A DNA stretch of 31,134 bases, taken from positions 1-31,134 of IMG/VR virus record IMGVR_UViG_3300042562_000203. One strand, 5' to 3'. The translations under genes were made by a program, and so were the position numbers. The notes below the pieces were generated by a model that was not told the origin of the DNA, ran no database searches, and saw only the letters and a list, made by a program, of their open reading frames with translations. Of this stretch, positions 1 through 31,134 are shown piece by piece. Position 1 is the stretch's first letter, and each line of letters opens with the position of its first letter. This DNA comes from a virus.

Positions 1-264
1 CGCCCCTAATTTGTCATTCACTTTATAAAAGGTCTGACTTCCTAATTCGTTTAGGTTTGCTTTGCCTCCATGCTTAGATATTAAGATGTCTATTGCTGAC
101 CTTTCGTTTACTATGCCATGTTCCATTTCCTTTGTGCTAACTTCTTTTTTTAGTCCATGTAAATCTAAAGCAATATCAAAGATATAGTTTAGTTTTGTTT
201 TGCCTGTGCCACCTGCAAGCAAGTCGCCTATTTGACTTGCGGTGAACATTCCTTTTCTATCCAT
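1..264 (-). CDS. YqaJ-like recombination exonuclease, N-terminal part (cut by window edge)
   Basis: The reading frame opens at the ATG at 264 and runs off the left edge, leaving the first 88 residues. It begins MDRKGMFTASQIGDLLAGG, which resembles the opening of YqaJ/lambda-type viral exonucleases (a T-A-S-x-I-G-x-L-L-A-like segment). About 50 residues in comes MEHGIVNERSA, matching the G-x-x-x-E segment that supplies an early catalytic acid in that family. Such enzymes degrade one strand of linear DNA so that an annealing protein can pair the ends. The start overlaps the stop of the annealing-protein gene by 8 nt (ATGGATAG), so the two are probably co-translated as a recombination pair. The catalytic C-terminal part lies outside the window, so the family call rests on the N-terminus and the neighbour. 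Confidence 0.72.
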   Translation of the reverse strand, partial: MDRKGMFTASQIGDLLAGGTGKTKLNYIFDIALDLHGLKKEVSTKEMEHGIVNERSAIDILISKHGGKANLNELGSQTFYKVNDKLGA

Positions 265-829
265 TGATTTGTATTCTTTTTTTAGTGAATAGTGCCTTTG
301 CTTTGCTTTTCTCTGATGGTTCTAAGCTATCGTATAACATTTGCAGTTCATCTAAGGTCGTGCAATTATCAACTTTAATTTGAATAGCTGATAAGTCAAC
401 CTCAGTTTCTACCATTGGTAAGTCCTCCCCTGCATAGATGTAACTACCTAATCCAAACATAGCTAAATTTTTAGTTAAGCATCTCATTATTGCGGTGTTG
501 ATGTCAAACATTGTAGCAGGTTGTATGTCCTTATTAAACTTCTGATATACGATGTGCCTTTGCGCCCTGTTCATGTTATCCATAACAGGCAACTGCATTG
601 GGATTGTTTCGCCATCAATAGTTACTTCGGTCTGAACTAAGTAGCCTAAGTGTTCATCAAATAGGTATGGTCTGCCATCAAAGTTTACTACTCTGTAATT
701 TGCTGAGGGGTAAACCTTTTTAACTTCCGACCACGCCCATATCCATGATAGGTAAGTTAGTCCGTTTTTCTTTTCTACTTTACCATTGCAGTCAATAGAC
801 GCTAAGGTATTAAATACTGACTTACTCAC
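257..829 (-). CDS. Single-strand annealing protein, Sak3/DUF1071-like
   Basis: The protein has 190 residues. It shows the DUF1071/Sak3 hallmarks in order: KKNGLTYLSWIWAW near residue 21, an LPVMDN segment near 80, and the C-terminal stretch IMRCLTKNLAMFGLGSYIYA followed by GEDLP near 113-137. These proteins coat single-stranded DNA and anneal complementary strands in phage recombination. The next gene is an exonuclease, giving the usual annealase-exonuclease pair. The start is GTG at 829 and overlaps the upstream stop by 8 nt (GTGAGTAA); there is no ATG before the conserved core. The last 50 residues are charged and helical-looking and may contact the exonuclease or SSB, which is inference. 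Family call is confident; biochemical activity is untested. Confidence 0.85.
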   Translation of the reverse strand: MSKSVFNTLASIDCNGKVEKKNGLTYLSWIWAWSEVKKVYPSANYRVVNFDGRPYLFDEHLGYLVQTEVTIDGETIPMQLPVMDNMNRAQRHIVYQKFNKDIQPATMFDINTAIMRCLTKNLAMFGLGSYIYAGEDLPMVETEVDLSAIQIKVDNCTTLDELQMLYDSLEPSEKSKAKALFTKKRIQING

Positions 830-1154
830 TGATTACCTCCTCTCTATGTAATACTTCAACTTTAGTGTTCTTTTTAATCTCTTCTAACTTGTGTTGAGCT
901 AACTCTATACTAAATGCCATTGCTACATAGTTGCTATTTTTGTAAATGTAGTAACCCCATTCGCCGATATTGTTTGAATACTCTCTACGAATTTCATAAA
1001 CATCTACTTTTTGCTTAGGTGTTAAAGTTTCTTTAACTTCAGTTAGTAACTCGATTAAAAAGTCGGGTGTGTAGTTTACCTCCATTTCTTGATTGTTGAG
1101 GTCATTGTTTGCTTTTGTCAAAGCCTTGTCGATTAGTTGGATTGTTTGTTGCAT
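822..1154 (-). CDS. Hypothetical protein, 110 aa
   Basis: I do not recognise the family. It is a small, charged, soluble-looking protein with no signal peptide or membrane segment. The N-terminal half (to about residue 55) looks helical and acidic. The middle has an aromatic patch, GEWGYYIYKNSNYVAMAFS, followed by a helical segment rich in Glu and Lys. It starts at ATG 1154, 23 nt after a stable GNRA-loop hairpin at 1178-1193, and its end overlaps the start of the annealing-protein gene by 8 nt. Its place between an early promoter at 1446 and the recombination genes suggests an early accessory role in replication or recombination, which is inference from position only. Confidence 0.6.
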   Translation of the reverse strand: MQQTIQLIDKALTKANNDLNNQEMEVNYTPDFLIELLTEVKETLTPKQKVDVYEIRREYSNNIGEWGYYIYKNSNYVAMAFSIELAQHKLEEIKKNTKVEVLHREEVISE

Positions 1155-1177
1155 ATTGTTTAATTTGGTTTAAAGTG

Positions 1178-1193
1178 GGAGGGTTGCCCCTCC
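1178..1193 (-). promoter_or_regulatory. Stable GNRA-tetraloop hairpin in the intergenic leader
   Basis: On the minus strand the bases read GGAGGG-GCAA-CCCTCC: a perfect 6-bp GC-rich stem closed by a GCAA (GNRA) tetraloop. It sits in the 47-nt gap after the small gene at 1202. The 3' edge is 23 nt before the next ATG (1154). No U-run follows, so it is not a standard intrinsic terminator. An mRNA-stabilising, processing or translation-modulating element is more likely. It is also notable that the 5' arm contains GGAGG, which would be sequestered. Confidence 0.55.
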
Positions 1194-1201
1194 GTTTGGT
1201 T

Positions 1202-1414
1202 TTATATTCTATTTTGTTCGATTGCTTTAGCTAAACATTTTAAACAAATACTTCCTTCTCCTGTTTCGCTATATACTTTTTTAAATTCATTTGTTTTTGT
1301 AATATAGTTAAATCTTCCATTTCTGTTATAATCTCCTAAACCACAAGCTGATTTATGTAATGTTATTTTGCCTTGTCCCATTGACATACCTAAGTGAGTT
1401 TTTGTCGTTGTCAT
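1202..1414 (-). CDS. Hypothetical small protein with Cys pairs, 70 aa
   Basis: This unrecognised protein has a lone Cys in HKSACGLGDYNR and a C-terminal CLKCLAK, spaced as in a degenerate zinc-binding knuckle; the Cys pattern is seen but zinc binding is inference. Two starts are possible: ATG 1441 (79 aa) and ATG 1414 (70 aa). I prefer 1414 because a TATCTTTG -7 element at 1446-1453 would place the transcript start at about 1440, on top of the first ATG. The 1414 ATG is also preceded by an A-rich stretch (AAAAATACAAAT) like other starts here. It is the first gene of the recombination segment and precedes a GNRA hairpin. Confidence 0.6.
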   Translation of the reverse strand: MTTTKTHLGMSMGQGKITLHKSACGLGDYNRNGRFNYITKTNEFKKVYSETGEGSICLKCLAKAIEQNRI

Positions 1415-1445
1415 ATTTGTATTTTTTAATTCGTTATTCATAGAG

Positions 1446-1453
1446 CAAAGATA
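1446..1453 (-). promoter_or_regulatory. Bacteroidetes-type -7 promoter element (TATCTTTG)
   Basis: Minus strand TATCTTTG matches the TAnnTTTG consensus. The -33 region 19 bp upstream is TTTT rather than TTTG, so it is a one-base-off match. It lies in the 59-nt gap between the 64-aa gene and the small Cys protein. It would give the small protein, the 110-aa protein, the annealase and the exonuclease a transcript independent of the replication genes. Confidence 0.5.
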
Positions 1454-1500
1454 ATAGTTATTTTGATATAAAAAAATTATTTTTTAAATTATTTTTATTT

Positions 1501-1695
1501 TTAAGGTAACTTATTGATTAATAACAACATAAATTTTATGTTTTGCTCTGTTAATTGCCCACTTTCAAACAAATAATTAAGGTAATTGTAGTCATAGTGA
1601 GTGGCTTTACCCTCTTTAAATACATAAATTAGGTTGTTTTGTTGCTGAATTTGGCAATCGGGTAGTTCTTTTTTAAGTAGTTGTATTATATCCAT
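1501..1695 (-). CDS. Hypothetical protein, 64 aa
   Basis: A small protein of unknown family, with an N-terminal amphipathic helix (MDIIQLLKKELPDCQIQQQ), an aromatic middle with HYDYNYLNYLF, and a hydrophobic C-terminal helix ending INKLP. There is no signal peptide or obvious membrane segment. It starts at ATG 1695, 2 nt after the primase-helicase stop, so it is probably translated with it from the same mRNA. The T-rich stretch after its stop (1454-1500) has no stable stem, so I see no clear terminator. A role as a helicase accessory factor is possible by position only. Confidence 0.55.
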   Translation of the reverse strand: MDIIQLLKKELPDCQIQQQNNLIYVFKEGKATHYDYNYLNYLFESGQLTEQNIKFMLLLINKLP

Positions 1696-1697
1696 GA

Positions 1698-3524
1698 TTA
1701 AAAAGGTAATTTTTCTGTATTGTTTTCTAAATCCACTTCCTGACTTACTAATTGTTTAACATAATCAATCTGACTTGCAAAGGCATAACGTCTTGTAAAC
1801 TTGATTAAATTAAAATCTAAAGTGCCTACACTACCTACAATCTTTTGTCGTCTTATTTTTTTTACTTGTAGTTCGCAATTAGTCGCCTGAGGGTCTGAGC
1901 CTCTGAATGGTCTATGGTAAATCATTATATTATCCATTTTGTTGTTCCACATTGCCCCTCCTGCTAAGTCGAATACATCAGGACATTCATAATTACCCTG
2001 AGGGTCTTTGTTTCTTATTGCTTTAGGGTGTGCCACAACTATAAATGGAATATCGTTTATCTGAGCAAACCTTTTAAAGTCTGCCAAAACTACTTCTAAA
2101 TACTTATCATCACGCCCTCCTGTTTTTGAATAGTCATTATCCATTTGGTTAAACGGGTCAACTATAACTCCATTAACTTGTTCTTTAATAATCAACTCTA
2201 AAAACCTTTCTTTGATATACTCAGGTGTTGATAGTATGTCTTTAGGGTAAACAAAGAAAAAATGCTTACTAATCCAATCATAAACTTGTTCATATAATTC
2301 TATTGATACTCTGTTAGAGTTCTTAGGTGTGCAGTCATCTCCAATATACATCTCTACTAAGTCATGATAAAACTCGTGTGCAGGAAAGTCCTCAGGTGCA
2401 AACAATGCCCACTTCCAACCTTTCTTAATTGACTTGATAAGTAGTATGTATTTTAAAAATGTTGACTTACCATAGTTACCAATCCCTGACAATAAAGTAA
2501 TCTCCCCTTTTTTCCACTTCCAAAACTCATCCAACTCAGGCACTTCGGTTGTATCTGCACTTTCATAACCTGAATGATATAGTTTTAATGCAGACTCTTT
2601 TACATCTTCGCCAAATATTACATCTTTAGGCTTAACATCTAAGTTAAATATCTGAGGGTCTATTTGCACTTCACTTCTATTAACCCTGTCAATCAATACA
2701 TCTTTCTCAAAGTATGCACTTCCTGCCTTATTTGCATTTGATTTGTACGCACTTCTTATAGCGTGTTGTGCCTCAATACTACTAAATGAATTATCATTGA
2801 TTAAGATTGAATTATTTATAAACCTTTCAGTATCGTAATCGGATAAACCAAATCTACAACAAGCACTTGCAAGTTTAAATACAAATAGGTTTCTTTCGCC
2901 TGTCACAAAGGCATCTCCTTTATTAGTTAGCCATTTTAAAATCTTATCAAATGTTTTGCCTGAGTCTAAATCTATTTCCTTTTCTAAAACCCTTTCTATT
3001 TTTTTAGTTTTTGTGAAAGGCTTTACATTGTCATTAATAAAAATATCTTCATCAAAACTTTCATAGCACACTCTCGCAACATTAACCCCTGACCTGTCTA
3101 TTTGTGGGAATATTTCCTGCAATGAGGCAAAGTGTTCTTTATGTTTATCTCCACTTGCAATCTTTACTAAGGCTTTAACTCCATTGCCTGAGGGACTAAC
3201 CCATGTAGCTTTTATAAAGTCCTTAGCAATTAACTCATGCTTTAATGTTTCAACATCGTCTACATCATCAAAGTCCAAAACTATAAAACCTGAATGACTT
3301 ACAATCAATTCATCTTTTCTTTCTCCGTTAAATATTCCTGAGAAACAAACTGAGGGTAAATTCTTTTTAAGTTCGTTTGACCTTTCTTTGTCAAGTGCTG
3401 ACCTAATCAATTCAACTTGTTTTTTTGACCTGCCTTGTTTTATTCTATTCAGGCAATCATCTATTGTAATAAAGTGAGGTTCTTTATTAAAGATGTTTTT
3501 GTATATCGTACATTGTTTATCCAT
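1698..3524 (-). CDS. Replicative primase-helicase (BT4734/VirE-N-like primase plus DnaB/Twinkle-type helicase)
   Basis: The 608 residues form a two-part replication enzyme. The front part (about 1-160) has GFIVLDFDDVDD (79-90) and WVSPSGNGVKALVKI (108-122), the arrangement of BT4734/VirE-N proteins and reminiscent of archaeo-eukaryotic primase motifs I and II. A middle helical region (about 190-265) resembles primase C-terminal linkers. The helicase half has Walker A GIGNYGKST (347-355), the strand APEDFP (376-381), Walker B GVIVDPFNQM (452-461) and PFIVVAHPK (493-501), as in T7 gp4/Twinkle/DnaB hexamers. It should unwind the fork and prime lagging-strand synthesis. It starts at ATG 3524, overlapping the initiator stop by 8 nt. 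The BT4734-like front is one reason to place the host in the Bacteroidetes. Whether the primase half is active cannot be read from sequence. Confidence 0.88.
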   Translation of the reverse strand: MDKQCTIYKNIFNKEPHFITIDDCLNRIKQGRSKKQVELIRSALDKERSNELKKNLPSVCFSGIFNGERKDELIVSHSGFIVLDFDDVDDVETLKHELIAKDFIKATWVSPSGNGVKALVKIASGDKHKEHFASLQEIFPQIDRSGVNVARVCYESFDEDIFINDNVKPFTKTKKIERVLEKEIDLDSGKTFDKILKWLTNKGDAFVTGERNLFVFKLASACCRFGLSDYDTERFINNSILINDNSFSSIEAQHAIRSAYKSNANKAGSAYFEKDVLIDRVNRSEVQIDPQIFNLDVKPKDVIFGEDVKESALKLYHSGYESADTTEVPELDEFWKWKKGEITLLSGIGNYGKSTFLKYILLIKSIKKGWKWALFAPEDFPAHEFYHDLVEMYIGDDCTPKNSNRVSIELYEQVYDWISKHFFFVYPKDILSTPEYIKERFLELIIKEQVNGVIVDPFNQMDNDYSKTGGRDDKYLEVVLADFKRFAQINDIPFIVVAHPKAIRNKDPQGNYECPDVFDLAGGAMWNNKMDNIMIYHRPFRGSDPQATNCELQVKKIRRQKIVGSVGTLDFNLIKFTRRYAFASQIDYVKQLVSQEVDLENNTEKLPF

Positions 3525-4203
3525 AAGTTTTTTCTATATTTTTAAAATTAATTTTATTAGTTGGCATTGGTGGAAGTCTAAGTATTATTTCATCATTCCA
3601 ACATTTATTATTTAACCATGTTTCAGGGTTCTTTCTAAATTCTTTGTCAGGAGTTGTTACAACATAATTAGGAACAACTTGCAATATCTTTTCTATATCA
3701 GGCAAATCTAACTTTAAAAACTTTTTCATGCAAACATCTCTACCTACTTTCTTATCATACATAGTCCAAAAATTTTCAAACAATTTCTCTTTTATATCTT
3801 TATTACTTCTATCTTTATTTAGAATATCTTTATTGGGTAAAGTTTCTTTACCGCCCCCCATACAAGTTTCTTTACCGCCCTCCGATAAAGTTTCTTTACC
3901 ACCATTCAAAATTGTTTCAATCTTTTGTTTGTTAATCATATACCGATTAAAAGTAATGTGATTGATTGTTGTGCTATCTTTTTTAATAAGTCCTTTTATA
4001 GACAAATCAATTAAAGACTTCATTGCAGTTGGCTTACTACAATTTAACCACTTGCAAATGTAATTTAATGAGCCTGTAAATTCTGAGTTTCCATCTTGAG
4101 TAAATCCATGAATTAAGGCAAAAGTTAATAGGGTGTTTCCGTTTAATTTTAATTCTTGTACCATCCACCCCTGTATGGTAATGTAATTATTTTTTATGTT
4201 CAT
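3517..4203 (-). CDS. Replication initiator, O-like winged-helix protein
   Basis: The start at ATG 4203 gives 228 residues. A longer frame from 4245 is rejected because its first 14 codons lie inside a terminator hairpin. Residues about 10-90 form a winged-helix domain (LTFALIHGFTQDG, then CKWLNCSKPTAMKSLIDLS, then GLIKKDST), as in lambda O/DnaD-type initiators. A linker repeats GGKET three times and then NKD three times. The C-terminal part (FWTMYDKKVGRD to PETWLNNKCW) looks like the helicase-loader/replisome-binding tail of such proteins. The gene precedes and overlaps the primase-helicase gene, the usual initiator-helicase pair. The DNA encoding the linker carries iteron-like repeats, suggesting that, as in lambda, the origin lies inside this gene. 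Confidence 0.72.
   Translation of the reverse strand: MNIKNNYITIQGWMVQELKLNGNTLLTFALIHGFTQDGNSEFTGSLNYICKWLNCSKPTAMKSLIDLSIKGLIKKDSTTINHITFNRYMINKQKIETILNGGKETLSEGGKETCMGGGKETLPNKDILNKDRSNKDIKEKLFENFWTMYDKKVGRDVCMKKFLKLDLPDIEKILQVVPNYVVTTPDKEFRKNPETWLNNKCWNDEIILRLPPMPTNKINFKNIEKTYG
3796..3904. repeat. Candidate replication origin: 24-bp iterons beside 15-bp AT-rich repeats
   Basis: Plus strand AGTTTCTTTACC recurs at 3841, 3865 and 3889, exactly 24 bp apart, in longer similar units; a weaker GTTTC follows in register at 3914. Next to them, ATCTTTATT recurs at 3796, 3811 and 3826, exactly 15 bp apart, in very AT-rich DNA. Iterons beside an AT-rich unwinding region within the initiator gene is the lambda ori layout. 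The repeats also encode a low-complexity linker (GGKET and NKD), so they could simply be a peptide repeat; the combination and position favour an origin. Not verified by strand-skew or experiment. Confidence 0.5.
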
Positions 4204-4218
4204 AGGTGTTAAATAAAA

Positions 4219-4266
4219 AAACCTCAATCCCAAGTCGATGGGCATATCGAACTTGGAACGAGGTTT
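4219..4266 (-). terminator. Intrinsic terminator/attenuator hairpin in the initiator leader
   Basis: On the minus strand AAACCTC pairs with GAGGTTT, then after a small internal loop CCAAGT pairs with ACTTGG, then CGAT with ATCG (one bulged base), closing on the 6-nt loop ATGCCC. The 3' arm runs straight into TTTTTTTATTT. This is a textbook rho-independent terminator for minus-strand transcription. It lies downstream of the promoter at 4318-4348 and only 15 nt before the initiator ATG at 4203. It therefore can stop read-through from the lysis genes, but would also attenuate the replication transcript unless overridden. Confidence 0.8.
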
Positions 4267-4286
4267 AATGTCTTTGTTTATTAATT

Positions 4287-4306
4287 AATGATAATGCCCT
4301 ATCATT
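4287..4306 (-). promoter_or_regulatory. 5' leader hairpin with loop complementary to the attenuator loop
   Basis: Minus strand AATGATA-GGGCAT-TATCATT is a perfect 7-bp stem with a 6-nt loop. It begins about 5-7 nt after the predicted transcript start and 20 nt before the terminator hairpin. Its loop GGGCAU is the exact reverse complement of the terminator loop AUGCCC (4240-4245), so the two can form a six-pair kissing complex with four GC pairs. Confidence 0.6.
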
Positions 4307-4317
4307 TAAACACTTTG

Positions 4318-4348
4318 CAAAGTTAATTAAAGTTTTTACATTTCCAAA
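4318..4348 (-). promoter_or_regulatory. Promoter for the replication operon (TTTG-N19-TAACTTTG)
   Basis: The -33 TTTG is at 4348-4345 and the -7 TAACTTTG at 4325-4318, 19 bp apart, matching the Bacteroidetes consensus. The transcript would start near 4312, giving a leader of about 108 nt before the initiator ATG at 4203. The same 19-bp spacing is seen at 24149-24179 and 27882-27912. Confidence 0.65.
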
Positions 4349-4359
4349 CTTTATTTTAT

Positions 4360-4827
4360 TTATTTTTTGAATGAGATATAAATACCTACTAAAATCATGA
4401 CGAAAGCAAACCAAATCCACTTAGTCCAATTAGGTATTTCTTTTTTAGTGATGACCTTATTAACCCTGTAAAATTCCTTTATTATCGTATCTTTAGTTAT
4501 TGTCTGCCATAACTCTTTAGTTTTCCATCTGATTATCGTCTTAACTTTAACCCCTCCACTATCTACATAAAGCGTATCAAATTCATTATTAGTTTTGAAT
4601 TGTACGAAAGTATCGTACACCTGACCGAAAGTAGTATCGTAAAACTTAATAGTATCGTTTTTAAAGCACTTTAATGCTATTGCCTTACGACTTACCCTTT
4701 CACACTTTTTTGATGCGTTACAAGACGAAAGAATTAATAGTAATAAAATAAATTTATAAGCAAACCAATAAAATAATTTATCAGGCATTTTTTTAAATAA
4801 TTTAATTTGTCTAATTGTGTATTTCAT
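4360..4827 (-). CDS. Putative unimolecular spanin (lipoprotein with C-terminal membrane segment)
   Basis: The 155-residue protein has a basic, hydrophobic N-terminus ending in lipobox LSSC (Cys36), so it should be lipid-anchored to the outer membrane. Residues 37-130 form a periplasmic-type domain rich in beta-prone segments. Residues about 133-153 (WTKWIWFAFVMILVGIYI) form one membrane helix followed by KK. An N-terminal lipobox plus a C-terminal transmembrane segment is the topology of u-spanins such as phage T1 gp11, which fuse the inner and outer membranes in the last lysis step. It is the last gene of the lysis cassette and its ATG overlaps the preceding 24-aa ORF by ATGA. Met14 is an alternative start, giving a more usual 22-residue signal. 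The Bacteroidetes lipoprotein export signal (acidic after Cys) is absent. Confidence 0.65.
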   Translation of the reverse strand: MKYTIRQIKLFKKMPDKLFYWFAYKFILLLLILSSCNASKKCERVSRKAIALKCFKNDTIKFYDTTFGQVYDTFVQFKTNNEFDTLYVDSGGVKVKTIIRWKTKELWQTITKDTIIKEFYRVNKVITKKEIPNWTKWIWFAFVMILVGIYISFKK

Positions 4828-4898
4828 GACGATAAAATTAATGCAATAAAACTTATTAATAAAGCTACTTTTAATATGGTTCTTAAATACGGGTTCAT
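4824..4898 (-). CDS. 24-aa membrane micropeptide in the lysis cassette
   Basis: ATG 4898 overlaps the holin-like gene's stop (ATGA, 4895-4898), and its TGA overlaps the spanin's ATG (ATGA, 4824-4827), so it fills what otherwise looks like a 67-nt gap exactly. The peptide starts MNPYLRTILK and ends in a hydrophobic run VALLISFIALILSS, one short membrane helix. The double overlap is strong evidence for translation because every other junction in this cassette is also ATGA. Function is unknown; a holin partner, an antiholin or simply a coupling peptide for the spanin are all possible. Confidence 0.55.
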   Translation of the reverse strand: MNPYLRTILKVALLISFIALILSS

Positions 4899-5086
4899 TT
4901 TATTTTTAATTGAGCAATAACAAAGTTAAGAACACCAACTAATACAAGTATAATTCCCTTAATAGTTTGCTTTAAAGTATCTTCAAATGGAAACATCTCT
5001 ATTGCCTTACTCTCTTCAATAGCAATTACACATAGATATACGATGTTAAGTATTCCTAATATCTTAGTTTTTTTAGTTAGTTTCAT
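4895..5086 (-). CDS. Putative holin, 63 aa with two membrane helices
   Basis: A small protein with a basic start (MKLTKKTK), a first hydrophobic helix (ILGILNIVYLCVIAI), an acidic turn (EESKAIEMFPFEDT), a second helix (IKGIILVLVGVLNFVIA) and a basic end (QLKIK). Two membrane helices in about 60 residues, next to an endolysin gene, fits a class II holin with both ends in the cytoplasm. Its ATG overlaps the endolysin stop by ATGA, and its stop overlaps the 24-aa ORF in the same way. Holins share little sequence, so this rests on topology and position. Confidence 0.6.
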   Translation of the reverse strand: MKLTKKTKILGILNIVYLCVIAIEESKAIEMFPFEDTLKQTIKGIILVLVGVLNFVIAQLKIK

Positions 5087-5487
5087 TTGATTACTAATAT
5101 TTGTTTTCTATTTTTACCTTGATTAAATGAGATGTGTACCCATGAGAAATTAAACTCATTTATGATTTGGTCAAATTCTAAATTAGCAACCGCCCAATCA
5201 AATATTTTTTTATTTTCTTCAACACTTCCTGCATCAATATCTATTGCTTTACCCTCCATGTGTTGTGATGTCTTACTGCCTTTTATTTTAGTGTTTAAAG
5301 CCTTGCATCTAAAAAAGGAACTAACCCTTAATGGCTTACCATAGAACTCTCTAATCGGGTCAAAACAAAGTCGAGCAACTATCTTCATGTTACTTAGTTG
5401 TTCTTCATTTGGTGTGTTGTCTATTTTATGCCTTGTTGCGGTTTGACTTCTTACCGCCTCATTGTAGGTTATAAATTTGCTAATCAT
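5083..5487 (-). CDS. Endolysin, peptidase M15 family (D-Ala-D-Ala carboxypeptidase-like)
   Basis: I place the start at ATG 5487 (MISKFITYNEA, 134 aa). A longer frame from 5541 runs back through the preceding gene, while the 5487 ATG overlaps that gene's TGA by ATGA. The M15 zinc motif is clear: SQHMEGKAIDID holds His and Asp ligands in H-x6-D, and WVHISF near the end supplies the third His. Upstream, LRVSSFFRCKALN is the usual conserved strand and turn. The enzyme should cut peptidoglycan cross-links or peptide stems. It has no signal peptide, so release needs the holin. It lies mid-cassette between a 52-aa membrane protein and the holin-like gene. Confidence 0.85.
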   Translation of the reverse strand: MISKFITYNEAVRSQTATRHKIDNTPNEEQLSNMKIVARLCFDPIREFYGKPLRVSSFFRCKALNTKIKGSKTSQHMEGKAIDIDAGSVEENKKIFDWAVANLEFDQIINEFNFSWVHISFNQGKNRKQILVIK

Positions 5488-5642
5488 ATTCTTTTGATAA
5501 GTGGTTTTAAAAAGTATAAAAGTATTCCTGCACAAAGGCACTCAACAAAGAATGTCAGCACAAAAAATGTCAGTCCAATAATGACTAACATAAATGTGAG
5601 GTTCGCTAAAAATTCTATAAATTCGCTGATTAAATAATTCAT
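5484..5642 (-). CDS. 52-aa membrane protein between coiled-coil protein and endolysin
   Basis: ATG 5642 overlaps the stop of the 78-aa gene (ATGA), and its TGA overlaps the endolysin ATG at 5487 (ATGA), so it exactly fills an apparent 150-nt gap. The protein starts MNYLISEFIEFLANL and has a long hydrophobic stretch (FMLVIIGLTFFVLTFFV, then CAGILLYFL) ending KPLIKRI. One long or two short membrane helices with a basic C-terminus suggest a second holin-like or antiholin protein. The overlap at both ends makes it convincing as a gene; function is inference from position. Confidence 0.65.
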   Translation of the reverse strand: MNYLISEFIEFLANLTFMLVIIGLTFFVLTFFVECLCAGILLYFLKPLIKRI

Positions 5643-5875
5643 TGTTTAATTCTTAATAGTTCTTCTATTCTTGACTTTTCGCAATTTAATAATTTTATTT
5701 CTAAATCCTCTATTTGTTTTTCTAATTTAATTCTCATTTCTTTTTGTTCTAATTTTAATTCATCTTTTAATCTTTCATAAGCATTATACTGAAGATAAAT
5801 AACCGCCCCTAACAAGATAGCTATTAACCCCTGCTTTTTTAAGCTATCAAATAAAAATTGCCAATCAAATATCAT
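5639..5875 (-). CDS. Membrane-anchored coiled-coil protein, 78 aa
   Basis: After a short amphipathic start, residues about 15-31 (QGLIAILLGAVIYLQY) form one membrane helix. From residue 35 to the end is one charged heptad-like helix (LKDELKLEQKEMRIKLEKQ to RIEELLRIKQ). An N-terminal anchor with a long coiled coil is seen in BhlA/UviB-type holin-like proteins and, in outline, in inner-membrane spanins. The position at the start of the ATGA-linked lysis cassette fits either. As a u-spanin candidate is present at the other end, I favour a holin-like or lysis-accessory role. Confidence 0.6.
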   Translation of the reverse strand: MIFDWQFLFDSLKKQGLIAILLGAVIYLQYNAYERLKDELKLEQKEMRIKLEKQIEDLEIKLLNCEKSRIEELLRIKQ

Positions 5876-5893
5876 CTGTATCTATCGTCTAAT

Positions 5894-6298
5894 TTAATTA
5901 TCAATATTATCTTTTGTAGCCATTTTGGTAGGCGGATTTTCATCATTTTCTATGGATTTTATACTATGATTATGGTCTAACAAATGTAATATAAAATCTA
6001 AAACTTTCCCAAAGTATGACAATTTACCCATTAATTTATTTTTTCCTAGTACAGAACTAATAGTTTCATCAGGGTTTCCAAACTTATGACCACCTGTTTT
6101 AATCATCACATCATTGAACAATTTAGCTAAAAAACTATTAGCGTGTTGGTCGGTCGCTAATGCACATCTAAATAAATATTCATCTAAACTATGCCAACCA
6201 CTTTTAATAAGGGTTAAAACAACTGAGTAAGTAAATGCAATCGGATAAATAACCCCTGCTAAAAAAATTGATACTAAAAATAAAATAAGTCCTATCAT
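5894..6298 (-). CDS. Putative membrane protein of unknown function, 134 aa
   Basis: It opens with a strong hydrophobic stretch (MIGLILFLVSIFLAGVIYPI, continuing through FTYSVVLTLI), then a soluble region with ATDQHANSFLAKLFNDVMI and KFGNPDETISSVLGKN. I associate the latter kind of segment with proteins found near phage tail-fibre and lysis genes, but know no function for it. The C-terminal 35 residues are polar. The ATG overlaps the upstream stop (ATGA, 6295-6298), so it is in the same translational chain as the 154-aa gene. It may be membrane-active and belong to lysis, or be a virion component. Confidence 0.6.
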   Translation of the reverse strand: MIGLILFLVSIFLAGVIYPIAFTYSVVLTLIKSGWHSLDEYLFRCALATDQHANSFLAKLFNDVMIKTGGHKFGNPDETISSVLGKNKLMGKLSYFGKVLDFILHLLDHNHSIKSIENDENPPTKMATKDNIDN

Positions 6299-6759
6299 AA
6301 AATAACTAAATTATTGTTTATTACTTGAAGTTCTACATAGTCCCACAACGGCATCAACGCTCGTTTTAAATCTTCGTAATTACCACTATCTAACTCTGCT
6401 CTAAATTCAGTCCACATGAAATAAGCAAGATTAACTACCTTATCATTATTGTGAGTGTCTAATGGTATTTCAAAACCACTTAATACAAACTTATCCTCGG
6501 GGAATGCCCATTGATAAATCTCAGGGATTACGACTGCATAAGGACTTAATGGTGGTGGGGTATAATCTACTTCAAATGCACTTAATTCTAAATCTACAAT
6601 TTCATAAGTTAGGGTTTCAAATATCTCAGGAAATTCTAACAAAGCATTTTCACTTGTTGCAAATTTACCAATGTGTTGCCCTGATTTTATAGGTGCTGCG
6701 TAAAAGGTATTTACTCCTTTTTGCGTTCCGTTGTATTCTTGTGTATTTATTAATATCAT
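6295..6759 (-). CDS. Hypothetical protein after the putative tail fibre gene, 154 aa
   Basis: No family recognised. The protein is acidic and soluble-looking, with beta-prone N-terminal segments (GVNTFYAAPIKSGQHIGKF), a proline-rich centre (YTPPPLSPYAV) and a helical C-terminal part (YFMWTEFRAELDSGNYEDL). There is no membrane segment. Both ends overlap their neighbours by ATGA (6759/6756 and 6298/6295). Its position just after a probable fibre or receptor-binding gene suggests a tail-fibre assembly or chaperone-type protein, which is inference only. Confidence 0.55.
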   Translation of the reverse strand: MILINTQEYNGTQKGVNTFYAAPIKSGQHIGKFATSENALLEFPEIFETLTYEIVDLELSAFEVDYTPPPLSPYAVVIPEIYQWAFPEDKFVLSGFEIPLDTHNNDKVVNLAYFMWTEFRAELDSGNYEDLKRALMPLWDYVELQVINNNLVIL

Positions 6760-7910
6760 ACTTGTCTGCCTAATGTTGTTTGAAATGTTTGTACTGCATT
6801 GTAATGGTCAACCTCTTGTGCTAAACTCCATGCTTTCATAGATGCTGCATAAGCGTAATTTCTTGCAGTATTCCATTGTGGTGCGTTAGTCCCTCCACTC
6901 CATTGTCCTCCTACACATATTGCACTAAATTGTGTAGGTTGTTGAGATGGTGATTTACTATTTATGCCTCCCGTTAAATTAACCCCATTTCTTGCTAACC
7001 CATCAGTTGCACCACCTAAGTATGTGGAAAACAAACCAAGTGCTGACCCTGTATATGCGTTATTATGAACATAAACAGAAGCCCCTCCACCCATTACTGC
7101 ATCTTGATAATTAGCAGAAGTTCTAATCATTATCCTTGTAATTTCTATTAGATTATTACTTACGCCTCCAATATCTGTATTTAAATTACTTCCACTTGCA
7201 CCATCTGTTCTCGAATAAACAGAAACAGCAAATCTATCACCACCATTTGCAAATTGGTCAGGGATAAGAGGAATAATCATTGCATTGTTTGAACCATTTG
7301 TTGTAATTCCATTAGCATTATGGGTAGGACTTCCTTGAAATCTTGCCAAATTCGCTGATGATTTTCTAAATGGGTATTTTAAATTTACTGCATGGTCATT
7401 AGCATTGCCATTAACTAAAGGATGTATAGTATAAAACTCATCCCATAATCCCGCTGCATTAAGGTCATCAACTAAATCTATTATAGCGGTTTGTATTGTA
7501 GAACTTGGTGCAGTTAATTGGTTTAAAAATATATCTGCAAAGTCAAAAGGGGTTAAAGTTCTTAAATCCCATGTTGCATTTGCGCTTACTTGTTTAGTTG
7601 GAAATGCGTTTCCAAATCTATCAACTAAATCTAAATCATAAGAACCGCCACCCGCAGGTACTACAATATCAATAGTTCTACCTGTTATTGTAAATGAAGT
7701 TGGGACTGCGTTAGTAGTTACATTAATAGTTCCTACACTTGGAATAAATCCACTTGCAACCCCGTTGTTTTGAATTTCTTGATTAGGTAGTATTAAAGTT
7801 CCTCCACTCGGTACACTATTAGAATAACTTGCATCACTATTTTCCACTGCACCATTGGCACATATTGGATTATCTGTTATTATGGTTAATTTATTATTTG
7901 GTAAACTCAT
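6756..7910 (-). CDS. Probable tail fibre / receptor-binding protein, 384 aa
   Basis: The protein is rich in Asn, Thr, Ser and Gly with beta-prone sequence, as in fibre or lectin-like virion proteins. The N-terminal part (CANGAVENSDASYSNS, VPSGGTL, LPNQEIQNN) resembles a module in the 420-aa protein at 10703 (CADATYTIEDSLG, IPSGGTL, LNVNNS), so the two share a small beta domain. The C-terminal 250 residues (FDFADIFLNQLTAPSSTIQTA, RFAVSVYSRTDG, ARNYAYAASMKAWSLAQE) could be a lectin/LamG-like fold, but I see no diagnostic residues. It overlaps its upstream neighbour by 17 nt and is near the end of the virion genes, the usual place for adsorption proteins. Confidence 0.55.
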   Translation of the reverse strand: MSLPNNKLTIITDNPICANGAVENSDASYSNSVPSGGTLILPNQEIQNNGVASGFIPSVGTINVTTNAVPTSFTITGRTIDIVVPAGGGSYDLDLVDRFGNAFPTKQVSANATWDLRTLTPFDFADIFLNQLTAPSSTIQTAIIDLVDDLNAAGLWDEFYTIHPLVNGNANDHAVNLKYPFRKSSANLARFQGSPTHNANGITTNGSNNAMIIPLIPDQFANGGDRFAVSVYSRTDGASGSNLNTDIGGVSNNLIEITRIMIRTSANYQDAVMGGGASVYVHNNAYTGSALGLFSTYLGGATDGLARNGVNLTGGINSKSPSQQPTQFSAICVGGQWSGGTNAPQWNTARNYAYAASMKAWSLAQEVDHYNAVQTFQTTLGRQV

Positions 7911-8595
7911 TCCAATTACTATTTTTATATTTGTATAATACTACATTTTTCCAAACACCACTTTTATAAACTCTTAATCGATAAAGATTAAAACTTGGAC
8001 TTACATAATAGTAAACCATTAAAAAGTTTATTTGCAAAGTTACATTTTTTCCCGTTAAATTATATACATTTTTATTTGCAGTTAAAGAGTAATTAATTGT
8101 GCTACCTGATTTAATTAAATTTGCATCCTTACCACTTAATGTATAAGTCCCTTTACTTGCACTTAATGTTTTACTTATTCTAAAATCAACATCTTTTCCC
8201 GAAAGTGTAAAATCCCCTTTATTTGCAGATAATGTTCGACCTACTTTAAAGTCTGCGTTTTTCCCTGATAATGTATAAACGCCTTTCTCACTTGATAAAG
8301 TTCTGCCTACTTTAAATTCAGCAGCCTTGCCCGAAAGTGTAAAGTTGCCTTTTTCACTTGCAATACTTCTACCTACTTTAAAGTTAGCATCTTTACCACT
8401 TAAACTATAAGTACCTTTACTTGCAGTTATTGAATAACTAACTGAACCTGCCGAAAAGGTTAATGTAGCATCTTTGCCTGTTAAGGTATAATCTCCCTTA
8501 CTTAAAGATAAATTATAAGAAGTTGAGCCTGAACCTACTATTGGTAGTAGTTCTAATTCAATCTGCGCCCCATCAAATAATCTTCTTGTTGCCAT
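7894..8595 (-). CDS. Repeat-built beta-rich virion protein, 233 aa
   Basis: The body consists of seven repeats around the core KG-x-[YF]-[TS]-L-[ST]-GK-[DN]-A, with the lead Lys at residues 33, 60, 82, 104, 126, 148 and 175. The five central units are exactly 22 residues (66 bp) apart; both end units are 27 apart and contain a Ser/Gly insert (AGSVSY, SGSTINY). The C-terminal 45 residues lose the repeat and are Tyr-rich (MVYYYVSPSFNLYRLRVYK), probably a separate head domain. Such repeats suggest a thin beta fibre or spike. The near-identical 66-bp units invite copy-number change. It lies between two structural paralogues and the fibre-like gene. Confidence 0.6.
   Translation of the reverse strand: MATRRLFDGAQIELELLPIVGSGSTSYNLSLSKGDYTLTGKDATLTFSAGSVSYSITASKGTYSLSGKDANFKVGRSIASEKGNFTLSGKAAEFKVGRTLSSEKGVYTLSGKNADFKVGRTLSANKGDFTLSGKDVDFRISKTLSASKGTYTLSGKDANLIKSGSTINYSLTANKNVYNLTGKNVTLQINFLMVYYYVSPSFNLYRLRVYKSGVWKNVVLYKYKNSNWNEFTK
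8026..8517 (-). repeat. Seven tandem coding repeats, 66-bp period in the centre
   Basis: DNA encoding the KG-x-[YF]-[TS]-L-[ST]-GK-[DN]-A repeats of the preceding gene. Central spacing is 66 bp; outer spacing is 81 bp on both sides. Plus-strand traces are recurring AATGT(A) / CCTTT / CTTGC segments between 8140 and 8420. Confidence 0.75.
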
Positions 8596-8596
8596 T

Positions 8597-9406
8597 TTAT
8601 ACTTCTGATAATATTAATGCACCTGTTAGTGATGTTGATACTGCAGAAAATACACTAATTGCAAGGCAAGCATCAGGGTCTATTTCTGCCAAAGAACCGA
8701 TAATGCAACCTGTACTAACTGAATCTAATGGCATTGCACCTGTTGCATTTTCCAATGAAATCATTGCTAAAGGCTTGAACATACACACCCCAAAATTGCC
8801 TGCCGTTCCTGTGGTGGCAGTAACGGTTACTGATTCAATACTTTCCACACCTGTATCACCTGCTTGTAATGGGATAGGAATTAACACACCTACTTCTCGA
8901 AAAAAACCTCCACCAAATGTTGTGGCAGTAGATGTTCTACCACTCACTCCCGATGAATTTGTGTAACTTATTGTTACCGTTGTGTAGGTTGTCCCAATAA
9001 TGGTATAAACTACAATTCCCGCCATAACTCCCTCACCCGATGTATATCTTGTTAATGGTGCGGTTGGTAAGTTGGTTGTTTGAGCTGTTGTTAAAGTAGC
9101 ATTCAGTCCTCCGCTAACATTTAACAAATCAACTAAAAGCATACCGCCTGCGCCAAATGTTGAAGTATTAAATCTACCGCCCAAAAATGTAAGTCGCCCT
9201 GTTGATATGTCAGGGATAGGTCCGATTGATTGTGCAGAATCCTTATTAAGAGCAACGCTTGTAGTAGGTACGGCAGGTGCAGGATTAAAAGATTGCCAAC
9301 TTGCGTTCAATCGCAAAGTTCTAGCGATTGATGTGGATAGCTGAAAATCTGCAACACGATTTTCTTTTAGCTTTTCTACATATTCATCAAAGTCTGTTAG
9401 TGCCAT
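8597..9406 (-). CDS. Structural protein, paralogue A, 269 aa
   Basis: This Thr/Gly/Ala-rich protein is clearly related to the next upstream gene (9406-10254). Shared blocks occur in the same order: GGLNATLT-AQT, [VE]IYTIIGTT-TT-T, S-Y-TN-[SA]G, FREV, PL-AGD[TS]G, and TATTGTAGNFG. The N-terminus differs (MALTDFDEYVEKLKENRV, charged and helical). No membrane segment or signal is present. Position among connectors and fibre genes suggests a virion protein, but which part of the particle is not clear. It starts at ATG 9406 with a one-base TAATG overlap with the upstream stop, and ends 2 nt before the next ATG. Confidence 0.6.
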   Translation of the reverse strand: MALTDFDEYVEKLKENRVADFQLSTSIARTLRLNASWQSFNPAPAVPTTSVALNKDSAQSIGPIPDISTGRLTFLGGRFNTSTFGAGGMLLVDLLNVSGGLNATLTTAQTTNLPTAPLTRYTSGEGVMAGIVVYTIIGTTYTTVTISYTNSSGVSGRTSTATTFGGGFFREVGVLIPIPLQAGDTGVESIESVTVTATTGTAGNFGVCMFKPLAMISLENATGAMPLDSVSTGCIIGSLAEIDPDACLAISVFSAVSTSLTGALILSEV

Positions 9407-10254
9407 TATTTTTCAATTGTTGCTAATGAACCAAATAATTCAGGTGCAGTTGCAGCACTTGGAATAAACATTAGTGCTAAACAAGCATTAGGGTCAATAA
9501 CGGGTATGCCTGGCAATCCTGTTGTGTAATCTCTCCACCCCATTGTACCACCTGCACCTACAGGAATCCAAGCCAAAGGTTGAGCAATGGTTATACCAAA
9601 GTTACCTGCAGTTCCCGTAGTAGCAGTTAATTGTATTTGCTCTATTGCTTGTATTCCACTATCACCCGCTGCTAAAGGTATTCTCTGCATTCTTGATACT
9701 TCACGGAAACCCGTTGCACCTATGTTAATAGTTGAAGTTCTTGAACCTGTCCCTGCTTGGTTTGTGTAGGTCATTGTAAGGGTTGTAGATGTTGTTCCTA
9801 TTATTGTATATATTTCATAGAATGCTATGTTACCTGCACCTCCCGTATTCCTTGTTAATGCAGGACTTGGAGTTGACCCTTGTATTGTTTGTGCAGATGT
9901 TAAAGTTGCATTTAACCCACCCTCGTGAAATAACCTATCGTACAATAAATACACGCCTGCAACTAATGGTGTAATACTTGCACCTATTAAGTGCTTATCT
10001 CTACCACCACCTGCGGCAGTAAATGGTATTGCTCCATTAGTTGATTTAGTAGGTATTTCCCCCACTGTTGGGACTGCACCCTTTGCAGGCATTCCGTCAT
10101 ACTCCCACAAAGAACATCCTCTACCTGATATTGGTGCGGTTGCTGCAACCCCTGCGACTCTTGGCACTTTGTGAAAAAAAATATTTTCAGGTGTACCACT
10201 ATTGCCGCCTGTTTGTCTGTTAATTAAATCGGATAAGTCTGTTATTGCTGCCAT
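9406..10254 (-). CDS. Structural protein, paralogue B, 282 aa
   Basis: Tandem paralogue of the following gene, sharing the blocks GGLNATLTSAQT, IYTIIGTTSTTLTM, FREVSRMQRIPLAAGDSG and LTATTGTAGNFG, while the N-terminal 100 residues (LSDLINRQTGGNSGTPENI, CSLWEYDGMPAKG) are its own. Related, diverged copies suggest two positions in the particle or an old duplication for host-range or assembly purposes. The composition is typical of beta-sandwich virion proteins. There is no cysteine-rich, catalytic or membrane signature. It starts at ATG 10254, 4 nt after the stop of the 138-aa gene. Confidence 0.6.
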   Translation of the reverse strand: MAAITDLSDLINRQTGGNSGTPENIFFHKVPRVAGVAATAPISGRGCSLWEYDGMPAKGAVPTVGEIPTKSTNGAIPFTAAGGGRDKHLIGASITPLVAGVYLLYDRLFHEGGLNATLTSAQTIQGSTPSPALTRNTGGAGNIAFYEIYTIIGTTSTTLTMTYTNQAGTGSRTSTINIGATGFREVSRMQRIPLAAGDSGIQAIEQIQLTATTGTAGNFGITIAQPLAWIPVGAGGTMGWRDYTTGLPGIPVIDPNACLALMFIPSAATAPELFGSLATIEK

Positions 10255-10258
10255 AGTA

Positions 10259-10675
10259 TTATACTATTTCTATTAATTTTTGAGCATCTGTAAAGTCGAT
10301 TGTAAATGTATCTCCATTTGCCATTGTAACCCCACCTACACCATAGTCATAATATCCTATCAATGGGTCAGCAGGAGATGTTGGAGTGTCATTGTAAATA
10401 ACTACATATCTAAAGGTAGGAATTGCACCACTTGCAGTTAATGTCAAATCTACTAAAACAAGCGAATATGTACCACTTGTTTGCGTACTTGATGTAGTCG
10501 TGATGTTTCTTGTAGATAACCCTGTGTAAGAAATTTCAGTAATTGCTGAAAGGGTTGCATTACTTGCAGTAGGTGCAGTATTTGTTAATGCTACTACTAA
10601 TTGATTTGAACCGAGATTGTGAACTCCGTTTGCTAAGTCCGCCACAAAGGCGTTGAATTTGTTGAATGTTGCCAT
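10259..10675 (-). CDS. Small phage structural protein, 138 aa
   Basis: It begins MATFNKFNAFVADLANGVHN followed by LGSNQLVVALTNTAP, a pattern I recognise from widespread small phage proteins encoded among head and tail genes, without a settled function. The rest is beta-prone (SGTYSLVLVDLTLTASG, FRYVVIYND) and ends in FTDAQKLIEIV. About 140 residues is the usual size. It precedes the pair of larger structural paralogues and starts at ATG 10675 after a T-rich stretch with no stem. A minor virion protein is likely. Confidence 0.6.
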   Translation of the reverse strand: MATFNKFNAFVADLANGVHNLGSNQLVVALTNTAPTASNATLSAITEISYTGLSTRNITTTSSTQTSGTYSLVLVDLTLTASGAIPTFRYVVIYNDTPTSPADPLIGYYDYGVGGVTMANGDTFTIDFTDAQKLIEIV

Positions 10676-10702
10676 TTTTTATTTATTTATTTTTTTTATT
10701 TT

Positions 10703-11968
10703 TTAAATCGGTTGTAACCATATATCGTTTTCTGATGGAGATAATGGTGCGGTTGCACTTATTGTTAATGTGATGCCTGTTCCAATTACTACGTTGGTAT
10801 TTGAAAGGGCAGTTAAGTTAAGAGTATTCATAGAATATGCCAAATAACTATCCGTTAAAATAACACTACCCAATGGGTCTTCTACTTCTACATTAAAATC
10901 GTCTAAGGTTATATTTTTCGTTTGTTGTGCTAATAAATTTACTGAGTCTAAGGTTACGTTTGCAGTATCTTTTAAAACTGCTATTGAGTCTGAAATACTT
11001 ATATTCTCAGTTGCCTCTGCTAAGATATTTTCAGTCTTTAAGGTTGCACCAACTGAGTCCTTAATAACTGCAACACTATCATTAATCGTGATGTTTTCAC
11101 TTGCAGTTGCTAAGATGTTTTCGCTTTTTAAAGTTGTTCCTGCACTATCCTTAATGACCGCTACTGAGTCAGCAACATTATAGCTATCCGTTCCTTGTGC
11201 TAATATAGACCTACTACTTATTAAAGTAGATGCGCTATTGTTTACATTTAAAGTTGAATTGCTTATTGCTTGGGTTAAAGTTCCACCACTTGGGATTGTT
11301 CCCGTATAAAGAACATTGCCTAAGCTATCTTCAATCGTGTATGTAGCATCTGCACAAGCACCACCTGTATTAACTATCCATTCGCCACCGATTAATGAGC
11401 CTACTAAAGCCCCTAATTGGTCTTTAACTACTACATTAAAGTTAGTATCACTTGGTGCATTGCCATAAACAACTGAATTAATTAGTATTCTTGCATCTTT
11501 GCATGGGTTTGTTGGACTTGGAATAGCTGAACTTAAAGGAATTGCACAACTATTAAAGTCATAAAATTCCTCAATTCCAATATCTACAAAATGCCCCGTT
11601 ACTTCATCGCCCCATTTCTCCCAAAATGGAGTGATTGTATTTGAACTTGTAATAGAAAAACGCTCATTTGTGCCTAACTTCATCCAATAAGCTAAGGTAT
11701 CTAAGGCTATTAATTGAGTGTCACTCTCTACTTCTAACTCATTACCCTCTGATTTAAGCACTCTGTCCGCTATTACTACTCTGTAATTCCTTGTATAGCT
11801 TGTTCCTGATAGACTTCCGCCTAAAGGATAGACTAACATCAAAGGATATATTAGATTTTCGTAGGCTTGTTGTTCAAATTCTTGGGCATAAAGAAAAGAA
11901 TGGATTTGATAGTGTCCACTTGCAAGAAGTTCAAACTCACTTTTTATTTCGTTGGCTGTCTTTTGCAT
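10703..11968 (-). CDS. Connector/tail-completion-like domain fused to beta repeats, 421 aa
   Basis: The ATG at 11968 is chosen; a longer frame would need TTG at 11977. The first 150 residues (NEIKSEFELLASGHYQIHSF, YENLIYPLMLVYPL, YRVVIADRVLK) look like a head-tail completion protein of mixed alpha/beta type. Next comes a Cys-containing module (GGACADATYTIEDSLG, IPSGGTL) shared with the fibre-like protein at 6756. Four 30-residue repeats follow (ILA-x5-NI-x3-DSVAVIKD-type). The last 20 residues (LSPSENDIWLQPI) form a short end motif. The fusion of a connector-like head to fibre-like repeats is unusual and suggests a virion protein that both joins and projects. Overlapped at its 5' end by a 43-aa ORF. 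Confidence 0.6.
   Translation of the reverse strand: MQKTANEIKSEFELLASGHYQIHSFLYAQEFEQQAYENLIYPLMLVYPLGGSLSGTSYTRNYRVVIADRVLKSEGNELEVESDTQLIALDTLAYWMKLGTNERFSITSSNTITPFWEKWGDEVTGHFVDIGIEEFYDFNSCAIPLSSAIPSPTNPCKDARILINSVVYGNAPSDTNFNVVVKDQLGALVGSLIGGEWIVNTGGACADATYTIEDSLGNVLYTGTIPSGGTLTQAISNSTLNVNNSASTLISSRSILAQGTDSYNVADSVAVIKDSAGTTLKSENILATASENITINDSVAVIKDSVGATLKTENILAEATENISISDSIAVLKDTANVTLDSVNLLAQQTKNITLDDFNVEVEDPLGSVILTDSYLAYSMNTLNLTALSNTNVVIGTGITLTISATAPLSPSENDIWLQPI
10847..11206 (-). repeat. Four tandem 90-bp coding repeats
   Basis: These bases encode four consecutive 30-residue units beginning ILAQGTD, ILATASE, ILAEATE and LLAQQTK, each containing a D-[SF]-x-[AV]-V-x-[KE]-D core. Units 1-3 are close in sequence, unit 4 is diverged. 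The period is exactly 90 bp. Confidence 0.7.
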
Positions 11969-12068
11969 TACTTTCAATTACTTTGATTAGGTTCTTTTTC
12001 TTAAATCCGTACTTCTTACAATCCTGCTCGGATAGTTTATAAATATCTACCTTTTTTTCTTCTTGCAT
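11937..12068 (-). CDS. Small Lys-rich protein, 43 aa, overlapping both neighbours
   Basis: ATG 12068 lies inside the end of the connector gene (32-nt overlap) and the TGA at 11937 lies inside the start of the next gene (32-nt overlap), so it bridges the only gap between them. The product starts MQEEKKVDIYKLSEQ and is strongly basic with KKYGFKKKNLIKVIES. There is no membrane segment. Without it, 68 nt between two tightly packed genes would be empty, which is against the pattern here. Function unknown. It could be coincidental in AT-rich DNA, so confidence is moderate. Confidence 0.42.
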   Translation of the reverse strand: MQEEKKVDIYKLSEQDCKKYGFKKKNLIKVIESNAKDSQRNKK

Positions 12069-12552
12069 TGTTTACATTTATGTTTGGGATTTCTGAATAA
12101 TTTTTAGCACAACTAAATAACGGATAATCTGTCGAATTGTCAACCAAATAATCCACTAAATTGACACGATAATTCTCAGCTATGTTTCTGTACTTAGTTT
12201 GAATTATACTCATGCCTGTATTATCTAAGGGTTGAGCATTGTCGCTACTACCTACCATTAAAGCCTTATTTTTTATCTTGTAATTGACATCTATTACTAA
12301 CTCACTAACTACTTTATTGATTAGATAAGGTTGAATGTAGTCAGTTAATAAGGTAGTATTTAAAGCGCTTACACTTTCAGCATTAACCTGAGTGATTAAC
12401 TCAGCATACAAGTCCTTACCTATTACTTGCTTAAGGTATATGTCTTGAACCATTATTAAAGTAGGTTGCAATAGTTTACTATCTACATTCTCATTGATTA
12501 CTGATTGGTCTTTTATAACCTCTATCGATATAAATTGTGGTGTTAAACTCAT
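12037..12552 (-). CDS. Head-tail connector (adaptor) protein, 171 aa
   Basis: A mainly helical protein beginning MSLTPQFISIEVIKDQSVIN, with IMVQDIYLKQVIGKDLY, a central LLTDYIQPYLINKVVSEL and a C-terminal helix YRVNLVDYLVDN. Adaptor proteins of the gp6/gp15 type have this size and helical build and are encoded right after the portal gene, as here (1-nt spacing). It likely binds under the portal ring. The very C-terminus is basic (NNARRKKGRYL). I recognise the type from position and helical pattern rather than from a diagnostic motif. Confidence 0.6.
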   Translation of the reverse strand: MSLTPQFISIEVIKDQSVINENVDSKLLQPTLIMVQDIYLKQVIGKDLYAELITQVNAESVSALNTTLLTDYIQPYLINKVVSELVIDVNYKIKNKALMVGSSDNAQPLDNTGMSIIQTKYRNIAENYRVNLVDYLVDNSTDYPLFSCAKNYSEIPNINVNNARRKKGRYL

Positions 12553-12553
12553 A

Positions 12554-14515
12554 CTATTTTTTTCTTACTATTACTTGAGCCCAATGATGCCTGCATTGTG
12601 GAAAGTTTTGGTCTAAATCACTATTGTGATACCAACCACCTTTATATTTCCACACATCGGTATTGTATTCTTTCATGTCATTGTTAAGACTATCTATTTC
12701 CTCTCTTGAGTATATTCTTTCTTGTCCTAATAACTTTGCACAAAAATCTCTATTCTTACTATCTTTAGGTCCTGCATATTTCCACTTAGTTTCAAACTCT
12801 ATTAAGGTCTCAGGCTCAACAACTTCTTTAATGTCAAAGTTAGGTGCAGTTTGTGAACCGCCCAAAGTACCACCTACTAAGTTTTTTTCAATTAACTTTT
12901 GCAATGCTTTTTCAACATCAAAATCCAAATCTTTTTTAGCTCTGTTAATGTCCAACTTTTTTAAATTCTTATCAATGATATATTTTAAAAGCGCATCTTC
13001 ATCACTTGCAAATTCAAACTTATCTGCACTTAATCCTATTAATGCAAATTTAGACAAAATAATTGAGTCCATGTTAGCATCTAAATTCTTTTTTTTAAAA
13101 GTTTCAGTTGGAGGTGTTGCAACTTCGGGTGCTAATTGTTCGCCTCCTTGTTCAGGTGGTAAGCCTACTAATGCTCTAATCTCATTTGCAGTCATTGACG
13201 CAATAACCTTGTTAGCTACTAATGGACTTAATGAGTTAATAGCCTCAGTAACTTCTGCTGCACTATCAGTTGTTTTCTTAACTACCTTATTCAAACCTAT
13301 ATTAAATTGTCCCTCAATTAAATTTCTCATTTCATCTCTTGTTAAAGATGCCATTAACATTCCATCCGTTATTTCTATACCTAAACCTTTTAATGGTTCA
13401 ATTCGTAAAACGGGACTTAATCCACATTCTTTTAAAACCCAATTTATTTCTTTTTCGTACCTTTGTTGATTAGGTTCAATGTAGTTTAAGTTTAACATTT
13501 GCCACGCTAAATCAATCTCACTTCTACCACCTAACTGACCCTCTGTTTTAATACCAAATAACATTGCGTTCACAACTTCGTGACCTCTTATTATTCTATC
13601 CTGAACATCTTGTTTTAATGACTCAAATTGCTTATCTAAATCAGTCGGCTTAATACTTTCAATCTTAGGTGCTTCTGTATTAAGGTCTGCAAACTGAATC
13701 ATGATTTGTCCTGCATTGTCTGTATTGCAAAACTTGTCGTAAAACTTGCGTTCAATTTCGTCTTGTTCTTGTGGACTTGGCACACCACCCATAAGGGTAA
13801 TCATTGCACCTGCACTAAATCCTGTCTTTACATTTACTAAGTGAAAGTTACTTACTTCAATATCAGTTTCAATATCAACTATTGAGGCATGATATTCGGG
13901 CAAAGGGTAGCCTCTGAACTCAGGTCTATAATCGGGAAAATAAACTAATTGAACTCCATCTTTTTGTTTAGGGTCAAATGGTTTTATTGCCTTTACATCT
14001 TTAGGTAATTGATTGAATTTACTTTTAAAGTTTTTCTTTGTTGATTGGTTTTTAGTCCACTCTTTTGAAACATAATAAATTTGACCACTTACACTCAATC
14101 TTACTTGTTCATAGGGTTGATGAAAAACACTCATTAATTTACCACCCACAAAAAGTAATTTTAAATAATAACCTCCAAATATTTTAGAGTCTATTATTGC
14201 TTTTTTCATTAATTCATCAAAGGAGTCGTTTGGGTTTGGATTAGCTAATAGTTGTCTTAACTCTGCACTCTCAAATCCGTTCTTTATTGTCCACCCTTGC
14301 CCATTAATAAACCTTACCTTACCATTAACAATAGCGTGATGTAAGCCACATCTATTATAAAGATAAGTTAAATAATCAGGGTACTCATTATTCGTGCCAT
14401 TGATAATAAATTGTTCGCCATTGTTTTCAATAAATTCAGGGGTTTTGTGTTCGTACATTGGTACTGAACTAAAGGCGTATTTACGCTCCAAAGACTTTTC
14501 TTGTTGTTGTTCCAT
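12554..14515 (-). CDS. Portal protein with MuF-like C-terminal domain, 653 aa
   Basis: The first 450 residues look like a portal: YLYNRCGLHHAIVNGKVRFI, NPNDSFDELMKKAIID and IFGGYYLKLLF (entry helices and wing), YPLPEYHASIVDIETDIEVS then FHLVNVKTGFSAGAMIT (stem), and DRIIRGHEVVNAMLFGIK with GGRSEIDLAWQMLNLNYIEP. The last 80 residues differ: DFCAKLLGQERIYSREEIDSL, then WKYKGGWYH and PQCRHHWAQVIVRKK, the end motif of SPP1 gp7/MuF head-morphogenesis proteins. So a truncated MuF domain appears fused to the portal. It starts at ATG 14515, overlapping the upstream gene by 35 nt. It lies after, not before, the capsid gene, which is unusual. Confidence 0.78.
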   Translation of the reverse strand: MEQQQEKSLERKYAFSSVPMYEHKTPEFIENNGEQFIINGTNNEYPDYLTYLYNRCGLHHAIVNGKVRFINGQGWTIKNGFESAELRQLLANPNPNDSFDELMKKAIIDSKIFGGYYLKLLFVGGKLMSVFHQPYEQVRLSVSGQIYYVSKEWTKNQSTKKNFKSKFNQLPKDVKAIKPFDPKQKDGVQLVYFPDYRPEFRGYPLPEYHASIVDIETDIEVSNFHLVNVKTGFSAGAMITLMGGVPSPQEQDEIERKFYDKFCNTDNAGQIMIQFADLNTEAPKIESIKPTDLDKQFESLKQDVQDRIIRGHEVVNAMLFGIKTEGQLGGRSEIDLAWQMLNLNYIEPNQQRYEKEINWVLKECGLSPVLRIEPLKGLGIEITDGMLMASLTRDEMRNLIEGQFNIGLNKVVKKTTDSAAEVTEAINSLSPLVANKVIASMTANEIRALVGLPPEQGGEQLAPEVATPPTETFKKKNLDANMDSIILSKFALIGLSADKFEFASDEDALLKYIIDKNLKKLDINRAKKDLDFDVEKALQKLIEKNLVGGTLGGSQTAPNFDIKEVVEPETLIEFETKWKYAGPKDSKNRDFCAKLLGQERIYSREEIDSLNNDMKEYNTDVWKYKGGWYHNSDLDQNFPQCRHHWAQVIVRKK

Positions 14516-14879
14516 TTGTAAAAATTATTCTATCGGTTAAAATTTTATCGTATCTCATTATCCCTGTTTCTACCATTTCATTAGACAACTTATAGTCTAA
14601 ATTAGTAGTTGACACTTGAGCGTAGATGTAGTATTCGTATTCATCTCCTAAACTTAATTTTAGTTGACCTAATAAAGGATTGGGAGTAGTTGTTTGCGTA
14701 GTTATGGTAAACTTGTTATAACGTGTTTTGTAGGTGCTTGTATCCGATTGAATACATACATATTCCACGTTGGTCTGCTTGTTGACAAACCTAAATAAGT
14801 AAGTAGGTGCGTTAATCGTTGTCTTTTCAGTCAACGTTAAGACTACTATGTTGGCGGTATTTTCTTGTAATAATATCAT
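14481..14879 (-). CDS. Small beta-rich protein before the portal gene, 132 aa
   Basis: Unknown family. The sequence is beta-prone (NIVVLTLTEKTTI, TYLFRFVNKQT, YNKFTITTQ, QLKLSLGDEYEYYIYAQVST), as in an Ig-like or small virion beta-sandwich domain, ending IIFTNGTTTRKVFGA. It has no signal or membrane segment. It is the first gene after the strong terminator at 14885-14915 and its end overlaps the portal start by 35 nt, so it is translated with the portal. A neck or capsid accessory role is possible. Confidence 0.55.
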   Translation of the reverse strand: MILLQENTANIVVLTLTEKTTINAPTYLFRFVNKQTNVEYVCIQSDTSTYKTRYNKFTITTQTTTPNPLLGQLKLSLGDEYEYYIYAQVSTTNLDYKLSNEMVETGIMRYDKILTDRIIFTNGTTTRKVFGA

Positions 14880-14884
14880 ATTTT

Positions 14885-14915
14885 AAAAAAAGGGGTGTCA
14901 ATCTCTCAACACCCC
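14885..14915 (-). terminator. Intrinsic terminator between the capsid block and the portal block
   Basis: Minus strand GGGGTGT pairs with ACACCCC around a 10-nt loop (TGAGAGATTG) and runs directly into TTTTTTT. It lies between the tail-tube-like gene (stop 14940) and the ATG at 14879. It should let most transcripts from the capsid genes stop, lowering portal and connector expression relative to capsid protein. I found no promoter after it, so downstream genes depend on read-through. Confidence 0.85.
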
Positions 14916-14939
14916 CTCCCCATTTATGAAAACAACACT

Positions 14940-15449
14940 TTATGCTATCAATGCAGCAATAGCTGATGACTCAATTTTAAGGACATCAAGTTTTTCCTCA
15001 CCTGTCAATGTGATTACATAGCCACTCATGTCGGCTGCTGCAGTTCCTGTGGCATATCCACCCTCAGCTATCTGTAATCCTCTTGAAGTTCCAAATAACC
15101 AATACTCTCCATTCTCATCTAAAACAATAGCAGCAACTGTCTGAGCAGCTAAAGCCATCATTTCGTTACGTTTGGTTATATCGTATTTCGGTAAGTTCAT
15201 TGTTACGTTCTGAGCAAAGAAACGACCACCTACTGCTCTATCCCCACTTGGTACAGATGTTGCTGAACCTCCACCCATTGGTACTTCATAGGCGTAAAAC
15301 TTTTTACCACCCACCATAGTGATGGTTGCAATGCCTGATGAAACCGCAGGTGTTCCGATACCGCTTAACTCTGCCAAATAGATTTTGGATATACCGCCCT
15401 TTGATGAGCGGCAATCCAAACTAAATCCTGTGCTTAATATACAACTCAT
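14940..15449 (-). CDS. Probable major tail (tail tube) protein, 169 aa
   Basis: It starts MSCILSTGFSLDCRSSKGGI, then LAELSG and TITMVGGKKFYAYEVPMGGG. The C-terminal half has VAAIVLDENGEYWLFGTSRG, then ATGTAAADMSGYVITLTGEE, a pattern I associate with tail-tube-type beta-barrel proteins of Bacteroidetes phages: a long hairpin, a Gly turn, and an LTGEE end strand. It directly follows the capsid gene (18-nt gap) and precedes a strong terminator, as expected for a highly made virion protein. A capsid decoration protein is the main alternative. Confidence 0.55.
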   Translation of the reverse strand: MSCILSTGFSLDCRSSKGGISKIYLAELSGIGTPAVSSGIATITMVGGKKFYAYEVPMGGGSATSVPSGDRAVGGRFFAQNVTMNLPKYDITKRNEMMALAAQTVAAIVLDENGEYWLFGTSRGLQIAEGGYATGTAAADMSGYVITLTGEEKLDVLKIESSAIAALIA

Positions 15450-15468
15450 AAGTTATAAAATTAAAGGG

Positions 15469-16425
15469 TTAAACTAATTTAAAGGTAACTAACTCATCAC
15501 CGAAACGTATTTGAGTTCCTAATTTAGCAATCAATCTAGCTATAATAGTATTGTCTTTACGCTCGTAGAATACATCTAAAGACTCATACTCATTCGGTGC
15601 ATCTGTACCAATAACATAGTTTGATTTTCTTGTTAAGTGAATACGATTTGTACCTGTCAAGCCATGTAAAGCAGTTACTCTTAATCCAAATGATGGTATA
15701 ATGATTGAACCTGTCGCATAAGGACTAGCCTCCTCAGTTGCACCATAGTGGAAATTGTTTAGAGTGAAGTACGCTTGTAACAATTTTCTGAAAGTATCCC
15801 AACCACAAACGAACTCCAAATCAGTTTGACCTGCTAAAGCGTTAGGGATTAAGTTAACCATACCATTGAAAATTCCAATTACGTTACCTGTGGTAATACC
15901 TGTACCTGTTGAGATTGAAGTAGGGTTACCATTGATTGGACTTGCAGCGTCTATGATTTGATTAAAACCAATTACACCACTTGCACCACCTGTTACACCT
16001 TGCCACAATAACACCTCAACTGCTGCTGCTACCTTTGCAGAATAATACTCAGCGAATGCTGCCTCAATCGGCATATTCTCATAAGTAGAACCTTGTGGTA
16101 AATATTCTTGAGTGTAGAAAGTTTCTAAATCACTTGGACAGAAAGTCTTTTGGTCGTAGAACGGATATACTTGAATTTCTTTTTTGTCGAAAATCACATC
16201 ACCTGATGAAGTTAATCCACAACCCTCTTTTGCTCTTAGAGTAACATCTACATCCATGTAGTTTATTTGCTCTTTGAACTTGATGCCTGATTGTACTTGT
16301 CCGCTTAAGTAAGCAGAAGTTGCTCCACTAAATACTGCTTTAGTAAAAAGCTCTAAGTTTGTTTGGTCAACGTAAGCAGTTAAGTTATCGGTATCAAAAC
16401 CGAATTTTAATTTTAAATTTGCCAT
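15469..16425 (-). CDS. Major capsid protein, 318 aa
   Basis: The size, composition and place after the protease/scaffold gene fit an HK97-fold capsid protein. Typical parts are an N-terminal helix region (NLTAYVDQTNLELFTKAVF), a beta-rich E-loop-like stretch, the spine-helix-like IEAAFAEYYSAKVAAAVEVLLW, the A-domain GWDTFRKLLQAYF with SFGLRVTALHGLTGTNRI, and a C-terminal strand RFGDELVTFKLV. There is no long delta domain, as expected when the scaffold is encoded with the protease. It starts at ATG 16425, 8 nt after the protease gene, behind an A-rich leader. It should be made in large amounts from the element at 17581. Confidence 0.8.
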   Translation of the reverse strand: MANLKLKFGFDTDNLTAYVDQTNLELFTKAVFSGATSAYLSGQVQSGIKFKEQINYMDVDVTLRAKEGCGLTSSGDVIFDKKEIQVYPFYDQKTFCPSDLETFYTQEYLPQGSTYENMPIEAAFAEYYSAKVAAAVEVLLWQGVTGGASGVIGFNQIIDAASPINGNPTSISTGTGITTGNVIGIFNGMVNLIPNALAGQTDLEFVCGWDTFRKLLQAYFTLNNFHYGATEEASPYATGSIIIPSFGLRVTALHGLTGTNRIHLTRKSNYVIGTDAPNEYESLDVFYERKDNTIIARLIAKLGTQIRFGDELVTFKLV

Positions 16426-16433
16426 TTTGTTTA

Positions 16434-17006
16434 TTATTTTATTTTTGTTTGTTCGTATTTGAATTGAGCAGCTAACCCATCAATGTATGATTTAGGTTTA
16501 GATTGAGTGTTGAATGAATGTTGAGTAGGTTCAGCAACTAAAGTTTTAACCAATTCCAAAACATCTTCAGTTAATTTGTTAGACTCTTTAATTTGTGCGC
16601 TAAATTTCTCTTCTACTTTGTTGATTGAACTTTCAAAGTTAGATTTCAACTCTGCATTTTCAGTTTCCAATTTAGTAACCATTTCAGTTAGTTTTTGAAT
16701 AGCCATTTCTTGCTCAGTCATTGGTTTAGCAACCGCTACAACTTGACCACCCTCAATGCTAATTACTGTGCCATCTTCAAAGGTATGTTCGCCATCAGGT
16801 GCAGCCGTTCCATCTTCCAATAGTACGATTGTTCCCTCAGCAAGTTCGCCCTCGTACATTACTTTAGTTCCATCGGTCAACATAGCCTCAGCCATTTTAA
16901 CCTCTTCATCTTTTTTCTCTTCAGGTTTTACATCTTCTGAAAATAGAGATTTTGCTTTTGCTACTAACTCGTCGAGTTTTGATGTAGCTACTTTTTTATC
17001 TGTCAT
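16434..17006 (-). CDS. Possible nested scaffold from an internal start (190 aa)
   Basis: Met190 of the protease/scaffold protein, ATG 17006, begins MTDKKVATSKLDELVAKAKS exactly at the boundary between the protease and scaffold parts. It is preceded by an A-rich stretch (AATAATAAAT), the kind that precedes other starts in this genome. The product would be a free scaffold of acidic coiled-coil type with a basic tail, parallel to lambda Nu3 inside gene C. This is an inference from domain layout and sequence before the ATG. Confidence 0.4.
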   Translation of the reverse strand: MTDKKVATSKLDELVAKAKSLFSEDVKPEEKKDEEVKMAEAMLTDGTKVMYEGELAEGTIVLLEDGTAAPDGEHTFEDGTVISIEGGQVVAVAKPMTEQEMAIQKLTEMVTKLETENAELKSNFESSINKVEEKFSAQIKESNKLTEDVLELVKTLVAEPTQHSFNTQSKPKSYIDGLAAQFKYEQTKIK

Positions 17007-17573
17007 ATTTATTATTGTTTGAAATTCTTTTAAAAATGTTTGCTCTGAAAATTCCTCTTTAGTCGCAAAGTTGCCCTCAATACTAAAGCCTTTAACGATG
17101 CCTGTCTTTACATAATCGTTCCACACTTGCTCATTGTTTACTTTAACAAATGCGAATAAGCTACCATTTGGCAACTCTTCAAATCCTATCGGAGTATTAA
17201 CCCCTAACTCAGTATTGATTATAAAGAATTGTTGAATGTGCATGTCTGCCAATTCTTTCTTTGCATCGTGTTCAAAATTAAAGGCAGTTAGTTTATTGTT
17301 CAGTACCATCCTGTCCGCTAATTGCTCAATAGTTTCACTACTAAATTTAACAAAGAACTCTTTACCATTCATGTTACGATACATTGGGAAGTCAGCAACC
17401 ATTAAAGCACCTGCTAATATTCTTTTATCTTCGTTATGTGTTTTGAACTCGTAAGACTTATGCTCTTTAAAAGCCATCCAATTACGTTGAATTGCAGGGT
17501 TTTCTACCAATGCAGTGGCATCCACGCCCTGCTCTAAATCTTCTAAGGTTAATTCGATTATTGGTAAGTCCAT
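16434..17573 (-). CDS. Prohead protease (XkdF-like) fused to scaffold, 379 aa
   Basis: Residues 1-185 resemble the XkdF serine-protease family of prohead proteases: LEDLEQGVDATALVENPAI, RILAGALMVADFPMYR, His102 in FNFEHDAK, and Ser164 in VKGFSIEGNF as likely catalytic residues. Residues 190-379 are acidic and helical: DELVAKAKSLFSEDVKPEE, a short beta module rich in Gly/Asp (DGTKVMYEGELAEGTIV), a long coiled coil (LTEMVTKLETENAELKSNF), and a basic tail (YIDGLAAQFKYEQTKIK) suited to bind the capsid protein. The protein thus combines protease and scaffold, like lambda gpC/Nu3. The start ATG 17573 is preceded by the conserved 28-bp element at 17581-17608. Confidence 0.78.
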   Translation of the reverse strand: MDLPIIELTLEDLEQGVDATALVENPAIQRNWMAFKEHKSYEFKTHNEDKRILAGALMVADFPMYRNMNGKEFFVKFSSETIEQLADRMVLNNKLTAFNFEHDAKKELADMHIQQFFIINTELGVNTPIGFEELPNGSLFAFVKVNNEQVWNDYVKTGIVKGFSIEGNFATKEEFSEQTFLKEFQTIINMTDKKVATSKLDELVAKAKSLFSEDVKPEEKKDEEVKMAEAMLTDGTKVMYEGELAEGTIVLLEDGTAAPDGEHTFEDGTVISIEGGQVVAVAKPMTEQEMAIQKLTEMVTKLETENAELKSNFESSINKVEEKFSAQIKESNKLTEDVLELVKTLVAEPTQHSFNTQSKPKSYIDGLAAQFKYEQTKIK

Positions 17574-17580
17574 CTACTAC

Positions 17581-17608
17581 ATAAAACAATCTTAATTTTT
17601 TATTATTG
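17581..17608 (-). promoter_or_regulatory. Conserved 28-bp element, copy 3, before protease/capsid genes
   Basis: Plus strand ATAAAACAA-TC-TTAA-N7-TTATTG; on the minus strand CAATAA-N7-TTAA-N2-TTGTTTTAT. All 19 fixed positions match the copies at 23713 and 25380. Seven nt separate it from the ATG at 17573. It probably acts as a phage-specific promoter or activator site for the capsid block. Confidence 0.6.
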
Positions 17609-17634
17609 TTTTTTAGATTATTGTACTATATTTG
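17606..17634 (+). promoter_or_regulatory. Possible plus-strand promoter (TTG-N18-TATATTTG)
   Basis: TATATTTG at 17627-17634 matches TAnnTTTG exactly, with TTG at 17606-17608 as a partial -33. It points away from the gene orientation and would start transcription near 17640, ending at the plus-strand terminator at 17666-17693. Weak evidence in AT-rich DNA, but the pairing with a terminator in the right place is notable. Confidence 0.35.
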
Positions 17635-17665
17635 TAATGTTTTTAGCGATTGTTTTTCATAGTAG

Positions 17666-17693
17666 AAGTGCCTCTCATTTGGGAGGCATTTTT
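17666..17693 (+). terminator. Plus-strand intrinsic terminator between tape measure and protease genes
   Basis: An 11-pair stem (AAGTGCCTCTC with GGGAGGCATTT, two GU pairs) closes on an ATTT tetraloop and runs into T's on the plus strand (17689-17693). On the minus strand the same hairpin is followed by ACTTCTAC, not by a U-run. It therefore terminates plus-strand transcripts, although all genes here are on the minus strand. In the sense direction it may only stabilise the tape-measure mRNA 3' end. Confidence 0.6.
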
Positions 17694-19563
17694 ATTGTAT
17701 TGTTGCCTGAGTAAATATTCCGTCTACTTTTCTAGTCACTGACCTAATATCAGTTTCTGTTACAAAAACTTTCGTAGCAGGTTGCTGAGTTGGTTCGTTA
17801 GTAGTTTGACTTCCTCTTATGTTGGGAGGTTGTACAGAACCACCGCCACCACCACCACCTGCTGAACCGCCTCCACCACTTGAACCTTTAGCACCGCCTA
17901 TTGTAGTTGCTGCAACTTGTGCTATCCCTAAACCTGCTCTTATGTTTGCTAATGTTTTAAATGTTGTTTTAATAGCAGTACCACCATCGGGCAATAATGA
18001 CCATGCAGGATTAGCATTGTAGGCTGAAACCTCTCTTTGACGATTGATTAATATTCCTGCTATTGCTGCACCTTTCTCAACTGCTAAGGCTGCTATTGCA
18101 ACTGCTTTATTTTTACCTGCTAATTGACCTAATAAGTCTGCGGTCTGATTAGCTATACCTAACTTAGCATTTTGAATAGATTGTGTTGCTGCTATTTCTG
18201 CATCTGCTAAATCTTTTATTCTTTCTTTTTCTTTTTCGTCTTTTTCTTTTTGGTCTTCTTTAGCTTTTTCGTCTTTCTCTTTTTTCTTTTCGGCTGCCTC
18301 CAATCTAAACTTTTCATTCAATGCGGCTGCATCCTTTTCAAAGTTTTCTCTAATTAGTTTCTGAGCATCTAAATCTCCCTTTAATAGTTCTTGTTTCTTT
18401 TCAGCCTCTTTTTGCAACTCCATCAATTCTAATTCAAATTGAGTTTTGCCTCTTAATCTTTTTGCCTCTTCTTCGTCTGCAACTATCTTTTTTAATTCCT
18501 CTTGATGTTTCTTTTCCTCTTCTGCCTTTTTATCGTTTGCCTCTTTTTTCTTTTTAGCAGCATCCTCACTTGCCTTTTTATCCTTTTCTGCACCATCTTT
18601 TATTCTTGTTGTTTCCTCAGCATCTAATACCCTTATGGCTTGTACCATTTCATTGTAGGCTTTTATTTCATCTTGAGTTGCACCCTTTTTAAACGCTGCT
18701 ATTTTTAAAGTTTCTAAGTCATTAAATAATAGTTTTCTTTTAGCTAAGTATAACTCCCTTGCACTTGCACCATTAGCCTCCATCAACTCTATTTCATCTT
18801 TCATTTGTTGACTTCTAACTGCCCTTTGTTTTGCTGCGGTTTCCTCTTGTCTTTCAGCCTCAGAACTTATGCCTACAAAGTCCATGACTGCATTTTTAAC
18901 CTTAGTAAATAGTTCGCCTAAATGTGACAATCCCGGTATGAAATCTAATACTACCTTTTTAATCTTACCAAAGTTAGCTATTAATAAACCAACTGCTGCA
19001 ACTATTAAACCGATACCTAAGGCTGCCCCTGCAATCCTCATTAACTTTAAAGCACCCGTACTTGTACCTACTGCTGCTGCATATCTTGTTTGAACAAAGG
19101 TTAATACTTTAGTCTTGGCAGTATTTAAAGCCACCATAGCAGCACTATCACTTTGAAGTGTAGCGTTTACTTGTTGCAATCCATTTAATAAAGCGGTTGC
19201 CCCTTGTAACTTAACTAAGGTTTTCTGTAAATCTTCATTCTCAGAACCAAACAAAGCCATTGCACCTTGAGCCGCTGCAAATCCACCTACTATGCCCGTT
19301 GCCATATCTCCAAAACCTTTTAACACTACATCTGCACCATCAGTCGCTAAAGCCTTAACACGATTATTTACATCGATAATAGTATCGGATAGTTTACCTG
19401 CTCTTGCGGTTGCCTCATCAAATGCCTTACCCGTTAGACTTCCACTTGCTAATTCATTCTTTAACTCCCTTAATTCCTGTTTGAGTGTTTTTGTTTTTTC
19501 GGCTGCTTTGCCGACTGAGTCGCCTCCCTTTATATCTACCGTTAATTGTACATTTTTTGCCAT
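17692..19563 (-). CDS. Tail tape measure protein, 623 aa
   Basis: The N-terminus is a helical coil (KAAEKTKTLKQELRELKNEL, then ARAGKLSDTIIDVNNRVKAL). A hydrophobic segment at 173-198 (LMRIAGAALGIGLIVAAVGL) is the membrane-like region usual in tape measure proteins. The middle, about 240-490, is a very charged coiled coil full of Lys and Glu. A second small hydrophobic region follows (GKNKAVAIAALAVEKGAAIA) and the end is Gly-rich (GGGGSAGGGGGGGSV). At roughly 1.5 angstrom per residue it predicts a tail of about 90-95 nm. It starts at ATG 19563, overlapping the upstream tail gene by one base (TAATG). It is encoded after the distal tail genes, the reverse of the usual order. Confidence 0.85.
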   Translation of the reverse strand: MAKNVQLTVDIKGGDSVGKAAEKTKTLKQELRELKNELASGSLTGKAFDEATARAGKLSDTIIDVNNRVKALATDGADVVLKGFGDMATGIVGGFAAAQGAMALFGSENEDLQKTLVKLQGATALLNGLQQVNATLQSDSAAMVALNTAKTKVLTFVQTRYAAAVGTSTGALKLMRIAGAALGIGLIVAAVGLLIANFGKIKKVVLDFIPGLSHLGELFTKVKNAVMDFVGISSEAERQEETAAKQRAVRSQQMKDEIELMEANGASARELYLAKRKLLFNDLETLKIAAFKKGATQDEIKAYNEMVQAIRVLDAEETTRIKDGAEKDKKASEDAAKKKKEANDKKAEEEKKHQEELKKIVADEEEAKRLRGKTQFELELMELQKEAEKKQELLKGDLDAQKLIRENFEKDAAALNEKFRLEAAEKKKEKDEKAKEDQKEKDEKEKERIKDLADAEIAATQSIQNAKLGIANQTADLLGQLAGKNKAVAIAALAVEKGAAIAGILINRQREVSAYNANPAWSLLPDGGTAIKTTFKTLANIRAGLGIAQVAATTIGGAKGSSGGGGSAGGGGGGGSVQPPNIRGSQTTNEPTQQPATKVFVTETDIRSVTRKVDGIFTQATIQ

Positions 19564-22181
19564 TATCTTATTTTAATTATTACTCCACCATCCATTAAAT
19601 ATTCATGTGTATTATTGCCTGAAAACTCTTCAAATAAAGTACCATCAAAATTATTAATTATTACTTTGTGTGATGTATTAACATGTTTAACAATATACAA
19701 TTTGCCCGTATTCAAATCAGGGTCAGGCATTGTTATAGTTAAGTTTCCTGCGGTTGTATCAGCCAATATATAAATTGGACTACCCTCGCCACCTGTTAAA
19801 ATTAAGTTAGTTGTAGTAGTGATGTATCTATATTGTAACATTACAAGGTTATCCTTGTCAGGTGGAATATAAGTCACACCGCCTCCCGTTAATACATTTG
19901 ACCTTAACACTAAATCCCCTCCTTTTACTCTATCATTAAGGTTGCCCGTTTCATGATACAAATCAGGATTAGTTCCCCATGCACCTGAACCTCTTCCTCC
20001 CCTTGTTGTTCCGTTTGATTTTTCAACCGCATCAATAGGGGTTAATTTTAAAAAAGTACACTTAGTGGTTTCTTTGCCATTGTAGTCACTCATTTCATAT
20101 AGTCGGTAATGGTTGCCATCTATTTCATAAATCGGTCTTAAACTTAAATTGTGAACATCAAACGGGGTTAAGTTCACATAGCACTCTAACATCTTACTAT
20201 TTTTATTATTAACTTCTTCTAATCCTCTTTTGTGATACTTATTGTATAATCCCTGATTACTTACTACTACTTGTCCGTTTTCGTTTGTGTAAAATACTTC
20301 CTGAGGGGTTGCAAAACATAAATCATTATTAGGGTCAGTTGTATTATCAAATGTAGAAAGGCTTGGATAAGTTAATCGGGTTGTTCTATTTGTCCCTACA
20401 CCATCATCTCCAAAGTCCCAAGCATCTCCTGTTAATAATCCATTGTAGTACATTATCTTTGGCTTACTCTTATCGTTTCTAAAACCTTTGTTTACATCGT
20501 CTTTTAAGTCCGTTGCTAAAGGTCTATATTGTCCTTGTTTGGGGTCTGAGTTCTTTGCTACTACCATAAGACTAAAAGGTATCTTTACTTCCTTAGTACC
20601 TTGTAAGAAATCGTTTTGAACATCTACATTAACATCTCCAAATACTCTACCATTTCTTTGATTGTAAAGGTTGTTATAATAGTCTTTGTCTAAATCATAA
20701 GTAAAGTTAAAAAACTTTTCTTTTGCCCCTCCAATAGGCTTTACAGTAAACTCCTTATTGTAATCTATCTTATAAGTCCAATCTATTATTTCAGAAGTAT
20801 AGTAATTATCTCTCGGCTCGATTAAGTATGTAAGGTAGCCTCCTGAGTTCGGGTCGTTAGCTTTAAAGTAGTAAGGTTCAATATACATATTAAACATCTT
20901 AACTAATCCCATTACGAAATCCTTTTGAGTCATTTCAGAACTTAGCAAACTATTGACATTGATAGTATCTCCTAATCCATAATCCTTAGTTAAAAATATA
21001 TCAAATCTTGAATTATCTATTGACACCTCAGTACCACCTGATTGGTTTTTCACTACCCATTTATAATTAGTAGCACTTGTTAATAGTTGCCCTATCTTTT
21101 CATTTTGTACGTTTATTTGTATTGAGGCATTATTTGCTAAACTACTTGTTAATACGTGTTGATGTGTTATAACTCCTGCAATAACATTGCTTGTAGTTAC
21201 TAACAATACACTAAATGAAAACACGCTACCACTTGGCAAAGTACCACCACTTACATTCTTTAAAACAGGATTTAAGTTTAATACTATATCATAGTCTGCA
21301 GTAATATCTACATTTAAAATACCCGTTGTATCGTCATATTGACTTAATCCATCTTGTTCTACTACATCAAATATAATATCATTGTTAGTGTATAAATTAA
21401 ATGTACTACCATTTGTATTAAAAGGGAATAACCCACTTGTTGTAATTGAATAAGCACAAAGACTATTTGATATTTCAGTATCAGTTCTTACCATGCCATT
21501 ACTATTACCTTTATAAACTAACTTTTTAAAAGCATCTGTATTTATAAACTCTGAGTAATATCTAAAATCAGCCTCTTCCCAAATCTTATCCCATAAAGTT
21601 TTAACGAAAAACCAAAGGTCATAATCCGATACTTTCCAATAATCTGCTATTTGAATAGTGTTTACTATTACATCTGTTTGCCTCCCGTTCTTAACTTGAG
21701 GGTATACATACCCACTTGATGCAGTCCAACTATCTATTATTTCTGCTTTAGTATAATCGTGGTCAAACTCTGACAAATCCAAATCACTTAACTTCCTACC
21801 CTCAATCGTTTTAAAGAAGTCGGCATTTTCTCCGTAGATAATTAACTCATATTCGATTAACTCTTTAGTCTTATTGATATTTACTAACTGAGCGTAACCT
21901 GTTATAACGGGTAATGAGTCTTCATAGTATGTTGCCTTTACTTTTTTAGTAGGATTGTAGAAAGGGTCAAACTGAACATTTGAACTAATAAACATTGAGG
22001 CATCAAAGTAACCACTAAACACTTGATTGTTTACTCTACTACTCGGCAGGATAATTGACTTGGTAAAATGCGACTTCCTTTGGTTAGGGTCTTGAACATC
22101 GTAAACGGATTTCGTAACGGGTACTAAATCCTCATCCATCAACTCTATCTGATACTCGCCTATTTCTAATATTCTATCCAT
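19563..22181 (-). CDS. Large tail protein (distal tail/baseplate type), 872 aa
   Basis: The N-terminus (MDRILEIGEYQIELMDEDLV, then FTKSIILPSSRVNN and SGYFDASMFISSN) resembles distal tail or hub proteins of Bacteroidetes phages, which begin with a beta-sandwich docking domain. The middle is mixed alpha/beta with many Tyr and Asp (LIIYGENADFFKTIEGRKL, DYWKVSDYDLWFFVKTLWD). Near residues 720-760 is a Gly-rich hinge (GTTRGGRGSGAWGTNPD), and the C-terminal 120 residues are beta-rich (TNLILTGGEGSPIYILAD), possibly a projecting domain. It overlaps the tape measure gene (TAATG) and the 27-aa ORF. A baseplate/hub role is inferred from size and neighbours; no lysozyme or peptidase motif is visible. Confidence 0.6.
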   Translation of the reverse strand: MDRILEIGEYQIELMDEDLVPVTKSVYDVQDPNQRKSHFTKSIILPSSRVNNQVFSGYFDASMFISSNVQFDPFYNPTKKVKATYYEDSLPVITGYAQLVNINKTKELIEYELIIYGENADFFKTIEGRKLSDLDLSEFDHDYTKAEIIDSWTASSGYVYPQVKNGRQTDVIVNTIQIADYWKVSDYDLWFFVKTLWDKIWEEADFRYYSEFINTDAFKKLVYKGNSNGMVRTDTEISNSLCAYSITTSGLFPFNTNGSTFNLYTNNDIIFDVVEQDGLSQYDDTTGILNVDITADYDIVLNLNPVLKNVSGGTLPSGSVFSFSVLLVTTSNVIAGVITHQHVLTSSLANNASIQINVQNEKIGQLLTSATNYKWVVKNQSGGTEVSIDNSRFDIFLTKDYGLGDTINVNSLLSSEMTQKDFVMGLVKMFNMYIEPYYFKANDPNSGGYLTYLIEPRDNYYTSEIIDWTYKIDYNKEFTVKPIGGAKEKFFNFTYDLDKDYYNNLYNQRNGRVFGDVNVDVQNDFLQGTKEVKIPFSLMVVAKNSDPKQGQYRPLATDLKDDVNKGFRNDKSKPKIMYYNGLLTGDAWDFGDDGVGTNRTTRLTYPSLSTFDNTTDPNNDLCFATPQEVFYTNENGQVVVSNQGLYNKYHKRGLEEVNNKNSKMLECYVNLTPFDVHNLSLRPIYEIDGNHYRLYEMSDYNGKETTKCTFLKLTPIDAVEKSNGTTRGGRGSGAWGTNPDLYHETGNLNDRVKGGDLVLRSNVLTGGGVTYIPPDKDNLVMLQYRYITTTTNLILTGGEGSPIYILADTTAGNLTITMPDPDLNTGKLYIVKHVNTSHKVIINNFDGTLFEEFSGNNTHEYLMDGGVIIKIR

Positions 22182-22264
22182 TAAATTTTTTCATTTTCCC
22201 CTTTCCACCATTTATAGATGTCGACTAATATATGAATGGTAATTATAATAAATAATGTAATCAT
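22181..22264 (-). CDS. 27-aa membrane micropeptide ending in KWWKGEN
   Basis: ATG 22264 overlaps the 70-aa gene's stop by one base (TAATG), and its own TAA overlaps the ATG of the 872-aa gene in the same way, so it exactly fills an 82-nt gap. The peptide has one hydrophobic helix (MITLFIIITIHILV) and the end YKWWKGENEKI. The preceding 70-aa protein starts with MITILITIYLL and ends YKWWTGDNN, so the two share both ends and look like a duplicated pair with a deleted centre. Function unknown. Confidence 0.55.
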   Translation of the reverse strand: MITLFIIITIHILVDIYKWWKGENEKI

Positions 22265-22476
22265 TAGTTATTATCTCCTGTCCACCATTTGTAAAATTTA
22301 TTTTGACTTAAATTAATATTATCATATAAAACTTGTATTGTTAATATAATATTTATTAAAGGCACATACCAACTACTATGCGAATAGTATGATTTTCTTT
22401 TTTTAATCCTTTTAATCATTACCCATCTTGTGAGTAATACGCTTAATAAATAAATTGTAATTAATATTGTAATCAT
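22264..22476 (-). CDS. Small membrane protein, 70 aa, ending in KWWTGDNN
   Basis: It has an N-terminal membrane helix (MITILITIYLLSVLLTRWVM), a very basic turn (IKRIKKRKSYYSHSSWYV), a second hydrophobic segment (PLINIILTIQVLYD) and a polar tail ending FYKWWTGDNN. The topology is probably two membrane passes. Small membrane proteins at this point, between two distal tail genes, are not part of the usual siphovirus layout. Possible roles are inner-membrane docking for DNA entry or superinfection exclusion; both are speculation. It starts at ATG 22476, 2 nt after the upstream gene. Confidence 0.6.
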   Translation of the reverse strand: MITILITIYLLSVLLTRWVMIKRIKKRKSYYSHSSWYVPLINIILTIQVLYDNINLSQNKFYKWWTGDNN

Positions 22477-22478
22477 TT

Positions 22479-23708
22479 TTAAAATCTTTGTCTATATGAT
22501 GCGTTTGTAAATTGTACGTCTATTTCCTCAATAAACATTCCATCTTTACGGGTGTCCTTATTAGTGTACGAACTTGTGCTTATTTTAATCGGGTAAAGTT
22601 TGCCATTCTGAAAGATAAAAGCTAAAGGACTTTTAACCATTTCTGCAATCCATTGACTTTCAATCGTGCTAATATAATCAGTTCTTAATTTGATTGAACT
22701 CTCAATCCTTGTGTTGAAAGCGGTATCTCCCGTTTCGTAACTTGAACGGACAAAACTATTACCTACTACTGCACCACCTTGTTTAAGATAAAAGTCTTTA
22801 GTTACTTGATAACTCTTATCGTTGGCAAAGTTGAAGTTGTAAGCATCAAATCTACCTACTTTGTTTAACCAAAAAATTCTAACGGGTGTGTACTTGTAAC
22901 AATCTCTATCAACTTTAAAAGTCAATAGTTCGCTTGTAGGTGTGTTTACGGTATCTAATATCTGTATAGTGTACTTATCAACTGCATCGGTGTAAATCGG
23001 TTGTGTACCACTTGTTAAGGTTAAGTTGTTAATACTACCCGTTCCTACATTGATAGATAAGAATAACTCATCTGTATTAGTTGTTCCTGTAAAGGTATTG
23101 TTTTTAACATAAGTGCCAATTAAAGAACCATTAAATCCATAAGTCTTTATTTGAATTTTAGCGGCTGCAGTTGAACCTGAGTCTTGCATAAAACCTAACT
23201 CGAATAAATCATTAGTCCCAATTCTTATGTCAGCACCACGCAACCCCGTACAAAAGTATTTATTTGCAAAAGCATCTATAACATAGTCACGAATATAATC
23301 AGTTTTAAAAGTATCTTCATATTCAAAGGCGGTGTTGACTGCTATTAAGGTGTTACTATTTACGGGCGAACCACTTGCAACATTCGTATTAGTTGTTCCA
23401 CTTAATTCAGCAAACTGAATGTAAAACTCTTTAAAAACATTAGCTGCTTTGTAAATGCCTGTTGTATTATTTACTATGCCCGATATATCATAGCTTACTT
23501 GGTTTTGAATAGTTCTCTGAGCATCAAAGTGCGCCTTATCTCCATAGATTGATTTCGGTTTAACGTACTGAGCTATTGCCTGACCTGCTACTATTGGTTT
23601 AATCTGATAACTAAATATTGGTTGCGTGTTATTCGTATCAACTAAAAAGTCAATGTGATTAAAAGCTGATACTAAACCGCTCGGTTGTTGATTGATTGTA
23701 ATTGCCAC
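22479..23708 (-). CDS. Minor tail protein, 409 aa
   Basis: A beta-rich protein starting MAITINQQPSGLVSAFNHID, with repeated Thr/Asn-rich strands (KIQIKTYGFNGSLIGTYVKN) and the segment CYKYTPVRIFWLNKVGRFDA then YNFNF, which I associate with tail proteins in Bacteroidetes phages. The C-terminal part (YTNKDTRKDGMFIEEIDVQF then TNASYRQRF) is typical of a beta-sandwich ending. No catalytic motif is seen. It starts at ATG 23708, 4 nt after copy 2 of the 28-bp conserved element, so it is the first gene of a separately controlled tail unit. A distal tail or baseplate role is likely. Confidence 0.6.
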   Translation of the reverse strand: MAITINQQPSGLVSAFNHIDFLVDTNNTQPIFSYQIKPIVAGQAIAQYVKPKSIYGDKAHFDAQRTIQNQVSYDISGIVNNTTGIYKAANVFKEFYIQFAELSGTTNTNVASGSPVNSNTLIAVNTAFEYEDTFKTDYIRDYVIDAFANKYFCTGLRGADIRIGTNDLFELGFMQDSGSTAAAKIQIKTYGFNGSLIGTYVKNNTFTGTTNTDELFLSINVGTGSINNLTLTSGTQPIYTDAVDKYTIQILDTVNTPTSELLTFKVDRDCYKYTPVRIFWLNKVGRFDAYNFNFANDKSYQVTKDFYLKQGGAVVGNSFVRSSYETGDTAFNTRIESSIKLRTDYISTIESQWIAEMVKSPLAFIFQNGKLYPIKISTSSYTNKDTRKDGMFIEEIDVQFTNASYRQRF

Positions 23709-23712
23709 ATCT

Positions 23713-23740
23713 ATAAAACAAAGTTAATAATGTTTTATTG
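23713..23740 (-). promoter_or_regulatory. Conserved 28-bp element, copy 2, before the tail gene at 23708
   Basis: Plus strand ATAAAACAA-AG-TTAA-N7-TTATTG. All fixed positions match copies at 17581 and 25380. It includes a TAACTTTG (-7-like) match but no -33 TTTG. Four nt separate it from the ATG. It overlaps the last 6 nt of the DUF7448-like gene. Confidence 0.6.
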
Positions 23741-24136
23741 CTCATAAATAGCTACAACCCAAAATCCACCATAATATCCATTGTGTTCATTGTGATTTGA
23801 TATTGTAAATATCCCATCAGATGTTTTAACATCTAAAAATTGGACTTCGTGTTCGCCATATTTATCTTCAATATTAGGGGCGTCTTTTAATTCAAAATCA
23901 ATAAGAGTTGAACCTACAAAATCAGATAAATCGTCATCAGTTCTCATATATCTATCTTCACAACATGACTGACCATCATCATATACTCTTAATTTTGTAT
24001 CATCAGTAAAATTAAATACCAACTCATTTTCATCTATACTTACTTTTTTAATCACTTTACCAAGTGATAATTTTATAGCGTTCAACGTTCTTTCGTTACC
24101 GCCAAGCGATTGTATCATAACTCCGAATCCTTGCAT
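23735..24136 (-). CDS. DUF7448-like protein, probable moron, 133 aa
   Basis: The sequence has DDGQSCCEDRYMRTDDDLSD (a Cys-Cys pair), then FVGSTLIDFEL, HEVQFLDVKTSDGIFTISN and HNEHNGYYGGFWV. This ordered set is what I know as the DUF7448 family in bacteria and phages, whose function is not established. It does not look like a virion protein, yet lies among tail genes, and has its own promoter in the 49-nt gap upstream (24149-24179). That is the pattern of a moron gene, expressible from a prophage or early in infection. The start may be ATG 24136 or Met7 at 24118; the latter has GGAG before it and a longer leader. The conserved His/Asn and Cys residues could bind metal, which is inference. Confidence 0.65.
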   Translation of the reverse strand: MQGFGVMIQSLGGNERTLNAIKLSLGKVIKKVSIDENELVFNFTDDTKLRVYDDGQSCCEDRYMRTDDDLSDFVGSTLIDFELKDAPNIEDKYGEHEVQFLDVKTSDGIFTISNHNEHNGYYGGFWVVAIYEQ

Positions 24137-24148
24137 AATATTTTTTTA

Positions 24149-24179
24149 CAAATATAACTATTTATTTTATATAAACAAA
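24149..24179 (-). promoter_or_regulatory. Promoter before the DUF7448-like gene (TTTG-N19-TATATTTG)
   Basis: The -33 TTTG (24179-24176) and -7 TATATTTG (24156-24149) match the Bacteroidetes consensus perfectly with 19-bp spacing. The predicted start is near 24143, a few nt before the ATG at 24136. It is placed in the gap after the neck/tail gene, so the DUF7448-like gene can be transcribed on its own. Confidence 0.7.
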
Positions 24180-24185
24180 TTAAAA

Positions 24186-24707
24186 TTACTCAATAGTTAA
24201 GGTCAAATTTATGTCCTCTCCTAAAGCCTCCTCAAGTCTTGCAGCTAAATCGTTAAAGGCTGCCTCATTAAAGGTTGGTTTCCAAAATGGTTTCTGATTA
24301 ACCCCTTTTTGTTTGACTGCATAAGCCATTCTAATAGCTGCCTTTTCAATAGTGTCCTTTTTAGGTTTAGGGAATGCATTATTATTTGGGTATCTTGGTA
24401 TGTAGTCCTTTAAGTTCTTAATCATATCCCTACTTGGAAATGGTGTTTTAAAACTAAACACTCCTGAGTTCTTAACTTTATTCTTTAAACCCCTTACACC
24501 CTCATCAAGATAAATGTAATAGTCATCTGCAGTAAAACCTATCCCGATATTTAATCCCTCTACCTTTAATTCAGTTGTAGTTATTGATTGACCTAATAAT
24601 GGTTTGACTGCAAATTGACTATCTAAGGTTTCAACGGCTTTCTTTTCTCTTTCGTCTGCCCATTGTTTTAATACTTCACTTATTGTTGCGGTTATTTCTG
24701 CACTCAT
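24186..24707 (-). CDS. Neck/tail-completion type protein, 173 aa
   Basis: The protein has an N-terminal helix (MSAEITATISEVLKQWADER), then TADDYYIYLDEGVRGL, KNSGVFSFKTPFPSRDMI and a helical stretch AAIRMAYAVKQKGVNQKPFW. This Y-x-DEG-x-G then F-P-x-R then G-x-x-x-x-P-F-x arrangement is what HK97-gp10-like neck/tail-joining proteins show (the region around a Gly-rich loop and a C-terminal RPF-like turn). It follows the chaperone gene with an ATGA overlap (24704-24707), evidence that the frameshifted chaperone frame is actually translated to its stop. Role inferred, not certain. Confidence 0.55.
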   Translation of the reverse strand: MSAEITATISEVLKQWADEREKKAVETLDSQFAVKPLLGQSITTTELKVEGLNIGIGFTADDYYIYLDEGVRGLKNKVKNSGVFSFKTPFPSRDMIKNLKDYIPRYPNNNAFPKPKKDTIEKAAIRMAYAVKQKGVNQKPFWKPTFNEAAFNDLAARLEEALGEDINLTLTIE

Positions 24708-25374
24708 TTTATATCCGTTTTAAATATGTCAACATCTTTTAAATACGCCATGTGATTAAGAAATTCAAAGATAGGTGTCTTAAATATTTCATTCCTTTTT
24801 TCAAACCCTACCATTTTAATAATTACATCGTACCAACCCCACTTTAAGCTAAACCAAGTACTAACTCCCCCTCCTGAAAATAGCTTGGCATATCGTGATG
24901 AAATTTCAGCATAACAGCGCAAAAAAAAACTGCTATCGGATATGCAACCTCAATACTTAAATCGTTTTGAAATTCATTAGCTCTATCCATTATATCTCTT
25001 TCATCGGTGCATAAGGTTGCTAATATCAAATGTACATTCTCAATTATCTTATCAGGGTCTTGTGTTAAAGTTCCCATGCTTACCCATTGCTCAACATTCC
25101 AATGATGTACTTGCTGAGTAACTTTATAAACCTTACCATTCAATTCAAACTCTTTAACCCACTCATTGTCTTTCATCTCAGCATCGATTAAGAATTGATA
25201 CTTAGCTAACCTTTTATCAAAGTCTTTAACTAACCATTGACTTGATAAGGTCTTAGGTACACCCTCAAATATGTCGAGTATTGCCATGCCTACCTCGTAT
25301 GCGTTACCATCAAAGTGTTTAAATGCCGATTGTAGTTTTTGAAATTGTAGTATTGTTACGTCTTTAAATGTCAT
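24704..25374 (-). CDS. Tail assembly chaperone, -1 frameshifted long form (223 aa)
   Basis: The short frame (25374 to 24844) and a second frame ending at 24704 overlap with no ATG in the second frame near the overlap; the second ORF can only begin at a TTG right after the T-run. A run of nine T's (24929-24921, minus strand) within GTT-TTT-TTT-TGC is a slippery site. A -1 slip gives residues 1-151 of the short form plus 72 new residues (LRCYAEISSRYAKLFSGGG onward). This is the G/GT arrangement of lambda and most siphoviruses, in which the long form chaperones the tape measure protein. The second frame's TGA overlaps the next ATG (ATGA), supporting its translation. Efficiency cannot be read from sequence. 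Confidence 0.7.
24844..25374 (-). CDS. Tail assembly chaperone, short form (176 aa)
   Basis: A helical, acidic protein starting MTFKDVTILQFQKLQSAFKH, with ILDIFEGVPKTLSSQWLVKD, a beta hairpin FELNGKVYKVTQQVHHWNV and ENVHLILATLCTDE. The 0-frame end is VLGLA at 24844. It is the gpG-like product of a frameshift pair and, together with the long form, should bind the tape measure protein during tail assembly. Its ATG (25374) is 5 nt after copy 1 of the 28-bp element, making it the first gene of the tail block. In the usual order the tape measure gene comes next, but here it is 5 kb away. Confidence 0.65.
   Translation of the reverse strand: MTFKDVTILQFQKLQSAFKHFDGNAYEVGMAILDIFEGVPKTLSSQWLVKDFDKRLAKYQFLIDAEMKDNEWVKEFELNGKVYKVTQQVHHWNVEQWVSMGTLTQDPDKIIENVHLILATLCTDERDIMDRANEFQNDLSIEVAYPIAVFFCAVMLKFHHDMPSYFQEGELVLGLA
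24921..24930 (-). other. Slippery site for -1 frameshifting (G followed by nine T)
   Basis: Minus strand GTTTTTTTTT in the 0-frame reads GTT-TTT-TTT-TGC. Moving back one base after TTT-TTT leaves both codon pairings intact, and the next codon becomes TTG in the frame that continues to 24704. Confidence 0.7.
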
Positions 25375-25379
25375 CTATT

Positions 25380-25407
25380 ATAAAACAAATTTAATTATTC
25401 TTTATTG
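25380..25407 (-). promoter_or_regulatory. Conserved 28-bp element, copy 1, before the tail chaperone gene
   Basis: Plus strand ATAAAACAA-AT-TTAA-N7-TTATTG, with all 19 fixed positions matching the other two copies. It fills the gap between the terL stop (25408) and the chaperone ATG (25374) almost exactly. It includes TAAATTTG, a -7-like sequence. Confidence 0.6.
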
Positions 25408-26571
25408 TTACCTTAAATGATACTTACCATAGTTAGGACTTACTATCACATGACTAAGGATATATCTAATCGCATCAACTCCATGATTAAGGAAATCAAT
25501 AGGCTCATTCAATGCCACTCCGTTCCTATCAGTTTTCCAAACATAACCCCTAAACTCTTTGATTAAGTTAGTTGACCGCTTAGTAATATGTATTCGTTCA
25601 AGTGCTTGTATCTTTTGTATTCCATTTATTATTGAGTCCTTACCCTTTACGCATGGTGTTGCGTTTATTCCGTATGACCTTAAATCTGCTATTGATTTAG
25701 GTTCGGCTGAGTCACATACCACTAAACCACCATAAGGCTTTAAAATGTCTGCAATAGCTTTATTGCTTAATTCTTTTTGATAGGCTATTTCATCAAGTAT
25801 AAACTCATTGTTCCATTTATAAACCATTACTATTGCAGTAGGGTCATTACTATAACCAAAGTCTAATCCAATACCTATGTACTTAGCCTCTTGAGGAACA
25901 TTATCTATTTGATGCCAATTAGTGAATATAGTGCCTTGTACTTGTCCTAACTGACCTAATCCATACACTTGATACCAATTACGCCAATAGTCCGAAGTAT
26001 CTCCTTTTACTTTCGCTTTCTCAATCTCTTTAATAATAGCTTGGTCTAATGCCTCATTGTCCTGATAGGTTATAATAATAAAGTCCGTATCTACTTCGCC
26101 TTTCAATTCAGTGTGCGCCCAAAATTCAGAACTTGGGTTATAATCTAACCATATCTCTTTATTAGTTCTTATGCTTAATTGGTGGTAAGTTTCAAACTGA
26201 ATATTGTTGCACTCATTGATGTAAAGTATATCACGCCTCGCACCTCGTATCTTTGTTTCTTGGTCTGCACTAAAGAACTCAATGTAACTACCATTTGCAA
26301 AGGTGTAAGTTAGTAATGTCTTATTCCAATGAGCCTCATTAAATCTATTAGTCCATACCATCAACTTTAAAAAGTCTTTCATTGCACCCCTACGCAAGTG
26401 AGGGATTGTTTCACTAACTACACTTATCTCTAACTTATCTTTTTTTGTTGCCCTATCAATTAGTATTGCAAGTATTCCGTATGTCTTTCCTGCACTACTT
26501 GAACCCTGCACTATCTTAGTACGGCTCTTTAATCGTCTTAACTTCTTTATTGCTGAGGTATGCTTAAACAC
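25408..26571 (-). CDS. terL: Terminase large subunit
   Basis: The 387 residues hold both activities. The ATPase has Walker A GSSSAGKT (23-30), Walker B ILYINE (115-120, Glu120) and coupling motif WLDYNPSS (141-148). The nuclease has IGLDFGYSNDPTAI (Asp237), GLVVCDSAEPKS and a final acid in NHGVDAIRYIL near the C-terminus, the RNase H-like set of Terminase_3/PBSX-type enzymes. It packages DNA into the prohead through the portal. Asn in place of Asp before Glu120 is common in this family. The start is GTG 26571, overlapping the terS stop by one base (TAGTG). Normally the portal would follow; here it is 11 kb downstream. Confidence 0.93.
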   Translation of the reverse strand: MFKHTSAIKKLRRLKSRTKIVQGSSSAGKTYGILAILIDRATKKDKLEISVVSETIPHLRRGAMKDFLKLMVWTNRFNEAHWNKTLLTYTFANGSYIEFFSADQETKIRGARRDILYINECNNIQFETYHQLSIRTNKEIWLDYNPSSEFWAHTELKGEVDTDFIIITYQDNEALDQAIIKEIEKAKVKGDTSDYWRNWYQVYGLGQLGQVQGTIFTNWHQIDNVPQEAKYIGIGLDFGYSNDPTAIVMVYKWNNEFILDEIAYQKELSNKAIADILKPYGGLVVCDSAEPKSIADLRSYGINATPCVKGKDSIINGIQKIQALERIHITKRSTNLIKEFRGYVWKTDRNGVALNEPIDFLNHGVDAIRYILSHVIVSPNYGKYHLR

Positions 26572-26981
26572 TACTCTTCTGTTTCGGGGAATAAAGGTTG
26601 TTCTACAATAGTTGTTTCTACCTTGTCTGTTAGGTTGTTTAACCTTTGAGTTATGCTTGGATTGTAGAACCCTAACAACCCTCCTGTTATTTGGTTTTCT
26701 CTTATCTCATTCTTAATGTACGAACAGATACCTACAAAGTCATTATAATAATTATCTTTATTCCAAAAGTATTGTTCAACATCTCCGTAATTCTTTCTAC
26801 AAAACCTTTTAAATCCCTCCAATGTATAAGGCACTTTCTGAGGGTCTGCTACTCTCTCTCCGTCCTTACCTACATATTGAACTTTAAGCCATTGTTTAGC
26901 CTCTTCTTTTAGACTTTCTTTATATTGCTCAAATGCTTGTTCTAATTCTTCGGGTGTTTTAAATATTCTTGTTGGGTGCAT
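26571..26981 (-). CDS. terS: Terminase small subunit
   Basis: The 136-residue protein starts MHPTRIFKTPEELEQAFEQY and has YTLEGFKRFCRKNYGDVEQY, then FVGICSYIKNEIRENQITGG and LLGFYNPSITQRLNNLTDK, in the usual layout of phage DNA-packaging proteins in Bacteroidetes phages: a DNA-binding helical N-terminal half and an oligomerisation helix. The C-terminus is acidic (EQPLFPETEE). It directly precedes terL with a one-base overlap. It should recognise packaging sites and present DNA to TerL. The ATG at 26981 is 2 nt after the stop of the small gene upstream. Confidence 0.8.
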   Translation of the reverse strand: MHPTRIFKTPEELEQAFEQYKESLKEEAKQWLKVQYVGKDGERVADPQKVPYTLEGFKRFCRKNYGDVEQYFWNKDNYYNDFVGICSYIKNEIRENQITGGLLGFYNPSITQRLNNLTDKVETTIVEQPLFPETEE

Positions 26982-26983
26982 GA

Positions 26984-27151
26984 CTAACTTTTAATTATTA
27001 TTTGAATACCTTTGTCTTGTTCTTGTTCTACTATTATACAATGATGTTCATTATACTTATCTTTTTTTACATTTACTTCTAATTCAGTTAGGTCTATGTA
27101 GATTAGTCTTTCTTTACCTTTAGATAATAGTATTGAATATAGTTTATCCAT
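26984..27151 (-). CDS. Hypothetical small protein, 55 aa
   Basis: ATG 27151 overlaps the upstream gene's stop by one base (TAATG), and the TAG at 26984 is 2 nt before the terS ATG, so this gene fills a 169-nt gap exactly. The product starts MDKLYSILLSKGKERLIYID and has alternating hydrophobic beta-like segments (LTELEVNVKK, HHCIIVEQEQ, GIQIIIKS). No known family. It looks like a small soluble beta-rich protein. Its place before terS suggests an early or packaging-related accessory. Confidence 0.6.
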   Translation of the reverse strand: MDKLYSILLSKGKERLIYIDLTELEVNVKKDKYNEHHCIIVEQEQDKGIQIIIKS

Positions 27152-27480
27152 TAGTTTAATTCAAATCTAAGTTTATTGTTTTCAATCCTTGTTAATAGTT
27201 CCTCATTACTTACTGACTTCATTATTCTATCAATAGTAGCATCGTCATTGTTTACCCACATTGTTTTATTTTCTGTTTCAGTTAAGGTGTATAATCTTGG
27301 ATGTGTTAATGTCGGTGGCTTACCTACTTCACTTAATCCCCAACCTATAACTACATCGTCTTTTTTATAATATGAAGTCATTACTGCCATTGTAGAAAAG
27401 TCCTCAGGGTTTCCTTTGCGTGGCATCAATTCATAACCTTGCGTTTTAATGTATTCGGTAAATGTATTACTTTTTTCCAT
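27151..27480 (-). CDS. Hypothetical protein, 109 aa
   Basis: No family recognised. It starts MEKSNTFTEYIKTQGYELMP, has a beta-prone centre (TMAVMTSYYKKDDVVIGWGL) and a charged helical C-terminus (TIDRIMKSVSNEELLTRIEN). There is no membrane segment or cysteine. It lies between the SSB-like gene (26-nt gap) and a 55-aa gene with which its stop overlaps (TAATG). It is likely expressed from the promoter at 27882-27912. Confidence 0.55.
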   Translation of the reverse strand: MEKSNTFTEYIKTQGYELMPRKGNPEDFSTMAVMTSYYKKDDVVIGWGLSEVGKPPTLTHPRLYTLTETENKTMWVNNDDATIDRIMKSVSNEELLTRIENNKLRFELN

Positions 27481-27506
27481 CCGTATTTATCTAATTGTTC
27501 GGTTAA

Positions 27507-27782
27507 TCAGAATGGCAGGTCATTATCATTTGTCAAGTTTTCGCTATCGTTTACTTGACTTCTTGAGTCCGTTGGTTTAACATAGGTATCAATCTCAAGA
27601 TAGTGAGTAGGCTTACCCTCTACTATTGTTTGCTTTTTTTTAAGGTTGCAATTAACCCACTCTTTACCCTCCATAGCTTTGTTCAATGCTTGTAGGTCTG
27701 ATTTTGAAAAACTAATCTTTAGCATTTTGCCAAACTTAGTTTCAATTGTCTTTGCGTTACCGCAGTAAATTTTTTCGCTCAT
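27507..27782 (-). CDS. SSB-like single-stranded DNA-binding protein, 91 aa
   Basis: The N-terminal part (MSEKIYCGNAKTIETKFGKM, then KISFSKSDLQALNKA and KEWVNCNLKKKQT) resembles short SSB-like proteins of Bacteroidetes phages with an OB-like core. The last residues are NDNDLPF: an acidic-hydrophobic tip with terminal Phe as in the DDDIPF tails of SSB, which recruit partner proteins. It is shorter than bacterial SSB. It is far from the replication genes, near terminase, behind its own promoter, so it may be made early. The ATG at 27782 overlaps a 33-aa leader ORF by ATGA. Confidence 0.6.
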   Translation of the reverse strand: MSEKIYCGNAKTIETKFGKMLKISFSKSDLQALNKAMEGKEWVNCNLKKKQTIVEGKPTHYLEIDTYVKPTDSRSQVNDSENLTNDNDLPF

Positions 27783-27880
27783 TTTGTTGTTTTTATATTT
27801 TGATGTGGTGTATTATCCGTAACCTGTTTTGGTTTCTCTTTGGGTTTCTCTTTGCTTATTTCAATGTTAATGTAAAACAT
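27779..27880 (-). CDS. 33-aa leader ORF before the SSB-like gene
   Basis: ATG 27880 opens a frame that ends in TGA overlapping the ATG of the SSB-like gene (ATGA, 27779-27782). The peptide starts MFYINIEISKEK and contains a KEKPKEKPK repeat, ending KTTK. A caution is that its ATG lies 1 nt after a -7 element (27882-27889), so transcripts from that promoter would start inside or just after the ATG. It may be translated only from read-through mRNA, or as a leaderless message. Confidence 0.35.
   Translation of the reverse strand: MFYINIEISKEKPKEKPKQVTDNTPHQNIKTTK
27831..27854. repeat. Two tandem 12-bp repeats (GGTTTCTCTTTG)
   Basis: Plus strand GGTTTCTCTTTG occurs at 27831-27842 and again at 27843-27854 with no spacer. 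It lies in the leader between the promoter at 27882 and the SSB-like ATG at 27782. It could be a protein-binding site (operator or autoregulation by the SSB-like protein on mRNA), or just part of the small leader ORF, where it encodes KEKP twice. Confidence 0.6.
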
Positions 27881-27881
27881 G

Positions 27882-27912
27882 CAAATATACTATTTAATTT
27901 TTATTTAGCAAA
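27882..27912 (-). promoter_or_regulatory. Promoter upstream of the SSB-like/terminase genes (TTTG-N19-TATATTTG)
   Basis: The -33 TTTG (27912-27909) lies at the end of the glycosyltransferase gene; the -7 TATATTTG (27889-27882) is 19 bp on. Both are exact consensus matches. Predicted start is about 27876, giving a leader of about 94 nt before the SSB-like ATG. It probably drives the SSB-like, small and terminase genes. Confidence 0.7.
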
Positions 27913-28841
27913 GTATTTATAATTTGACATCTTAAATCGTAACTCTTTTGCATGGTGTAACCCTTAGCATAATCTTGAAGTCCTAAAGCGTATTCATTTC
28001 GTTGGTGTTCACTTCTTATAAGTAACTCAATAGCCTTACGCCATTCTTTCGCACCATTGACTCTGATGCCCTGATAAGGCTTAACATCGCTATAAGTTCC
28101 TCCGTTGGTTATGATTGGTATTGCTGAGGCTGCACTCTCTAACAACTTAAGATTAGATTTGCATGAGGTGTATAGGTCATCATAACTCGGTAGCAATGCA
28201 AAGTCTATTAAAGCATACATATCCATGTAGTCATCAACACTTACCGCCTCTAATACTTTGACTTGATGTTGCCAATTTCCTGACCATATTCTTTGTAAAT
28301 GTTCCCAATATTCAGGGACATAACCACTCGCCCCACCTAATACTCTTGAGGCTTTATATTTGTGAAATAAAGGTATTCCTAATAACCTATGGTCTAAGTG
28401 ATGTGATAGTGTACCAATCCACCCGAATGATAACTCATGCTCAACTTGAGTGCCTCCTGTGGTTATTGCATTGTGAACTAAAATTGATTGAATATTGAAT
28501 TGTCTGTATAGTTCATCTCTCAATCTCTTTGATGCCGTTGTAACAATGTCAGCATTTCTAAGGTGTGCAATTATATTACTTGTTATCTCTAACTCATTAG
28601 GTTGTCTGTTAAGATGCCACAATGGTCGTTCAACCCAATCATCAATATCAACCCAAACCTTACTACCTTTGATTTGAAGTTCTTTAATTGATTGTAACGA
28701 TTGATGTATGCCCCTTACATTGTAAACTATGATGTCCTCAGGTTCGGTTACTTGAGCCACAAAGTCCACTTTAAAGTATTGAAACGGATTAAATAGTCGG
28801 TGATAGTTTACGCCTTGCGATTGACCTAATATTATTTTCAT
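27894..28841 (-). CDS. Glycosyltransferase, GT-B fold (family 4-like), 315 aa
   Basis: A nucleotide-sugar-dependent GT is indicated by the C-terminal half: DYMDMYALIDFALLPSYDDL, then SNLKLLESAASAIPIITNGG (the K-x-x-E-x-x-A and Gly-rich sugar-nucleotide region of GT4 enzymes) and TYSDV. The N-terminal half has QGVNYHRLFNPFQYFKVDF, then SKVWVDIDDWVE and ADIVTTASKRLRDEL, as in GT-B N-domains. The middle SFGWIGTLSHHLDHRL is a phosphate-loop-like turn. The target could be phage DNA (glucosylated modified bases), the virion, or the host surface. Its neighbours (phosphoesterase, two methyltransferases) fit DNA or surface-glycan modification. It starts at ATG 28841 (TAATG overlap). Confidence 0.75.
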   Translation of the reverse strand: MKIILGQSQGVNYHRLFNPFQYFKVDFVAQVTEPEDIIVYNVRGIHQSLQSIKELQIKGSKVWVDIDDWVERPLWHLNRQPNELEITSNIIAHLRNADIVTTASKRLRDELYRQFNIQSILVHNAITTGGTQVEHELSFGWIGTLSHHLDHRLLGIPLFHKYKASRVLGGASGYVPEYWEHLQRIWSGNWQHQVKVLEAVSVDDYMDMYALIDFALLPSYDDLYTSCKSNLKLLESAASAIPIITNGGTYSDVKPYQGIRVNGAKEWRKAIELLIRSEHQRNEYALGLQDYAKGYTMQKSYDLRCQIINTLLNKN

Positions 28842-28942
28842 TATTCAAAAATATATTTAAAAATTAATAGAACCATAAATACATAAGCTATACAACAAGT
28901 GTACCCTAAAGAGTATCCTAATGTTTTTTTAATATACTTCAT
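28841..28942 (-). CDS. 33-aa single-pass membrane peptide
   Basis: ATG 28942 lies within the end of the phosphoesterase gene (14-nt overlap), and the TAA at 28841 overlaps the glycosyltransferase ATG by one base (TAATG). The peptide starts MKYIKKTLGYSLGYTCCIAY and ends in VFMVLLIFKYIFE: a basic N-terminus and one membrane helix with two adjacent Cys. It removes an apparent 87-nt gap. A membrane anchor for the glycosyltransferase is conceivable, but is inference from adjacency. Confidence 0.55.
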   Translation of the reverse strand: MKYIKKTLGYSLGYTCCIAYVFMVLLIFKYIFE

Positions 28943-29918
28943 AAGTCTTTTGGTCTATTCGTTTATTCTCTACTCGGTAATTCCCATTCTCTTGAACTAT
29001 CACTCTTGCAAATCCTAAGTTATGTTTGCAGTTGAAAGGGTCATAGTCGGGTGCTAAGGTACACAAACAACCGATTGAGTAAGTAGTATTCAAATCCCCT
29101 TGTAAATTACTCTCACTATGTTCTGAGGTTGTATGACAATGACCAATTAACATTGAACCTTTAATCTTATTATACACTCCCTTTGCAGGATTAACAGGAC
29201 TGAAAAAACCTTTTACAATCATGTGACCATGTGTCACGGGTAGCTTACCTATCATTAAAACACTTGTTTGTGGTATCCAAACTATCCCTTTCTCTCTTAG
29301 CTTAAGTCTTGCTGATAATGTATAGTATTGGTCGTTAAATAAAACGGGTGCTTTTTTCATTAAGTATCTCATGTACCAATTATCATGGTTACCCTCTACA
29401 AAGTAGATAGGACATTTAAACTCTTCAAGCAACATATCTAAAAAGTCTTCGGTCATCTGAAACCAATCCCTAACATCTGAACTATTAGGTGGTGGTGCAT
29501 CGTGATTAGTAAATGGTTCGTTATCCAATAAGTCCCCATTAATAACTATGCAATTAATCTTATTAGTCTTACCATATTCAAGAGCCTTACCTAATGCCTT
29601 AACATCATGGTTCGGAAAGTGGATGTCACTAATTATTAAAACATTGTTACACTCTTTCGGTAAGTCTATAAAGTTTCTTTTTTCGCCTTTAGATTGTGGT
29701 AAGTTAAATTGAGTTTCAATATCAGGCTTATGGTCTACTACTTTATATTTTAATCTACTTTCACCCTGTGCGCCTGTTACCTTTCGGACTATTGAGCGTG
29801 TGTTTTCGTAGTCACTAAAATAAGTTGGATAAGTTTCTAACAAATAAGTTACTATTGCGTTCTTACTTAATTTTGGAAACTCAGTCAATGCTTTAATTGC
29901 TATATCTTGTTTTTTCAT
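28929..29918 (-). CDS. Calcineurin-like metallophosphoesterase with N-terminal helical domain, 329 aa
   Basis: All family motifs are present: SDIH (Asp98, His100), NGDLLDN (Asp129), EGNHDNW (Asn177, His178), VTHGH (His230/232) and LIGHCH (His260, His262), binding two metal ions. Residues 1-60 (DIAIKALTEFPKLSKNAIVT, then YENTRSIVRKVTG) form a separate helical region resembling a winged-helix DNA-binding domain. The enzyme may cut phosphodiester or phosphomonoester bonds; the extra domain hints at a nucleic-acid substrate, which is inference. It starts at ATG 29918, about 15 nt after a tRNA-like element, and is followed by a membrane peptide and a glycosyltransferase. Confidence 0.8.
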   Translation of the reverse strand: MKKQDIAIKALTEFPKLSKNAIVTYLLETYPTYFSDYENTRSIVRKVTGAQGESRLKYKVVDHKPDIETQFNLPQSKGEKRNFIDLPKECNNVLIISDIHFPNHDVKALGKALEYGKTNKINCIVINGDLLDNEPFTNHDAPPPNSSDVRDWFQMTEDFLDMLLEEFKCPIYFVEGNHDNWYMRYLMKKAPVLFNDQYYTLSARLKLREKGIVWIPQTSVLMIGKLPVTHGHMIVKGFFSPVNPAKGVYNKIKGSMLIGHCHTTSEHSESNLQGDLNTTYSIGCLCTLAPDYDPFNCKHNLGFARVIVQENGNYRVENKRIDQKTYEVY

Positions 29919-29932
29919 AATTTTAATTTAAA

Positions 29933-29997
29933 TGTCAATAAGGGACTCGAACTCTTATTACAAACTTGTTGGGTGTTACCTATTACACTAATTGACA
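29933..29997 (-). tRNA. tRNA-like element, 65 nt, defective anticodon arm (tRNA-Thr-like remnant?)
   Basis: The minus strand starts TGTCAAT and ends ATTGACA, a perfect 7-bp acceptor stem. Next is TA, a 4-bp D-stem (GTGT/ACAC) with an AATAGGTA loop containing the GG pair, and a T-arm AAGAG-TTCGAGT-CCCTT with the canonical T-loop and one A-C mismatch. Only 16 nt lie between D- and T-arms, where about 22 are needed. TTTGTAA (29964-29958) looks like a UGU anticodon loop, but the 3' side of the stem and the variable region are missing. No CCA is encoded. It is not a normal tRNA; likely a tRNA-Thr remnant or a tRNA-like RNA. A promoter ends 9 nt upstream. Confidence 0.5.
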
Positions 29998-30006
29998 TCG
30001 TTAATA

Positions 30007-30036
30007 CAAAAGTACTATTTTATTTTAAAAATCAAA
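30007..30036 (-). promoter_or_regulatory. Promoter directly upstream of the tRNA-like element (TTTG-N18-TACTTTTG)
   Basis: The -33 TTTG (30036-30033) and -7 TACTTTTG (30014-30007) fit the Bacteroidetes consensus with an 18-bp spacer. The predicted start, near 30001, is a few nt before the first base of the tRNA-like acceptor stem (29997). The -33 lies inside the end of the methyltransferase gene. Confidence 0.6.
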
Positions 30037-30596
30037 ATAGTTTTTTTAAACCAATGTGCCTTATCTTCTATTACTGACCTTGCATCTTCTGTTTCCTTTT
30101 CCATTAATTCAAATCCCCTCTTTTCAAACTCAGGTATTATTTCGTGGTTATCTAAGCAATTCACATGACCGAAACCCTCCTGACCTCTTACTGCCCATGA
30201 AGTAATTAAGTATTCCTTAGTGTGTTTAGTGATGTTGTCTAAGTAAATAGACATAAACTCTTTAGGTATATGCTCACCCACCTCAAGACTAATTGATAAC
30301 TCACTTTCATATAACTTAAATCCATCTAATTCAGTTGTTAAGTCTGCCTCAATTATATTATCATAAACCGCTTGTTTAGGTTTATTACCCTCAATACCTA
30401 AAATATAAACCCAATTACCAAAGTAATCCTCAATGTCTTTACAATATTGTCCAAGTCCACAACCATAATCTACTACACTCATTTGCCCTTTTTCTTCAAT
30501 AAAGTTACAAATCCACTCACTTAACTTCTCTGAGTGGACATGGTGGTGGTGTGCGGTTTCGCCATTCCAAAATCCTGTTTTTGATATTTCGCTCAT
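30015..30596 (-). CDS. Class I SAM-dependent methyltransferase, 193 aa
   Basis: The AdoMet site is visible: motif I VVDYGCGLGQY (41-51), an acidic strand-2 end (ILGIEGNKP) and motif IV SISLEVGEHIP (101-111), with a GxG-type loop and C-terminal strands (YLITSWAVRGQEGFGHVN, then KKTILIFKIK). An unusual AHHHHVHSE cluster (15-23) precedes the fold and may bind metal. No DPPY-type motif of DNA-base methylases is present, so a sugar, lipid or protein substrate is more likely than adenine or cytosine. It is next to a second methyltransferase and a glycosyltransferase, suggesting a modification pathway. The ATG overlaps the upstream stop by ATGA (30593-30596). Confidence 0.78.
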   Translation of the reverse strand: MSEISKTGFWNGETAHHHHVHSEKLSEWICNFIEEKGQMSVVDYGCGLGQYCKDIEDYFGNWVYILGIEGNKPKQAVYDNIIEADLTTELDGFKLYESELSISLEVGEHIPKEFMSIYLDNITKHTKEYLITSWAVRGQEGFGHVNCLDNHEIIPEFEKRGFELMEKETEDARSVIEDKAHWFKKTILIFKIK

Positions 30597-30787
30597 TTTG
30601 TTTTTTGTTTTAATTTAAAAGTATTGTAAACTATATCTAATAATTGTTCATCACACCATGCATTTTCAAAATCCCTTTTTAATCTATCATAGTATTTTTT
30701 TTCAATATGGTCTGTAAATTCAATATATAACGCAACTATTAAAAGTATTGCAAACCAAATCAAAACTATATAACTAAGTATTATCAT
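30593..30787 (-). CDS. Single-pass membrane protein, 64 aa
   Basis: The N-terminal helix (MIILSYIVLIWFAILLIVAL) spans the membrane, followed by a charged, helical cytoplasmic-looking tail (YYDRLKRDFENAWCDEQLLD) ending KLKQKTK. It lies between two methyltransferase genes with ATGA overlaps at both ends (30784-30787, 30593-30596), so the three are one translational unit. It may anchor one of the enzymes at the membrane. Family unknown. Confidence 0.6.
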   Translation of the reverse strand: MIILSYIVLIWFAILLIVALYIEFTDHIEKKYYDRLKRDFENAWCDEQLLDIVYNTFKLKQKTK

Positions 30788-31134
30788 AATCTGTTAATAT
30801 AAATAAACCAACAATCGTTCTCTATCTTATGTGGTGTTCCAAATATCTCAGTCACAGCTTGATTAACTCCCTCCCATGCCTTATAGTCATGCCCTGCCAT
30901 TATTCCATTAGGTTTCATTTTAGGTAACCAACAATCAATGTCTTTCATAACTGCTTCTTTGCTGTGCCCTGCATCGATGAACAGGCAGTCGACTGACTTA
31001 TCATCAAAGTATTGTGATGCCTCGTCTGTTAATGATACAATCGTTTTAATCTTATTGCCTATTAGTGACACATTGTAAGTATAACTTTCTTCTATTTCTG
31101 AGATACCCTCGTAGGCTTTTACTTCGTTTGCATC
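30784..31134 (-). CDS. Methyltransferase (Methyltransf_24-like), C-terminal part (cut by window edge)
   Basis: The frame is open to the right edge; a GTG at 31071 is in frame but the reading frame continues upstream, so the true start lies outside. The visible 116 residues include SVDCLFIDAGHSKEAVMKDI then DCWLPKMKPNGIMAGHDYKA, the motif pattern of class I methyltransferases of the Methyltransf_24 family (FIDAGH as strand 4, followed by the GG-x-HD-like loop). The substrate is often a sugar or cell-surface glycan. It forms an ATGA-linked unit with the membrane protein and the next methyltransferase. The AdoMet-binding motif I must lie upstream of the window. Confidence 0.72.
   Translation of the reverse strand, partial: DANEVKAYEGISEIEESYTYNVSLIGNKIKTIVSLTDEASQYFDDKSVDCLFIDAGHSKEAVMKDIDCWLPKMKPNGIMAGHDYKAWEGVNQAVTEIFGTPHKIENDCWFIYINRL

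Follow-up and report, generated by a model that had tools for sequence, protein, structure and literature searches.

A -1 recoding site at a nine-T run in a family of tail-chaperone-like phage genes, possibly open to both ribosome and RNA polymerase

The gene directly downstream of the large terminase gene in the viral record IMGVR_UViG_3300042562_000203 has, as judged from sequence and selection, one start and two products, the second of which is reached by a -1 shift at a run of nine Ts (T9) into a frame without a start of its own. The two overlapping frames and the run are conserved among relatives, and the run was seen to differ among lineages in length and register. The recoding itself is almost certainly real. 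Exactly nine Ts in most lineages suggests that slippage of RNA polymerase contributes to the shift. Therefore, the reading we favour, with about even confidence, is a site that may be open to both the ribosome and RNA polymerase, its main rival being the ribosome alone. The window, that is, the whole stretch of DNA analysed here, has 31134 bases and 34% G+C, and its relevant features are as follows.

25408..26571, minus strand: terminase large subunit (PHROG and Pfam matches), directly upstream of ORF1
25374..24844, minus strand: ORF1, zero frame, 176-aa short product (ORF list and AF2 model)
24929-24921, minus strand: T9 slip run, the in-register T_TTT_TTT part of GTT TTT TTT T
24922..24704, minus strand: -1 frame extension, 72 codons and TGA (purifying selection, AF2)
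24844..24920, minus strand: double-read stretch, the ORF1 tail and the start of the extension (low pS in both used frames)
24186..24707, minus strand: next gene, with no assigned function; its ATG at 24707 is overlapped by the extension TGA
23735-24136: DUF7448 gene (Pfam, E 1.4e-19), located between the terminase and tape measure genes
17692..19563, minus strand: tape measure protein (phrog_339, E 1.3e-6), about 5.1 kb downstream of ORF1

The minus-strand order is a small terminase-like gene, the large terminase gene, ORF1, the gene at 24186-24707, the DUF7448 gene, a 409-aa gene, a small gene, an 872-aa gene, and the tape measure gene, followed by possible protease and capsid genes and then the portal gene; the labels small terminase, protease, and capsid were given by position only. 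In the reading direction, the tape measure gene precedes the portal gene within 12554-26571, which is an unusual order.

At the site, the ORF1 codons are GCA GTT TTT TTT TGC. As the initial annotation had noticed, the second frame is open after the nine-T run in GTT TTT TTT T (24930-24921; TGC ends at 24919), and it stays open to the TGA at 24706-24704, which overlaps the ATG of the next gene. The annotation was also right that this frame has no proper start: its earliest listed start codon is a TTG (24922-24920) at the run end. The fused product after a -1 shift has 223 aa, and residues 1-151 are common to the short and long forms. T9 is the only homopolymer of at least nine bases in this A/T-rich window, where the next longest runs have eight. 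The site holds in-register T_TTT_TTT, which has the X_XXY_YYZ form of a -1 ribosomal frameshift site, and it also holds an A/T run of at least nine, the register-independent form of a transcriptional slippage site. In-register T_TTT_TTT was found in two other ORFs of the window as well, at 8906-8900 (T7) and 10181-10174 (T8).

A scan of viral contigs with ORF1 yielded 14 loci, of which 13 cover the site and the 14th ends before it. Conservation of the T run in relatives had been proposed as a check, and T9 was kept at the same place in all 13 loci covering the site, each with an extension ending at the same point. We measured selection in 13 rows (the window and 12 loci; L014 and L015 were excluded as incomplete). 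Upstream of the site, the zero frame showed a pN/pS of 0.056 (pS 0.41). Past the ORF1 stop, the pN/pS was 0.006 in the -1 frame (pS 0.44, pN 0.0027) and 12 in the zero frame. In the double-read stretch, pS was 0.12-0.13 in both used frames, with pN/pS of 0.43 and 0.35. Strong purifying selection thus acts on the -1 frame past that stop, which makes it very probable that the short and the long product are both made. Together with the 202 shifted domain pairs described below, the kept T9 and the purifying selection strongly support the earlier proposal of -1 recoding and a 223-aa long form.

We regard it as very unlikely that the site is not recoded at all and instead reflects a misassembly, gene decay, or a pair of separate genes. 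Long homopolymers are indeed error-prone, and single in-frame versions exist (L293 and the genes after the terminase in Flavobacterium prophages). However, T9 recurs in the 13 close loci and in many separate assemblies, including two cultured phages; the used frame is under purifying selection on either side of the site; and the second frame offers no start codon before the TTG at the run end.

Some relatives of the large terminase carry the same gene directly 3′ of the terminase gene, with 21-51% identity to the fused window protein and again T9, and other large-terminase relatives have something else at that position. The family set was widened by profile scans and a terminase scan of genomes. 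Among 294 loci and the window, in which some rows repeat contigs, 202 pairs of N and C domains lay on different frames, all of them shifted by -1. Exactly T9 was present in 180 of these pairs (73 in register 2, 70 in register 1, and 37 in register 0) and T6C in 22, and T7, T8, or T10 in none. The remainder comprised 2 pairs in one frame, 5 loci with the N part only, 11 with the C part only, and the rest without a match. Near-copies were dropped before lineages were counted (L001, L299, and L301 are repeats of loci already counted). Of the rows in this set, 118 were distinct, in 19 lineages at 50% identity, 18 of these lineages having T9. Overall, there were 156 distinct frameshifted junctions (window included) in 29 lineages. 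Exactly T9 was found in 121 of the 156 junctions, and 25 of the 29 lineages had T9 only (14 in register 1, 10 in register 2, and 1 in register 0; 4 lineages were others). T_TTT_TTT or T_TTT_TTC stood in register in 153 of the 156 junctions, and the T6C clade kept T_TTT_TTC in 8 of its 11 distinct junctions. The exceptions, L107, L110, and L127 (L291 is the same contig as L107), read GTT TTT TCT TTG and kept the -1 extension; this sub-clade has neither T9 nor an in-register heptamer.

Several other loci differed from this pattern or came from unexpected sources. A T9 relative, L138, lies on a contig binned as Sulfurovum (Campylobacterota) and has a terminase 54% identical to that of the window; the binning may reflect a wrong bin or a wider host range. 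In the viral contig L293, the N and C domains (E 1e-23 and 1e-12, respectively) are fused in one frame, and the longest T run of the fused ORF is at most five; a search of viral contigs for relatives of L293 returned its own contig only. Uninterrupted ORFs that match the C domain and show no trace of a frameshift follow the large terminase gene in Flavobacterium prophages and related ones, in a prophage of Hymenobacter, and in Elizabethkingia phage TCUEAP1 (L140, L142, L145, L147, L148, L152, L154, L158-L160, L203, and L062). A pattern scan of genome contigs with one family alignment gave 50 pattern matches, none of which was confirmed. A further alignment, in which the N and C domains were intermixed, was left out of the analysis.

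We built two trees, both with weak support for the deep branches and with flagged long branches. The 29-row tree was computed after removal of the residues that the run encodes; in it, the T6C clade nests with a T9 lineage (support 100/98), and the well-supported branches alone require at least three changes for register 1 and at least two for register 2. In the best 49-row tree, T9 versus other lengths takes 5 changes and the register of the T9 rows takes 8.

The constancy of T9 was then examined in samples of bacterial genomes. Matches were obtained in 7 of 395 genomes of the phylum sample and in 49 of 301 genomes of a sample of Sphingobacteriaceae, a family that includes the Mucilaginibacter genome with L177. 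Run lengths in these two samples were read at the best-matching loci only (30 loci of the longer Sphingobacteriaceae match list). The Sphingobacteriaceae prophage loci examined had T7, T8, T9, and T10. The T7 sites were all in register 2 (18/18), where seven Ts suffice for the heptamer, and the T8 sites were in registers 2 or 1 (4/4), where eight suffice; therefore, each still holds an in-register T_TTT_TTT, as do all runs read in this family. One locus of this sample, L302, has a single frame. In the Flavobacteriaceae sample, 2 of 397 genomes matched, both with T9, and among 12 genomes of another order, the known match and one new match were found, the new one with T9. The proposition that the run is always T9, and hence points to RNA polymerase, was true for the viral contigs and was broken by the T7, T8, and T10 sites of Sphingobacteriaceae, so the weight given to RNA polymerase was reduced. 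These sites and the T6C clade show that nine Ts are not required.

The heptamer T_TTT_TTT needs 7, 8, and 9 Ts in registers 2, 1, and 0, respectively, and the in-register ribosomal heptamer is the common denominator of the sites. Since T_TTT_TTT or T_TTT_TTC is present in 153 of 156 junctions, ribosomal slippage could explain all but one sub-clade. On the other hand, because the heptamer needs only 7, 8, or 9 Ts, the constancy of nine in three registers pointed to RNA polymerase, and either a further cause or a bias at the protein level is needed to account for so many runs of exactly nine. With the heptamer present, a run of exactly nine Ts has a chance of 0.11-0.19 per lineage, as calculated for 18 lineages. 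These figures assume free flanks and independent lineages, both doubtful; they are too strong, since the long form mostly has L or F behind FF, which favours extra Ts via the protein, and since the lineages share ancestry. The flanking residues change with the register, for example from A-V-F-F-L to G-F-F-F-C.

Ribosomal -1 frameshifting alone, as in lambda G/GT, with the nine Ts kept by protein sequence and shared descent, is a serious candidate that we place appreciably short of an even chance. It agrees with the near-universal in-register heptamer, with T7 and T8 occurring only where the heptamer is still held, and with the T6C clade, which mostly keeps T_TTT_TTC and sits beside a T9 lineage. 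It does not readily account for T9 alone in 25 of 29 lineages despite 8 register changes among the T9 rows, and no stimulator structure stands out downstream: at 14 sites of 80 bases, RNA folding gave z of -1.1 to 1.2 in an analysis of structures other than pseudoknots. Structures of this kind are frequent at -1 ribosomal frameshift sites but not needed. Two genes of an HK97-like tail chaperone cluster showed frameshifting of 6-7% (PMC3711429), so that genes of this type may manage with a modest shift and no nine-T run.

The opposite extreme, in which the T9 lineages owe the long form to RNA polymerase slippage alone and the heptamer is incidental, draws on the fact that any T9 holds a heptamer in every register and that the length of nine is constant while register and flanking residues change. 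We consider it improbable, as the T7, T8, and T6C relatives must shift in another way and keep the in-register heptamer except at 3 distinct junctions. For a contribution of RNA polymerase alongside the ribosome, as in the favoured reading, speak published observations: bacterial RNA polymerase is described as slipping efficiently at nine A or T (PMC5009743), and in a large part of 108 bacterial genomes A/T runs are selected against from nine on (PMC1088944). We tentatively propose, at a little under even confidence, that in most of these phages it is RNA polymerase slippage on the nine-T run, and not just the ribosome, that determines the short/long ratio of the tail chaperone, and that the family has switched levels (from T9 to T7 or T6C) with the same two proteins.

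The designation of the gene as a tail chaperone is plausible, not proven, and we refer to it as tail-chaperone-like by its position in the tail module and by weak family and fold matches. The two parts in the window had no Pfam match, and their PHROG matches were weak and of unknown function. Phage_TAC_7 (PF10109) matched 2 of 10 relatives, with a best E of 8.2e-4 and 19.8 bits against a curated cut-off of 25; a PHROG annotated as tail protein also matched 2 of 10, and the best PHROG of the relatives was phrog_38404, of unknown function (2/10, E 1.2e-5). The AF2 model of ORF1 had a mean pLDDT of 82.8, with residues 162-176 under 50, and that of the extension part had a pLDDT of 83.1. Compared with viral models, the ORF1 model gave 33 matches at E ≤0.001, all unnamed or uncharacterised, and the two matches named as tail assembly chaperones had E 0.15 and 0.70; the C-part model gave no match under E 0.001 (best 7.5e-3). 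A Foldseek search of the PDB gave no match under E 0.001. In the fold comparison, the HK97 tail assembly chaperone 2ob9_A (Z 3.2, rmsd 3.5 over 60 residues) was fourth of 22 weak PDB rows and tied with unrelated chains. PDB sequence searches gave no match with the first family alignment and, with the second, two chance matches (E about 0.5) to the same unrelated protein. Gp10 of Flavobacterium phage 6H has a similar fold (E 1.3e-3), but it lacks T9 and no slip site was seen in the overlap.

Two cultured phages carry the arrangement. In Nonlabens phage P12024S, gp38 lies right after the large terminase gene, with T9 in register 1 and the extension present, and P12024L has the same T9 and extension. 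Both were reached only through the fold search, in which one of the 33 viral-model matches led to P12024S; in tblastn searches of the phage collection with gene-family queries, five queries had no match and a sixth gave one 37-bit match in a Vibrio phage, which we attribute to chance. In both phages, the annotation makes the end of the extension a small gene of its own that starts at an internal ATG (23663-23830 in L297 and 3528-3695 in L298). The gene does not stand directly before the tape measure gene, as is usual for tail chaperones, and the distance of about 5 kb had been called odd. In TCUEAP1, about 4.9 kb likewise separate the tape measure gene from the single-frame gene that follows the large terminase gene and has a weak C-domain match. 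With this parallel, the location is less odd than it had appeared.

For the amounts of the two forms, the level of slippage, and the chaperone role, we infer the following. Most readings would end at 176 aa and give the short form, and a fraction would go on in the -1 frame at T9 to give a 223-aa protein that carries an additional helical domain. At the window site, slippage may use the in-register U_UUU_UUU, with two Phe-tRNAs each moving back one base. The run would be kept at exactly nine because RNA polymerase slips there as well and adds one U, and part of the long form would then come from U10 mRNA. The pair would act like G and GT, the short form being the more abundant and the scarcer long form having its role during assembly of the tail tube on the tape measure protein.

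These results add a large family of recoded genes, located beside the terminase gene where this could be seen, in phages of Bacteroidota and in phages without an assigned host. The family is a natural experiment on what a slip site needs, because run length, codon register, and protein sequence vary apart. As P12024S and P12024L are cultured, have a recorded host, and carry the site, the choice between ribosome and RNA polymerase is directly testable. If RNA polymerase does set the ratio, this would be a tail chaperone made by transcriptional slippage, with many of the hosts in Bacteroidota. Among the papers listed by the literature searches, a set with few subscription papers, we found no report of this site and none of a tail chaperone made by transcriptional slippage.

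E/E′ of phage P2 is a tail assembly chaperone frameshift. As in lambda G/GT, HK97, and P2 E/E′, the gene described here has one start, short and long products, a -1 shift near the end of the first frame, and a place in the tail module, and the weak Phage_TAC_7 matches of relatives and the weak 2ob9 fold match may point the same way. The lambda G/GT frameshift is treated in PMC5009743. Unlike lambda G/GT, this gene follows the terminase gene about 5 kb from the tape measure gene, its slip site is a nine-T run in any register, and its family matches fall below cut-off. Transcriptional slippage in Shigella mxiE uses T9. In Thermus, dnaX has a run of nine (PMC1088944). The nine-base A/T run here resembles both of these; in contrast to them, it always also offers a ribosomal heptamer. 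Homologous dnaX genes, in work by Larsen in 2000, reportedly use either transcriptional slippage or ribosomal frameshifting. The T9 and T7/T6C lineages inside one family are similar to this; unlike dnaX, the present gene is a phage gene, and we infer the level of slippage in every lineage.
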